Assembly (NCBI GenBank): GCA_900318915.1
Contig: ONMI01000034.1
Coordinates: 1-50,437, forward strand
Source: an uncultured Prevotellaceae bacterium
Lineage (GTDB): Bacteria > Bacteroidota > Bacteroidia > Bacteroidales > Bacteroidaceae
Reading direction: 5' to 3'
DNA length: 50,437 nt
The notes beneath the pieces are model-generated. The model searched no databases. It worked only from the letters and a program-made list of their open reading frames with translations, and was not told the DNA's origin. The number at the start of each line of letters is the position of its first letter. Positions within the stretch are counted from its first letter, which is position 1. Positions 1 to 50,437 of the stretch are shown in pieces. The translations under genes and the position numbers were made by a program.

Positions 1-122
1 TCGTGTGCCGTATAGAGCACCTCCTGATTGAGGTACAACAGGTATACGGCAAATACAAGGAAAGCCAGCACACCCGCCCCAAGCGAGGCGGCAGCTGCTT
101 TGTCTCTTCTACTTATTTCCAT
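1..122 (-). CDS. N-terminus of a membrane protein (partial)
   Basis: The reverse strand opens with an ATG at 122 and stays open to the window edge, giving about 40 residues that begin MEISRRDKAAAASLGAG and continue into a hydrophobic stretch (VLAFLVFAVYLLYL). This is a basic cytoplasmic N-terminus followed by one transmembrane helix. An ATG just upstream at 130 hits a stop after five codons, so 122 is the better start. The family is not recognisable from this piece; a multi-spanning Bacteroidales membrane protein is a guess. It is separated from the upstream SusC-type operon by a strong hairpin. Confidence 0.55.
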   Translation of the reverse strand, partial: MEISRRDKAAAASLGAGVLAFLVFAVYLLYLNQEVLYTAH

Positions 123-141
123 ACTTCCATAGGCTAGATGT

Positions 142-179
142 ATAATAGGCTGACTCAATGGAAAGAGTCAGCCTATTAT
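142..179 (-). terminator. Terminator hairpin after the SusCD-lipoprotein operon
   Basis: A perfect 15-bp inverted repeat (142-156 and 165-179, arm ATAATAGGCTGACTC) with an 8-nt loop lies about 20 nt beyond the stop of the lipoprotein gene at 199 and just before the next leftward gene. There is no long T run, but the stem is strong and correctly placed to end the operon. Confidence 0.75.
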
Positions 180-198
180 GAATTAAACCGGTAAGGAA

Positions 199-915
199 TT
201 ACTCCTCATAGTAAACACTCGTGAAGGTAGCAGAACCGTTCGTAATCAGGAGGTTGAGGTCGCGGCCTTCACCGCCGTTGCCCTTGGCACACTCCTTGGC
301 AATCTGCTCGGTGAGCTGAATCTCCCACTTCATACCGGGAGTGAGCGAGATGCCCTCAGCATATACCGTGCTCCACCAACCGTTCTGAATACGGGCCTGG
401 CAGCCGTCGCTGGCATCCTTGACATCGACGACGAGGGTCTTCAGACCGAAGTAGATGTCGTCGGACAGCGTGGGGAAGTTCTGGCCTTCAGAATCGCTGA
501 AACGCAGCGGAGCCGCATCCCAGCCGCCAACGGTGAATTCGCCTTCCCAAATCATATATTTGGTGAGCGGGTCGGTGATGACATCGCATTTCACAGGATA
601 TTCAGCAGTAAGCTCAGTACCGTCGGCGCAGACAGCGGTAAGCACCACGGTGTATTCACCCAGCTTCATCTTTTTCTTGGCAAAGTTGCTCACAAACTCC
701 TTGCCGCCGATTTCCCACTTTGCATTGACGGGTGCCGAGGTAGAGCAGGTAATCACGTTGCCGTTCTGGCCATTGTCGGCCTTGTCGACCGTGACAGTAG
801 TCTTCGCCTTAAGTTCATCAACAGTGATGTGACCGCCATTGCTGATATCCTCCTCGACAGGATCGCAGGCTACAAGCGCACAAACTGCAGCGAAAAACAA
901 AAATATCTTTTTCAT
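199..915 (-). CDS. Surface lipoprotein, SusE-like third gene of the SusCD operon
   Basis: 238 residues. A short signal peptide ends in a lipobox (ALVAC, Cys17), and the mature protein starts C-D-P-V-E-E-D, an acidic stretch after the Cys like the surface-export signals of Bacteroidetes lipoproteins. The middle resembles an Ig/PKD-like beta domain. The C-terminal half (from about residue 120) has the look of a jelly-roll binding domain, with RIQNGWWSTVY and a final NLLITNGSATFTSVYYEE. Such proteins usually follow SusC/SusD and hold the ligand at the cell surface. It starts 21 nt after the SusD stop, so it is co-transcribed. The ligand is unknown. Call as lipoprotein is firm; the binding role rests on position and fold-like features. 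Confidence 0.8.
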   Translation of the reverse strand: MKKIFLFFAAVCALVACDPVEEDISNGGHITVDELKAKTTVTVDKADNGQNGNVITCSTSAPVNAKWEIGGKEFVSNFAKKKMKLGEYTVVLTAVCADGTELTAEYPVKCDVITDPLTKYMIWEGEFTVGGWDAAPLRFSDSEGQNFPTLSDDIYFGLKTLVVDVKDASDGCQARIQNGWWSTVYAEGISLTPGMKWEIQLTEQIAKECAKGNGGEGRDLNLLITNGSATFTSVYYEE

Positions 916-936
916 ATTGATTACTAAATTATGATA

Positions 937-2829
937 TTAATAAAGAACCTTATATTGTGTCTCAGCATTGGCAGCATCCCAGCCAGGATTCTGCTTCAGT
1001 TTGCCATTCTTCACGGTAATCTCAGTCTGAGGTTTAGCCAGGAAGCCATTGGTGTCGATATAACGCTTGGCCCAAGAACAGGTCATGTGTTTCATCGTGC
1101 GCTTGTTAGACTTGTCGCCAAGGCAGATAATCTGTTTGCCAGACTGAGCCTGAAGAGCCTTGGGAGCATACGAGTTCTCATTGGGCTTGTTGCCCGTCCA
1201 GCGGCGCATGTCGTTGAAACGGAGGCCTTCGAAAGCGAACTCCCAGCGGCGCTCGTCCTGAACGGCCTTCAGCGAGTAGGGTGTCTCAGGAACGCCGGCA
1301 CGGCGCTGCACCTGGTTCATGTAAGAAGCATCGCCCGTGAGCTCGGTGAGCATCAAGAGCACATCGGAGTAACGCATCAGGTAGAAGTCCTCGAAGTGGT
1401 CGCCCTGCATCTTGTTGTCGAGCGAGCTGCTGGAGTAGCCTTCGCACATGGACCACCATGTGTCGTTGTTGGCGGCGCAGGCATCAAGGTTCACCTCGGC
1501 GTACTTCTTGACGGAATAGCCCGACTCCTCGCAGTCGTCCTTCTCATAGGTATAGTTCTGCAACTCATTGTCGAGGTCGATCAAAGAAGCCTTCTTGCGG
1601 AGGTCGGTGTAATTGTTGGTCCGCTCAGCATCTGTCCAGTCGTCCCAGATGTTGCAGGAGGGAGTGCCCTGGCCCCATCCCTGGTTGAAGGGATAGGTGT
1701 TGTCGCGGTTACCATTCTGGTTGGATGCACCGTTACGAAGTCCCCAGAATACAGAGATATAGTTGGAGTACATACGTGCAGTATTATAGGTACCGGTGAT
1801 GCTCCATGCCGAGGCGTTCATGAACTGGACCTGGAAGAGTTCCTCGGTGTTGCCATTACCCATGCCGGGCTGGTCGAAGCAGTTCTCACGTTTCATGTCC
1901 TTGATGAACTCATAGGCGTGGCCCTGGTCATCCTGAGCCTCATCCCAAAGAAGGCTGTTGGAGTACTGCCAGAGTGAGCGGAAGTCCTCACAGAGTTTAT
2001 AGCCGCCTTTGGAGACGATGTCCTGAAGGCCTTTGACAACATCGGCCTGAGAAAGAGAAGCAGCAGTGCATCCTTCCTGCTCTACAAGGTCAATGGCAGG
2101 AGCGCTACCCGAAGCGAGTTCGCCGACATTCTTATAGAAACCGGCCCAGAACATGTAAGCACGGGCGATGAAAGCCTCAGCAACAAACTTGTTGGCGTGG
2201 CCGTCGCCATGGCCTCTTTCTGTTCCCATGAGATTTGCACCGGACACGAGGTCAGAGAGTACCTGGGGGAAGATGGCCGTCTCAGCGTCAGCCTGCTCCT
2301 CCATCTCCGGAGTGACAACAGTAGAAGTAATCAAAGGCACATCGCCGAACAGCTGGGTGAGCCAGAGGTAATAGATACCGCGCATGAAGTAAGCCTCGCC
2401 AAGGAGTTGATTACGCAGCGGTTTCTGGTCATCTCTCCAGGGCACGTTGTCGATAGTCTCAATAGCAGAGGTTGCACGGGCTATACCGCCATAGAGAAGT
2501 TTGTAAGGCTCGGCATACTGATTGACACTCATCTCTACAAGATGGTGGAGCGACTTCACCTTGTTGTCCTGCAGACCACCACTGCCGTAGCAGTTGTCTG
2601 ACATAATCTCCCACCAGTAGAAGATATTCTGGTTGTCAGCGTCGCCACCACCCATAGTATTCATGATACTGTAGATAGCCGACAGTTCAGATTCAACATC
2701 CGCGACCTTGCCAGGGAAGACAGCGTCGGTGACCTCTGTTTTTCGCGGTTCAGTGTCCAACATGTCATTACATGCTGTGAACAAAGTTGCTGCCAGAACA
2801 GCTAACGTTGAAAATAAATATTTCTTCAT
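937..2829 (-). CDS. SusD/RagB-family outer-membrane nutrient-binding lipoprotein
   Basis: 630 residues, usual for large SusD proteins. The signal peptide ends in lipobox LFTAC (Cys20), followed by NDMLDTEPR, a classic SusD N-terminus. The body shows SusD hallmarks: NQLLGEAYFMRGIYYLWLTQ near residue 140 (the helix with FLRA/YFRA-type pattern), LFGDVPL soon after, and near the C-terminus ERRWEFAFEGLRFNDMRRW, the signature of the SusD_RagB C-terminal domain. It caps the SusC barrel and delivers a glycan or peptide ligand. It lies 14 nt after SusC in the same direction. No glycoside hydrolase or regulator is next to it, so the substrate cannot be named. Confidence 0.95.
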   Translation of the reverse strand: MKKYLFSTLAVLAATLFTACNDMLDTEPRKTEVTDAVFPGKVADVESELSAIYSIMNTMGGGDADNQNIFYWWEIMSDNCYGSGGLQDNKVKSLHHLVEMSVNQYAEPYKLLYGGIARATSAIETIDNVPWRDDQKPLRNQLLGEAYFMRGIYYLWLTQLFGDVPLITSTVVTPEMEEQADAETAIFPQVLSDLVSGANLMGTERGHGDGHANKFVAEAFIARAYMFWAGFYKNVGELASGSAPAIDLVEQEGCTAASLSQADVVKGLQDIVSKGGYKLCEDFRSLWQYSNSLLWDEAQDDQGHAYEFIKDMKRENCFDQPGMGNGNTEELFQVQFMNASAWSITGTYNTARMYSNYISVFWGLRNGASNQNGNRDNTYPFNQGWGQGTPSCNIWDDWTDAERTNNYTDLRKKASLIDLDNELQNYTYEKDDCEESGYSVKKYAEVNLDACAANNDTWWSMCEGYSSSSLDNKMQGDHFEDFYLMRYSDVLLMLTELTGDASYMNQVQRRAGVPETPYSLKAVQDERRWEFAFEGLRFNDMRRWTGNKPNENSYAPKALQAQSGKQIICLGDKSNKRTMKHMTCSWAKRYIDTNGFLAKPQTEITVKNGKLKQNPGWDAANAETQYKVLY

Positions 2830-2843
2830 AATTGTTTGTCGAA

Positions 2844-5800
2844 TTAGAATTTAATATTTGCACCAACCAAGAAGGTACGAGCAGGAGGATAAAGGCCAAG
2901 GTCAACACCGGAAGCCCAATTTACGTCACCACCTGTTGAACCGACTTCAGGGTCGAGACCAGTGTAACCAGTGAAAGTGCAGAGGTTCTGAGCCTGAACA
3001 TAGAGACGGAGCTGCTGGAACGGGCAGGATTTCCAAAGATGCTTGAAGTCGTAACCGAGTGTGACGGTCTTGATCTTGAAGTAGTCGGCATCCTCCATAT
3101 AGCGGATAGAGTTCCAGATAGTGTTCTGATGACCGGTTGCAGAAATACGGGGCTGGAAGTTGGAAGTGCCCTCGCCATACCAGCGGTTCAGGATGGTGGT
3201 GTCGTAGTTCTGATAAGGAGTGTCACCATAAGAACGGTAAGAACGCATGACCTGCATGCCGAATGCACCGGCACCATTGATAGAGAAGTCTAAGCCTTTC
3301 CATGCCAGACCGAGGTTAATACCAAGGTTGAAGTCGGGGTTGGGGTTACCAATCTCATGACGGTCGCAGATGTCATTGCCATTAGCGTCGATAGCCTCGG
3401 CGTAGGTGATAAGACCGTCACCGTTCCAGTCGTCCCAGATGCAGTCACCGGGCATTGCGTTGTCGAGGACAGCTTTGCCTGCTGCGCGTGCAGCATCAAT
3501 CTGCTCCTGGTTCTGCCAGATGCCGCTGTAAGACATGCCGTAGAAGTAACCGATAGGATGGCCTTCCTCAAAACGAGAGATGTATTCAGTACCCTGTGAG
3601 AGGATGCCGCCATTACCGTTTACGTGGTGGTTCAAGTTGTTGACTCGAATGACCTCGTTCTTATTGGTGGCAAAGTTGACACCTACATTGTAGCTGAAGT
3701 CTTTGCCAATGCGGTCGTTCCAGGTAAGAGCAAGCTCAATACCAGTGTTACGGATGTCACCGCCATTGAAGTAAGGCGACTCTTTACCCTGGTCATACTG
3801 AGGATCCTTAACGATAATCAAGTCTTTTGTGGTCTTCTTATACCAGTCGAAGTTCACACCCAGACGGCTGTTGAGGAAACGTGCATCAAAACCGAAGTCA
3901 AGCTGCTCGGAAGTCTCCCAAGTAAGATCGGGGTTGGGAACATTCTTCGGGTATGCACCGGAATTAGGAGTTCCTGCCACTGAGGTGGCCAAGTCGGAAC
4001 CGAACTTGTAACCGCCCACGCTCGACATAATGATAGGAGTAATGTACTGGTATTTTGGCACATTGCAGTTACCGTTCTGTCCCCAGGATGCGCGGATTTT
4101 CAGGAAGTCCATCCAGCTGTGGGTATTCTCCATGAATTTCTCGTTGGTGACGACCCAACCGGCAGATACAGAGGGGAACCAACCCCAGCGCTTGCCGTCA
4201 TTGAAATGGCTTGAACCATCAGCACGTACGGTTACGGTTGCCATATAAGTCTCGTTCCAGTCCCAGCTTACACGGCCGAACCAGGAAGCGAGATAATCTT
4301 CGTCGTTAGGATTGCCACCCAGCGTAGCATCAGTAGCATTTTCGAGGATGATGTTGCTGAGCCATGCCGAATCCCAATCTCTTAACGATGCGAGTTGCTG
4401 TCCATAAGCGATTTTGTTGCTGCCGTTGAGGTTGGTGCTCCATGCAGTACTCTCGAAGGCCTGACCCACCATGGCAGAAATCTTGTGTCCATTGAGAACG
4501 GGGAGGTCATAAGTAAGCGTATTGGAAACAGACCAATTGGAGCTGAGCCAAGTGCTCTGGCTGATGCTATAGCTGTTTACGATAGCGGCACCTTCGGCGT
4601 TGGCACGCGGAGTACCGAAGTTACGGTATGCGCCAGAACCCCAAGAATAGTTGAACTGTGAGCGGAATCTCAGACCTTTGATCGGCTGGATGGTAACGAA
4701 TGCAGTAGCACTGGCATTGATGTTGCGGCTCTCTGCCATTGAGTTGAATCCACCCTTGCTGAGGTTTTCCCATGGGTTGTTGAACATAGCGGGAAGCCAG
4801 CCCTTACCATAAGTAAGCTCACCGTCAACGTTCTGCCAGTTGTAGATGTCGCCATTGTCGGCAAACTGGGGCAGAAGCGGTGATGTCTGCATCAGACTGT
4901 GGATGTAGCTCCAGTACATGCCGCCCTCAGCCAGGTCGTGGCTCTTGTTATAGCCAATGGAGATGTTCTCACCAATGGTGATGGCATCAAAGTCCTTCAC
5001 TCTCAAGAGCACATGGTCGCTGTTGAAGCGAATGGTGTGGCGGTCGTAGAATGAAGCCCTGTCGGCACCCATGATACCTTCGTTGCTGGTAAAGGTGTAA
5101 GAGCCCATGAACTTTGATTTGTCCGAGCCACCGGTCAGGGTAACAGAATGGTTCTGCTGCACGGCATTGTCGTTGGTGAATACATCCCACCAGTCGGTGC
5201 CTTCCCAACCGTTTTTCACCTTATTAAGAATGTCCTCCGGTATGGTTTTGGCCCAATCCATCTTAGCACCTGATGTGTTGAAGCTGTACTCGTCCATGAT
5301 GGTCATGTACTGCTGGGCGTTGAGAAGCTGTGGGCGCTTGTAAACGTTCGACCAACCAATGGCTCCATTGTAGCTAATCTCAATCTTGCCGGCCTTGCCC
5401 TGCTTGGTGGTCACGAGGATTACACCGTTGGCGGCACGGGCACCATAGATGGCAGCAGAAGCAGCGTCTTTCAGCACGTCGATGCTCTCGATATCAGCGG
5501 GGTTGATACCGTCGAGGCTTCCCACCACACCGTCGATGACGTACAAGGGAGAAGTGTCGCTGTTGGTACCCTTACCACGGATAACCACATTGTATCCCTT
5601 ACCGGGCTGAGAGGACGACTGGGTAATCTGCACACCAGGAGAAGAACTCTGCATGGCCTCGAGTGCGTTGGTGGTGTTCAGTTTGGCGATGTCTTCACCT
5701 TTTACCTGCACGGTGGCACCGGTCACCAGTTTTTTCTTCATTGTACCATAACCGATGACCACCACGTCGTTGAGCGACGTAGCGTCTTCTTTCAGTACAA

Positions 5801-6086
5801 CCTGAATGTTGCTACGGCCCTGCACACTGACGGTTTCAGTGACATAGCCTACATAAGAGATCAACAGCGTGGCATTGCTGGCTGCCTCCACGCTGAAATT
5901 ACCATCGAAGTCGGTGATGGCACCTGTCTTGGTGTTTTGCACTTGCACGCTTGCACCAATGATAGGTTCACCCGCTTCATCGATTACCGTTCCTTTTACT
6001 ATGCTCTGAGCCATCGCTCTCGGTGAGAACAAACAGAGCAGGAACAGAAACGCTAACGGCTTTTGTAGTGTCTTAATATTCCACAT
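2844..6086 (-). CDS. SusC/RagA-family TonB-dependent outer-membrane transporter
   Basis: 1080 residues. Signal peptide to AMA|Q (about residue 26); carboxypeptidase-regulatory-like beta domain about 28-115 (KGTVIDEAGEPIIGASV, FSVEAASNATLLISYVGY); the linker motif SLNDVVVIGYGT; then the plug domain about 120-230 with PLYVIDGV, IESIDVLKDAASAAIYGARA and NGVILVTTK. The remainder is the 22-strand barrel, ending in a terminal aromatic-Lys-Phe (GANIKF). It imports the ligand caught by the SusD partner using TonB energy. It is the first gene of the three-gene operon, with a Bacteroidetes -7 box about 110 nt upstream. No sign of truncation. Confidence 0.97.
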   Translation of the reverse strand: MWNIKTLQKPLAFLFLLCLFSPRAMAQSIVKGTVIDEAGEPIIGASVQVQNTKTGAITDFDGNFSVEAASNATLLISYVGYVTETVSVQGRSNIQVVLKEDATSLNDVVVIGYGTMKKKLVTGATVQVKGEDIAKLNTTNALEAMQSSSPGVQITQSSSQPGKGYNVVIRGKGTNSDTSPLYVIDGVVGSLDGINPADIESIDVLKDAASAAIYGARAANGVILVTTKQGKAGKIEISYNGAIGWSNVYKRPQLLNAQQYMTIMDEYSFNTSGAKMDWAKTIPEDILNKVKNGWEGTDWWDVFTNDNAVQQNHSVTLTGGSDKSKFMGSYTFTSNEGIMGADRASFYDRHTIRFNSDHVLLRVKDFDAITIGENISIGYNKSHDLAEGGMYWSYIHSLMQTSPLLPQFADNGDIYNWQNVDGELTYGKGWLPAMFNNPWENLSKGGFNSMAESRNINASATAFVTIQPIKGLRFRSQFNYSWGSGAYRNFGTPRANAEGAAIVNSYSISQSTWLSSNWSVSNTLTYDLPVLNGHKISAMVGQAFESTAWSTNLNGSNKIAYGQQLASLRDWDSAWLSNIILENATDATLGGNPNDEDYLASWFGRVSWDWNETYMATVTVRADGSSHFNDGKRWGWFPSVSAGWVVTNEKFMENTHSWMDFLKIRASWGQNGNCNVPKYQYITPIIMSSVGGYKFGSDLATSVAGTPNSGAYPKNVPNPDLTWETSEQLDFGFDARFLNSRLGVNFDWYKKTTKDLIIVKDPQYDQGKESPYFNGGDIRNTGIELALTWNDRIGKDFSYNVGVNFATNKNEVIRVNNLNHHVNGNGGILSQGTEYISRFEEGHPIGYFYGMSYSGIWQNQEQIDAARAAGKAVLDNAMPGDCIWDDWNGDGLITYAEAIDANGNDICDRHEIGNPNPDFNLGINLGLAWKGLDFSINGAGAFGMQVMRSYRSYGDTPYQNYDTTILNRWYGEGTSNFQPRISATGHQNTIWNSIRYMEDADYFKIKTVTLGYDFKHLWKSCPFQQLRLYVQAQNLCTFTGYTGLDPEVGSTGGDVNWASGVDLGLYPPARTFLVGANIKF

Positions 6087-6194
6087 GGTCCATTTAGTTA
6101 AATTAAAAATTTATAAACAGATTTCGGTTTCTTACGGATGCTGATAGATAGGTTTGTGGGCTGTGCGATGGGATACATACACATTCCGACGCTG

Positions 6195-6202
6195 CAAAAT
6201 TA
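6195..6202 (-). promoter_or_regulatory. Probable -7 box of the susC operon promoter
   Basis: Read on the reverse strand the sequence is TAATTTTG, matching TAnnTTTG. It would give a leader of roughly 100 nt before the SusC start at 6086. No clear TTTG -33 element lies at the expected distance, so the call is moderate. The rest of the 6087-6410 gap is A+T-rich and holds no open frame worth calling. Confidence 0.5.
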
Positions 6203-6410
6203 AGTAGTTTTAAGATTTGTTATTACACGATTTGTAACACGGATTTTTTAAAAAGTAACAACTTTTCATAAAGTTGCCTACAAAGGCGGGAAAACACAGG
6301 CTTTTATGAATAGTTTTCCTATAAAAATCGGCTCTATTTTTTGATTTATTAAAAATGTTTTTTGATAAAAACAAGACCGTTTTGGGGGAGTCTCTAAGGG
6401 GATGACCGAC

Positions 6411-6442
6411 AAAAAATGCCCAGCATAGCAGCCGGGCATTTT
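6411..6442 (-). terminator. Rho-independent terminator of the miaB-to-glycosyltransferase operon
   Basis: On the reverse strand, arms AAAATGCCC and GGGCATTTT enclose a 12-nt loop and are followed by a run of T (read as A at 6411-6416). It lies about 25 nt beyond the glycosyltransferase stop at 6468. Confidence 0.85.
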
Positions 6443-6467
6443 AATTATGTTGAAAGAAATGCGACAA

Positions 6468-7616
6468 TTATAGGTCCAGCAGGTGGCGGTAGCTTTCTAT
6501 CACCTGCAGGGCCACATTGTTGTTCTCAAAGCGGTGCACATATTCTTTGCTCAGGCGGATGCGCTCCTCGCGGCCGGCGGCGCCTTTGGTCACCTGGGCG
6601 ATGGCATGGGCCATGCCCTCCGCATCGTCGGGGTCGACGTACAGGCTGTGCGGTCCGCCCGCTTCCTCGAGGCACGACCCTGTGCAGGCCACAACGGGCA
6701 GGCTGCTCTGTATGGCCTCGATGATGGGTATGCCGAAGCCCTCGTAGCGTGAGGGATAGACAAAGGCCTCGGCCAGGTGGTAGAGGGCGGGCAGTTCGTC
6801 ATTGGGCACGTTGTGGAGCAGGTGGACCCGCTCCTGCAGGCCCATTTGGGCCACCGCCCTCTTTATCTCCTCCGCATATTTCGTGGGCCGTCCCACAATC
6901 ACCAGGTGCAGGTCGGCGGGCAGCAGCGGAAGCGCCTTGACGGCCAGCAGCACATTCTTCCGGCGCTCTATGGTGCCCACATTGAGGATATAGCGGGCGG
7001 GCAGGCTATACTGGGTCTTCACCTGCCGGTCGAACTCGCTGTCGACCTCTGTTTGGAACGACTTGCCGCAGCTTTGGTAGATAACGTCGATTTTGTCAGG
7101 GTCGACCCCTCCCAGTTGCACGATGTCGCGTTTGGTGCACTCGCTGATGGCGATGATGCGGTCGGCCTCGCGGCAGGTGCGGCGGAACTTGCGGGCGTAG
7201 AGCAGTGCGTCTATCCATTTATAGTATTCGGGATGTCGCATGAAGATGAGGTCGTGGATGGTCACGATGGAGCGGATGCCGCTCTTGCGGATGCCGGATG
7301 GCAACTCGCCGGAAAGTCCGTGGAAAAGGTCTACGCCGTCTCTTTTCAGGTCGCCGACGATGCCCCGCTGTCGCCACAGGTCTTTGGTGATGCGGAGGGT
7401 GGCGTTTCGGGGATAGACGAAGCGTATCCGCTCGCTGTTGATGACCTGTCGACGCAGGTCGTCGCGTCCACTGTCGGGCGCATACAGGCGGAAGTCGCAG
7501 CCTGTGTGGTCGGCCTCGGCCAGTGCGTTGATCAGTGTGCGGCCGTAGCTGCCCAGTCCGGTGGTGTTGGAGACGATGCGCTTGGCGTCGAATCCTATGA
7601 TGAGCGGGGTGTCCAT
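6468..7616 (-). CDS. GT4-family glycosyltransferase
   Basis: 382 residues from the ATG at 7616 (MDTPLIIGFDAKRIV). The frame runs further upstream but that extension is low-quality sequence overlapping the kinase gene, so it was cut. Typical GT-B fold: N-terminal GLGSYGRTLINAL, a central VGTIERRKNVLLAVKAL (start of the nucleotide-sugar domain) and the donor-binding E-x7-E motif in SRYEGFGIPIIEAIQSS. It moves a sugar from a nucleotide-sugar donor to an acceptor, here probably lipopolysaccharide core or another envelope glycan because it follows a core-type kinase by 10 nt and an LpxL-like acyltransferase. The acceptor is inference. Last gene of the operon. Confidence 0.88.
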   Translation of the reverse strand: MDTPLIIGFDAKRIVSNTTGLGSYGRTLINALAEADHTGCDFRLYAPDSGRDDLRRQVINSERIRFVYPRNATLRITKDLWRQRGIVGDLKRDGVDLFHGLSGELPSGIRKSGIRSIVTIHDLIFMRHPEYYKWIDALLYARKFRRTCREADRIIAISECTKRDIVQLGGVDPDKIDVIYQSCGKSFQTEVDSEFDRQVKTQYSLPARYILNVGTIERRKNVLLAVKALPLLPADLHLVIVGRPTKYAEEIKRAVAQMGLQERVHLLHNVPNDELPALYHLAEAFVYPSRYEGFGIPIIEAIQSSLPVVACTGSCLEEAGGPHSLYVDPDDAEGMAHAIAQVTKGAAGREERIRLSKEYVHRFENNNVALQVIESYRHLLDL

Positions 7617-7626
7617 AGAGGTGTTT

Positions 7627-8385
7627 CTATAACTCGAGTTTGAAATCAATGTCGTCTTTATGCTTGCGCATGTATTTCGTCCAGAAGCGTTTGCGGTGGA
7701 GCAGGATGAGGCGCTCGCACTCTGCGGCATCCATGTGTCTTTCCTCGGCATAGGTCTTGGCCAGCTGGCAGAACATCCGTTTGGGTCCCCACAGTCGGGC
7801 GAAGTTGGCGCATCCCTTGTCGATATCCACCACCCCGAAATACATCCGGTTGGTGTCTACCAGAGAGAAGTGGTAGGTGCCGCCGCTCTTCTCCCAGAGT
7901 ACATTGCCTGGCGAATAGTCCAGGTGCAGCATGCCGCAGTTGTGCATCTGTGCGGTGAAGCGTGCCAGGGCTTCGACCAGGGCCTCATAGGTGCCCTCCG
8001 GGGCATTGCCCAGTTCGTAGAGGCGGTGGGTATAAGGGCACTGCAGACTGATAAAATAGGTGAGGCCCAGTTGGCCGTCCTCGCGTTCTTCGATATAGGC
8101 CACGGGGTCGGGTGTATCAATGCCCTGTCCCAGCAGGGCGAAAGCATGGAAGAAGGCCCTAATGCCCTTGGGTTGCCTGATGCCCAACGAGTAGACATAA
8201 TTGTTGGGGAAACGGGGCTTGTGAAAGCGTTTCACGTTGAGGCGTGTGCCGTCGGGGGCGGTGGTCACCTTGAGTACGTTGCGGCTGTCGCGCAGCACCT
8301 CGCCGATGCTGTCGAACTGTTGCGGAATGCGTTCTATCGCCTCCCGCCAGGCCTCGTATTTGGGATTGATGATGAGTCGCAGCAT
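7627..8385 (-). CDS. Lipopolysaccharide core (WaaP/Kdo-kinase type) kinase
   Basis: 252 residues, normal for the family. A protein-kinase-like fold is shown by a Lys in LNVKRFHKP (Lys52, ATP site), the catalytic loop LHLDYSPGNVL (His154, Asp156, Asn161) and the metal-binding Asp of VDTNR (Asp177) which replaces the DFG of true protein kinases, as is normal in WaaP/KdkA proteins. It should phosphorylate a sugar such as Kdo or heptose in the inner core at the cytoplasmic face. It lies between the acyltransferase (3-nt gap) and a glycosyltransferase (10-nt gap), which fits a lipid A-core job. Which sugar is phosphorylated cannot be read. Confidence 0.82.
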   Translation of the reverse strand: MLRLIINPKYEAWREAIERIPQQFDSIGEVLRDSRNVLKVTTAPDGTRLNVKRFHKPRFPNNYVYSLGIRQPKGIRAFFHAFALLGQGIDTPDPVAYIEEREDGQLGLTYFISLQCPYTHRLYELGNAPEGTYEALVEALARFTAQMHNCGMLHLDYSPGNVLWEKSGGTYHFSLVDTNRMYFGVVDIDKGCANFARLWGPKRMFCQLAKTYAEERHMDAAECERLILLHRKRFWTKYMRKHKDDIDFKLEL

Positions 8386-8388
8386 AGG

Positions 8389-9336
8389 TCAGGATGCTTT
8401 TTCGGTGTCTCTCGGCATGACTTTTCCGTTCACCACGACGAACCGGCGGTCGAACTCCTCATGGGTGCGTTTCCACCGCTTGTGGGTCCACAGGTAGAAG
8501 CGTGGGTCGCGGCGTACGGTCTGCTCCAGCCGTTGGAAGAAAATACGTGTCACCTCGTTTTCGGGCAGAGATGCCGGGTCTTTTGTTATCAGTTCGAAGT
8601 TTACGATATAATGTCCGCGTGCGGGCCGCTGCATGTCGACGTAGAACACGGCGTCGTTCATGCGGCGCATGATTCTCTCACCTCCGGTGAAGACGGGTGT
8701 GTCGTGTCCCAGGAAGTTGAGCCACAGGTGTATGTTCTGCCATTTGGGCGATTGGTCGGAAATATAGCCTGCAAGCCACATGAGGTTTTCCCTTCGCCAG
8801 CCCACAAGGCGCCGCAGGATTTCCTTTTTGGAGACGGCGGTGCCGCCCAGGCTCTGCCGGATGTCCAGGAAGAGCCGGTCGGCCATGTCGCTGGCGAGCG
8901 GATGATAGATGAGGGCGGGCACGGCATCGGTGTGCCGCTGAAAGGCCAGTCCGATGGGAGTCAGATACTCCCAGTTGCAGTAATGTCCCAGGATGGCGGC
9001 ACAGGTCTGTCCCTGGTCGAAGCATTCCTCCATCTGTTCCACTCCCCTGTATTCCACATGCTGCAGAAACTCTTCTTTGGAAATGGAGAGCAGTTTGAGC
9101 GTTTCCACGATGTAGTCGCACAGGAAGTGGAAAAATGCCCTCTCTATCTTTCTCAGTTCCTCCTTTCCTTTTTCGGGAAAGGAACTGGCCAGGTTTTGCC
9201 TCACCGTCTTCTTGCGGTAGCCGACGAGGTGGTAGACCACCAGGTAGACCGCGTCGGAGAGAGCGTAGAGCACTCGGAAGGGCAGCAGTGATACTGCGTA
9301 GCAGAGCGCGTGTACTATCTTGTATGCGATGTTCAT
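8389..9336 (-). CDS. LpxL/HtrB-family lipid A (lysophospholipid) acyltransferase
   Basis: 315 residues from ATG 9336, which overlaps the stop of the ABC exporter in an ATGA, implying translational coupling. An N-terminal hydrophobic helix (YKIVHALCYAVSLLPF) anchors it in the inner membrane. The H-x4-E/D active-site motif is present as LGHYCNWEYL, followed by YISDQSPKW, matching the D-Q-x motif of the family. It adds a secondary acyl chain to lipid A precursor. A frame continuing upstream through the ABC gene exists but is only antiphase reading. Position between the MsbA-like exporter and core kinase supports the role. Confidence 0.88.
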   Translation of the reverse strand: MNIAYKIVHALCYAVSLLPFRVLYALSDAVYLVVYHLVGYRKKTVRQNLASSFPEKGKEELRKIERAFFHFLCDYIVETLKLLSISKEEFLQHVEYRGVEQMEECFDQGQTCAAILGHYCNWEYLTPIGLAFQRHTDAVPALIYHPLASDMADRLFLDIRQSLGGTAVSKKEILRRLVGWRRENLMWLAGYISDQSPKWQNIHLWLNFLGHDTPVFTGGERIMRRMNDAVFYVDMQRPARGHYIVNFELITKDPASLPENEVTRIFFQRLEQTVRRDPRFYLWTHKRWKRTHEEFDRRFVVVNGKVMPRDTEKAS

Positions 9337-11162
9337 GAAGCCTGCATGTCGTGAAGTTTTCTGTAGTAGCCGTTCTGGGCCAGGAGTTCCTCGTGTGTGC
9401 CCCGCTCCACGATGCGTCCGTCGTGGAGCACGCATATCTCGTCTGCGTTTTTGATAGTGGAGAGGCGGTGGGCGATGGCCACCGTGGTGCGTGTCTTCAT
9501 GAGGTGCTCCAGGGCATCCTGCACCAGTCGCTCGCTCTCGGTGTCGAGGGCCGAGGTGGCCTCGTCGAGGATAAGGATGGGCGGGTTTTTCAGGATGGCG
9601 CGTGCTATGCTCACCCGTTGGCGCTGTCCGCCGGAGAGGCGTCCGCCGCGGTCGCCCACCTTGGTGTCGTAGCCCTGCTCGGTGGCCATGATGAAGTCGT
9701 GGGCATTGGCGATACGTGCTGCCTGCTGCACCTCCTCGAGCGATGCGTTGGTCACACCGAAGGAGATGTTGTTGAAGAACGTGTCGTTGAAGAGAATCGA
9801 CTCCTGGTTCACGTTGCCGATGAGCGAGCGCAGGTCGTGCAGCCCCAGGTCCTTCACGTTGACGCCGTCGATGAGCACCTCGCCCTCCTGTGCGTCGTAG
9901 TAGCGAGGGATGAGGTCGACCATGGTCGACTTGCCGCTTCCGCTCTGGCCCACGAGTGCCACGGTTTGTCCTTTGCGTATGGTGAGATTGATGTCGCGCA
10001 GCACCCATTGCTCGCCGTAGCGGAACGACACATGTCTGAACTCGATGCTCTCCTTGAATCCGTCGATGCGGACCGGCTGTTCTGGGTCTTTTATCTCCAC
10101 CTCGGAGAGCAGTATCTTGTCGACGCGCTCCATGGAGGCCAGCCCCTTGGGAATGTTGTATCCGGCCTTGGAGAACTCCTTGAGGGGGTTGATGATGCTG
10201 TAGAGCATCACCATGTAGTAGATGAAGATGGGGCCGGAGAGCGTGTGGTTGTTGAGCACGAGCACGCCGCCGAACCACAGCACGATGACAATCATGACCG
10301 TGCCCAGAAACTCGCTCATGGGATGCGCCATCGACTGGCGTATGTTCACGCGCATGATATCGTTGCGGTAGGCCGAGTTGATGTTGTCGAAGCGCTGGTT
10401 CATCTTTCCCTCGGCGCAGAAGGCCTTGATGATGCGCAGTCCGCCCAGGGTCTCCTCCACCTGGCTCATGGTGTCGCTCCACAGTGCTTGCGCCTTGATC
10501 GACTTGCGTTTCAGTTTTCTGCCCACGAATCCCATGAACCATCCCATGACCGGCACGATGAGCAGGGTGAAGAGAGTGAGCTGCCAGGAGATGAAGAGGA
10601 GCATGGCGAAATAGCCGATGATGAGGATAGGGTTTTTGAAGAGCATGTCGAGGCTCGACATGATGGAGTTTTCTATCTCCTGCACATCGCCGCTCATGCG
10701 TGCTATGATGTCGCCCTTGCGCTCTTCGGAGAAGAAGCCCAGCGACTGTGAGGTGATTTTCCGGTAGAGCTGGTTGCGTATGTCGCGCACCACACCGGTG
10801 CGTATGGGGATGATGGTGGCCGAGGAGAGGAAGTAGGCTCCCGTCTTGAGCATGGTCATGAAAGCCAGGAAGAGTCCTATGAGCAGCAGGGTGGTGGTGG
10901 GGCCTATGTCGGCTATCATGCCGTTCACGTAGTAATTCATGTTGTTCATCAGCACATCCTGTGCGTGGCTCCAGTCCCAGGGCATGAGGGTGGTGGCCGC
11001 ATCGGCGTCGCCCGTCTTGAAGATAATCTGCAGGATGGGTATGAGTGCGGCGAACGAGAAGATGTTGAGCACCACGGAGAGGATGTTGAAGAACACGGAG
11101 AGAGCGAGGTACCGCTTGTAGGGCGGCACGAAGCGTCGGAGCACTTGTAGGAATTCTCTCAT
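9333..11162 (-). CDS. MsbA-like ABC exporter, fused permease and ATPase
   Basis: 609 residues. N-terminal six-helix transmembrane domain (about 15-340), then one nucleotide-binding domain: Walker A GQSGSGKST (405-413), Q-loop in NVNQESILF, signature LSGGQRQRVSIARA (from 509), Walker B ILILDEATSALD and H-loop AHRLSTI. This half-transporter layout works as a homodimer. With lipid A acylation and core genes directly downstream, lipid A-core flipping (MsbA role) is the best guess, though the ABC family is broad. It begins 27 nt after miaB stops and overlaps the acyltransferase start by 4 nt. Confidence 0.92.
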   Translation of the reverse strand: MREFLQVLRRFVPPYKRYLALSVFFNILSVVLNIFSFAALIPILQIIFKTGDADAATTLMPWDWSHAQDVLMNNMNYYVNGMIADIGPTTTLLLIGLFLAFMTMLKTGAYFLSSATIIPIRTGVVRDIRNQLYRKITSQSLGFFSEERKGDIIARMSGDVQEIENSIMSSLDMLFKNPILIIGYFAMLLFISWQLTLFTLLIVPVMGWFMGFVGRKLKRKSIKAQALWSDTMSQVEETLGGLRIIKAFCAEGKMNQRFDNINSAYRNDIMRVNIRQSMAHPMSEFLGTVMIVIVLWFGGVLVLNNHTLSGPIFIYYMVMLYSIINPLKEFSKAGYNIPKGLASMERVDKILLSEVEIKDPEQPVRIDGFKESIEFRHVSFRYGEQWVLRDINLTIRKGQTVALVGQSGSGKSTMVDLIPRYYDAQEGEVLIDGVNVKDLGLHDLRSLIGNVNQESILFNDTFFNNISFGVTNASLEEVQQAARIANAHDFIMATEQGYDTKVGDRGGRLSGGQRQRVSIARAILKNPPILILDEATSALDTESERLVQDALEHLMKTRTTVAIAHRLSTIKNADEICVLHDGRIVERGTHEELLAQNGYYRKLHDMQAS

Positions 11163-11189
11163 ATTCGGCTTTTTAGGGTCTTGGGGTGC

Positions 11190-12509
11190 TTAGTCTACGG
11201 CCTCGCCCAGCAGGGTGGCGCTGGTAGAGCTGGTTATCTTCACGTTTACGGTCTCGCCGATGTGGTGCTGTCCTTTGTCGAACACCACGGCCTTGTTCTG
11301 CTCGTTGCGTCCCATGAGCTGCTCTCTTGAGCGCTTGCTGTAGCCCTCCACGAGCACGGGGAAGGTCTTGCCCACATCGCGCAGGTTGGCCACGGCCGAC
11401 AGTTCGGTCTGCAGGTGGATGAGTTCGTTGAGCCGTGCTATCTTCGTCTCTTCGGGCACATCGTCGGGCAGGTGTTTCGAGGCGTAGGTGCCCGGCCGCT
11501 CGCTGTACTTGAACATGAAGGCCGAGTCGTAGCCCACCTCGCGCATCAGTGAGAGCGAGAGCTGGTGGTCTTCCTCCGTCTCGCTGTGGTAGCCCACGAA
11601 GATGTCGGTGGAGAGTCCGCAGTCGGGTATGATGCGTCGTATGGCCTCCACGCGGTCCAGGTACCACTCGCGTGTGTATTTGCGGTTCATGAGCTTCAGA
11701 ATGCGGTTGCTGCCGCTCTGCACGGGCAGGTGGATGTGGCGGCAGATGTTGGGCACCTCGGCTATCACATGGAGTGTGTCGTCGCTCATGTCCTTGGGGT
11801 GCGAGGTGGTGAAGCGCACCCGCATCTGTGGCACTGTCTCGGCCACCATTCTGAGCAGTTGTGGGAATCCGATGGTCTCTCCCCCGCGCTCGAAGCGGTA
11901 GGAGTTGACGTTCTGTCCCAGGAGGGTCACCTCTTTGAATCCTTTCTGCTGCAGGTCGCTCACCTCGCGCAGTATGCTCTCCACGTCGCGTGAGCGCTCT
12001 CGTCCGCGTGTGTAGGGCACGATGCAGTAGTGGCAGAAGTTGTTGCAGCCGCGCATGATGCTTACGAATCCGCTAAGCCGTGCGGTGGTGATGCGCCGCG
12101 GCACGATATTGCGGTAGGTCTCGGTAGTGGAGAGTTCGGTGTTGACGGCCTTGAGGCCCAGTTCGGCCTGTGCCATGAGTTCGGGCAGGCTGAGGTAGGC
12201 GTCGGGTCCGGCCACCAGGTCGGCATGGTGCTCATCCACGAGTCCCTGTCCCACGCGTTCGGCCATGCAGCCCAGCACGCCCAGGATGCGTTTCCTGCCG
12301 CGCTTGTTTTCGGCGTGCAGGGTGTCGAGGCGTCGTGTTATTTTGTTCTCTGCATTCTCGCGCACGGAGCAGGTGTTCAGGAACACGGCATCGGCCTCGT
12401 CGGCATTGTCGCAGGGCTCGTAGCCGGCCATCTGCATCACGGCGGCTACCACCTCGCTGTCGGCCACGTTCATCTGGCAGCCGTAAGTCTCAATATACAG
12501 TTTTTTCAT
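11190..12509 (-). CDS. miaB: tRNA-2-methylthio-N6-dimethylallyladenosine synthase MiaB
   Basis: 439 residues, typical for MiaB. UPF0004 domain with the three Cys that bind the auxiliary cluster (Cys11 in ETYGCQMN, Cys47 in NTCSVRE, Cys81 in LGCMAER), radical-SAM Cys155/159/162 in RGCNNFCHYCIVPYTRGRE, and a C-terminal TRAM domain (VLVEGYSKRSREQLMGR onwards). It methylthiolates i6A37 in tRNAs reading UNN codons. The motif set (YTRGRE, FTTSHP) points to MiaB rather than MtaB or RimO. First gene of the operon; a TAACTTTG box ends only 8 nt before its ATG, implying a very short leader. Confidence 0.96.
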   Translation of the reverse strand: MKKLYIETYGCQMNVADSEVVAAVMQMAGYEPCDNADEADAVFLNTCSVRENAENKITRRLDTLHAENKRGRKRILGVLGCMAERVGQGLVDEHHADLVAGPDAYLSLPELMAQAELGLKAVNTELSTTETYRNIVPRRITTARLSGFVSIMRGCNNFCHYCIVPYTRGRERSRDVESILREVSDLQQKGFKEVTLLGQNVNSYRFERGGETIGFPQLLRMVAETVPQMRVRFTTSHPKDMSDDTLHVIAEVPNICRHIHLPVQSGSNRILKLMNRKYTREWYLDRVEAIRRIIPDCGLSTDIFVGYHSETEEDHQLSLSLMREVGYDSAFMFKYSERPGTYASKHLPDDVPEETKIARLNELIHLQTELSAVANLRDVGKTFPVLVEGYSKRSREQLMGRNEQNKAVVFDKGQHHIGETVNVKITSSTSATLLGEAVD

Positions 12510-12517
12510 CTCGGCTG

Positions 12518-12525
12518 CAAAGTTA
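12518..12525 (-). promoter_or_regulatory. -7 box directly upstream of miaB
   Basis: Reverse strand TAACTTTG, an exact TAnnTTTG match, ending 8 nt before the miaB ATG at 12509. A start 4-5 nt beyond the box would leave a leader of only a few nucleotides. The box lies at the edge of the hairpin repeat described at 12520-12671. A second identical octamer lies at 12598-12605 in the next repeat unit. Confidence 0.55.
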
Positions 12526-12671
12526 CGAAAAGTCGAGTGGAGAACAAAATGAACACGTTCATTTTTTCTCCCGGAACGAAGTAACTTGGGCGAAAGCCAA
12601 AGTTACGAAAAAACGAGTGCAACAAGAAGAAAAAGTCATTTTTCTTCTTGTTGCCGAGTGCTGAGAAACTT
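12520..12671. repeat. Two tandem palindromic intergenic repeat units
   Basis: Two units each begin AAAGTTACGAAAA followed shortly by CGAGTG (at about 12519 and 12599). Unit 1 is an imperfect palindrome: outer arms AAGTTAC (12520-12526) and GTAACTT (12581-12587), inner arms 12539-12554 and 12557-12571 with one bulged C. Unit 2 holds a perfect 16-bp stem at 12619-12654 and closes near GAGAAACTTCG at 12663. Shared edges with different stems suggest diverged copies of a small dispersed element of Bacteroidales intergenic regions. Confidence 0.75.
12619..12654 (-). terminator. Hairpin terminator after the PAP2 gene
   Basis: Perfect 16-bp stem (arm GCAACAAGAAGAAAAA) with a 4-nt loop, 35 nt downstream of the PAP2 stop at 12689. 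It is the stem of the second repeat unit and probably doubles as the operon terminator; no separate U tract follows. Confidence 0.6.
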
Positions 12672-12688
12672 CGATTTTTAAAGGTTTC

Positions 12689-13699
12689 TCACACCATTCT
12701 TCTGCTCAGGCGGAAGAAGAGGGCATAGACGGCCAGTCCGCTCAGCAGTCCGGCCAGGGCATCCACGGCATAGTGGGCCTTGATGTAGACGGTGGAGAAG
12801 AAGAGGAGCACGGCGAAAGGGATGAGCGTGTAGAAGAGCGGCTTGCAGCGGCTGTGCCATGCCAGCAGGAGCAGGGTGAGGCAGATGCTCACGTGGCTGC
12901 TGGGAAAGGCCGCCGTGGGACGCTCGCCCGACTGGTGTGCGGTCTCCACGAGATGGTAGAAGAATCCGTCCTTCCACCCGGGGCAGGGCAGACACTCCTG
13001 GTGCGTGAGGAAATAGTCGTGCAGGTTGGGGAAGACGCCCGCTGCAATCTGCTCCTCGCCTACGGCGCAGTAGTAATATTGCGGCCCTGTTACCGGCACG
13101 AGCACAAAAATGACATAATGCACAAAGAAGGCCCCCATGAGAATCACCATCATGCGTTCGAACTCCTGCTTTCTGTACAGGGCGTAGAATACGGCCACTA
13201 CCACCATCATAGGATAGTAGCAGCTGTAGCCCAGGCACATCAGTTCGCTGAAGAAGGTGCTGCCGAAGTGCTGCGAGAAGAGCAGGGCCGGCTGGCAGCC
13301 GAAGAGGCTCTGTTCGAGCGAGGCGAACACATGGTCCAGGTTGGGCAGGGCCCGGTTCAGCTCGTAGGTGTCGGGATACCACCAGCTGAGCAGTGCCATC
13401 TGCACGGTCGCCCTGATGAGGATCATGGCGCGGCAGGGCAGCATGCGGTATACGCCCCATAGGGCGAGCGTGATGGCCAGGATGCGCATCCTGCCCCATA
13501 TCATGGGCTGCGCATTGGGTATGCGGCTGTAGAGCAGCAGCACCATGGCCAGTGTGGCCACGAGATACAGGATCATGATACCCTCGAAGGTGAGCAGTCC
13601 TTTTCGGGGCTCCTTTTCCAGGCCGAACCACGCATGCAGGAGGGTCTCGTTCTTGTTTTTGCGTTGGTTTTTCTTTTTCCTTTTCTGTTTTTCCTTCAT
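12689..13699 (-). CDS. PAP2-superfamily integral membrane phosphotransferase/phosphatase
   Basis: 336 residues. A very basic N-terminus (many Lys in the first 18 residues), about six hydrophobic segments, and the PAP2 motifs AAFPSSHVSI and, further on, YIKAHYAVDALAG, giving the catalytic His-x3-Asp. An extra VPVTGPQYYY motif resembles the inositolphosphotransferase (Aur1/IPC-type) branch. It may transfer or remove a phospho-head group from a membrane lipid; Bacteroidetes use such enzymes for sphingolipid or isoprenoid-lipid chemistry, but the substrate is not readable. It starts 3 nt after the SDR gene, so the two are co-translated. Last gene of the operon begun by the TPR regulator. Confidence 0.82.
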   Translation of the reverse strand: MKEKQKRKKKNQRKNKNETLLHAWFGLEKEPRKGLLTFEGIMILYLVATLAMVLLLYSRIPNAQPMIWGRMRILAITLALWGVYRMLPCRAMILIRATVQMALLSWWYPDTYELNRALPNLDHVFASLEQSLFGCQPALLFSQHFGSTFFSELMCLGYSCYYPMMVVVAVFYALYRKQEFERMMVILMGAFFVHYVIFVLVPVTGPQYYYCAVGEEQIAAGVFPNLHDYFLTHQECLPCPGWKDGFFYHLVETAHQSGERPTAAFPSSHVSICLTLLLLAWHSRCKPLFYTLIPFAVLLFFSTVYIKAHYAVDALAGLLSGLAVYALFFRLSRRMV

Positions 13700-13702
13700 T
13701 GT

Positions 13703-14701
13703 CTACAGCCAGTGGTTAGCCTTGTACCATTCGATGGTTTTTCTCACGCCCTCGGCCAGTTGCACCTCAGGGTGATAGTCCAGTTCTTTGATGGCGGGTG
13801 TGATGTCGCAGCGCCAGTTGCGCTGGCTCAGGATGTGATATTTGTCGTTGTTCAGCGCGCTTATCTTGCCGGTCCATCTTCCGATGTACTCTCCGCAGGT
13901 GGTGATGATGTGCAGCAGCCACAGCGGGGCTTTCAGTCGCAGCATCCAGGGGTGTCCGAGCTCGCGGCGCAGCAGGTCGCTGAAGTCGGCCGAGTTGTAC
14001 ACCTCGCCGTCGCTGAGGAAGTATTTTCTGCCCGGCTTGCCCTTTTGGAGAGCGAGAAACACCGCCTGCACCACATCCGATACATAGACGAAGGTGATGT
14101 CCTGTTTCTTGTAGCCCACGGCGAAGTCGACATGCTGTTTGATGCTCTTGGCCATCATGAAGTAGTCGCGTTCGCGCGGTCCGTACACGCCGGTGGGCCT
14201 GAGTGTGACTACAGGCAGTTGGGGTGTCACGCTGTCGAGAAACTGCTCCGCTTTCACCTTGCTGTCGCCGTAGGCCGTATTGGGCTGCGGTGTGTCGGTT
14301 TCCAGTATCTCCGTGTAGGGCTGTTGTTCACGGATGGGTCCGAAGATGCTCAGCGAACTGAGATAGACCATTTTTTTCAGCGGCATCTGCAGTTGGAGCA
14401 GTGCCTCGGCCAGATGGCGTGTGCCTTCGGTGTTCACCCGGTAGAAGTCGTCCTTATGGATGCATTTGGTCACCCCGGCGGCGTGTACCACATAGTCGAA
14501 GCGGTGGTTCTTGAGCTGCTCGGTGAGCTGTGAGGAGTCCTGCAGGTCGAGATAGATGAAACGGATGCGCGGGTCGGTAAGAAAAGCCTTGGAGCTGCTT
14601 TTCCTCATGGCGGCCCATACCTCCATGCCCTGCCGCAGTGCCTCCTCCACGATGAAGCTGCCGATGAATCCGCTGGCGCCTGTCACTAAGATTTTGTCCA
14701 T
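13703..14701 (-). CDS. NAD-dependent epimerase/dehydratase (extended SDR)
   Basis: 332 residues. Rossmann NAD(P) motif GASGFIGSFI at residues 8-17 and the active-site pair in TAYGDSKVKAEQ (Tyr-x3-Lys), preceded by a YLSSLSIFG Ser region. Such proteins act on nucleotide sugars or on 3-beta-hydroxysteroid-like substrates. The closest general resemblance is to the dihydroflavonol reductase/hopanoid-associated group rather than a defined sugar epimerase. It sits between a CBM9-like protein (25-nt gap) and a PAP2 enzyme (3-nt gap). A role in lipid or glycan modification is inference. Confidence 0.88.
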   Translation of the reverse strand: MDKILVTGASGFIGSFIVEEALRQGMEVWAAMRKSSSKAFLTDPRIRFIYLDLQDSSQLTEQLKNHRFDYVVHAAGVTKCIHKDDFYRVNTEGTRHLAEALLQLQMPLKKMVYLSSLSIFGPIREQQPYTEILETDTPQPNTAYGDSKVKAEQFLDSVTPQLPVVTLRPTGVYGPRERDYFMMAKSIKQHVDFAVGYKKQDITFVYVSDVVQAVFLALQKGKPGRKYFLSDGEVYNSADFSDLLRRELGHPWMLRLKAPLWLLHIITTCGEYIGRWTGKISALNNDKYHILSQRNWRCDITPAIKELDYHPEVQLAEGVRKTIEWYKANHWL

Positions 14702-14726
14702 GAAATGCTATGGTCGGTGGAGGAGG

Positions 14727-15794
14727 TTATTGCTTGAATGGCTCGCAGGTGAATCTGCCTTTCTCGTCGACTACATAAGTCACTTTTTCCTGTGGCACAC
14801 TGATGCTGATGCGGAAGGCGTGGTCGGTGGCCTCCATATTGATTTTGCTGCCAGAGGGGAGTGAGCCCAACTCTTTGCTGGTGAGTTGGAACCCGTTGGT
14901 CGAGCGGATGAAAGCGCCGTTTTTGGATCGGTGCTCCATCTGAGCGTAGAACATGGCCCACAGCAGGCGGTAGGCATCCATCTGGTAAGGATATTGGAAG
15001 GATTCATCTTTGGTGCCCGCTTTCTTGTCGGAGAGGAGGACGAAGCCCCATCGGTCGGGATTGTGGATATCGATTTTTCCTGTTGGAGCCCAAACCCAGT
15101 TTTCCTCGGGTCCGCCCTTCTTGAGCCATTGCACCCGCGAGAAGTTCATTCTCCACACTTTGCCCGCCTTGAGCGGGTTGTCGAAGTTCACGGTCACAGC
15201 CTTGTGGGGGATGGCCATCTCCACGGTCCAGGAGCGGTCTTTGTCGGCGGGGTTGTTGAGCGTTCCGTCGTGCGACACGGCCAGTTGCAGTCCCGGGCAG
15301 TCCCACTGTATCAGGAAGTTGCCGCTGGAGCGGTAGGGCCGGTCGAGCATGAGGTCGAACACCACACCTCGGGCGTTGTTTTCGATTTCGAAGTAGTTTT
15401 GTCCGTCGCCGTCGGGGTCGAGAAACACCTCAAAGTCGTTGTCGTGATAGATGATGGTGTCGCGCTGTGTAAGTTTGGCTACGATATTGGGCTCTTCGAG
15501 CACGGCGGCAATGTACAGGCAGTCGTCGTCCCAGAGCATGCGTGCCCGGGTGGTGAATTTGGGGGTGGGGAATCCCTCGCCGCTGATATCAGCGAAGGGA
15601 GCCGTTTCGGCAGCCTTTCCCCACACCTCCTCATCGAGCTGTCCGTCGATGGTCATCTGTTGCGTTGTGCGTTGGCAGATGTAATAGGGTGGCAGTGTGA
15701 GTCGCTGTGCGAATCGTTCGGTTATGCTCTGCTGGGCCGATGTGGGCAAGAGAGCCGTGAGTGCTGTTGCTAAGGTGAGTATCGTTTTTTTCAT
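14727..15794 (-). CDS. Secreted CBM9-like carbohydrate-binding-fold protein
   Basis: 355 residues. Signal peptide with predicted cut TSA|Q near residue 21. From about residue 45 the family 9 carbohydrate-binding-like pattern is clear: MTIDGQLDEEVWGKAA, ARMLWDDDCLYIAAVLEEP, HDNDFEVFLDPDGDGQNYFE and later WTVEMAIPHKA. The C-terminal part (about 280-355) is not recognised. Proteins of this kind are found in many Bacteroidetes as single-domain periplasmic or surface proteins with no proven enzyme activity. It follows the TPR regulator by 24 nt and precedes an SDR enzyme, so it belongs to that operon. Confidence 0.85.
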   Translation of the reverse strand: MKKTILTLATALTALLPTSAQQSITERFAQRLTLPPYYICQRTTQQMTIDGQLDEEVWGKAAETAPFADISGEGFPTPKFTTRARMLWDDDCLYIAAVLEEPNIVAKLTQRDTIIYHDNDFEVFLDPDGDGQNYFEIENNARGVVFDLMLDRPYRSSGNFLIQWDCPGLQLAVSHDGTLNNPADKDRSWTVEMAIPHKAVTVNFDNPLKAGKVWRMNFSRVQWLKKGGPEENWVWAPTGKIDIHNPDRWGFVLLSDKKAGTKDESFQYPYQMDAYRLLWAMFYAQMEHRSKNGAFIRSTNGFQLTSKELGSLPSGSKINMEATDHAFRISISVPQEKVTYVVDEKGRFTCEPFKQ

Positions 15795-15818
15795 AAGAAA
15801 AAAATATTTCCGGTTTTG

Positions 15819-17630
15819 TCAGGGTGTGATGTTATGCAGGAGCTCGTCCAGATTTTTGGCGGTTCCGCTTTTGCCCGTGATTTTCGTATACAGCCGTTTC
15901 CGCAGCATACTGTTGGCCGATGGGGTCTGGCAGCATATCTTGCAGATGTCGTTTGCCTTGTATCCGAGCCAGAGCATCATGCAGTTAACATATTCAGCTT
16001 GGCTGATGTTGCCGTTGTTGCGTATAATATCGCCGAAAGCAGGAAATTCTCTGTCGAACACCTCTTCCATGTCGTCGTAGAGCGTTTCGGGCAGCATGTT
16101 CTCCTTGTTCCATTCCTCAATTTCTTGAGGGCCGTTGCGGAGCAGGTCATTCAAGTATTTGAAAATTTTGTCGTCAATGATAGCCTCTCTAATCTGTTTT
16201 AACTCGTCTTCCTTGCTCCTCCTCAATACTTGCATTTGGTTCAGGAGCAAGTCTATGGTGTCTTTTTTCTCTTCTTTCAGCTGTTTGATGAGCGTATTTT
16301 TTTCGTTTATATCCTCTTTGAGGCATCTGATGTTCTGCTCGGATGTTTGTAAATCGGCTGCATAGTGTGTGTTTATTTCATGTTGTCTGTCGATTTCGGC
16401 TTTTAATTGTCGGTGTTTCCTTTCCACCCGGTGTTTGATGGCTGGAACTATCAGACATAGAGCGCATACGGCGAGCAGTCCACCCAAGAGAAGCATCCTG
16501 TTTTGCATCCGCATTTTGTAGGCCTCATGTTCCATTTGCCGGCTCTTCAGCTGATGCTGAGAATAGTCGAAAAGACTTTGCATGAGTTGCAGTTGGTCAG
16601 TGTTGGCCCGTGCATGCAGCGAGTCATTGAAGGCCTCGCTCAAGACAGCATATTTGGCGGTGGAGTCGGCTGTCCCTCTCCTCTTGAACAGTTCGCGCAG
16701 TCCGGTATAGCCGGCATGCAGTCCGGATAGGTCGGTGGCGCGTTTTATCTCCTTCCTGAAGCAGGCCTCGGCGGAGTCGGCACGTCCTGTTTCCAGATAG
16801 TAGAAGCCTTTGTCGTGGTAGTAGAGTTCATGTCCGGGTGCCACTTCATGCTGCGAGTTGAACCGGCCTGATTCGCCCTCGTAGACAGCGAGTGCGTAAG
16901 CAGCCTCTTTATAGTTGCCCAATTGCAGTTGGGCATGAATGGACATGCCCAGCACCTGTGCCGCCTCTGCCTTTTTGCCGTAGCGGCTGAAGAGCTCGTA
17001 CCCTTTCTTGCTGTAGAATATCACAGAGTCGGGCATGTTCATTCTGTCGTATACCCACGAAAGCTGTTGCATCTCATAGGTGGCGGCCAGTGTGTCACCA
17101 TAAAGGATGGTATAGTGATATGCTTTTTGGAGCGCCTCTTTTTGTTGGGTGGGCATCAGGTGCAGGTAGAAGAGCTCCGCCATCTGTGAGTAGACCCTGC
17201 TCAAGGTCCATATATCACAGTCGGTTGCTGTTGTGTCGGCACTTTCTATGGCTTGGTGAAAAGCTTGCAGCTGGTTCTGCGGTTTTCTCAAGTCCCGATA
17301 CACACACCCCAGCAAGTAATGGGCCGCCATGCGCTCGTTGGGTGTTCCGTGGCGGTCGTAGTAGCCGGTCACCTCGAGTGCCGCGCTGTCGCTTTTGAAG
17401 GGAACGTAGCATTTGTTTTGTGCCGTGAGTCTCATCAGCTGCCAGCGCATGCGCTCCTTCTTTCCCATGCTGCCATCCAGCCGTCCTATCGAGTCGAGCA
17501 TGCGCAGGGCCTCCTCCGGGCGGCTGCCGAGCAGCGTCTCGGCCTCTTCAAGGGCCTTGGCGTGGCGCACGGACTCCGTGCAGGCCGCAAAGGCCAAGAA
17601 TAGGAGCAGGAGTGGGAGGATTCTCTTCAT
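15819..17630 (-). CDS. TPR-containing transmembrane regulator with C-terminal HTH-like domain
   Basis: 603 residues. Signal sequence ending in a lipobox-like FAAC (Cys17); TPR-type helical repeats from about 25 to 345; one transmembrane helix about 378-398 (MLLLGGLLAVCALCLIVPAI); a long coiled coil about 400-485; and a C-terminal domain (about 540-600: ISQAEYVNCMMLWLGYKANDI, then NSMLRKRLYTKI) resembling a LuxR-type helix-turn-helix. This layout, periplasmic sensor plus cytoplasmic DNA-binding domain in one chain, is common in Bacteroidales. It heads a four-gene operon. A second protein of the same layout lies at 34406-35836. Signal and targets are unknown. The HTH assignment is by resemblance only. 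Confidence 0.75.
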   Translation of the reverse strand: MKRILPLLLLFLAFAACTESVRHAKALEEAETLLGSRPEEALRMLDSIGRLDGSMGKKERMRWQLMRLTAQNKCYVPFKSDSAALEVTGYYDRHGTPNERMAAHYLLGCVYRDLRKPQNQLQAFHQAIESADTTATDCDIWTLSRVYSQMAELFYLHLMPTQQKEALQKAYHYTILYGDTLAATYEMQQLSWVYDRMNMPDSVIFYSKKGYELFSRYGKKAEAAQVLGMSIHAQLQLGNYKEAAYALAVYEGESGRFNSQHEVAPGHELYYHDKGFYYLETGRADSAEACFRKEIKRATDLSGLHAGYTGLRELFKRRGTADSTAKYAVLSEAFNDSLHARANTDQLQLMQSLFDYSQHQLKSRQMEHEAYKMRMQNRMLLLGGLLAVCALCLIVPAIKHRVERKHRQLKAEIDRQHEINTHYAADLQTSEQNIRCLKEDINEKNTLIKQLKEEKKDTIDLLLNQMQVLRRSKEDELKQIREAIIDDKIFKYLNDLLRNGPQEIEEWNKENMLPETLYDDMEEVFDREFPAFGDIIRNNGNISQAEYVNCMMLWLGYKANDICKICCQTPSANSMLRKRLYTKITGKSGTAKNLDELLHNITP

Positions 17631-17656
17631 GTTGTTTTTATCGTGAAACTAGACTG

Positions 17657-17688
17657 CAAAAATAATGGATTCCGACCGAATAACCAAA
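17657..17688 (-). promoter_or_regulatory. Promoter of the TPR-regulator operon
   Basis: On the reverse strand TTTG (17685-17688) and TATTTTTG (17657-17664) are 20 nt apart, the standard Bacteroidetes -33/-7 arrangement. It gives a leader of about 20-25 nt before the ATG at 17630. Confidence 0.75.
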
Positions 17689-17749
17689 CTTTCCCGCCGA
17701 TTAGCACTTTTCTCCCCGCAAAGTATACGGTGCGTCAGACAGGAAAAGC

Positions 17750-17780
17750 CCCGGCGGTGCAGCCTTTGCCGCCCGCCGGG
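17750..17780 (-). terminator. G+C-rich terminator hairpin, third copy of the duplicated 3' end
   Basis: Arms CCCGGCG (17750-17756) and CGCCGGG (17774-17780) with further pairing inside, 35 nt beyond the stop of the tailed secreted protein at 17815. The hairpin and the preceding tail codons closely match segments at 21858-21954 and 24414-24527. Confidence 0.7.
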
Positions 17781-17814
17781 ACCGTGGGATATGTCGTGTA
17801 GAAGTTGTAGGGCC

Positions 17815-18657
17815 TTACCTCACGAGATATTTCTTTCCACCGCGGATGTAGATGCCCTTCGGCAGTCCCGACACATCCCGGCCATTCAACCTCACTCCCT
17901 GAAGGGTGTATATATCCTCTCCGAAACCACCGTCCTTAGCTGCACTCTCTATTCCGAGCTCGGCTCCCAAGGGTTCGGTGTACTCATAGACAAGCTCACC
18001 GTTTCGGGTGAAATTCATCAGTCTGTGTTCTGTCCTTAAGTTGATGAAATCCAAGAAGATAAAAACTTTCCTCACGTATCCGATTGTGCTTATGAGCAGT
18101 GGCTCTCCGTTCTCCACAACGCAGTCGTACTCGTTTCCGTTTAGCAGCTTCACTTTTCCTGTTTCCTGTATGGTATAGGTTTCATATTCCCAGGGTCTGC
18201 GATTCCATCTTATGAATGGAATGACATTTCCCGGTTCCAGAGCATTGAAATCGTAGGCCAATTGCTCCAGGGAGTCACATGCGGTGAACTGGTCACCATA
18301 ATAGTAAACCTTTCCTCCCTCTTCCCTGATGCCGAAGGAGGCTGCGTATTCATAGTGCCATGGTTCAATACCATCCCATGTTATGACATCCTCGCTCTCG
18401 CCCATTCTCATCTCGACGTCAACTTTCTTGTAGGTTTTTCCGTTTGCGGTCATCTCTCCGTTGACGGTGTTCCTAAAATAGGAATATCCCGTCAGACAGT
18501 CACTTTTGTTTCCCGCATAGACGCCGTACGTCTCCTCCTCCCACACGGTTCCCTGGGGGAAGCACTCCTCCGGTTGTTCCTGGGCCATGGCCGGCATAGC
18601 CCGCAGCCCCATCACCATAGCCAGGCATGCGACTTTCCAAATGTAAAATGTTTTCAT
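17815..18657 (-). CDS. Secreted protein with short C-terminal sorting-like tail, unknown function
   Basis: 280 residues. Signal peptide cut likely AMA|Q near residue 26. The mature protein is rich in aromatic and acidic residues and has no recognised enzyme motif. The end reads LYTLQGVRLNGRDVS followed by GLPKGIYIRGGKKYLVR, a tail of the kind carried by many Prevotella secreted proteins and resembling the last strands of a T9SS type A C-terminal domain. It starts 25 nt after the gingipain-like gene, so they are probably co-transcribed. Similar in size and layout to the protein at 35833-36576. Its last codons match decayed fragments at 21937 and 24495. Confidence 0.75.
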   Translation of the reverse strand: MKTFYIWKVACLAMVMGLRAMPAMAQEQPEECFPQGTVWEEETYGVYAGNKSDCLTGYSYFRNTVNGEMTANGKTYKKVDVEMRMGESEDVITWDGIEPWHYEYAASFGIREEGGKVYYYGDQFTACDSLEQLAYDFNALEPGNVIPFIRWNRRPWEYETYTIQETGKVKLLNGNEYDCVVENGEPLLISTIGYVRKVFIFLDFINLRTEHRLMNFTRNGELVYEYTEPLGAELGIESAAKDGGFGEDIYTLQGVRLNGRDVSGLPKGIYIRGGKKYLVR

Positions 18658-18682
18658 GTCTCTCTCTTTATTGAATTGTTTT

Positions 18683-21061
18683 TTAATGGCAGATGACTAC
18701 TTTTTCCGTGGCCGACCCGGTGTCATCCATCCCGTGTACGGCATAGATTCCAGATTCCCAACCCGCCGTGCTGACAGTGTATGTGGCGGATTTAACGTTC
18801 TCAACCCTCTTGACTTCTCCTGTCTGGGTGTTGACTATCTTGAGACGCCATTCGGTGTTGGCAATTGCCCCTCCGGATTCCTCATCAGAGATGCCGTCAG
18901 CATCTTGACAGGTCCTGTACAGAGTGACTGAAAGAGTTCTATTTGAGGTTCGCCCCACATGCAGGCCCAAAAGTGCTGGCTGATGGAAAGGTGAACTGTT
19001 GAGGTTTACAGTTTGAAGAAATGGTATATAGTTGTGCCTAAGAATTGTCACCTTGCACACGCCGGACATGCCGGCGAACGATGCGCTTGACACGTTCTCC
19101 GCGACTTGTATGGTACCATCGGAATTGACGGCCACTATTCGGCAACTGTCAACGGTTGATGTGACATTTATGGTACCGCTGCTTGAGAAACTCACAGCAG
19201 GAATAATCACACTTGAGTGAAAAGGAATCAAGAAGGAATGCGGGGTGTCGGTGAAAATCCGCATTTCAGGGTCACCCATGGCGTTCATGGAGCACTGAAG
19301 GCTGGTATAATTATTACCCATCTGGCAATCGTCCGCCATGACACGCTTGACTTGTGCAGCGACCCCTCCGAAACTGTATGGGGCGTCATACGGATGCCCT
19401 CTGAACAGGTTTTCGAAGAATCCGGCATTGTATCTGAAGCTGAAGTCAAATTCGGTACTGGACTCAATTTTGTTTCTCGAGTTCCCGAAATAAGCAGCAG
19501 CCCCCCCGTCCGGATTCAGCAGCAGGCTAGTGGCCAGGCAGTCCGTATGGTCGAAGGCGTTGGTGAAGCCGGCATTGCTTACGAAGACAGAGGGGAACGT
19601 GTTGCCCTGGGTCTGCGCCTCTTGGGTGCTGTACCTGAATCCCAGGTTTCCATCAATCAGCCATCTGTCATCTTCCCCATCCGCACAGACATGAATCAGG
19701 TTGTATCCTCTGTTTATTTCAGACTCCAGCGAGCCGTTTCCCTGCCAGCCGCTGCCGGCGGGAAGGTTTGAGCCGGTGTCGTACAGATAGTATGCCGGAC
19801 CACTCCAGTGGGGCTGTATGTGTCCTGTGTAGATGGAATCGTTGTATTCCTGAGGGTCTATGCCATCATAGGGCATATAGGCTCCTGTCATGAGCATCCG
19901 CCCCGCCGCCTCTATGTCAGTCACATCACGCTCATAGCGCAGCACCTTTTCCGTGAAGTTCATTATGTCCTCGGCGTTGCGTGCCGGAACCCTTGACACA
20001 TAAACTTCTGGGCTGTAGTCAATGTTGGGATCCTGGAGCCAGTAGTTGAGGCCACAGTTCGGAATCCAGTTGTAGCTGCCCCTGAAACATGCGTAAAAAA
20101 GGTCGGCTGGTGTAAGGCGGCTGTTCTCGCCGAATGCGAAGAAATACCTTGTCGGTACGATGGAAACATCTCCACCGAGCAACACGAACCTTGTTCCGTG
20201 GTTCACCATGCAGTCCTCAATGAACATCTTTATTCTCAATGGATTGTCCATGGTCATCCCTTCGATGACGCTTTGTGGATATTGCAGATATATCTCCTCA
20301 AGCGTGGCCACCCTTGTATGCAGACCTTTCCGGTTTTTCCATTCCATCAGATTCTGAAAACAGTCGGTGAGGCTGTCTCTTGTGATGATGAGGTAGTCAA
20401 CCGGGTCTTCATTCACCACGTTCGCCTCCCGCAGTGGATAGAGGTCCCCGAAATCATCAGGGTTGGCCAGGGTGCTGCGGAAATCCATAATCTCATCTGG
20501 CAGGCTTTCATGTGCCGTCCCTCCTTCAGCCTTTTCCATCTCCGGAAAGGTGATGGCCAGTCTTGGTATGAAATTTAGGTCTTTTGTCTCCGGGTCTTGA
20601 ACAAACGGAGAGACGGCAAGGCATCTGTATCTGTACTCACGATAGTGCATGATGCCTCGGTCGGTGACGGGAGAAGTAATCGCAGACATTGGTGCTTCTG
20701 GCAATCCGAGTGCCTTTTCAACATTCTCGCACCATCCTGCCTTGCCGATGGACACCTCCTTTCGAATCAGCACCTTCTCGTATTCTACGGAGAAGTCCTC
20801 TTTCTCGGTTCCTGGCGGAATCAGAAACCTCAGGGTGTGTATGGGCGTTGCGGCCCTGTCCGTGTGTGCCCATCCTTCTTTTGATGTCTCAATAGAGACG
20901 GCCTCCATTTCAGCCATAATATTAAAGTCTTCCAATGAGAACTTGTACTCAAAGGTTCTCTGAGCGGATGTGTGGGCAGCAAACAGGTATGACAGGAGGA
21001 AAAGGCTAAGAAGCCTCTGTCTTAAATGTCCAATGGTATCTTTAGATTTAATAATGTTCAT
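18683..21061 (-). CDS. Gingipain-like (peptidase C25 fold) secreted protein, probably catalytically inactive
   Basis: 792 residues. Signal peptide to about TSA|Q (residue 33-34), a C25 propeptide-like N-terminus, then the C25 fold: DYLIITRDSL (222-231), WKNRKGLHTRVATLEEIY, RFVLLGGDVSIVPTRYF (about 291-307), VYVSRVPARNAEDI (353-366). Where active members have a His-Gly (GHG) the sequence reads NLIHVCADGED (Asp461), and where the catalytic Cys is expected it reads FVSNAGFTNAFD (Gly498). Both catalytic residues therefore seem replaced. A beta-rich C-terminal region ends GWESGIYAVHG, a T9SS-like end. It may be a binding or scaffold protein. The alignment was made by eye. It is followed after 25 nt by the tailed protein at 17815. 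Confidence 0.8.
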   Translation of the reverse strand: MNIIKSKDTIGHLRQRLLSLFLLSYLFAAHTSAQRTFEYKFSLEDFNIMAEMEAVSIETSKEGWAHTDRAATPIHTLRFLIPPGTEKEDFSVEYEKVLIRKEVSIGKAGWCENVEKALGLPEAPMSAITSPVTDRGIMHYREYRYRCLAVSPFVQDPETKDLNFIPRLAITFPEMEKAEGGTAHESLPDEIMDFRSTLANPDDFGDLYPLREANVVNEDPVDYLIITRDSLTDCFQNLMEWKNRKGLHTRVATLEEIYLQYPQSVIEGMTMDNPLRIKMFIEDCMVNHGTRFVLLGGDVSIVPTRYFFAFGENSRLTPADLFYACFRGSYNWIPNCGLNYWLQDPNIDYSPEVYVSRVPARNAEDIMNFTEKVLRYERDVTDIEAAGRMLMTGAYMPYDGIDPQEYNDSIYTGHIQPHWSGPAYYLYDTGSNLPAGSGWQGNGSLESEINRGYNLIHVCADGEDDRWLIDGNLGFRYSTQEAQTQGNTFPSVFVSNAGFTNAFDHTDCLATSLLLNPDGGAAAYFGNSRNKIESSTEFDFSFRYNAGFFENLFRGHPYDAPYSFGGVAAQVKRVMADDCQMGNNYTSLQCSMNAMGDPEMRIFTDTPHSFLIPFHSSVIIPAVSFSSSGTINVTSTVDSCRIVAVNSDGTIQVAENVSSASFAGMSGVCKVTILRHNYIPFLQTVNLNSSPFHQPALLGLHVGRTSNRTLSVTLYRTCQDADGISDEESGGAIANTEWRLKIVNTQTGEVKRVENVKSATYTVSTAGWESGIYAVHGMDDTGSATEKVVICH

Positions 21062-21215
21062 TTGTTTTCGATTTCAATTCAAATTTGTAAAGACGAGGCA
21101 ATAACTGTGAGAGAGTCGAAGAATTCCATGTATTAAAGTCTTTCTGCAAGAAAGTGCCTTCCGTTTTAATAGAACTATTGATGGTTCAGAGATTCTTATG
21201 AAATATTTTTTAAGT

Positions 21216-21584
21216 TCACTCCAGTTCAATGACAGCCGAGAAATAATATCCCACCTCCACGATTCTCAGCTCATACTGTCCCGAGAGCGCGTCCGGCAGG
21301 TTGATGTTGTTTGCGGTGTAGGGGAAGAAGGGCACCTCGAACACCACGTCGTCGCCTTCGAGCAGCTGTACGGTGCAGTCGGGGTGGTCGTAGAGTGTGA
21401 CGTTGGGGCTGTAGGCTGGAAGTCGTGGCTTGTTGGGGCCTCTATGCGTACCGAAATCGTCAATGTAGGCGTGAAGCTGGAACTGCAGTGTTATGGCTTG
21501 TGCCGCCATGGAAACAGGGCAAAGGCTGAAGAGAAAGGTCATGATGGAGACCGTGGCAAATCGGAGGGCGTAAGCAGTAATCAT
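21216..21584 (-). CDS. Small secreted beta-rich protein, unknown (DUF3244-like?)
   Basis: 122 residues. Signal peptide to about MAA|Q (residue 28), then a beta-rich domain ending SGQYELRIVEVGYYFSAVIEL. The size, secretion and final GxYxLRI pattern recall small Bacteroidales proteins of the DUF3244 kind, but this is a weak resemblance. It is driven by its own promoter (21671-21701) inside the duplicated segment A and lies 154 nt before the gingipain-like gene in the same direction; it could be a partner of that protein. The 154-nt gap 21062-21215 holds no exact -7 box. Confidence 0.6.
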   Translation of the reverse strand: MITAYALRFATVSIMTFLFSLCPVSMAAQAITLQFQLHAYIDDFGTHRGPNKPRLPAYSPNVTLYDHPDCTVQLLEGDDVVFEVPFFPYTANNINLPDALSGQYELRIVEVGYYFSAVIELE

Positions 21585-21670
21585 TTCTGTGTCTATTTGG
21601 GTTGTTTTTAAAGGTTTGTCGGCAGCCGGTGCGGCAGGTCAAAAAGTGCCGGAAAAGCGTTTCTGTGCCC

Positions 21671-21701
21671 CAAAGATATAAAAAATGGATGTAAAATCCA
21701 A
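21671..21701 (-). promoter_or_regulatory. Promoter in duplicated segment A
   Basis: Reverse strand TTGG (21698-21701) and TATCTTTG (21671-21678), 19-20 nt apart, match the Bacteroidetes consensus. It reads towards the 122-residue secreted protein with a leader of about 80 nt. The same promoter with identical spacing occurs in copy B at 24204-24234. Confidence 0.8.
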
Positions 21702-21857
21702 GCATGTGAAAAACTAATATCGAGTTGTGAAATGAAAAAAAAGTTAAAATTGTGAAAAAATCGGCACAGTGACTCCGAAGTTTGTGAAATTTCGGGCAAG
21801 CCTCATGGGAAGGCATGTTCAGCGCATGAGTGATGGTGGCTAAAAAGAGCGGATAAG

Positions 21858-21890
21858 CCCCGACGGTGCGGCCTTTGCCGCCCGCCGGGG
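21858..21890 (-). terminator. G+C-rich terminator hairpin in segment A
   Basis: Arms CCCCG (21858-21862) and CGGGG (21886-21890) continue inward with CGG/CCG and GCGGC/GCCGC, about 14 bp with one mismatch and one bulge, 70 nt beyond the FISUMP stop at 21960. A T run follows 16 nt further on the reverse strand. Confidence 0.7.
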
Positions 21891-21936
21891 ATTTGGAGTT
21901 TTCCTTTTTTTGAGGTGTCTTGAAAGGTACAGGTCC

Positions 21937-21954
21937 TCACCTCACGAGGTATTT
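21937..21954 (-). pseudogene. Vestige of a C-terminal tail (KYLVR-stop)
   Basis: Reverse strand codons AAA TAC CTC GTG AGG TGA encode Lys-Tyr-Leu-Val-Arg-stop, the same final five residues as the intact protein at 17815. It lies a few nucleotides after the stop of the FISUMP gene and in another frame, and is followed by the same terminator as the intact gene. It is best read as the leftover 3' end of a gene that was replaced. Confidence 0.6.
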
Positions 21955-21959
21955 TAGGT

Positions 21960-22778
21960 CTACCTCCAAATGGCTCTTACTGATAGCCCTTTGAAGGTCT
22001 GGTCACCTACTCCATACCAACAGGTGTTGTCCTTCATCTCCATGGAATAGGCGAATTTATAGCCTTGGCGTTTTGTCCAGTAGGTTTCTGTCCAGTATGC
22101 GCCTCTTTCACCCACCTCCACATGCTTGTCTGCGAAATAGTATCCCGCAGCCGGCAGGAAAATAGAGTTTCCGTTGTTCCCTGTGAGCAATAGCCCCTCT
22201 ACCCCATTGCGTGTGGTAAAGTCTCTCCTGCATTCTAATAAGACCTCCTTCATCTCATTGATATCTGGCATTTTCCAGTTTCCTCCCCATTTCTGCCGTG
22301 CCACGTCGTATTCCGTACCGCCTATAGACTGGCCCATGACGTCGGACCATCCTGTCTCCAGGTTGTAATAGGCATAGTTGTCCGGGCTGTAATATTCCAA
22401 TTCCTCTGTCATTGCCCAGGGGTAGTGCCCTCCGAAATCTTCAGGTGATGAAGCACCGATATTGCAGCTGGCCCACAATGTCCCGCTGGGGAGCCCGAGG
22501 TCAACGGCATGCGGATGCATGATTGTATCATTCTCAAAACAGACGCTGACGACAGCGGATACGGGAATGGCTGTGACGCCGTCTCCCGCGTACACCAGCT
22601 GTATTGGTCCAGACTCGCTCTCGGCGAAGAGGATGCTGTCCACTTCAGACCTGGCGAATGAAGTGAACTGCCCGTCGTTCCTGTATACGGATATGATGTC
22701 AGATATATCTTGGGCATTCGTTGTCAGTGAGGCGACGGCCAGCACGATGGTCGCCGTAATTTTTTGGATGCTTTTCAT
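21960..22778 (-). CDS. Secreted FISUMP/major-paralogous-domain protein
   Basis: 272 residues from ATG 22778 (MKSIQKITATIVLAV); the frame extends 26 codons upstream into the preceding gene but 22778 gives a proper signal peptide (cut TNA|Q) and an ATGA overlap with the preceding stop. Residues about 95-272 carry the pattern HAVDLGLPSGTLWASCN, then GASSPEDFGGHYPWA, KWGGNWKMPD and GLLLTGNNGNSIFLPAAG, typical of the Fibrobacter-succinogenes-major-paralogous-domain group common in Bacteroidales surface proteins. The function of this domain is not established. It ends LSVRAIWR with no tail of its own, although the remains of a tail follow it. Confidence 0.82.
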   Translation of the reverse strand: MKSIQKITATIVLAVASLTTNAQDISDIISVYRNDGQFTSFARSEVDSILFAESESGPIQLVYAGDGVTAIPVSAVVSVCFENDTIMHPHAVDLGLPSGTLWASCNIGASSPEDFGGHYPWAMTEELEYYSPDNYAYYNLETGWSDVMGQSIGGTEYDVARQKWGGNWKMPDINEMKEVLLECRRDFTTRNGVEGLLLTGNNGNSIFLPAAGYYFADKHVEVGERGAYWTETYWTKRQGYKFAYSMEMKDNTCWYGVGDQTFKGLSVRAIWR

Positions 22779-23254
22779 GGTTTTGTGTATTTTATGCTGT
22801 TTCCGTTGACGGTAATGATGTAAATTCCCTTGGGCAGTCCGGCCAGCGAGATCCATGCACCTCTCTCTGTCGTTGAGGTCTCTGCTTCAACCTTCATGCC
22901 CGAGACAGTGTGGACAGAGGGGGCCTCCGTATTGCCCGCACAGCTGACGAAAATTCTGTCTCCTTGTCTGAGAACGGGAACGTTCTGCTCTTCCCTGATT
23001 CCGGTTCCCTTGCCCTTGTAGCTCATCCTCCTTATTTCTGAAGACGGAAACTCCATCCGGGAACCGTCGCATACTACCACGACGGTTTCACTGTCAAAGA
23101 CTATTTTGGGGTGAGCTCCGAGGCTGCATTCTGTTGTTGTGCCGTCAGTATGCCAGAGTATTACTGTTACATCATCCTGGGCGTATGTGGAATTATTCGA
23201 TATGAATAGCAGCAGAAGCAGTATCCATCCAATCATGTGCTTTTTCATCTCCAT
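22775..23254 (-). CDS. Small secreted protein with C-terminal sorting-like tail
   Basis: 159 residues. Signal peptide cut about TYA|Q. The first mature part (VTVILWHTDGTTTECSLG, KIVFDSETVVV, EFPSSEIRRMSY) resembles the short N-terminal segment of many Bacteroidales secreted proteins that sits before a FISUMP or sorting domain. The end is GLPKGIYIITVNGNSIKY, a T9SS type A-like tail. Two starts are possible: 23254, or Met3 at 23248, which would give an ATGA overlap with the upstream stop. Its own stop overlaps the FISUMP start, so the three genes 24102-21960 are tightly coupled. Confidence 0.75.
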   Translation of the reverse strand: MEMKKHMIGWILLLLLFISNNSTYAQDDVTVILWHTDGTTTECSLGAHPKIVFDSETVVVVCDGSRMEFPSSEIRRMSYKGKGTGIREEQNVPVLRQGDRIFVSCAGNTEAPSVHTVSGMKVEAETSTTERGAWISLAGLPKGIYIITVNGNSIKYTKP

Positions 23255-24102
23255 AATTTGTTGCTTGCGTATTCTATTAATGTGATTTTTTTCATCTGCT
23301 CTGTCACTGAGGGCAACTGAAGCGTTGGTATTGAATTCAGCGCCTGGTTCATACTGGTATAACTCATATCTCCTTGTGACAATCCAACTATATAGTTGGC
23401 AAGTAGGTGGAGGGTTGGAAATTCAGCAGTAAGTAAAGATAAAAATGAGTAGCCGTCAGTATAGTTGTGGAGTATATATGAAATTTTTTCACACATGGAA
23501 ATTTGCTCCAGATCATAGCCTATAGCATGGAAATACCCATAGCTTAAACCAAACATTTGCTCAATTTGATTGTCGACCATTCGAACGATCAACGGGAAAT
23601 TCATGGCAAAGAGGCTGTCACCATAAGGATCATTCTCAAGTATTTCAGAAATGATGAGGTTATGGTAATAGCCGATGCTGTCATTAAAAGTATATGAATT
23701 TCCATTTAATGGTGAGGCGGGAACGTTGTTCGTCAAAGATTGAGATTCCGGATTGATAAGCTGTTGGTCTTGAAGGGTGCCAGGAAGAGGACTGGTAGAC
23801 ATGGAGTCTTGTATAAGGGGTGTTATCAGCGAAAGAATGACAGCATTGCTCAAATCTTTGTATCCTGTTTGACCGCTACCACAGCAGCACCCTCCTACTG
23901 CATCATCAATTATTATGATATCATGAAAAGTCAGGTTTGGAGTTGACGGGTTGATTCCCATGACGTCCAGAAAGTTTGTCATGGCATTTTCTGTAAGAGA
24001 AACGTTCTCTTCTTGTTCAGAAAGATACTCATTGTCTGTTTCATTCATGCATGCCGCAATGGTAATGCAGACAGCAATAGTTACAAATAGATTTTTTTTC
24101 AT
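23245..24102 (-). CDS. Lipoprotein of unknown function with a triple-Cys motif
   Basis: 285 residues. Lipobox TIAAC (Cys18) followed by MNETDNEY, an acidic stretch typical of surface-exposed Bacteroidetes lipoproteins. Near residue 70 is VGGCCCGSGQTG, three consecutive Cys flanked by Gly, which could hold a metal or form disulfides. The rest is helical, with no recognised motif. It is the first gene of a coupled three-gene unit and is driven by the promoter in duplicated segment B. Base composition is more A+T-rich than the envelope genes further left. No function is proposed. Confidence 0.7.
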   Translation of the reverse strand: MKKNLFVTIAVCITIAACMNETDNEYLSEQEENVSLTENAMTNFLDVMGINPSTPNLTFHDIIIIDDAVGGCCCGSGQTGYKDLSNAVILSLITPLIQDSMSTSPLPGTLQDQQLINPESQSLTNNVPASPLNGNSYTFNDSIGYYHNLIISEILENDPYGDSLFAMNFPLIVRMVDNQIEQMFGLSYGYFHAIGYDLEQISMCEKISYILHNYTDGYSFLSLLTAEFPTLHLLANYIVGLSQGDMSYTSMNQALNSIPTLQLPSVTEQMKKITLIEYASNKLWR

Positions 24103-24203
24103 GTTTTGAGATTAATATGGTTGATAAAGTTTGGTTTTCTTTACAGGTTTGTCGGCAGCCGATGCTACCGGTCAAAAAGTGCCGTAAAAGCGTTTCTGTG
24201 CCC

Positions 24204-24234
24204 CAAAGATATAAAAAATGGATGTAAAATCCAA
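24204..24234 (-). promoter_or_regulatory. Promoter in duplicated segment B
   Basis: Reverse strand TTGG (24231-24234) and TATCTTTG (24204-24211), identical in sequence and spacing to copy A. It reads into the triple-Cys lipoprotein operon with a leader of about 95 nt. Confidence 0.8.
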
Positions 24235-24413
24235 GCATGTGAAAAACTAATATCGAGTTGTGAAATGAAAAAAAAGTTAAAATTACAGATTCGGAATCCA
24301 AAAAATCTTGTGAAAAAATCGGCTCAAAGGCTCCGAAGCTTGTGAAATTTCGGGCAAGCCTAAAAGGTAAGCTTGTTCAGTGCTAAGGTGATGGAGGCTA
24401 AAGTGAAAGGAAA

Positions 24414-24451
24414 ATCCCCGGCGGTGCGGCAAAAACCGCATCGCCGGGGAT
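24414..24451 (-). terminator. G+C-rich terminator hairpin in segment B
   Basis: Arms ATCCCCGGCG (24414-24423) and CGCCGGGGAT (24442-24451) continue inward with TGCGG/CCGCA across one mismatch. On the reverse strand the stem is followed by TTTTCCTTTC. It now lies downstream of the ATPase gene but belongs to the tail remnant. Confidence 0.75.
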
Positions 24452-24494
24452 TTGGAGTTTTCCTTTTTTGAGGTGACTTGAAAGCCCCAAGGCC

Positions 24495-24527
24495 TTATCT
24501 CACGAGTTATTTCTTTCCTCCGCGTAT
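24495..24527 (-). pseudogene. Decayed C-terminal tail (IRGGKK-stop-LVR-stop)
   Basis: The reverse strand reads Ile-Arg-Gly-Gly-Lys-Lys-stop-Leu-Val-Arg-stop, the tail of the protein at 17815 with its Tyr codon TAT changed to TAA. Homology stops near 24530, 20 nt before the stop of the ATPase gene. The rest of this tailed gene is missing, so the ATPase gene has taken its place. Confidence 0.7.
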
Positions 24528-24550
24528 GTGTGCGTGAAATGACAGAATTA

Positions 24551-25762
24551 TTACCTCTCCAACCCTTCTGTTAAGAACCTCCTGAGATGCAGATGGGTTA
24601 TGCCATTGTCATCAGACTTGGTAACCAATGGTGTCATGGAGATGACATATTTGGGATAGTTGTCCTTGATGGCACGGAGGTTGCCGAACTCACGCTCATA
24701 TGTATTATCGTCGACTATAATATAAGACGCCTGCACATATATCCTTTCTCCTTTCGGCTTTGTGCAGACAAAATCAATCTCGCCTGCATGAAGTTGTCCG
24801 ACCTTCACCTCATACCCCAGGCGTATAAGATGATTGTAGATGATATTCTCTATCACCTTCTCAATGTCTCTCTCGCGTGAACCACCTACAAGAGCATTAC
24901 GAATGCCGTTGTCCTCAAAATAGAATTTATCGTTGCTCTCAAAAATCTTTCTTCCGTGTATGTCATACCGACTCACTTTATGAATCATGTATGATTCGCA
25001 AAGATATTTGGCATAATTGATAATAGCAGTGGAGGTAATGTTTCCCCCCTGCGACCGCATATACTTTGCAATGCTGTTGGCCGAAATTATTTTCCCTGCA
25101 TTGTCGGCAAGGAAATGCACAAGGTTTTCCAGAAAAGGCACATTGCGGATATTGTTCCGCCGGATGACATCCTTCAGCAGGACGGCGTTATAGACATCTG
25201 TCTGGTACTCCCTTGCATCCTGTTCGTCGAGTCCGATCTTTTTCAAGCCAGGCAATCCGCCAAACTGGATGTACTTGGCCAACGTATCATCACTGTCGGG
25301 CAACTCGTGAAACTCCATGAATTCCCTGTAGCTTAATGCCTGGACAAAGATTTCTTTGTAGCGGCCACCTATCTTGTTGGCCAAATCGCCACTGAGCATG
25401 TTGGAGTTTGAGCCCGTTACGACGATTTCAATATCGGGCTCCTCATAGTAACTGCGAATGCTGTTCTCAAAGCCTTCTATATCCTGAACTTCATCTATCA
25501 AGATGTAGTTGGTCTTTGTTTTGTCTCGCCGTTCATCAATATAGGCATTCAAGTCGCGGTCAGTCTTGATGTTGCCAAACTCATGTTTTTCTTTGTCAAT
25601 GAAGATAATGTTTGCGTGAACATCTTCTGCCACTTTATCCCTAAAGAGGCGCAGGGTGTAACTCTTCCCAACCCTTCGCTGGCCGACGATGATAATGATG
25701 GTGTCCTTACCAAGATACTTCGCAATCTTGTCAAGATAACGATGCCTAACTATTGCCTTCAT
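24551..25762 (-). CDS. Stand-alone AAA ATPase with C-terminal DUF4143-type domain
   Basis: 403 residues from ATG 25762 (MKAIVRHRYLDKIAKYL). An in-frame TTG at 25789 was rejected because it lies in the -7 box. Walker A GQRRVGKSYTL near residue 28, Walker B YILIDEVQDIEGFE, sensor region EIVVTGSNSNMLSGDLA, then an arginine-rich region and a C-terminal DUF4143-like nuclease-fold domain with GEIDFVCTKPKGERIYVQASY (E-D-x6-Q pattern). Such solo ATPases occur in many copies in Bacteroidales and archaea; their role is not settled. The gene has its own promoter, has replaced a tailed gene, and is A+T-richer than its neighbours, which suggests acquisition. Confidence 0.88.
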   Translation of the reverse strand: MKAIVRHRYLDKIAKYLGKDTIIIIVGQRRVGKSYTLRLFRDKVAEDVHANIIFIDKEKHEFGNIKTDRDLNAYIDERRDKTKTNYILIDEVQDIEGFENSIRSYYEEPDIEIVVTGSNSNMLSGDLANKIGGRYKEIFVQALSYREFMEFHELPDSDDTLAKYIQFGGLPGLKKIGLDEQDAREYQTDVYNAVLLKDVIRRNNIRNVPFLENLVHFLADNAGKIISANSIAKYMRSQGGNITSTAIINYAKYLCESYMIHKVSRYDIHGRKIFESNDKFYFEDNGIRNALVGGSRERDIEKVIENIIYNHLIRLGYEVKVGQLHAGEIDFVCTKPKGERIYVQASYIIVDDNTYEREFGNLRAIKDNYPKYVISMTPLVTKSDDNGITHLHLRRFLTEGLER

Positions 25763-25786
25763 TCCTTTTGTAGATGAAATTTGCCG

Positions 25787-25821
25787 CAAAGATAACGATT
25801 TTATCTTTTATAAAAGACAAA
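25787..25821 (-). promoter_or_regulatory. ATPase promoter with an operator-like palindrome
   Basis: Reverse strand TATCTTTG at 25787-25794 is an exact -7 box, about 25 nt before the ATG. A CAAA (TTTG on the reverse strand) at 25818-25821 is a looser -33 match, 23 nt away. Between them lies a perfect 14-bp palindrome, TCTTTTATAAAAGA (25804-25817); part of it recurs at about 25852 as GTCTTTTATAA. Placement over the promoter suggests an operator. Confidence 0.6.
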
Positions 25822-25979
25822 AGTTTTGTTTTTTTATACTTTGTCTTTTATAATTCTCCTTTTATTCACCAGTATTACATGTGATGTGCCCTAAAAATAT
25901 GATAAAAATCGATTACAAGGCCTTATATTTGAAATCCCAAATAGTTGTCTTATGATAGTGGAAAAAGCGAACAAATGCT

Positions 25980-25987
25980 TATTTTTG
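25980..25987 (+). promoter_or_regulatory. -7 box of the LOG-family gene
   Basis: TATTTTTG, matching TAnnTTTG, 20 nt before the ATG at 26008. No good -33 element at the expected distance. Confidence 0.5.
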
Positions 25988-26007
25988 CAGTGAAAAAGAA
26001 AAATACG

Positions 26008-26544
26008 ATGAAAATAGGTGTTTTTTGTTCTGCCAACAGCAGTATAGACCAAGATTTTTTTACCTTGACCGATGAATTGGGCCGCTGGATGGGCCGGGAG
26101 GGCCACACGCTGGTGTATGGCGGCTGCAACATGGGACTGATGGAATGTGTGGCCAAAGCGGTGCATGAGACGGGCGGCACGGTGATAGGCGTGATACCCC
26201 GCCTGCTGGAGCAGGGCGGCCGGCTCTCGCAGTATATCGACGTGCAGATACCGTGCGACAATCTGAGCGACCGCAAGGACCTGATGCTGGCCCAGGCCGA
26301 TGCCTTTGTGGTGTTGCCCGGCGGTATAGGCACACTCGATGAACTCTTCACGCTGGCAGCCTCGGCCACCCTGGGCTACCACGGCAAACCGCTTGTGGTG
26401 TACGATATGAAAGGCTTCTGGCAGCCATTGTTGCGGCTGCTCGAGACACTCGAGGCGCAAGGCCTGGTAAGAGGCCGCTTTGCCAACTATATCAAGACCG
26501 CCCGCACCCATGACGAGGTGGTGCGGCTTCTGGAGCAAATGTAA
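26008..26544 (+). CDS. LOG-family (TIGR00730) nucleotide phosphoribohydrolase
   Basis: 178 residues from ATG 26008 (MKIGVFCSANSS); an upstream in-frame ATG at 25945 would place the start before the -7 box and add no conserved sequence. The signature LPGGIGTLDELF (PGGxGTxxE) and GGCNMGLMECVA mark the lysine-decarboxylase-like Rossmann fold that cleaves nucleoside 5'-monophosphates to base and ribose-5-phosphate, known in plants as cytokinin activation; in bacteria a purine-nucleotide salvage or clearing role is likely. Its last 39 nt are repeated at 28121-28159, on the far side of the second ATPase insert, so its stop codon has been rebuilt (TAA here, TGA in the distal copy). Confidence 0.9.
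   Translation: MKIGVFCSANSSIDQDFFTLTDELGRWMGREGHTLVYGGCNMGLMECVAKAVHETGGTVIGVIPRLLEQGGRLSQYIDVQIPCDNLSDRKDLMLAQADAFVVLPGGIGTLDELFTLAASATLGYHGKPLVVYDMKGFWQPLLRLLETLEAQGLVRGRFANYIKTARTHDEVVRLLEQM
26504..26542 (+). repeat. 39-bp direct repeat, left copy (end of LOG gene)
   Basis: From GCACCCATGACGAGG to GGAGCAAATGT, identical over all 39 positions to 28121-28159. It is the coding end of the LOG gene up to the first base of the stop codon. Confidence 0.95.
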
Positions 26545-26557
26545 AAACGAGGAAAGA

Positions 26558-27988
26558 CTAATCCAATCTGAAAAGGTCATCCATCACAACCTCACTCTGT
26601 GCTATGCCTGAATGGATTCCACGTAGTACGCCATAGGTGGTTACCATCGTCGTTACTAGACTTTTGGATGTCTTGGTGTCTGCTTTGAATATTGCCATCC
26701 TATTGCGTAGTTTTTCTTCGTAGTCCTTGGTGATAGTATATGGCCCTCCTGAGAACTTCATCTCGCAGAGGTTGATGATTCTATCTGCACGGTCAATTAC
26801 CAGGTCTATCTGCGCTCCTTTGTCTGTACTGTTGCCAAGTTTCCTCCAGTTACTTGTTGTTGTGGATATTCCGCTGATGCCCAGCTTTTGCTTGATTTGT
26901 TCGAGGTGTATCATACAGATAGTCTCAAAGCTAAATCCTTGCCACGATACCACCGAATGAGAGTGCATGTTATTCGTCCACCAGTGTTCGTCCTTCGTGT
27001 TTTTATTGTGTAAGAACTTGAAATAGAATAGTGTGTATGGGTCATTGATTCTGTACAGGGTGTTGCGGACAGACGAGTTGAAGCGTGAATAGGTATCTAT
27101 GAAATCGCAACGTTTAAGGTTTTCCATAATTTTTGTCAGACTTCCTCCAGACATCTTGGTTTTTTCCATTATTTCAGAACGGAGTAGACCTTCCCGACTC
27201 CCTGCGAGGGCATTAACTACACATATATATTTATCTGCCTGATTGAATAATGCGTTGAACAACTCATCAAACTCCTCACGCATCGGAGCGTTCTTGGCGA
27301 AGAAAAGTCTGTCGATATTCTGAGCGAGACTTTGCTCTGGGTTCAGCAGGTTCATGTAATAAGGCACCCCCCCCATAGCCATATGGCACTGAAGAATTGT
27401 GTATCTGTCCCACATGCACCCATTGTCATGCAGATATTTTTCACACTCACCCAAACGGAATGGCCGTAGGTATATCTGCTCTGTGATGCGGTTATGCAGG
27501 CCACCCTGGTTCTTAACAAGTTTGTTGACCATCCAAGAAGTTGCCGAACCGCAAGCAATAAACATGATGTCGTCTCGCTGCGCTGCCCATGCGTTCCAAA
27601 AATACTCCAGTGCTTCCACAAAAGAACTTTTCGGAGTATCTATCCAAGGCATCTCATCGAAAAAAATCACCTTGCGTTTGTTTCTTGGTTTGCGTTCTAT
27701 CAAAGTGCGCAGTTCGTTGAATGCCTCTTCCCAATTGTTGAGGGCTGGTGCATATGGAGAGTCACTGAACAACTTCAGTTGCATGGCGAATCGTGCGAGT
27801 TGTTTTTCTTGCTTCTGTCTCCTGGCTCCAACAAATGAAAAAGTAAACCTATCGGCAAAAACATTGTTCACCAAAAAGGTTTTGCCAATACGGCGACGGC
27901 CATATACGATTACCAACTCCGACTTCCCTGAACGGTATTTCCGTTCTAAAGTCTCAATCTCATGAGTTCGTGCAATGATTCTGCTCAT
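26558..27988 (-). CDS. Stand-alone ATPase, ATPase_2/DUF234-type
   Basis: 476 residues. Walker A VYGRRRIGKTFLVNN near residue 28-42, Walker B KVIFFDEMPWIDTP about 107-120, sensor-like FIACGSATSWMVNKLV, a winged-helix region (SEIMEKTKMSGGSLTKIMENL), and a C-terminal nuclease-like domain with GAQIDLVIDRADRIINLCEMKF, showing the E/D-x-E-x-K arrangement of DUF234 proteins. It belongs to the same broad class as the ATPase at 24551 but to a different branch. It is read towards LOG and is the only gene of the insert. Function of the family is not established; possible roles in element maintenance or defence are speculation. Confidence 0.85.
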   Translation of the reverse strand: MSRIIARTHEIETLERKYRSGKSELVIVYGRRRIGKTFLVNNVFADRFTFSFVGARRQKQEKQLARFAMQLKLFSDSPYAPALNNWEEAFNELRTLIERKPRNKRKVIFFDEMPWIDTPKSSFVEALEYFWNAWAAQRDDIMFIACGSATSWMVNKLVKNQGGLHNRITEQIYLRPFRLGECEKYLHDNGCMWDRYTILQCHMAMGGVPYYMNLLNPEQSLAQNIDRLFFAKNAPMREEFDELFNALFNQADKYICVVNALAGSREGLLRSEIMEKTKMSGGSLTKIMENLKRCDFIDTYSRFNSSVRNTLYRINDPYTLFYFKFLHNKNTKDEHWWTNNMHSHSVVSWQGFSFETICMIHLEQIKQKLGISGISTTTSNWRKLGNSTDKGAQIDLVIDRADRIINLCEMKFSGGPYTITKDYEEKLRNRMAIFKADTKTSKSLVTTMVTTYGVLRGIHSGIAQSEVVMDDLFRLD

Positions 27989-28011
27989 ATTCCTATTTCA
28001 TTTATCTGCGG

Positions 28012-28066
28012 CGAAGATACCAAAAAAGTTCGATGTGGGCAAATTTAGGTAAATTTATTTTGCCCA
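28012..28066 (-). promoter_or_regulatory. Control region of the inserted ATPase
   Basis: Reverse strand TATCTTCG (28012-28019) differs from the -7 consensus by one base and lies 24 nt before the ATG at 27988. Inverted repeat TGGGCAAA (28036-28043) / TTTGCCCA (28059-28066) lies over the -33 region; a related TGGGTAAA follows near 28090. This looks like an operator. Confidence 0.5.
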
Positions 28067-28120
28067 TAACTATAGAAAATCTTGAGTTGTGGGTAAAAGT
28101 GGAGCAATGGTCTGCAAATT

Positions 28121-28159
28121 GCACCCATGACGAGGTGGTGCGGCTTCTGGAGCAAATGT
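28121..28159 (+). repeat. 39-bp direct repeat, right copy
   Basis: Exact copy of 26504-26542, preceded by unrelated A+T-rich sequence and followed by GA, which would complete a TGA stop for LOG. It is not part of any gene now. Confidence 0.95.
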
Positions 28160-28172
28160 GAAGCAGAAGAGG

Positions 28173-29267
28173 CTACCGCCTGCCGCCCATGAGCAGGTAG
28201 GTGATAAAGGGCAGATGCTTACGCATCAGTTTGTAGAGCACCAGTCCCACCACTACGAGGATGATAACGGTGAGCAGGTAGTAGACGATGGCCAGCACAT
28301 CGTTGTAAGGCTTGAGCAGCCCGCTCTGGAAGAGCGGCATGAGCAGTCCGAGCAGCAGTGAGTGGTAGGCGAAGATGAAGAAGCTGGCATTGCTCAGCGT
28401 CATGTTCACATACCAGGTGCCGGAGCGCACCATATTGGTGGTGAGCGACATGCCGAACACCAGGCCAATGACATACTCCACACGATAGAGGAAGTCGGAG
28501 GCCCAGAACTGCTCGAGCACGATGAGCAGCACAAGGCAGATGGCCGCCGGTATCATGTAGGGCATCATGGCCACGATAAATTCCTTCTTCTTGATGCTGT
28601 AGTAGGCGCCGAAACCGAAGAAGAGCCAGCAGTCGGGGTTGAGCCCCACGATGTCGGGCCAGTAGTTGAAGGCGAAGATGATGGCCAGAAAAAGGAGCCA
28701 TCTCACGATAGGCCGTTTGCCACCCAACTTGATGAAGGCGTTGACCAGGAGGTAGACAAGGGGTGAGAAGAGCATCACAATCATCAGGTCGCGTATGAAC
28801 CAAAACTGAATGGCCACGGGCGCCTTGATGCTTCCGTCGCCATTGATGGCGCCTATGTTCCAGAAAGCCATGAGCCAGTCGGTGAACGCCATGTCGCCCG
28901 CTGCCTTGTGTATCACGGGGCGGTTGGCGAGGAAGAGGCCCGCCACGAGCACAATGATGAGATAGAGCAGGTTCCACAGCATGTAAGGCACGAAGAGCGA
29001 CTGGAACCGCCTGATGAGCTTCTTGATGTAGAGATTGATGGAGAAGGCGCCCGACTTGAAGAAGAGATAGCCCGCAATGAAGAAGAAGAAAGGATTGGCG
29101 ATGGGGGCTATGCGCTGGGATATGACGTCGATGACACCGCTGGCCACAGCCAAGTTGGCCCACTCATCGCTGATGGTTCGGTAGTTGCAGTGACTGAACA
29201 GAACCATCACGATGAGCGGGAACCGGATGAATGCGATAACCTTTGACTGAAGGTCGGTGGGTTTCAT
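28173..29267 (-). CDS. Acyltransferase-3-family integral membrane protein
   Basis: 364 residues from ATG 29267; a GTG two codons upstream is less likely. About ten hydrophobic segments. Family features include RFPLIVMVLFSHCNY at the N-terminus (the usual His-containing first segment), FFFFIAGYLFFK, an Arg/Lys loop (YIKKLIRRFQSLFVPYMLW), and QFWFIRDLMIVMLFSPLVY. Members transfer acyl groups to sugars or other exported molecules in the inner membrane. It is the last gene of the PfkB-FprA operon, 19 nt after FprA. The acceptor is unknown. Confidence 0.88.
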   Translation of the reverse strand: MKPTDLQSKVIAFIRFPLIVMVLFSHCNYRTISDEWANLAVASGVIDVISQRIAPIANPFFFFIAGYLFFKSGAFSINLYIKKLIRRFQSLFVPYMLWNLLYLIIVLVAGLFLANRPVIHKAAGDMAFTDWLMAFWNIGAINGDGSIKAPVAIQFWFIRDLMIVMLFSPLVYLLVNAFIKLGGKRPIVRWLLFLAIIFAFNYWPDIVGLNPDCWLFFGFGAYYSIKKKEFIVAMMPYMIPAAICLVLLIVLEQFWASDFLYRVEYVIGLVFGMSLTTNMVRSGTWYVNMTLSNASFFIFAYHSLLLGLLMPLFQSGLLKPYNDVLAIVYYLLTVIILVVVGLVLYKLMRKHLPFITYLLMGGRR

Positions 29268-29286
29268 CGGCACACAATAATGATTT

Positions 29287-30477
29287 TTACCTGTCGGCTA
29301 TCAGCCGCTCGGCCACAGCGCGGCCCAGTGCCTCGCACTGCTCGCGCACGGTGGGGTTGACGGCCTGTTTCATCTCCACGGGAGTGCCCACGGCCTCGAA
29401 GTGCAGGTGGTTCTCGTTCCACTGCTGTATCTTCTCGGCGGCCTTGCTGGCCCAGCTGTAGCTGCCGAACCAGGCAATGAGGCGGTTTTTCATGTCCTTG
29501 CCGCTGATTTCGGAGAGCAGCACGTCCATCTCGTGGTAGAGCCCCGTGTTGTAGGTGGGAGCGCCCACGATGAGCGCCTTGTAGCGGAACAGGTCGCGCA
29601 GGATGTAGGAGTGGTGGGTTTTCGACACGTTGTACATCACGATATTCTTGATGCCGGCGCTGCTGGCCGCCTTGGCTATAATCTCGGCCATGCGCTCGGT
29701 GTTGCCGTACATGGTGCCGTAGCATATCACGATGCCCTCCTCGGCCTCGTAGCGGCTCAGGCGGTCGTAGATGCCGATGACCTTCTGCACATGCTCGTGC
29801 CACACGGGTCCGTGGGTGGAGCAGAGATAGTCGAGCTGCACGCCGGCCAGCTTCTTGAGCGCATTCTGCACGGGCGTGCCGTATTTGCCCACGATGTTGC
29901 TGTAGTAGCGCACCATCTCGAGCCAGAAGGTGTCGCAGTTGATGTCGGCGTCGATGATGCCGCCGTTGAGGGCGCCGAAGCAGCCGAACGCGTCGCCCGA
30001 GAAGAGCACGTGGCTGGTGGTGTCGAGTGTCACCATCGTCTCAGGCCAGTGCACCATGGGGGTGAGCACAAACTGCAGGGTGTGGGCGCCCAGCTGGAGC
30101 GTGTCGTTGTTCTTCACCTCCACCAGATTGTCGGCGATGCCGTAGAAGCCCTCGGCCATGCCGAACGTCTTCTTGTTGCCCACAATCTTGATTTCGGGAT
30201 AGTATTTGCGTATCAGGGCGATGGACCCGCTGTGGTCGGGCTCCATGTGGTTCACCACGAGATAGTCGATGGGGCGGTCGCCTATCACCTCGTGTATATT
30301 CTCAAGATATTGGATAAAGAAGTCCACCTCCACGGTGTCGATGAGGCAGATTTTCTCGTCGACGATGAGATAGGAGTTGTACGACACTCCGTTGGGCAGC
30401 GGCCACAGGCCCTCGAAGAGCTCCTTGTTGCGGTCGTTGACGCCTACATAGTAGATTTGGTTGGTTATTTCAGGCAT
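29287..30477 (-). CDS. FprA-family A-type flavoprotein (flavodiiron protein)
   Basis: 396 residues, standard length. An N-terminal metallo-beta-lactamase-like domain holds the diiron ligands in VNHMEPDHSGS (His77, Glu79, Asp81, His82), His143 in MVHWPE and Asp162 in SGDAFG, plus STHGPVW. A flavodoxin domain from about residue 254 starts IVICYGTMYGNTERMAE. These enzymes reduce O2 to water or NO to N2O and protect anaerobes. It lies 25 nt after a sugar kinase gene; no rubredoxin gene is adjacent. Confidence 0.95.
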   Translation of the reverse strand: MPEITNQIYYVGVNDRNKELFEGLWPLPNGVSYNSYLIVDEKICLIDTVEVDFFIQYLENIHEVIGDRPIDYLVVNHMEPDHSGSIALIRKYYPEIKIVGNKKTFGMAEGFYGIADNLVEVKNNDTLQLGAHTLQFVLTPMVHWPETMVTLDTTSHVLFSGDAFGCFGALNGGIIDADINCDTFWLEMVRYYSNIVGKYGTPVQNALKKLAGVQLDYLCSTHGPVWHEHVQKVIGIYDRLSRYEAEEGIVICYGTMYGNTERMAEIIAKAASSAGIKNIVMYNVSKTHHSYILRDLFRYKALIVGAPTYNTGLYHEMDVLLSEISGKDMKNRLIAWFGSYSWASKAAEKIQQWNENHLHFEAVGTPVEMKQAVNPTVREQCEALGRAVAERLIADR

Positions 30478-30502
30478 GATGTATATGTTAGTGATTTGAT
30501 GT

Positions 30503-31465
30503 TTACCAGTCGTAGGCCGACTCCTGTTCCTCGGCCTGTTTCTTCATCTGCTCGCCAAACTCCACCGAGATGCTGTTGTTGATGCTTTGGCAACAGTTGG
30601 CCGAGAAGAGCTGTGCGCAGTGTATAATCTTGTCCCAGATGCGGGCGGGCAGTCCGCGCTCGAGCGCCTCGCGCGTGATGCCGTAGCACATCAGTCCGTA
30701 GATGAATCCGGCGTTGAAGTTGTCGCCGGCTCCGATGGTGCTCACGGTGTCGGTCTCGATGATGGGGTAGCTCTTCTTGATGCCGCGTGTGGCCCTCAGC
30801 TCCACCGGTTTGCGCCCCTGGGTATAGATGAAGTTCTTGCAGTAGAAGGAGATCTCGGCGTTGTACACCTTGTCGGGGTCCTCCTTGTTGTACAGCACGC
30901 GGAAGTCCTCGTCGCTGCCCCTCACAAAGTCGGCATATTCCAGGTTCTCCAGCAGGTTGGGCGTGATTTTCATCACATCGTTCTTGTGCGAGGCCCTGAA
31001 GTTGACGTCATAGTAGAGGATGGCGCCTTTGCTGCGGGCATGCTCCAGGAAGCCGAGCACCTGCGGACGGATGGCGGGGTTCACTGCATAGAAGGAGCCG
31101 TACATCACGATGTCGTCTTCGTTGATTTCGGGGTAGGCATAGTCGAGCCGGTCGTTCAGGTGGTCCTTGTAGAAGAGATATTCTGCCTCGTTCTCGCTGT
31201 TGAGGAAAGCGAGCGAGATGGGCGACTTGCTGTCGGGATACACGTTCACGTTGTCGGCGTTCACATGGTTGTCTTTGAGAAACTGTATGATGTTCCGGCC
31301 CACCCTGTCGTTGCCGGCCTCGCTGATGAACGAAGCGTTGACGCCCGCCCTGCCGAGCGATATGATGCCGTTGAACACCGAGCCGCCCGGCACTGCGCCG
31401 ATGGGCTGCTCGTTTTTGAAAATGATGTCGAGTACGGTCTCGCCTATACCTATAACTTTTCGCAT
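30503..31465 (-). CDS. PfkB-family carbohydrate kinase
   Basis: 320 residues from ATG 31465 (MRKVIGIGETVLDIIF), chosen because a strong AGGAGG lies 5 nt upstream; the frame runs 50 codons further but has no conserved sequence. PfkB signatures are GGSVFNGIISLGRAG near the N-terminus and the catalytic DTVSTIGAGDNFNAGF with its Asp. Fructokinase is the usual annotation of this group; the sugar is not readable. First gene of an operon with FprA and a membrane acyltransferase. Confidence 0.9.
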   Translation of the reverse strand: MRKVIGIGETVLDIIFKNEQPIGAVPGGSVFNGIISLGRAGVNASFISEAGNDRVGRNIIQFLKDNHVNADNVNVYPDSKSPISLAFLNSENEAEYLFYKDHLNDRLDYAYPEINEDDIVMYGSFYAVNPAIRPQVLGFLEHARSKGAILYYDVNFRASHKNDVMKITPNLLENLEYADFVRGSDEDFRVLYNKEDPDKVYNAEISFYCKNFIYTQGRKPVELRATRGIKKSYPIIETDTVSTIGAGDNFNAGFIYGLMCYGITREALERGLPARIWDKIIHCAQLFSANCCQSINNSISVEFGEQMKKQAEEQESAYDW

Positions 31466-31470
31466 GGAAA

Positions 31471-31512
31471 CCTCCTGTTGATGTTTGCTGTAAATAATCG
31501 TTTGCAAATTTA
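31471..31512 (-). promoter_or_regulatory. PfkB-kinase promoter and strong Shine-Dalgarno site
   Basis: Reverse strand TAAATTTG (31505-31512) matches TAnnTTTG. AGGAGG (31471-31476 on the reverse strand) is spaced 5 nt from the ATG. A full Shine-Dalgarno is uncommon in Bacteroidetes, where initiation mostly relies on A-rich leaders, so it fixes the start. Confidence 0.65.
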
Positions 31513-31554
31513 GATAAAAATCCCGAATAATGGCAGCAAAGCAAGAATAATTTG

Positions 31555-31562
31555 TAACTTTG
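31555..31562 (+). promoter_or_regulatory. -7 box of the M16 peptidase gene
   Basis: TAACTTTG matches the consensus and ends 9 nt before the ATG at 31572, so the leader would be about 5 nt. The same octamer has the same position before miaB. Confidence 0.5.
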
Positions 31563-31571
31563 CCCACCGAA

Positions 31572-32807
31572 ATGGGATACAACACACACACCCTCTCGTG
31601 CGGACTGCGCGTCATACACCTGCCGTCGCAGTCGGCTGTCTGTGTCTGCGGCTACGGCATCAATGCCGGTTCGCGCGACGAATTGCCCGGCGAGGAAGGC
31701 CTGGCCCACTTTTGCGAGCACGTCACCTTCAAGGGCACCCGCCGCCGACGTGCCTGGCATGTGCTCAACTGCCTGGAGCGTGTGGGCGGCGAGCTCAACG
31801 CCTTCACGGGCAAGGAAGACACCGTCTATTACGCCATGCTGCTGCGCGAGCACCTGCCGCGCGCCATCGACCTGCTCACCGACATCGTGTTCCACAGTGA
31901 GTATCCGCAGCGGGAGATAGACAAGGAGGTGGCCGTGATATGCGATGAGATAGAGAGCTACAACGACTCGCCCGCCGAGCTGATATACGACGACTTTGAG
32001 AACCTTGTGTTCAAGGGCCACCCCCTTGGGCACCATATTCTGGGCAACGCAGAGCAGTTGCGCACCTATACTACGGCCGATGCACAGCGTTTCACCCGCC
32101 GTCACTACCGTCCCGAGAATGCCGTGTTCTTCGTGTCGGGCGGACAGAACTTCGGCCGCATCGTGCGCCTGCTGGAGAAAGCCCTGGCCGACTATCCCGT
32201 CGCCGCCCCCCTTATTCCCGACCTGGATGCCGTGCCCCTCGGCCAGGAAGAGCCCGCCCCGCAGCTGCAGGAGGTGCACCGCGCCACCCACCAGGCCCAT
32301 GTGCTGGTGGGCTGCCGTGCCTACGATGTGCGCCACCGGCTGCGCATGCCCCTCTATCTGCTCAACAACCTGCTGGGCGGTCCGGGCATGAACACCCGCC
32401 TCAACCTGTCGCTGCGCGAGCGCCGTGGGCTGGTCTATACTGTGGAGAGCTCCATGGTGAACTATTCCGACACCGGACTGTGGTCGGTCTATTTCGGCTG
32501 CGACAGCCATGATGTGAACCGCTGCCTGCGCCTCGTGAGAGGCGAGCTCGACCGCCTGATGCGCCATCCGCTCACCCCGCGCCAACTGGCCGACGCCAAG
32601 CGCCAGCTCAAGGGGCAGATAGGTCTGGCCTGCGACAACAGAGAGTCGTTTGCCCTGAGTTTCGGCAAGAGTTTCCTGCACTACGGCTGGGAGCGCGACA
32701 TCGAGGCCCTGTACCGCACCATCGACGGCATCAGCACCGAGGCTCTGCATCTGGTGGCCTCTGACCTCTTCGCCCCGGAGCGGCTCACCACCCTCATCTA
32801 CCGATAA
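31572..32807 (+). CDS. M16-family (pitrilysin/processing-peptidase-like) zinc metallopeptidase
   Basis: 411 residues from ATG 31572; a TTG four codons earlier overlaps the promoter. The inverted zinc motif HxxEH is present as AHFCEHVTFKGT (His46, Glu49, His50), with the downstream Glu in EKEVAVICDEIESY-like context (DKEVAVICDEIESY). A second, non-catalytic M16 half follows, with GGPGMNTRLNLSLRERRGLVY, the R/Y motif of the family. No signal peptide, so cytoplasmic: peptide degradation or processing. Divergent from the PfkB-kinase gene. Confidence 0.93.
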   Translation: MGYNTHTLSCGLRVIHLPSQSAVCVCGYGINAGSRDELPGEEGLAHFCEHVTFKGTRRRRAWHVLNCLERVGGELNAFTGKEDTVYYAMLLREHLPRAIDLLTDIVFHSEYPQREIDKEVAVICDEIESYNDSPAELIYDDFENLVFKGHPLGHHILGNAEQLRTYTTADAQRFTRRHYRPENAVFFVSGGQNFGRIVRLLEKALADYPVAAPLIPDLDAVPLGQEEPAPQLQEVHRATHQAHVLVGCRAYDVRHRLRMPLYLLNNLLGGPGMNTRLNLSLRERRGLVYTVESSMVNYSDTGLWSVYFGCDSHDVNRCLRLVRGELDRLMRHPLTPRQLADAKRQLKGQIGLACDNRESFALSFGKSFLHYGWERDIEALYRTIDGISTEALHLVASDLFAPERLTTLIYR

Positions 32808-32915
32808 GCAGGGGAATGTCATGATATACATTTGACTTTTTGTTAAGATGCTGTTTTATAGTGAGATAGCATTGTCGTAATGGTGTTTCCGGCATTTACA
32901 AATGTGCTGTGGGTA

Positions 32916-32946
32916 TTGTTTTTCTCATAAATAGCCATTATCTTTG
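32916..32946 (+). promoter_or_regulatory. Promoter of the serpin operon
   Basis: TTG at 32916-32918 and TATCTTTG at 32939-32946, 20 nt apart, give a leader of about 60 nt before the ATG at 33013. This is the only regulatory feature seen in the 205-nt gap after the M16 gene. Confidence 0.75.
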
Positions 32947-33012
32947 CATTGACAACCATTCAATCAACTCTCTGTTTGAAGGCGCCGAAAACAGACCTAA
33001 AGCAATACCATT

Positions 33013-34380
33013 ATGAAAAAGCTATTACTCACAGTCAGCATCCTGCTCTCTCCGGGCATGTTCGCGGTGGCACAAGAGGGCCAGCCGTCTCTCCAGTCCA
33101 TCTACCAGCAGTTTGCCTTCACTTTGTATGATAAGGTGATGGAAGAGAGTGTCGACAACAATATCTTCTCACCCCTCTCGGCCCAGATAGCCCTCTCCAT
33201 GGCGCAGAACGGCGCCGCCGGCAATACCCTCGCACAGATGCAGGAGGCACTCGGCACCACCGGCTACACTACTGAGCAGGTGAACGACTACAACAAGAAT
33301 CTTACGGCTGAAATCACCTATCGGCCTCCCTTCGATTACGATGCAGCCAGTAAGGAAGACCGTGATGCCTACGACACCTCCAATCCCAAGTGCGAATTGT
33401 CCAACGGACTATGGAGCCAATATGGATTCCCGCTGTACGACAGCTACCGGCTGCTGCTCGAGGACCAATACCAGGCTGCCACCGGCGAGGTCGACTTTGG
33501 CTCGCAGGAGGGGATAAACGAGATAAACCAGTGGGTGGACGAGAAGACCCACCACCTGATACCCTCTATCCTGGACAGTCCCAATCCCTTCATTACCATG
33601 CTGCTTGCCAATGCCCTCTACTTTAAAGGCTCATGGACCTATGCCTTTGACGAGATGGGCACCACCAAGAACGACTTCCGCTTGACTGACGGCAGCAGCA
33701 TCGAGGTAGACATGATGAATCAGCGTGAAGTGTTTTCAACCGCCACCACCGACCAGTTTCGCACAGTAACCTTGCCTTATGGCACGGGCTCCTTCTCTAT
33801 GACCATCTTCCTGCCCTTTACCGACGAGCTGCCCGCCCTGACCTGTGATGCCTGGCTCGCCGCCATGAACACCTCTTCACCCAAATATGTGGCACTGCAC
33901 CTGCCGAAGTTTGAGATAGAAGGATCGCATTCGCTCAATGATGCCCTGCAGGCGTTGGGCATGACAGAGGCTTTCGCTGGCAATGCAGATTTCAGCCTGA
34001 TGAGTTCTGTTGCACTTTCCCTTGACCGAATTATGCAGTGTGCCAAGATTATCGTCGACGAAGAGGGCACCGAAGCTGCTGCCGTCACCTTTATGGACTG
34101 GAGCTCGGGTACGGGTGAAGACCCCGATGTGCAGGTGGATTTCATGGTAGACCATCCTTTCTATTTCACCATTGAGCACCAACCCACCAAGACCCTTCTC
34201 TTCATGGGCCGTATGTGCCAGAGCAAGGGACTGGCCGCCTCGCCCGACGCCATCGCCGCTCCTACTGCCACACCGCGAACCTCCACCCCTGGCCTCTACG
34301 ACCTGAGCGGACGACGGCTGCCCGCAGCTCCGCAGCGGGGTATCTATATACAGGACGGAAAGAAACGGGCCGCCCACTGA
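33013..34380 (+). CDS. Secreted serpin (serine/cysteine protease inhibitor) with C-terminal tail
   Basis: 455 residues. Signal peptide cut AVA|Q (after residue 20). Serpin signatures: NIFSPLSAQIALSMAQNGA (50-68), ITMLLANALYFKGSW (194-208), and the reactive-loop hinge VDEEGTEAAAVT (348-359), whose short side chains allow loop insertion, so it should be inhibitory. The loop runs to about residue 375 and is followed by DHPFYFTIEHQPTKTLLFMGR. The last 30 residues (GLYDLSGRRLPAAP, GIYIQDGKK) are a T9SS-like tail shared with the protein at 35833. Bacterial serpins occur in gut bacteria and blunt host or rival proteases. First gene of a three-gene operon. Confidence 0.93.
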   Translation: MKKLLLTVSILLSPGMFAVAQEGQPSLQSIYQQFAFTLYDKVMEESVDNNIFSPLSAQIALSMAQNGAAGNTLAQMQEALGTTGYTTEQVNDYNKNLTAEITYRPPFDYDAASKEDRDAYDTSNPKCELSNGLWSQYGFPLYDSYRLLLEDQYQAATGEVDFGSQEGINEINQWVDEKTHHLIPSILDSPNPFITMLLANALYFKGSWTYAFDEMGTTKNDFRLTDGSSIEVDMMNQREVFSTATTDQFRTVTLPYGTGSFSMTIFLPFTDELPALTCDAWLAAMNTSSPKYVALHLPKFEIEGSHSLNDALQALGMTEAFAGNADFSLMSSVALSLDRIMQCAKIIVDEEGTEAAAVTFMDWSSGTGEDPDVQVDFMVDHPFYFTIEHQPTKTLLFMGRMCQSKGLAASPDAIAAPTATPRTSTPGLYDLSGRRLPAAPQRGIYIQDGKKRAAH

Positions 34381-34405
34381 ACAAGAAGCCGTAACCTGCC
34401 GTAAG

Positions 34406-35836
34406 ATGAAGCGAAGTGCCCAAGCATTTGCCGTAGCCCTGCTCCTGTCTGTCGCATTTTTTTCCACAACCTGTGGTGGACAGGCAGGAGAGGGCGGGGC
34501 CGACTCCACCGCCATGGTGGAGCGGCTGTATGGCGAGAGCAGAGCGCTCTATGCAGCCCATCAGGAAGACAGCGCGCTGGCGGTGCTGCTGCGTGCGGCC
34601 GACTACGCCGGGAAAGGTACTGCCGACACCCTGCGCTACCGCCTGTATGGCGCTCTTGCCCAGGCCTATGAACGGAAAAACCTCTTCTCCATGCAGGAGA
34701 CCTATTTGCGCCGCCAGTTGGCCACGGCCGAGGCTTTGCATGATGCGGCAAAGACGGCCTCCAGCCATTTCGCCCTGGGGGTGTCGCTCTATGCGCAGGG
34801 CCACGACCGGCAGGCCCTGCAGTATCTGGCCAAGGCATACGATGCAGCACCGGCCGACTCGGCCCACTTCCGTGCCCGATGCCAGCTGATGCGCGGCCAG
34901 GTGTTTCTGCAGACCGAGGACAACGACTCGGTGGCAGCTGCCCTGCGGCAAGCCCGTAGCGAATATGCCGGCATCGACCGCCAGGAACTCTACCACCTCA
35001 CAGAGGTCTATCTCCTGTCGAACACCGGCCACGACACGGAAGCGGCTACCCTGATACGCCAGCACCTGACCACCGACAGCCTGTATGCCCGTGTGGAGCA
35101 ACTGAGTCTGCTGGTAGACATAGAGGAGCGGCAGGGCCGTCTGCGGCAAGCCCTTGACGACGCCCGCCTGCTGCTGGCACTGACTGACAGCGTGGCGGCC
35201 AGAGAAGCCTCTGAGTCGATGGCCAGGATACACCAGTTGCAGCATGAAGAGCAGATGCAGCTGGCCGCTGCCCGCCAGGAGACGCTGAAAGCCAAAGCCC
35301 GCGCCAGGATGTGGGGGCTGCTGGCCCTGCTCCTCGCTGTGGTGGCTGCTGCCCTGGCCGCCGTGGTCCTGCTGCGCCGCCGCGTGGCTGTGGCCCGCCA
35401 GGCCGAACTGGAGGCCCTCCGGCTGGCTGAGGATGCCCAGCGGAGCGAGGCGGAGACCCGTGCCCTCAACGAAGACCTCCAGCGGCGCTACTATGAGCAT
35501 CTCTACGCCATCCTGCTGCCCATTCTGAATGCCAAACGCAGCAGCAGCGGCCATATAGACCTGAACGAGAAGTCGTGGCAACTGATAGAAGAGAACACCG
35601 ACCTGGTGCTGCCGCGGTTCACCCGCCAGTTGCGCCGCAACCATGCCTCGCTCACCGACGAGGACGTCAGGTTCTGCTGCCTTGTGGCCATGCGCGTGCC
35701 CAATCCTGTGATGGCCAACATCTACGGCATAGCCCCCTCGTCGGTGGCGGTGCGCAAGCAGCGCATGAAAAAGAAACTCGATGAGTGTGTGGTCAACGAG
35801 ACGTTGGAAACCTATTTGTCAAAATACAGCCTATGA
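34406..35836 (+). CDS. TPR transmembrane regulator with C-terminal HTH-like domain
   Basis: 476 residues. A signal-anchor or lipoprotein-like N-terminus (STTC, Cys23, an imperfect lipobox), TPR-like helices about 35-270, one transmembrane helix about 303-325 (MWGLLALLLAVVAAALAAVVLL), coiled coil about 326-360, and a C-terminal region LTDEDVRFCCLVAMRV, IYGIAPSSVAVRKQRMKKKL, close in pattern to LuxR-type HTHs. The layout matches the regulator at 15819-17630. It starts 26 nt after the serpin and overlaps the next gene in an ATGA. It may sense a periplasmic signal and control the serpin operon; this is inference. Confidence 0.75.
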   Translation: MKRSAQAFAVALLLSVAFFSTTCGGQAGEGGADSTAMVERLYGESRALYAAHQEDSALAVLLRAADYAGKGTADTLRYRLYGALAQAYERKNLFSMQETYLRRQLATAEALHDAAKTASSHFALGVSLYAQGHDRQALQYLAKAYDAAPADSAHFRARCQLMRGQVFLQTEDNDSVAAALRQARSEYAGIDRQELYHLTEVYLLSNTGHDTEAATLIRQHLTTDSLYARVEQLSLLVDIEERQGRLRQALDDARLLLALTDSVAAREASESMARIHQLQHEEQMQLAAARQETLKAKARARMWGLLALLLAVVAAALAAVVLLRRRVAVARQAELEALRLAEDAQRSEAETRALNEDLQRRYYEHLYAILLPILNAKRSSSGHIDLNEKSWQLIEENTDLVLPRFTRQLRRNHASLTDEDVRFCCLVAMRVPNPVMANIYGIAPSSVAVRKQRMKKKLDECVVNETLETYLSKYSL

Positions 35837-36576
35837 AACACCTGCCGCTCCTGATACTGATAGTACTCGTCAGTGCCGTCCTGCCCTTGCAAGCCCAAGA
35901 GGTGTGGAAAGAAGGCACACAGTGGACTGTGTCCTATATCACCGGCGAGACTTACACCTACACCCTTGAGGCACCGGAGGAGATAGACGGCGTGACGTAT
36001 CTGCCCCTGACGTGGGACTTCCATACCCTGGGCTATGTGCGGGCGGAAAGAGGCGATACACTAGTCTATGCGCGCATCGCCACGGCCAACGGTCCGTCGG
36101 ACGAGTTCCTCCTCTACGATTTCGGCACATTTGAGCCCGGCACCCAGATACAATATAGTGTGACCGACAGTATGGGCCTTGAAATCAACTTGTGTTCGGA
36201 AATCATCGATGCGGCTGGCCTCAGCTATTACCCTGACGTGATAACCGAAGGCGACCTGCTGCCCTGCTACGACGGCATCCTGTTCAAGGTGGGATGCCTG
36301 GGCGGACCTTTTGAGTTGGTGGAAGAGTGTATCGATTTAGGAGAATGGAACACAGGCAATGATAAGCCCAAGCGCAAGAACATCAGTCACACGGTGCTGC
36401 GGCTCAATGGACGGAATGTGCAGATTGATTGCTCGGGCATCATGACACCCACCCTTCCGTCGGCTGCCGCCCATGGTCTTTACGACCTGAGCGGGCGGCG
36501 GCTGCCCGTCGTTCCGCAGCGGGGCCTCTATATTCAGGACGGGCAGAAACGGGCAGCCGTTCGCAGAGAGCCGTAG
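35833..36576 (+). CDS. Secreted protein with serpin-like C-terminal tail, unknown function
   Basis: 247 residues from ATG 35833 (MKHLPLLILIVLV), chosen for the signal peptide (cut LQA|Q) and the ATGA overlap with the regulator stop. No known domain. It resembles the protein at 17815 in layout: about 200 residues, early WKEGTQWTVSYITGE versus VWEEETYGVY, conserved spacing of acidic/aromatic blocks, and a tail. The tail GLYDLSGRRLPVVP, then GLYIQDGQKRAA, is nearly that of the serpin two genes upstream, as if copied between them. Confidence 0.72.
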   Translation: MKHLPLLILIVLVSAVLPLQAQEVWKEGTQWTVSYITGETYTYTLEAPEEIDGVTYLPLTWDFHTLGYVRAERGDTLVYARIATANGPSDEFLLYDFGTFEPGTQIQYSVTDSMGLEINLCSEIIDAAGLSYYPDVITEGDLLPCYDGILFKVGCLGGPFELVEECIDLGEWNTGNDKPKRKNISHTVLRLNGRNVQIDCSGIMTPTLPSAAAHGLYDLSGRRLPVVPQRGLYIQDGQKRAAVRREP

Positions 36577-36585
36577 GACGCACCG

Positions 36586-37848
36586 CTATCTCACGTCGTG
36601 GCAGCGGGCAGTGTAGAACTGCTTGAAGTCGCTCCACTTATAGTAAGGATACTGGCTGGTGGGCACGGGCAGCCGGGCCTCCTCGCCATTGAGCAGGCAC
36701 TTCACGAGAATGTCGTGGGTGCCTTTTTTGCCGCGGTAGAACACCAGCTGCAGGTTCGATGCCTTGCACGTCTCCCAACTCTGGTAGCAGTTTTTCACCT
36801 CGTAGGGGTCGGTGGGGTCAAGGTCGGCCCCGTTGATGCCCATGAGCACGGTGAGCGGTCCCAGACAGCTGTCGTGGCCGAAACGCAGGTCGGCCACCCG
36901 GTCGCTGCGGCCCTCCACCACGTCTTCGGCTTTCTTGAGGATGTCCTGCAGAATGGGTATCATCTCATACTTGCCGGAGAACACCCAGGAGTAGGAGCCC
37001 AGGTTGTCGCCTTCCCACTGGCGGGCCACCTCCTCGTCGGTGAGGATGTTGCCCATCATGCCCTCGTGGCCGATGTTGGGCAGGGAAGTGTAGAGGTTGA
37101 TGAGATTGGAGCCGATGTGGTGGGCATCGCCCGGCAGACTGTCGGTGCTGGTGAAGACCCGCTTCAGGATGATGTCGCGCAGCGGGTAGTAGTTCTTAAA
37201 CTGGTCGCGGTTGGCCTCGTAGCGCGGTTTGGCCTTGGGGTAGTGGTGCTTCACGGGGTTCTGCCCGTCGGTGGGCACCACGCCGTCGAGGGTGAAGCGC
37301 GACGACTGCTCCCTGATCTCTATCTTCGGGTTGCACTGCACCAGTTCCTGGCAGAAGGCCGACATACTGATCACGCAGCGCCCCGAGAGCGATGCGATGG
37401 CCAGCACATTGCCTCCCTTCTTGAACACCTCGGGGAAGTTGTCGTACATATTGCGGGCGATGAACTGATGCTGCTCCCATCCCAGTTGGGTGAGTTCGGT
37501 CACACCCGTCATGAGCTCCTCTTTCGCCTCCATGAACCGGCGGTAGAACGCCTCGCCCTCGGTGGTGAGCTGGCCGCGCTCATGGGCGGTGCTGAGCAGC
37601 GTGTCGAGCTCGTTGTAGAGGCTGTGGCTCCAGTAGTAGCGTGAGCCGTGGCGGGCATAATGGCTGATGTAGAACGGCTTGTAGCCCTTGGGCGCCTTGG
37701 TGAGCGGGTGGGTCACCATGGGGTAGGGGTAGTCGGTGCCGAAAGCTTTCTTCGGGTCGGCTTTCAGTTGGCCGAGCGGGTCGGTGCCCTGTGCGCCTGC
37801 AGTGAGTGCGGTGAGGGCGAGTAGGAGGGAAAGTATCAGTTGCTTCAT
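36586..37848 (-). CDS. Secreted histidine-type acid phosphatase
   Basis: 420 residues from ATG 37848 (MKQLILSLLLALTAL), with signal peptide cut AGA|Q; the frame upstream of this is not coding. The nucleophile motif RHG-x-R appears in ISHYARHGSRYYW, and the proton-donor HD in LRFGHDSCLGPL. This is the histidine acid phosphatase branch that includes phytases and inositol polyphosphate phosphatases; which phosphate ester it cleaves is unknown. Periplasmic or surface located. Convergent with the tailed protein (9-nt gap) and divergent from the M6 protease. Confidence 0.88.
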   Translation of the reverse strand: MKQLILSLLLALTALTAGAQGTDPLGQLKADPKKAFGTDYPYPMVTHPLTKAPKGYKPFYISHYARHGSRYYWSHSLYNELDTLLSTAHERGQLTTEGEAFYRRFMEAKEELMTGVTELTQLGWEQHQFIARNMYDNFPEVFKKGGNVLAIASLSGRCVISMSAFCQELVQCNPKIEIREQSSRFTLDGVVPTDGQNPVKHHYPKAKPRYEANRDQFKNYYPLRDIILKRVFTSTDSLPGDAHHIGSNLINLYTSLPNIGHEGMMGNILTDEEVARQWEGDNLGSYSWVFSGKYEMIPILQDILKKAEDVVEGRSDRVADLRFGHDSCLGPLTVLMGINGADLDPTDPYEVKNCYQSWETCKASNLQLVFYRGKKGTHDILVKCLLNGEEARLPVPTSQYPYYKWSDFKQFYTARCHDVR

Positions 37849-37872
37849 AGTGGTAATATTTGTTCTGGATGA

Positions 37873-37880
37873 CAAAGATA
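37873..37880 (-). promoter_or_regulatory. -7 box of the acid phosphatase gene
   Basis: Reverse strand TATCTTTG, exact consensus, 24 nt before the ATG at 37848. No clear -33 TTG. Confidence 0.6.
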
Positions 37881-38014
37881 AGGAAAAAATTTGTTCGCCG
37901 AAAAAAATAATGCTGTAGCTTTGTAAAATGGCAGAATGGCGGCTGTTTTTCACCGTTTCGGTGACAGAGCGGCAAGAAAGGCGTCGCACATGCATATTTA
38001 TGCCGGAAAATCAC

Positions 38015-38022
38015 TACCTTTG
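38015..38022 (+). promoter_or_regulatory. -7 box of the M6 protease gene
   Basis: TACCTTTG matches TAnnTTTG, giving a leader of about 40 nt before the ATG at 38070. No good -33 element. Confidence 0.55.
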
Positions 38023-38069
38023 CAATTTGAACCCCCATAAAAATGCGATTGTAAAAATATCATCACACA

Positions 38070-40679
38070 ATGAAGAAAAGACTCCTTTCCCTGGCCGCAG
38101 CCTTCCTGTTGGGTATAGGCCTGCTGAGAGCCATCCCCGCCCATCCCGGCAAGGTGACTGTGACCCAGCCCGACGGCACCACCGTGACCCTCCAGCTGCA
38201 TGGCGATGAATACCTGCACTATACTACCACGGCCGACGGCTACACTGTGATGAAAGACAGCCGCGGCTTCTATGTATATGCCCGCCAGGAGAGCGGACGT
38301 CTTGCCGCCAGCCAACTGGTGGCCCACGACGAGGGGCAGCGCACGACAGCCGAGAAGGCTTTTCTGGCCAGCGCGCCGAAGCACCTGATGCCCGAGATGA
38401 CCCCGGCGGCTGTGCAGACCCGTAAAGCCGTGCGTGCCCGCGGCGAGGAGATACTGGCCGCGCGCCGCGCCGGCGAGTACGACTACAGCCAGTTTCGCGG
38501 CCTCCTGATACTGGTGGAGTTCAACGACCGCTCCTTCTCGCGCAGCGACTATGCCGAGATTATGGACCACATGGTGAACGATGTGAACTACACCGGCTAC
38601 ATGCGGGAAAACGGCGGCAAGGAAACCTACTACGGCAGTGTGCACGACTACTTCAGCGACAGCTCCAACGGCAAGTTCCAGCCACAGTTTGATATCGTGG
38701 GCCCCGTGACGGTGAACTACAGCCAGTATGACCCCAAAGGCACGGAGAATGCCATCAGCATCCTGGTCGACGCCATCAATGCTGCCGACGAGGAGGTCGA
38801 TTTCAGCCAGTATGACGGCGACGGCGACGGTGTGGTAGACCTGGTCTACTTTATCATGGCCGGCAACGGCGCCAACTACGGCGGCAACGACCAGCGCCTC
38901 TTCTGGCCCCACCGGTCGGTGATTTACGACCCCAACACCTATAGCTATATCCTGAAAGACAATGTCTATCTTGGCGACTATGCCAGTTCGGTGGAGCTGC
39001 AGGGCTTCACCGCCTATCCCAGTTCGGTGAAGATAGACGGCATAGGCACCATCTGCCATGAGTTCAGCCATGTGCTCGGACTCCCCGACTTCTACGACAC
39101 CAACTATGCCCAGCAGGGACAGAGCGCCGACCCCGGTGAGTGGTCGCTCATGTCGGGCGGCAGTTATCTGAACGACAGCAAGAACCCCGTGTCGTATTCA
39201 CTCTATGAGAAATGGTCCGTGGGCTTTATCGGCGACGACGAGGTGCAGCTCATAGACACTGTGGGCAGCTTCAGCCTGGAGAATGTGGCCACCTCGCACG
39301 CCGGCTACCGCATCAACACGCCCCGGCAGGACGAGTTTTTCATGCTGGAGAACCGGCAGCGCACCGGGTGGGATGCCTATCTGCCCGGCCACGGCATGCT
39401 GGTGTTCAGGGTGGATGAGAGCAACCAGTATGCCTGGTGGAGAAACACCGTGAATGCCGATGCCTCGCACAACTACTACGAGCTGGTGCGGGCCGGAGGC
39501 GCCAACAGCCAGAATGCCGGCACCGACCCTTATCCCGGGCGCAACGGTGTGACCACGCTCGACAACACTACCGAGCCCGGCAACCTGCTCACCTGGGCCG
39601 GCGACCCCTGCCACTACGGACTCGCCAACATCAAGGAACAGGGCGGCGTGGTGACCTTTGAGGTGGTGGACGTGAATGTGCTCACCGCCCTCAATATGGC
39701 AGAGACCCTCTCCGTGCCGCAAGGCCTCGCCATTGCCGTGCCTTTGGAGACCGTTCCCGCCTATGCGCCCTATGAGCTGACTTGGACCACCAGCGATCCC
39801 GCTGTGGCCACGGTCGATGAGAAAGGGCGTGTGACCGGCGTCTCGGCCGGCAGCGCTGTCATCACGGCCACGGATGTGGCCGGATTGTCGGCCTCGTGCA
39901 CGGTGAGCGTGTTTGAGTCGGCCACCGCCGACAACATCGCCGCCTTCAAGGCCTTCCCTGCCGACGGCGAGGGTGTGCTGTATCTGCACGACGCCCAGGT
40001 GGTGTATACGGACCAGAAAAACGGCGAAGACCACTACTTTGTGCGCGATGCCACCGGCAGCATCCAGTTGCAGCATCCGGGCTTTGACCTGAAACAGAAC
40101 GAGGTGCTCAACGGAGCCGTCTATGGTAAGTTCAGCACCGACAACAGGATGCCGCTGCTGCTGCCTGTCGACGGTCTGACCGGCGACAGCGACCTGGAGC
40201 GTGCCGAGGGCGAGGAGGCACAGCCCCGCCCGGTGCGTCTGCCCGAGCTGACCGATGCCGACCTGGCCGATCTGGTGACGCTGCAGGAAGTGCGTGTGGG
40301 CACGCTGAAAGAGGGCAAGAGCAGCTATGCCATGGCCTTCGACGGCGAGACCAACGTGTTCATCTACAACCGCTTTGTAATCAAAGACCTGAGCATGCCT
40401 AAGAACTATGATAAGAAACTCTTCGATATCACCGGCATCTATGGCAGCCGCGGTTTCGAGGTGGCGGGTGTGGCCTACAACGATATCTATCCCGTGCAGA
40501 AGATGAAGGTGGTGGGCGATGTCTCCGAGGCGTCGGTCGGCGGCATTGAGGTGGCCGATACTGCCGAACCCCAGGTCTACAGCATCGACGGCAGCAAGGT
40601 AAAGACCGCCGGCCGTCCCGGTATATACATTATAAGAAAGGGAGAAAAAGTAGTCAAGATGGTGAAACCGCTCCGATGA
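38070..40679 (+). CDS. Secreted M6-family (immune inhibitor A-like) metalloprotease
   Basis: 869 residues. Signal peptide about 1-21, propeptide-like region to about 140, then the M6 catalytic domain with the zinc motif GTICHEFSHVLGLPDFYD (HEFSH at 330-334) and an upstream calcium-type DGDGDGVVDLVYF (about 249-261). After about residue 575 comes a bacterial Ig-like (BIG2) domain (WTTSDPAVATVDEKGRVTGV), then a beta-rich OB-like domain (YLHDAQVVYTD, YFVRDATGSIQL), and a final tail VYSIDGSKV, GRPGIYIIRKGEKVV of T9SS-like type. Extracellular protein digestion is likely. It shares the neighbourhood with a serpin. Convergent with the glutaminyl cyclase across a shared hairpin. Confidence 0.92.
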   Translation: MKKRLLSLAAAFLLGIGLLRAIPAHPGKVTVTQPDGTTVTLQLHGDEYLHYTTTADGYTVMKDSRGFYVYARQESGRLAASQLVAHDEGQRTTAEKAFLASAPKHLMPEMTPAAVQTRKAVRARGEEILAARRAGEYDYSQFRGLLILVEFNDRSFSRSDYAEIMDHMVNDVNYTGYMRENGGKETYYGSVHDYFSDSSNGKFQPQFDIVGPVTVNYSQYDPKGTENAISILVDAINAADEEVDFSQYDGDGDGVVDLVYFIMAGNGANYGGNDQRLFWPHRSVIYDPNTYSYILKDNVYLGDYASSVELQGFTAYPSSVKIDGIGTICHEFSHVLGLPDFYDTNYAQQGQSADPGEWSLMSGGSYLNDSKNPVSYSLYEKWSVGFIGDDEVQLIDTVGSFSLENVATSHAGYRINTPRQDEFFMLENRQRTGWDAYLPGHGMLVFRVDESNQYAWWRNTVNADASHNYYELVRAGGANSQNAGTDPYPGRNGVTTLDNTTEPGNLLTWAGDPCHYGLANIKEQGGVVTFEVVDVNVLTALNMAETLSVPQGLAIAVPLETVPAYAPYELTWTTSDPAVATVDEKGRVTGVSAGSAVITATDVAGLSASCTVSVFESATADNIAAFKAFPADGEGVLYLHDAQVVYTDQKNGEDHYFVRDATGSIQLQHPGFDLKQNEVLNGAVYGKFSTDNRMPLLLPVDGLTGDSDLERAEGEEAQPRPVRLPELTDADLADLVTLQEVRVGTLKEGKSSYAMAFDGETNVFIYNRFVIKDLSMPKNYDKKLFDITGIYGSRGFEVAGVAYNDIYPVQKMKVVGDVSEASVGGIEVADTAEPQVYSIDGSKVKTAGRPGIYIIRKGEKVVKMVKPLR

Positions 40680-40709
40680 GACTTTTCTCATCGGTGCGGT
40701 TTCCGCACC
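40665..40709. terminator. Bidirectional hairpin between M6 protease and glutaminyl cyclase
   Basis: AAACCG-ct-CCGATGAGA (40665-40681) pairs with TCTCATCGG-tg-CGGTTT (40686-40702) around a CTTT loop, starting inside the last codons of the M6 gene. An overlapping stem GGTGCGG/CCGCACC (40693-40699 / 40703-40709) excludes the first. A smaller CCTTGA/TCAAGG stem follows at 40708-40722. Confidence 0.7.
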
Positions 40710-40716
40710 TTGACTG

Positions 40717-41724
40717 TCAAGGTTCAGAATAAAGCACCTGAACGACGGTCTGACCCACCGCCTTCAGGGTGTTCTTGTCGATGTGGTTCATGTCGTCGTT
40801 GACGGTGTGCCAGGTAGGCCCGAACGAGCTCTCACGGCAGTGGGGGTAGAAGGGAATGACGTCGGCCATGGGAATGCCCGCCTTTTGGTTCACGGGTATG
40901 TGGTCGTCGGTCACGTTGCCGCCCTCCTTGAAGGGGAAGTAACCGCTGTATCCGGCGGCATGGGCAGCGCTCCACACCTTGTCGACGATGCTGCCGGCCA
41001 GCCGTCTCGACTCACCCTCCTGGCAGAACTGTGCGCCCTCGCCGCCCACCATGTCGAGCAGGATGCCGAAGCGGGTGGTGTAGCCCTCCGGCTGATAGTG
41101 CGAGGCCCAGTAGTCGGCGCCCAGCGCCCAACCTCCCTCGCCGGTGTGCTGGTTGTCCCATTGCGGGCATCCCCAGTCCTCGGCATCGAAGCAGATAAAG
41201 TCGACCCCCACATTGAGCGAGTCGTTCTGCTGCAGCAGCCTTGCCAGCTCTATCATGACGGCCACTCCGCTGGCCCCGTCGTTGGCGGCCATCACGGGGG
41301 TACGCCAGTTGGCGCTGTCGGGATCGTTGTCGGCCCAGGGCCGGCTGTCCCAGTGGGCGGCTATGAGCACATGCTCGGGGCGTTCGGGCTTGTAGCGCGC
41401 TATGATGTTGGTGCTGCGCAGCGCAGTGCCGTTGTAGGCCGTGAGGGTGGCCTGCTGCATCTCCACGGTGCAGCCCAGGCGTTCAAACTGCGTCTTGATC
41501 CACTGTGCGCACTGCTCATGGGCTGGGCTGTTCATCACACGCGGTCCGAAGGCGCATTGCGCATAGCAGTAGGCCAGTGCCGAGTCGGCGCTGAAGTCGG
41601 GTCCTTTAGGCGCCACGGTGATGGATTTGTGTTTTATTTTGCCCGATTTGTCGCACGAGGCGCCGGTTCCTATCAGTATGGCCGCCATGCAGAGCACGGC
41701 AGGCAGTATTTTTCTTATTCGCAT
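40717..41724 (-). CDS. Animal-type glutaminyl-peptide cyclotransferase (M28-like lipoprotein)
   Basis: 335 residues. The leader ends GTGASC (Cys24), a probable lipid anchor. M28-fold motifs with the glutaminyl cyclase flavour: LIAAHWDSRPWAD (118-132), AANDGASGV (Asp149 zinc ligand), FICFDAEDWG (Glu182) and FGPTWHTVNDD (His306). The HWDSRPWAD and FDAED(W/Y)G pair matches the type II cyclases of oral Bacteroidetes better than aminopeptidases. It converts N-terminal Gln of exported proteins to pyroglutamate; many predicted exported proteins here begin with Gln after cleavage. It lies 24 nt after the C26-M19 fusion gene in one operon. Confidence 0.83.
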   Translation of the reverse strand: MRIRKILPAVLCMAAILIGTGASCDKSGKIKHKSITVAPKGPDFSADSALAYCYAQCAFGPRVMNSPAHEQCAQWIKTQFERLGCTVEMQQATLTAYNGTALRSTNIIARYKPERPEHVLIAAHWDSRPWADNDPDSANWRTPVMAANDGASGVAVMIELARLLQQNDSLNVGVDFICFDAEDWGCPQWDNQHTGEGGWALGADYWASHYQPEGYTTRFGILLDMVGGEGAQFCQEGESRRLAGSIVDKVWSAAHAAGYSGYFPFKEGGNVTDDHIPVNQKAGIPMADVIPFYPHCRESSFGPTWHTVNDDMNHIDKNTLKAVGQTVVQVLYSEP

Positions 41725-41748
41725 GGTTCTTTCTGGTGTTAGGGAATG

Positions 41749-43599
41749 TCATAGTTTGCGCTGGCTTTGCACCTGGGCCATGAGCCGCACCCAGTTGCCG
41801 CCCCATATCTTCTGAATGTCGCGTTCGTTGTACTTGCGCCGCAGCAGGGCCAGCGTGAAGTTGATGAGCTCCGATGAGTCGGCCAGGCCCGGTATGCCGC
41901 CGCCGCCGTCGAAGTCGGTGCCGAGTCCCACGTGGTCGACCCCCATGATGCGTATGGCATGCTCCAGGTGGTCGATGGCGTCGAGCACGGTGGCCTGTCC
42001 CTCCTTGCGCAGGAATCCGCCGTAGAGGGTGATGTGCGCCACGCCTCCCTTGCGGGCCAGCGCCCGCAGTTGGTCGTCGGTCAGGTTGCGCGGCACGTCG
42101 CAGAGTGCGCGGCAGTTGCTGTGGCTGCACACTATGGGCGTCTTGCTCATGTCGAGCGCGTCGTAGAAGCTCCGCTCGTTGGCATGGCTCAGGTCTACCA
42201 TGAGTCCGCAGCGGTTCATCTCGTGTATCACTTTCTCGCCGAACTTCGACACGCCGTCGTTGGTGTTGCATCCCACGGCGCTGTCGCAGATGTCGTTGTC
42301 GCCGTTGTGGCACAGGGTGATATAGACCACACCCCGCTGTGCGAAGTATTTCACATTGGCCAGGTCGTGGTTGAGGGCGATGCCGTTCTCGATGCCGAAC
42401 ATGATCGACTTGCGCCGCTTGCGCTTGTCCTCGTACAGGTCGGCCGGTGTGCGCGCTATGCTCAGGTAGCCCCTGTTGCCCCGTACGATGCCTTCTATCT
42501 TGTCGAAGATGAGGTCGGCATACTCCTTGGGTGTGTTCACATCGAAGGCCACCTTCGAGGAGAACGTCTCGCCCATCTTGGGTTGCGGAAGATAGGCCGC
42601 CATGATGACGGCATCCTGCCGTCCCTCGGTCATTTTGTGCAGGTCGACGAGGAGTCGACTGTCGCGCTGGTCGAATTTCACCCCTTCGTGGAAGAACATG
42701 GGCGTGTCGCAGTGCGTGTCGAGGGTGAGCACGCGCTCGTGTATGCGTTTGGCGGCGTAGAAGTCGTCGGCGCTTCTCACCAGCCACTCAAAGAGCTTCA
42801 GGCCGTCCTGCTCCAGGCATTCCGGGTGCCACTGCACGCCCAGCAGCATTTTCTGCTCGTTGCTCTCAATGGCCTCGATGGTGCCGTCGGCGGCCCGTGC
42901 GGTGACATGGAAGTGCGGTCCGGGGTCGGCCACGGCCTGGTGGTGGAACGAGTTGACGTAGATGCGCTTGCGCTGGTATATCTCGTGCAGCATCGAGTCC
43001 ATCTCGATGTCGACGGAGTGGGTGGGCAGGTTGCGGTCACCCTCCTGTGTGTGCTTCACGGGGGCTGTCCATGCAGGGGCCGCCTCTTCAGCGCCCTTCT
43101 TCTTGTCGCCCTTCTTCTTGCCCTCCGCCTCGGGTTCGGTCTTGGCGGCCAGCGAGCGGGCGGTGTCGATGTCCTGGTCAATCCTGCCGCCCAGCGCCAC
43201 AGCCATGGTCTGCACGCCCCTGCAGATGCCCAGGATGGGTATCTGGCGGTTGTAGGCCAGTCGGGTGATGAGCAGTTCGGGCAGGTCGCGGGTGGCATTG
43301 ATGCGGTGCAGCTGAGCGATGGGCTCCTCGCCCGTCCAGAGCGGGTTGATGTCTGCGCCGCCCGTGAGGAGCAGTCCGTCGAGGTGCTCGAGCGTGTTGA
43401 TGATGGCCTCCTGGCTGCTCAGCGGCGGTATGATGACCGGCACGCCGCCGGCATCGGCCACTTGTTGGTAGTAAGCGCGTTCCATGGTAGCCATACCGTC
43501 GTTGAAATTGGCGGTGACGCCGATGACAGGACGGTGGGGGGCTTCGGGGAACACATCGTAGAATGGAGTGAGATGCTCCTTCAGGTCGAACGATTCCAT
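41749..43599 (-). CDS. Fusion: C26 glutamine-amidotransferase-like domain + M19 membrane-dipeptidase domain
   Basis: 616 residues, no signal peptide. Residues about 20-275 form a class-I amidotransferase/peptidase C26 (gamma-glutamyl hydrolase, PuuD-like) domain: GLLLTGGADINP, nucleophile Cys126 in LGICRGVQTM, and GVQWHPE (His258, Glu260). A Lys/Glu/Ala-rich insert (about 154-180, GKKKGDKKKGAEE) interrupts it. Residues about 290-610 form an M19 renal-dipeptidase-like domain: LTLDTHCDTP (His296, Asp298), DLSHANERS, CSHSNCRA, DHVGLGTDFDGG. The pair could cut gamma-glutamyl bonds and then the dipeptide, as in glutathione or gamma-glutamyl-peptide use; this is inference. It follows the Lrp regulator by 18 nt. 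Confidence 0.88.
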   Translation of the reverse strand: MESFDLKEHLTPFYDVFPEAPHRPVIGVTANFNDGMATMERAYYQQVADAGGVPVIIPPLSSQEAIINTLEHLDGLLLTGGADINPLWTGEEPIAQLHRINATRDLPELLITRLAYNRQIPILGICRGVQTMAVALGGRIDQDIDTARSLAAKTEPEAEGKKKGDKKKGAEEAAPAWTAPVKHTQEGDRNLPTHSVDIEMDSMLHEIYQRKRIYVNSFHHQAVADPGPHFHVTARAADGTIEAIESNEQKMLLGVQWHPECLEQDGLKLFEWLVRSADDFYAAKRIHERVLTLDTHCDTPMFFHEGVKFDQRDSRLLVDLHKMTEGRQDAVIMAAYLPQPKMGETFSSKVAFDVNTPKEYADLIFDKIEGIVRGNRGYLSIARTPADLYEDKRKRRKSIMFGIENGIALNHDLANVKYFAQRGVVYITLCHNGDNDICDSAVGCNTNDGVSKFGEKVIHEMNRCGLMVDLSHANERSFYDALDMSKTPIVCSHSNCRALCDVPRNLTDDQLRALARKGGVAHITLYGGFLRKEGQATVLDAIDHLEHAIRIMGVDHVGLGTDFDGGGGIPGLADSSELINFTLALLRRKYNERDIQKIWGGNWVRLMAQVQSQRKL

Positions 43600-43617
43600 A
43601 AGCAGTATGCGGTCCTC

Positions 43618-44088
43618 CTAATCGTTATCGTCGGTGATGACAGGAATCTCCCGCTTGATGCTCTGTTCGAGCGAGATGAGGGTCTCTGTGGCCACCACGC
43701 CGGGTATGCCCTGCAGCTGGTTGTTGAGCAGGTCCATGAGCTGTTCGTTGTCGCGTGCGAAGAGTTTCACCAGCATGGTGTAGGGGCCTGTGGTGAAGTG
43801 GCATTCCACAATCTCGGAGATGTGCACCAGGCGTTCCACCACGCTCTTGTACATGCTGCCCCGCTCCAGGGTGATGCCCACATAGGTGCAGGTGGTGTAG
43901 CCGATGCTCTTGGGGTTCACGTCGAAGCCGCTGCCGGTGATGACACCGTCTTCGCGCATGTGTTGCACGCGCTGGTGGATGGCGGCGCGCGACACGTTGC
44001 ACTCTGCGGCCACATCCTTGAACGGGATGCGGGCATTCTGCGACAGGATGCTCAATATTTTTTTGTCCAACTTGTCTAATTTGTCCAT
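43618..44088 (-). CDS. Lrp/AsnC-family transcription regulator
   Basis: 156 residues from ATG 44088 (MDKLDKLDKKILSIL); the frame goes 27 codons further up but that part spans the promoter. N-terminal winged HTH (ILSQNARIPFKDVAAECNVSRAAIHQRVQHM) and C-terminal RAM/ASNC effector domain (about 70-150: YVGITLERG, GPYTMLVKLFARD). Usually an octamer sensing amino acids. It leads an operon with the C26-M19 hydrolase and glutaminyl cyclase, so it may tune peptide or amino acid use; that link is by position only. Confidence 0.93.
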   Translation of the reverse strand: MDKLDKLDKKILSILSQNARIPFKDVAAECNVSRAAIHQRVQHMREDGVITGSGFDVNPKSIGYTTCTYVGITLERGSMYKSVVERLVHISEIVECHFTTGPYTMLVKLFARDNEQLMDLLNNQLQGIPGVVATETLISLEQSIKREIPVITDDND

Positions 44089-44142
44089 GTCCTTGATGAT
44101 GAGTGTTGTTCTGTTTTTTTTATAGTATTGACATTTTGAAAG

Positions 44143-44173
44143 CAAAAATAGGGATTTTTTGTGAAACATCCAA
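44143..44173 (-). promoter_or_regulatory. Promoter of the Lrp operon
   Basis: Reverse strand TTGG (44170-44173) and TATTTTTG (44143-44150), about 19 nt apart. The leader is about 50 nt. Confidence 0.7.
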
Positions 44174-44242
44174 TGATTTGCGGTGGAAATATGGTTGCGG
44201 AGTGCATTTTTGCTTTCTTTTGCTTTCTTTTCGGCATAAAAA

Positions 44243-44295
44243 GAGAGATGCCGCAGGGTGGCGGCATCTCTCGGGCGGATGCCGGTGCGGCATCC
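44243..44295 (-). terminator. Two hairpins ending the FKBP operon
   Basis: Stem 1: GGATGCCG/CGGCATCC (44277-44284 / 44288-44295). Stem 2: GAGAGATGCCGC/GCGGCATCTCTC (44243-44254 / 44261-44272), followed on the reverse strand by TTTTT. Stem 2 is a textbook intrinsic terminator, 45 nt beyond the FKBP stop. Confidence 0.9.
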
Positions 44296-44316
44296 ATGGA
44301 TAGGTAGTGGCCCGTC

Positions 44317-45294
44317 TTACTTGCGTACGGCCTTCTTGCGTGCGGTGGCAGAGCCGCCCGTCTTGCCGGGCTTGGCTTCAGGCTGAGCGGTGGTGGCTTT
44401 GGCCTCCTGTGCGGGTATCACCTTCTCCAGTTCCACCTGGAAGATAAGGGTGGAGTAGGGGGGTATCTGTCCGGCGGGGCGGTTGCCGTAGGCCAGCTCC
44501 TGCGGTATGTAGAGTTCCCACATGCTGCCCTCGGGCATCATGGTGAGCGCCTCTGTCCATCCTTTTATCACCTGGGTGGGCTTGAACTTGTTGGTCTGCT
44601 CCTTGCGTTTGTACGAGCTGTCGAAGACGGTGCCGTCGAGGAGGCGGCCCTCATACTTCACCACCACCTCGTCGTTGGCGGTGGCCACGGCACCGTTGCC
44701 CTGGCGCAGCACCCTGTACTGCAGTCCGCTGGGCAGTGTCACCACGCCCGGCTTGGTGCTGTTCTCGGTCAGGAAGTTGCGGCCTTCGGCCTTGCGGGCC
44801 TCCGTCTCACGCTCCTTGCACTGGTCAATGTATTGGTCGGCGCTGTTCATGGTGAGCACCGAGGTGTCTTTCTTCAGCGCATCGAGGAATCCTCTGAAGA
44901 AGAGTTCGTTGTTGATGCTGTCGGCCACGCCCTGGAGCTGTTTTTTGGCGGCCGGAATCATGCGCTGTTCCACCATGTTGGCTATGCTGATGCCGGCACC
45001 GTAGGCGGTGAGGCTCTTCTTGCGCACCTGGTCCATGGTGTCTTCGAATCCGCGGATGAAGTCGACCATATAGGCGGTGTCTACGTTGAGTTGCTGCGAG
45101 AGATAAGGGATGAGTCCGTTGGTGGTGTTGATACCGAGGGCGTAGCTCACCGAGTCGACCCCGTTGCTCAGCACCACGGGCTGTTTCACCTCTACGTTCT
45201 CCTTTTTCTTCTTCTTGTCTTTTTTGTCGGCTGCCTGTAGAGCAGTCGCACCCGCCAGGACGGCGAGTGCGAGGATAAGAGCTTTCTTCATCAT
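44317..45294 (-). CDS. Exported FKBP-type prolyl isomerase with long basic tails
   Basis: 325 residues. Signal peptide to about LQA|A (residue 22), then a Lys-rich stretch (DKKDKKKKKE). Dimerisation-type N-terminal domain (VDSVSYALGINTTNGL, about 46-165), then an FKBP domain (about 190-292: TLPSGLQYRVLRQGNG, VVVKYEGRLLDGTVFDSSY, GWTEALTMMPEGSMWELYIP, AYGNRPAG, STLIFQVELEKV), as in FkpA/Mip. A Pro/Ala/Thr/Lys-rich C-terminal tail of about 30 residues ends ARKKAVRK. It should assist folding in the periplasm. Last of three tandem FKBP genes, 3 nt after the second. Confidence 0.93.
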   Translation of the reverse strand: MMKKALILALAVLAGATALQAADKKDKKKKKENVEVKQPVVLSNGVDSVSYALGINTTNGLIPYLSQQLNVDTAYMVDFIRGFEDTMDQVRKKSLTAYGAGISIANMVEQRMIPAAKKQLQGVADSINNELFFRGFLDALKKDTSVLTMNSADQYIDQCKERETEARKAEGRNFLTENSTKPGVVTLPSGLQYRVLRQGNGAVATANDEVVVKYEGRLLDGTVFDSSYKRKEQTNKFKPTQVIKGWTEALTMMPEGSMWELYIPQELAYGNRPAGQIPPYSTLIFQVELEKVIPAQEAKATTAQPEAKPGKTGGSATARKKAVRK

Positions 45295-45297
45295 GGC

Positions 45298-46152
45298 TTA
45301 TTTTTCGATGGAGAGGAGTTTCACTTTGAAGATAAGGGTGGAGAAGGGTTTGATCTGACCCATGTCGCGCTCACCGTAAGCCTTCTCGGCGGGGATGTAA
45401 ACTTCCCACTCCGAACCCACGGGCATGTGGGTGAGAGCCTCGGCGAAGCCGGGGATGTTCTGGCGTACTACGCACTCCATGGGCTGTCCGCGCTTGATGG
45501 AGCTGTCGAATACTTTGCCGTCGATGGTCTTGCCCTCATAGTCGACCTTCACTTTCGAGGAGTCGGTGGGCAGGGCGCCGTTGCCTTCGGAGAGCACTTT
45601 GTACTGCACGCCGCTGGGCAGGGTCTTCACACCGGGCTTCTTGGCGTTGTCGGCCAGGAACTTGGCGTTTTTCTCCTTCACCTCCTTATAGCGCTCGCCC
45701 ACGATGCGCGTGTGCACTCTGTCGGCCAGGCTCTCAATGCTGTTCATGGCCACCTCTGAGGTCATAATCTTGTCGTTTTTCTTCACACCGTCTATCAGAC
45801 CGGCCACCAGGTTCTTCTGCGACACATGGTGGATGCTGTCGCCGGCAAAGATCTGGTTGTTGATGCTCGAAGCCATGCCGGCACCGGCCTGCAGACCGGC
45901 CACGTAGGCAGCCTTCTTCTTGTCGCCTGCACTGGCAGAGCCTTCCTTGAAACCTCTCACGAAGTCGGCTATGTAGGCAGAGTCGATGCCCTGCTGAGCC
46001 AGGTAGTTGGTCATCTGTGCACCGTTGGCCTTGCCGATGGCATAGCTCAGGGTGTCGACATCAGTTTTCAGAGAGGCCGTGGGGTTGTTGCCGCATGAGA
46101 AGAATGTGGCGCCGGCCATTGCCATTACGGCATAGATAGCTAATTTTTTCAT
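45298..46152 (-). CDS. FKBP-type prolyl isomerase lipoprotein
   Basis: 284 residues. Lipobox TFFSC (Cys20) then GNNPTASLKTD. N-terminal dimerisation domain (VDTLSYAIGKANGAQM, about 34-150) and FKBP domain (about 175-284: TLPSGVQYKVLSEGNG, VDYEGKTIDGKVFDSS, ALTHMPVGSEWEVYIP, AYGERDMG, STLIFKVKLLSIEK). Membrane-anchored periplasmic chaperone/isomerase. Middle gene of the trio, sharing the same layout and clearly a paralogue. Confidence 0.93.
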   Translation of the reverse strand: MKKLAIYAVMAMAGATFFSCGNNPTASLKTDVDTLSYAIGKANGAQMTNYLAQQGIDSAYIADFVRGFKEGSASAGDKKKAAYVAGLQAGAGMASSINNQIFAGDSIHHVSQKNLVAGLIDGVKKNDKIMTSEVAMNSIESLADRVHTRIVGERYKEVKEKNAKFLADNAKKPGVKTLPSGVQYKVLSEGNGALPTDSSKVKVDYEGKTIDGKVFDSSIKRGQPMECVVRQNIPGFAEALTHMPVGSEWEVYIPAEKAYGERDMGQIKPFSTLIFKVKLLSIEK

Positions 46153-46186
46153 TTGTTTACTTGTTGTTTTATCGTTTTGTTTGACT

Positions 46187-46792
46187 TTATTTCACTTCCA
46201 GTAGCTCCACGTCGAAGATGAGTGTGGCAAACGGAGGAATCATGTTGCCGGCACCGCCCTCGCCGTATGCCAGGCGGTAGGGGATGAAGAAGCGGTACTT
46301 GGCACCCTCCTGCATGAGCTGCAGACCCTCGGTCCAGCCGGCTATCACCTGCTGCAGACCGAAGGTGGCCGGTTCGCCGCGCTGCACGCTGCTGTCGAAC
46401 ACAGTGCCGTCGAGGAGGAAACCCTCATAATGGCACACCACCTGGTCGGTGGCCTTCGGCTTGCGGCCGTTGCCTTCCTTGATTACGGTATACTGCAGTC
46501 CGCTGGGCAGTGTCACCACGCCTTCCTTCTTGGCGTTCTCGGCCAGGTACTTCTCACCGCTCTCTTTGGCTATCTTGCCTTTGGCGGCGCGCTCGGCGTC
46601 CATGGCAGCCTGTTTCTTGCGGAAGTACTGCTCCACGATGCCCTGAGCCTCGCGGTGCGACACCTTGAGCTCGTTGCCGGCAAGCACATCCTTGATGGCC
46701 TGTGCGAATTCATCTACATTGAGGTCGCTGGCACCCATCTGGGCCAGCTGCTGTCCTATTCCTAATCCTAAAGCGTAGCTTACTTTCTCCAT
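46187..46792 (-). CDS. FKBP-type prolyl isomerase without export signal
   Basis: 201 residues, shorter than its two paralogues because it starts directly with the dimerisation domain (MEKVSYALGLGIGQQLAQM). The FKBP domain is about 95-200: TLPSGLQYTVIKEGNG, HYEGFLLDGTVFDSS, GWTEGLQLMQEGAKYRFFIP, AYGEGGAGNMIPPFATLIF. No signal peptide or lipobox, so cytoplasmic, similar to FklB. First gene of the operon, with a -7 box about 45 nt upstream, and 34 nt before the second FKBP. Confidence 0.92.
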   Translation of the reverse strand: MEKVSYALGLGIGQQLAQMGASDLNVDEFAQAIKDVLAGNELKVSHREAQGIVEQYFRKKQAAMDAERAAKGKIAKESGEKYLAENAKKEGVVTLPSGLQYTVIKEGNGRKPKATDQVVCHYEGFLLDGTVFDSSVQRGEPATFGLQQVIAGWTEGLQLMQEGAKYRFFIPYRLAYGEGGAGNMIPPFATLIFDVELLEVK

Positions 46793-46835
46793 GTTTACGT
46801 TGTCGTTGCTATTGTAATAGTTTGGTAAAACGGGA

Positions 46836-46843
46836 CAAAGTTA
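46836..46843 (-). promoter_or_regulatory. -7 box of the FKBP operon
   Basis: Reverse strand TAACTTTG, exact consensus, giving a leader of about 40 nt. No clear -33. Confidence 0.6.
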
Positions 46844-46886
46844 CTATTTTTATCCGACACGAGGCGCATATTTCATTTTTTTTGCT

Positions 46887-46894
46887 TATTTTTG
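46887..46894 (+). promoter_or_regulatory. -7 box of the sirtuin gene
   Basis: TATTTTTG matches TAnnTTTG, 53 nt before the ATG at 46948. The -33 region is a T run ending in G and cannot be judged. Confidence 0.45.
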
Positions 46895-46947
46895 TAAGAT
46901 GTAAGTCGTTTTCCGAACTTTCACTTTCTATTAATCTCTTTGCGACC

Positions 46948-47646
46948 ATGAAAAAAATAGTAGTTTTGACAGGTGCCGGCATGTCGGCCGAGAGCGGGCT
47001 GAAAACCTTCCGCGATGCCGACGGACTTTGGGAGAATTATCCCGTTCAGCAGGTGGCCACCCACGAGGGCTGGCTCACCGACCCCACATTGGTGACTGAA
47101 TTTTACAACATGCTCCGCGGCAAGCTCAACAGCGCCCAGCCCAACGAGGGGCACCGGCTGGTGGCCCGGTTGGAGGAGCGCTACGACGTGACCGTGGTGA
47201 CCCAGAATGTGGACGACCTGCACGAGAGGGCCGGTAGCAGCAAGGTGATACACCTGCACGGCGAACTGATGAAGGTGTGTTCGAGCCGCAACACGGAAGA
47301 CACCCGCTACTGGCAGATGCTGACTGCAGACAACAGCAGGGTGGAGCCGGGCACGAAAGCCGGCGACGGTTCGTTGCTAAGACCCTATATTGTGTTTTTC
47401 GGCGAGGCGGTGCCCCGCATGGAGGATGCTGTCAATGTGACCTACGATGCCGATATCTTCATCATCATCGGCTCATCGCTGGTGGTGTATCCTGCCGCCG
47501 GACTGGTGCGTTATGTCAAGCCCGGTGTGCCGGTATATCTCATCGACCCGGCCGATGTGAATGCGGGCATCTCGCGCGTGCACCACATCCAGAAAGGCGC
47601 CTCGGCCGGCATGAAGGAGCTTTACGAGCTGCTTATGAAACCATAA
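46948..47646 (+). CDS. Sirtuin-family NAD-dependent protein deacylase
   Basis: 232 residues from ATG 46948 (MKKIVVLTGAGMSAESG); the frame extends 42 codons up through the promoter and was cut. NAD-site GAGMSAESGLKTFRDADGLW, TQNVDDLH (85-92), catalytic His104 in IHLHGEL, and GSSLVVYPAAGL. The usual two Cys pairs that hold structural zinc are not there: after HGEL only one Cys (Cys111) is seen. Short zinc-less sirtuins do occur in Bacteroidetes. It removes acyl groups from lysines using NAD. Divergent from the FKBP operon. Confidence 0.9.
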   Translation: MKKIVVLTGAGMSAESGLKTFRDADGLWENYPVQQVATHEGWLTDPTLVTEFYNMLRGKLNSAQPNEGHRLVARLEERYDVTVVTQNVDDLHERAGSSKVIHLHGELMKVCSSRNTEDTRYWQMLTADNSRVEPGTKAGDGSLLRPYIVFFGEAVPRMEDAVNVTYDADIFIIIGSSLVVYPAAGLVRYVKPGVPVYLIDPADVNAGISRVHHIQKGASAGMKELYELLMKP

Positions 47647-47691
47647 GCTCTCCGTCCATGCTTTGACATACCTGCCGGGGCGACATGTGGT

Positions 47692-48882
47692 TTAGAACAC
47701 CCACCCGAGGCAGATGGTGAACATGGGAGCCTTCATGCTGTAGTGGCCGAAGTTACGGTACACATAGTTGGCGGTAAGGCTCAGGCGGTGCTTGCCCACT
47801 GCCATGTCGGCACCGGCTCCTCCGTAGAAGCCGAAGCTGGCCGTGCTGTGGTGCTGGTCCATGCCGGAGTTGCCGAAGTAGCCCTCCCAGTTGTCTGTCT
47901 CATAACCGAAGAGGTAGTCGAGTGCTACCCCGGCGCGCACCAGTGGCGACAGGCGCCCTTCGGGCGTGAAACGGTACATGGCGCCCAGGTTGAGGGCAAG
48001 GTCGTTGAACTTCACCTCAGCCTCTTTTTTCGAGACGAATGTGTTGTCGCCCGTAGCCTTGTTGGGACTGAAGGAGGCCATTGCCTGGAACACCAGGCTC
48101 TGGCTGAGCCGTGGAGCCACGATGTCGACGCCAATGCCCACGAGGGGAGCCGTGCCGGAGAGGTCGAGTTCTTTCTTGTTTTCCTTGTGGGGTGTGGGGT
48201 CCATGGAGAGCAGGCCCATGCCGGCCTCAATGCGCAGGCGGGTGATGAGCCGGGTGGCGCCGTCGCTGCTCTTGCCGAATTCCGTGCTTCTGCCATTGTC
48301 GCCGTAGTGCTGCCGGTTGTAGCGGTTTACGATAGCCGTCAGTTTGGCTGGCGTCACCTCTCCCATTTTCCACAGTTCCTCGAGCGTCTCCGGGCTTCTG
48401 CCGAACAGCTGTCCAGCTTCGGCCAGCTTCTGGCGCTGCGCCTCGCGTCGTTCGTCGGTGGCCAGTTGCATGTCGTGTGTCTCGCGTATGTTGGCTGTCC
48501 TTCCGTCGGCGTCCACCAGGCAGTAATAGTCTATGCGGTTCTCCTTGTGGTGATAGAGGCTCATACCGCCCTGCAGGAGGTATTCGGCGAAGACGGTTTT
48601 CGTCTCGCCCTCAATAGACATGGCGCGCGACACATAGTAGGCGCCGCCCTCCAGCAGCCGGTAGGCGGCAATCTCTCCGGGGCTGTAGCTGCGGAACGAC
48701 TCGGTCCCGTCGGCTTTGAAGTCGCAGGTACGGCTGTTTCGTGTGTCGGAGCGGTAGTCGATGGTGCCATGCACGGTGTCGCCTTCGTTGGTGATGATGT
48801 AGCCCGCTTTGGGGTTTACTTGCGCCATGGCTGAGAGGGCGCAGAGAAAACAAATAATAATTGTCAGTCGTAATTTTTTCAT
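47692..48882 (-). CDS. Outer-membrane beta-barrel protein, unknown function
   Basis: 396 residues. Signal peptide cut AMA|Q (about residue 21). The N-terminal part starts with GYIITNEGDTVHGTIDYRSD, a segment seen in many Bacteroidetes envelope proteins, then a helical stretch (about 140-195). From about 205 the amphipathic alternation of an eight-to-ten-strand barrel begins (ITRLRIEAGMGLL, LALNLGAMYRF, SFGFYGGAGADMAV, LSLTANYVYRNF) and the last residue is Phe, as is usual for barrel insertion. Convergent with the sirtuin gene; no terminator seen in the 45-nt gap. No -7 box could be assigned in the A+T-rich 48883-49031 gap. Confidence 0.8.
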   Translation of the reverse strand: MKKLRLTIIICFLCALSAMAQVNPKAGYIITNEGDTVHGTIDYRSDTRNSRTCDFKADGTESFRSYSPGEIAAYRLLEGGAYYVSRAMSIEGETKTVFAEYLLQGGMSLYHHKENRIDYYCLVDADGRTANIRETHDMQLATDERREAQRQKLAEAGQLFGRSPETLEELWKMGEVTPAKLTAIVNRYNRQHYGDNGRSTEFGKSSDGATRLITRLRIEAGMGLLSMDPTPHKENKKELDLSGTAPLVGIGVDIVAPRLSQSLVFQAMASFSPNKATGDNTFVSKKEAEVKFNDLALNLGAMYRFTPEGRLSPLVRAGVALDYLFGYETDNWEGYFGNSGMDQHHSTASFGFYGGAGADMAVGKHRLSLTANYVYRNFGHYSMKAPMFTICLGWVF

Positions 48883-49031
48883 GTTCTTAGTATTTTAAAT
48901 TATTTTAAAGTTCTTCTTTATCGTGATTATTTAGGGACTGTCGTAGAATATTAAGATTATTTATAACTATTTGTTTTTCAATGTGATACAAATTTTATTT
49001 CTTTGATACAGATATTTTTTATCAACCCAAC

Positions 49032-49487
49032 TTATCTCCATTCGTAAAATTCTTGTATATAGCAAGCATATGGAGATTGGAATATACCTTTTTCATACGC
49101 TTCCTTATGTAACCTAGGAAGATTCTTGTAAATTTTTCTTCTTTCTTTATTAATCTTACGTAAAGACATGAAACAGCGATGCGGCAAGCTAATCATTATT
49201 AGCTCAATATTATTACAATTATCAGAAATAATTAGGTCTGCATCTTCCACTCCAACTGAACTAATAGTTAGTTTGTTGACAGGTAACGAAGTTTCAAATT
49301 GAAAACACCCGTCAATTCCGGTTCTTCCAATTTTAATGCTATCGTTTATTATTATGTCAGCATAGGGAATGGGATCAAAATCATTATAATTATCATAAAT
49401 TACCTTACCTTGGATAGCTCTGTTTTGAGAGTAAATCGCATTAATAGACGAGAATACTATTAATATAGTAAAAACATGTTTATACAT
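49032..49487 (-). CDS. Secreted carboxypeptidase-regulatory-like (CarbopepD_reg) small protein
   Basis: 151 residues. Signal peptide cut about IYS|Q (residue 20-21). Residues about 23-100 form a beta-sandwich of the carboxypeptidase-regulatory-like type: NRAIQGKVIYD, YADIIINDSIKIGRTGIDGCFQFE, KLTISSVGVED. The C-terminus is basic and helical (RKINKERRKIYKNL) and ends FYEWR. It is much more A+T-rich than genes to its left. It starts 5 nt after the end of the broken Rhs-like frame, in the position where an immunity or accessory gene is expected, but no immunity family is recognised. Confidence 0.7.
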   Translation of the reverse strand: MYKHVFTILIVFSSINAIYSQNRAIQGKVIYDNYNDFDPIPYADIIINDSIKIGRTGIDGCFQFETSLPVNKLTISSVGVEDADLIISDNCNNIELIMISLPHRCFMSLRKINKERRKIYKNLPRLHKEAYEKGIFQSPYACYIQEFYEWR

Positions 49488-49492
49488 AATAA

Positions 49493-49727
49493 TTATTTTC
49501 CTGTGTAATCATATTCTTCCATTTGATTGGAAGGCCTATATAAAACTAAAAATTTGGCTTTAGGCGCGTTCTCTTTTTTCCTTCTCATAATTTGAATATC
49601 ACCGGCGGGCGACAGCACCGGCTGCTGCCTCACACCGTACGTCACCCTGAGCATTTAGCCCGACGCGCTGTACGTATACTCTATAAAGCTGTTGTCGCCG
49701 AACTGTATCACAGAGGGCAAAGATAGT
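49493..49727 (-). pseudogene. Broken Rhs/YD-repeat protein fragment
   Basis: The reverse-strand frame reads LPSVIQFGDNSFIEYTYSAS, Gly, stop (49655-49657), then MLRVTYGVRQQPVLSPAGD and ends EEYDYTGK-stop at 49493. The pattern (F-x-D/G-x-x-x-x-Y-x-Y-x-A-x-G-x-x-L-R-V) is the YD-repeat end seen in Bacteroidales Rhs proteins, with one in-frame stop. The piece is G+C-richer than the genes on both sides. The remaining 53 codons after the stop could be read from the ATG at 49654, but they look like the same broken gene. Confidence 0.65.
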
Positions 49728-49761
49728 GCAAACCGAATGAAATGCCAAATAATTCTGAGCC

Positions 49762-49783
49762 CAATTTTACACCAATTTTACAC
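49762..49783. repeat. Perfect 11-bp tandem duplication
   Basis: CCAATTTTACA twice in a row, between the Rhs fragment and the end of the 175-residue gene. No role assigned; the rest of the 49728-49845 gap shows nothing else. Confidence 0.8.
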
Positions 49784-49845
49784 CTTTGGGTGTTTCCTGC
49801 TATAAAGGCTACGGGGCAGACGGTTGCTCTCATAGATTCATCAGA

Positions 49846-50373
49846 CTACGGAGCTGCACTCTGTTCTATTCTCTTTAAGCACAAATGGGTAGAATCATTA
49901 TCAAGATACATATAATTAACTGTAGTATACCCAAGACTACCTGTTTTGTAGGTTTTAAATACTACTTGGTATTTACCGTTAAGTAAATGTCCTTCTGCTT
50001 CAATAAATATTGAATCGGGATCGAATGAAATCATCTCCCAGGTTCCATTTCTTTCTTCTTCTATCTTTACAATTTCCTGATATGTAACTCTTGCGTTAGT
50101 GGTGCTGTTTTCACTTTTAAAGATTGGCAGGCATATATTGTCCTTGTGTATTTGAACGACAAACCCAAAGGGTATAACATCAAAATACCGATATACGTAT
50201 GACGAATCCAACTCTATTTCATATGTACCCTGAAGATTTGTATAAATACGAGAATGTACAATTCTGTATTTATTAATTCCTATCGCAAATAAAATAATAA
50301 GCAGGACAATTATTAACACAATAGATAGTCTATTGATTAATAAGAGGCGTATATTGTTTTTTTTCTTTATCAT
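49846..50373 (-). CDS. Single-span membrane protein, immunity-like, unknown
   Basis: 175 residues. Basic N-terminus (MIKKKNNIRLLLINR), one transmembrane helix (about 15-33, LSIVLIIVLLIILFAIGI), then an extracytoplasmic domain of about 135 residues with alternating strands and no known motif. A+T-rich like the gene at 49032. It overlaps the end of an upstream reading frame by 44 nt (50330-50373), as closely coupled toxin-immunity pairs often do, and lies next to Rhs debris. An immunity role is a guess from context; no family was recognised. Confidence 0.65.
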   Translation of the reverse strand: MIKKKNNIRLLLINRLSIVLIIVLLIILFAIGINKYRIVHSRIYTNLQGTYEIELDSSYVYRYFDVIPFGFVVQIHKDNICLPIFKSENSTTNARVTYQEIVKIEEERNGTWEMISFDPDSIFIEAEGHLLNGKYQVVFKTYKTGSLGYTTVNYMYLDNDSTHLCLKRIEQSAAP

Positions 50374-50437
50374 ATCTTCCTATTGCTGATAAAATATTTT
50401 TACCTATCTTTTCAACATCTTTATTATTTGTGCTATT
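50330..50437 (-). CDS. C-terminal end of an upstream gene (partial)
   Basis: From the window edge a reverse frame is open for 35 codons (NSTNNKDVEKIGKNILSAIG, then RYDKEKKQYTPLINQ) to a TAG at 50330-50332. The other two frames soon meet stops, and the composition fits coding sequence. It overlaps the 175-residue gene by 44 nt. It could be the C-terminus of an Rhs-linked toxin or other effector; only the missing sequence can show this. Confidence 0.45.
   Translation of the reverse strand, partial: NSTNNKDVEKIGKNILSAIGRYDKEKKQYTPLINQ

Follow-up and report, generated by a model that had tools for sequence, protein, structure and literature searches.

The DNA analysed here, a 50,437-nucleotide stretch from an uncultured Prevotellaceae bacterium of the gut (the window), probably carries at positions 26543–28120 a mobile cassette of a single gene. 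It would comprise a gene for an ATPase–winged helix–nuclease protein together with the gene's own palindrome-bearing promoter region, and 39 bp of the end of LOG, a housekeeping gene, would have been duplicated on its entry. Units of this kind, with their usual edges, lie at unrelated loci in different genomes, their protein is under purifying selection, and the junction is empty in relatives.

The LOG gene (26008–26544, plus strand; Lysine_decarbox, PF03641, E 5.7e-32; TIGR00730, E 1.6e-42; GC 58.1%) has the cassette at its 3′ end. Its final codons and the T of its stop codon form the left copy of an exact 39-bp direct repeat (26504–26542, plus strand), which comparison within the window shows to be identical to the right copy (28121–28159, plus strand). 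The right copy is followed by the original TGA and by the native junction with an acyltransferase gene, the downstream neighbour of LOG (Acyl_transf_3; 28173–29273, minus strand; PF01757, 6.6e-18; synteny in four species). Just outside the repeat the copies disagree, C versus T before it and A versus G after it, and with equal base use about 4e-15 repeats of 39 bp would be expected by chance in 50 kb. Between the copies lie 1578 bp (26543–28120, minus strand), missing from the junction in four related species, in which the only long gene is that of the ATPase (26558–27988, minus strand); GC content steps from 58.1% in LOG to 43.4% in the insert and 55.4% in the acyltransferase gene. LOG ends ATG-TAA at present and ATG-TGA once the insert and one copy are removed, and the window without them has the LOG and acyltransferase stop codons 11 bp apart. 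The insertion left LOG whole and duplicated 39 bp of its end, just as a preliminary description of the letters had claimed for both the exact repeat around one ATPase gene and the preservation of LOG. That description would have given way had the 39-mer been an unrelated dispersed sequence; with up to three mismatches allowed, it occurs at only two places in the 3.38-Mb genome (84.9% complete, 118 contigs), namely the two copies in the window. The right copy is unchanged at 39 of 39 positions, so the insertion is recent, provided that this copy has drifted freely since; zero changes in 39 positions have a computed chance of 5% at a divergence of 0.077.

A DNA search of 398 genomes of the genus with the acyltransferase region as query gave 15 long matches, including its own. 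The acyltransferase, flavodiiron-like and sugar-kinase-like genes (the last name is our own reading) keep the same order in 11 of the 11 other loci fetched, and the ATPase is absent from the fetched stretch in all of them. LOG and the acyltransferase gene face each other tail to tail, with no ATPase between them, in four related species (L234, L235, L236 and L240), at spacings of 13 bp, 31 bp or, in two species, a 20-bp overlap, and no second LOG tail occurs there within the next 400 nt. At L233 and L239 LOG adjoins the acyltransferase locus in the opposite orientation, and at the remaining 5 of the 11 it lies outside the fetched piece. None of 29 other LOG loci has the ATPase beside LOG within 1.5-kb flanks. 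The empty junction is demonstrated through gene order, not base by base: the LOG proteins of the four empty-site species are merely about 52–62% identical to that of the window, so that a single exact 39-bp copy is unreadable from their sites. Thus, of the empty site that had been predicted, the gene order stands in four related species, whereas the single 39-bp copy is out of reach at this distance. The related genomes searched yielded no empty site that is close to the window in nucleotide identity, and a search for close relatives of another cassette site, L041, matched mostly repetitive DNA and gave no empty site.

The ATPase (476 aa; model pLDDT 91.7) matches PADLOC family PDC-S27 over its full length (3.5e-202, residues 1–473 on profile positions 1–473 of 474), and seven of the seven further cassette proteins tested also match this family. 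It had been labelled a DUF234-type protein; Pfam instead yields ATPase_2 (PF01637, E 5.6e-16) and no DUF234 match at E ≤ 0.001. The fold comprises a STAND or archaeal SSO-type ATPase core with Walker motifs, then a winged helix, and a C-terminal domain of the PD-(D/E)XK nuclease superfamily, which lies outside the match to archaeal SSO-type/STAND ATPases (SSO1545, 2fna; PABY2304, 2qen). The putative catalytic residues D395, E409 and K411 are invariant in 17 of 17 sequences. Also invariant in 17/17 is the LF of the C-terminal DDLF ending, which in our view resembles a sliding-clamp-binding motif; by eye its codons vary, so it is probably a feature of the protein. Two matches to mobile-element proteins serve as leads only, a TnsC ATPase in a sequence search (E 0.004) and, for the C-terminal domain, the R2 retrotransposon endonuclease in Foldseek (E 4e-3); no transposase such as TnsA was among the fold matches listed for this domain, which excludes nothing. 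In nine pairs of ATPase loci dN/dS is 0.02–0.16, and the protein is therefore kept by purifying selection. The ATPase-nuclease is a candidate for a role in phage defence.

Just upstream of the ATPase start we read off the sequence a promoter-like element, TTTG-20 nt-TATCTTCG (28012–28043, minus strand), which we take to fit the Bacteroidetes-type promoter consensus. Further upstream lies an imperfect palindrome (28059–28097; 11/14 pairs by eye), and an extra half-site of it, TGTGGGCAAATTTA (28034–28047), overlaps the promoter-like −33 box. The palindrome, which the preliminary description had not mentioned, resembles those of L151–L153, the nearest relatives of the window ATPase, and has an AACTC / GAGTT core. 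Palindromes with perfect arms of at least 9 bp within 300 bp upstream occur at 102 of 116 ATPase genes versus 30 of 129 ordinary control genes (from 12 genomes, all of the window's genus) and 7.5% of shuffled sequences; the imperfect palindrome of the window is missed by this exact-arm test and is among its 14 misses. The arms are similar within a lineage and different between lineages. We suggest that the palindrome is an operator, to which the winged helix would bind and so repress the gene's own promoter.

The upstream region may also reappear behind the gene. A downstream repeat with a score of at least 20 was found at 21 of 191 loci versus 0.1% of mismatched pairs, and at 19 of these 21 (all but L001 and L221) it is the element's own upstream region. 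The 19 palindrome copies begin 0–18 nt past the stop codon, 14 of them direct and 5 inverted, and the right edge that they mark agrees with that obtained from locus comparison (see below); the window cassette has no such copy after its stop. One palindrome pattern was checked genome-wide and occurs at 3, 2 and 0 places in three genomes, adjoining such ATPases or their deletion remnants. For this palindrome, with only 2–3 places per genome, we reject the reading as a REP-like dispersed sequence. Repeats of the GGGGACAGG type, presumably REP-like, were observed at or near the cassette edges of L039, L086 and L145. Upstream of an ATPase paralog in the window's own genome (L003, contig C39), about nine tandem palindromic units (CCGCCGCAATAGG...CCTATTGTGGCG) can be seen by eye.

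Copies of the unit were compared across genomes: 116 belong to the genus, and 80 lie on named contigs, the majority assigned to Bacteroidales and a few to other phyla; some hosts outside Bacteroidales are possibly misnamed through contig binning. A set of 120 genomes, all of the one genus, supplied the 116 ATPases, which were picked among the best-scoring matches listed and not at random; the 80 loci on named contigs had the best scores among at least 583. Matches at E 0.001 or better, some of them weak, occur in 69 of the 120 genomes, with a maximum of 13 per genome; the window's own genome has six such genes, 39–53% alike to the one in the window. In an all-against-all comparison, the 100 pairs of ATPase loci that are at least 72% alike over 1200 nt have a median left edge 112 bp upstream of the start, and in 75 of them the match ends no more than 20 nt from the stop codon. 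The usual edges of the unit lie roughly 85–200 bp before the start and 0–20 bp beyond the stop. The sequences of L039 and L040, which belong to different genomes, agree at 98% of positions between −142 and the stop (0) and are unrelated outside. The suggestion that these solo ATPases move as one-gene cassettes is borne out to the extent that homologous copies mostly share DNA over the gene and its control region only. Eleven of the 100 pairs run past the usual edges; three of them pair a contig with itself from a second collection, a fourth arises where two fetched stretches overlap, and another (L054/L075) is a larger duplication inside one genome. Pairs at least 70% alike make up 4 of 83 within-genome pairs versus 249 of 6670 among all pairs, so there is no excess; the unit spreads from genome to genome, which differs from a transposon burst. 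No excision or transposition event was seen. For phage carriage, one scan of viral contigs, sensitive to close relatives only, gave no relative.

Some cassettes adjoin one another. At L040, L083 and L086 two different ATPase units stand head to tail without a spacer at the stop codon, and these loci also have remnants that have lost internal parts but retain the palindrome and the ends of the gene. The adjacent ATPases L056 and L109 (G109:C9) have about 200 bp in common (80% alike) over the gene end and the sequence after it.

When 600 bp on each side were searched, flanking repeats with a score of at least 20 were found at 37 of 190 ATPase loci versus 5 of 129 control genes (Fisher 2e-5); the 37 divide into 20/115 and 17/75 loci, with 0.07% and 0.09% for mismatched pairs, to which the control genes are preferable as the fairer comparison, and the other 153 loci have no flanking repeat at this score. 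The 190 include four loci that repeat or overlap others (L109, L154, L167 and L182), which were dropped from the strict set of 184. In that set, repeats at the expected edges occur at 21 of 184 loci versus 2 of 129 controls (Fisher p 5e-4). A search for other ATPase copies flanked by repeats of their own surroundings, proposed at the outset, has thus found them to be commoner than in control genes. By our own sorting, 12 of the 21 strict-edge repeats resemble the element's palindrome and not the target, leaving nine that do not (L001, L053, L054, L061, L091, L095, L168, L205 and L221). The target-type repeats are 13 to 141 bp long, and their sequences are unlike each other and unlike the LOG repeat.

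Apart from LOG, three of these nine were traced. L205 repeats the LOG picture: a 61-bp repeat covers the end of a gene that encodes a product with a sulfur-carrier-like GGG terminus, its copies are 93% alike and occur at two places only in the genome, and the cassette with its palindromes lies between them. At L168 the repeat belongs to a family of 21 matches in its genome, within which the two copies are the closest pair (98% versus 85% for the next). L061, where 119 bp of a regulator-like gene's end are repeated, was dropped as a target duplication, because its left copy has closer matches in other genomes (up to 113/119) than in its partner (108/121). Ten uninterrupted copies in other genomes of the genus show a contiguous gene end; aligned with them, L061 matches on the left up to where the left repeat ends (nine of ten) and on the right from the right repeat onwards, and 52 bp past the left repeat recur elsewhere in L316. 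L061 and L313–L322 represent a family of repeated regulator-like genes whose tail and terminator are conserved; the family occurs in many genomes of the genus. Two further repeats were set aside: that of L104 looks by eye like a common protein ending, and that of L109 is the end of the neighbouring ATPase gene. Shorter repeats lie at the same edges in L002 (17/18), L105 (15) and L005 (13), each of them singly near chance.

In the window LOG is flanked by two one-gene ATPase units (24551–25853 for the second, directly to its left). The gene on this opposite side of LOG (24551–25789, minus strand; GC 44.3%) encodes an AAA_14 + DUF4143 ATPase of PADLOC family PDC-S01 (4e-137), and a palindrome with perfect 14-bp arms lies upstream of it (25808–25853). 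In the DUF4143 family an upstream palindrome was found at 17 of 30 loci (12% of shuffles), flanking repeats with a score of at least 20, counted without individual inspection, occur at 7 of 30, and in several pairs the similarity goes no further than the stop codon, as in L266/L267 (86.8% from −137 to 0). Since this second family shows palindromes, repeats and stop-codon edges, the pattern is not confined to one family. Elsewhere the window contains a Peptidase C25 gene (gingipain family), a serpin gene and three FKBP-type isomerase genes in a row (18683–21061, 33013–34380 and 44317–46792).

A one-gene cassette with target duplication is a well-supported description of the insert at LOG. The cassette came to lie in what had been an 11-bp junction of LOG with the acyltransferase gene, and 39 bp were duplicated. 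Breakage would have left the target with staggered ends, or repair would have copied it, and the cassette would have been joined there; fill-in or copying of the broken target ends could then give the 39-bp duplication. Neither conserved ends nor a fixed target are visible at the cassette loci. Measured against DNA transposons, target duplications are present (39 bp at LOG, 61 bp at L205) with a length that is not fixed, and terminal inverted repeats could be seen at most in the palindrome copies after the stop, inverted at 5 and direct at 14 of 191 loci. The sole candidate for a cutting enzyme inside the unit is the encoded PD-(D/E)XK nuclease, which may cut the target and join the cassette, though we put this well below even odds. 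A fuller proposal, which we put forward as a speculation and with considerable doubt, is that PDC-S27 and also PDC-S01 are self-mobilizing one-gene elements of an undescribed kind, in which the winged-helix ATPase would recognize its own palindrome while the nuclease would cut the donor edges and nick the target between genes with a wide stagger, so that fill-in would leave long duplications of variable length. A repeat that spans a gene end and restores the gene, here and similarly at L205, is also what integrase att sites look like, and the preliminary description had drawn this comparison. The cassette would then be a circle that a recombinase supplied in trans integrates at an att site within the end of LOG, the 39 bp being attL and attR. 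We regard this as very unlikely: the target-type repeats of 13 to 141 bp have nothing in common with the LOG repeat and some of the repeats at other copies are the element's own palindrome, related cassettes occupy different places, and flanking repeats vary in sequence and length among copies, so there is no fixed attachment site. Nor is a recombinase gene present inside the cassette, which has a single ORF, or among the 34 ORFs of the window covered by the Pfam scan, which took in all but a few short ones and the kinase gene, in agreement with the earlier remark that none is present.

Host recombination or repair would account for the locus without any part for the protein. DNA taken up from outside, or a circle bearing a piece of the LOG end, would have been built in by RecA-type or illegitimate recombination, and the edges would be what selection keeps. 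No conserved ends are visible by eye next to the repeats, the repeats differ greatly in length, L061 resembles recombination inside a repeated gene family and near-identical copies within genomes are not in excess, all of which this explanation accommodates. Defined ends are nevertheless suggested by recent pairs (98% to 91% identity), whose match breaks off sharply on the right at the stop codon, and by the 19 loci where a palindrome copy starts 0–18 nt past the stop. The DUF4143 family has the same edges, and we think the host explanation rather improbable. A local accident would require a duplication of the LOG tail to come first and the ATPase to arrive between the two copies as an independent event; it draws on the general occurrence of short local duplications and on nothing specific. 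The edges of the repeat fall where cassettes at other loci have theirs, and neither copy was found without the ATPase in four relatives, which makes such a coincidence scarcely credible.

We class the cassette as a PDC-S27 member by sequence and as a mobile gene cassette by behaviour; it does not fit a recombinase element with a fixed att site. In the consulted parts of PMC12988326, PDC-S27 and PDC-S01 are described as ATPases fused to PD-(D/E)XK domains and validation is pending for most PDC candidates; both families are placed among the abundant defence candidates, with horizontal transfer discussed broadly, in the parts consulted of that paper and of PMC13356809. The same parts of the two papers describe no one-gene mobile unit, cognate palindromes or flanking repeats for them. 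More generally, the literature searched, in which subscription papers are thinly covered, holds no account of one-gene mobility of these ATPases. Integron gene cassettes are alike in having one gene per unit, an attached palindrome, tandem neighbours and single-gene, defence-like cargo. Unlike in integrons, the palindrome here lies upstream over the promoter and is lineage-specific in sequence, with arms that differ between cassette lineages, the units are not at one array site, and the scanned window ORFs include no integrase. Free-standing homing endonuclease genes, like the cassette, are intergenic nuclease genes that form one-gene mobile units. They enter one cognate site by break repair and are not known to have flanking repeats, whereas the ATPase cassette is found at varied places with repeats. 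REP sequences with their RAYT transposases provide a case of a gene that has its own cognate palindromes; here, by contrast, the palindrome tested occurs 2–3 times per genome and the ATPase is no Y1 transposase.

If these defence candidates travel as bare one-gene units with a control palindrome, their patchy distribution would have a direct cause and their association with defence genes would need to be re-examined. A single gene and a single target would then suffice to test their mobility. Should the encoded nuclease be what moves them, this would be a new way for a gene to move, and the ‘defence’ gene would be its own vehicle.
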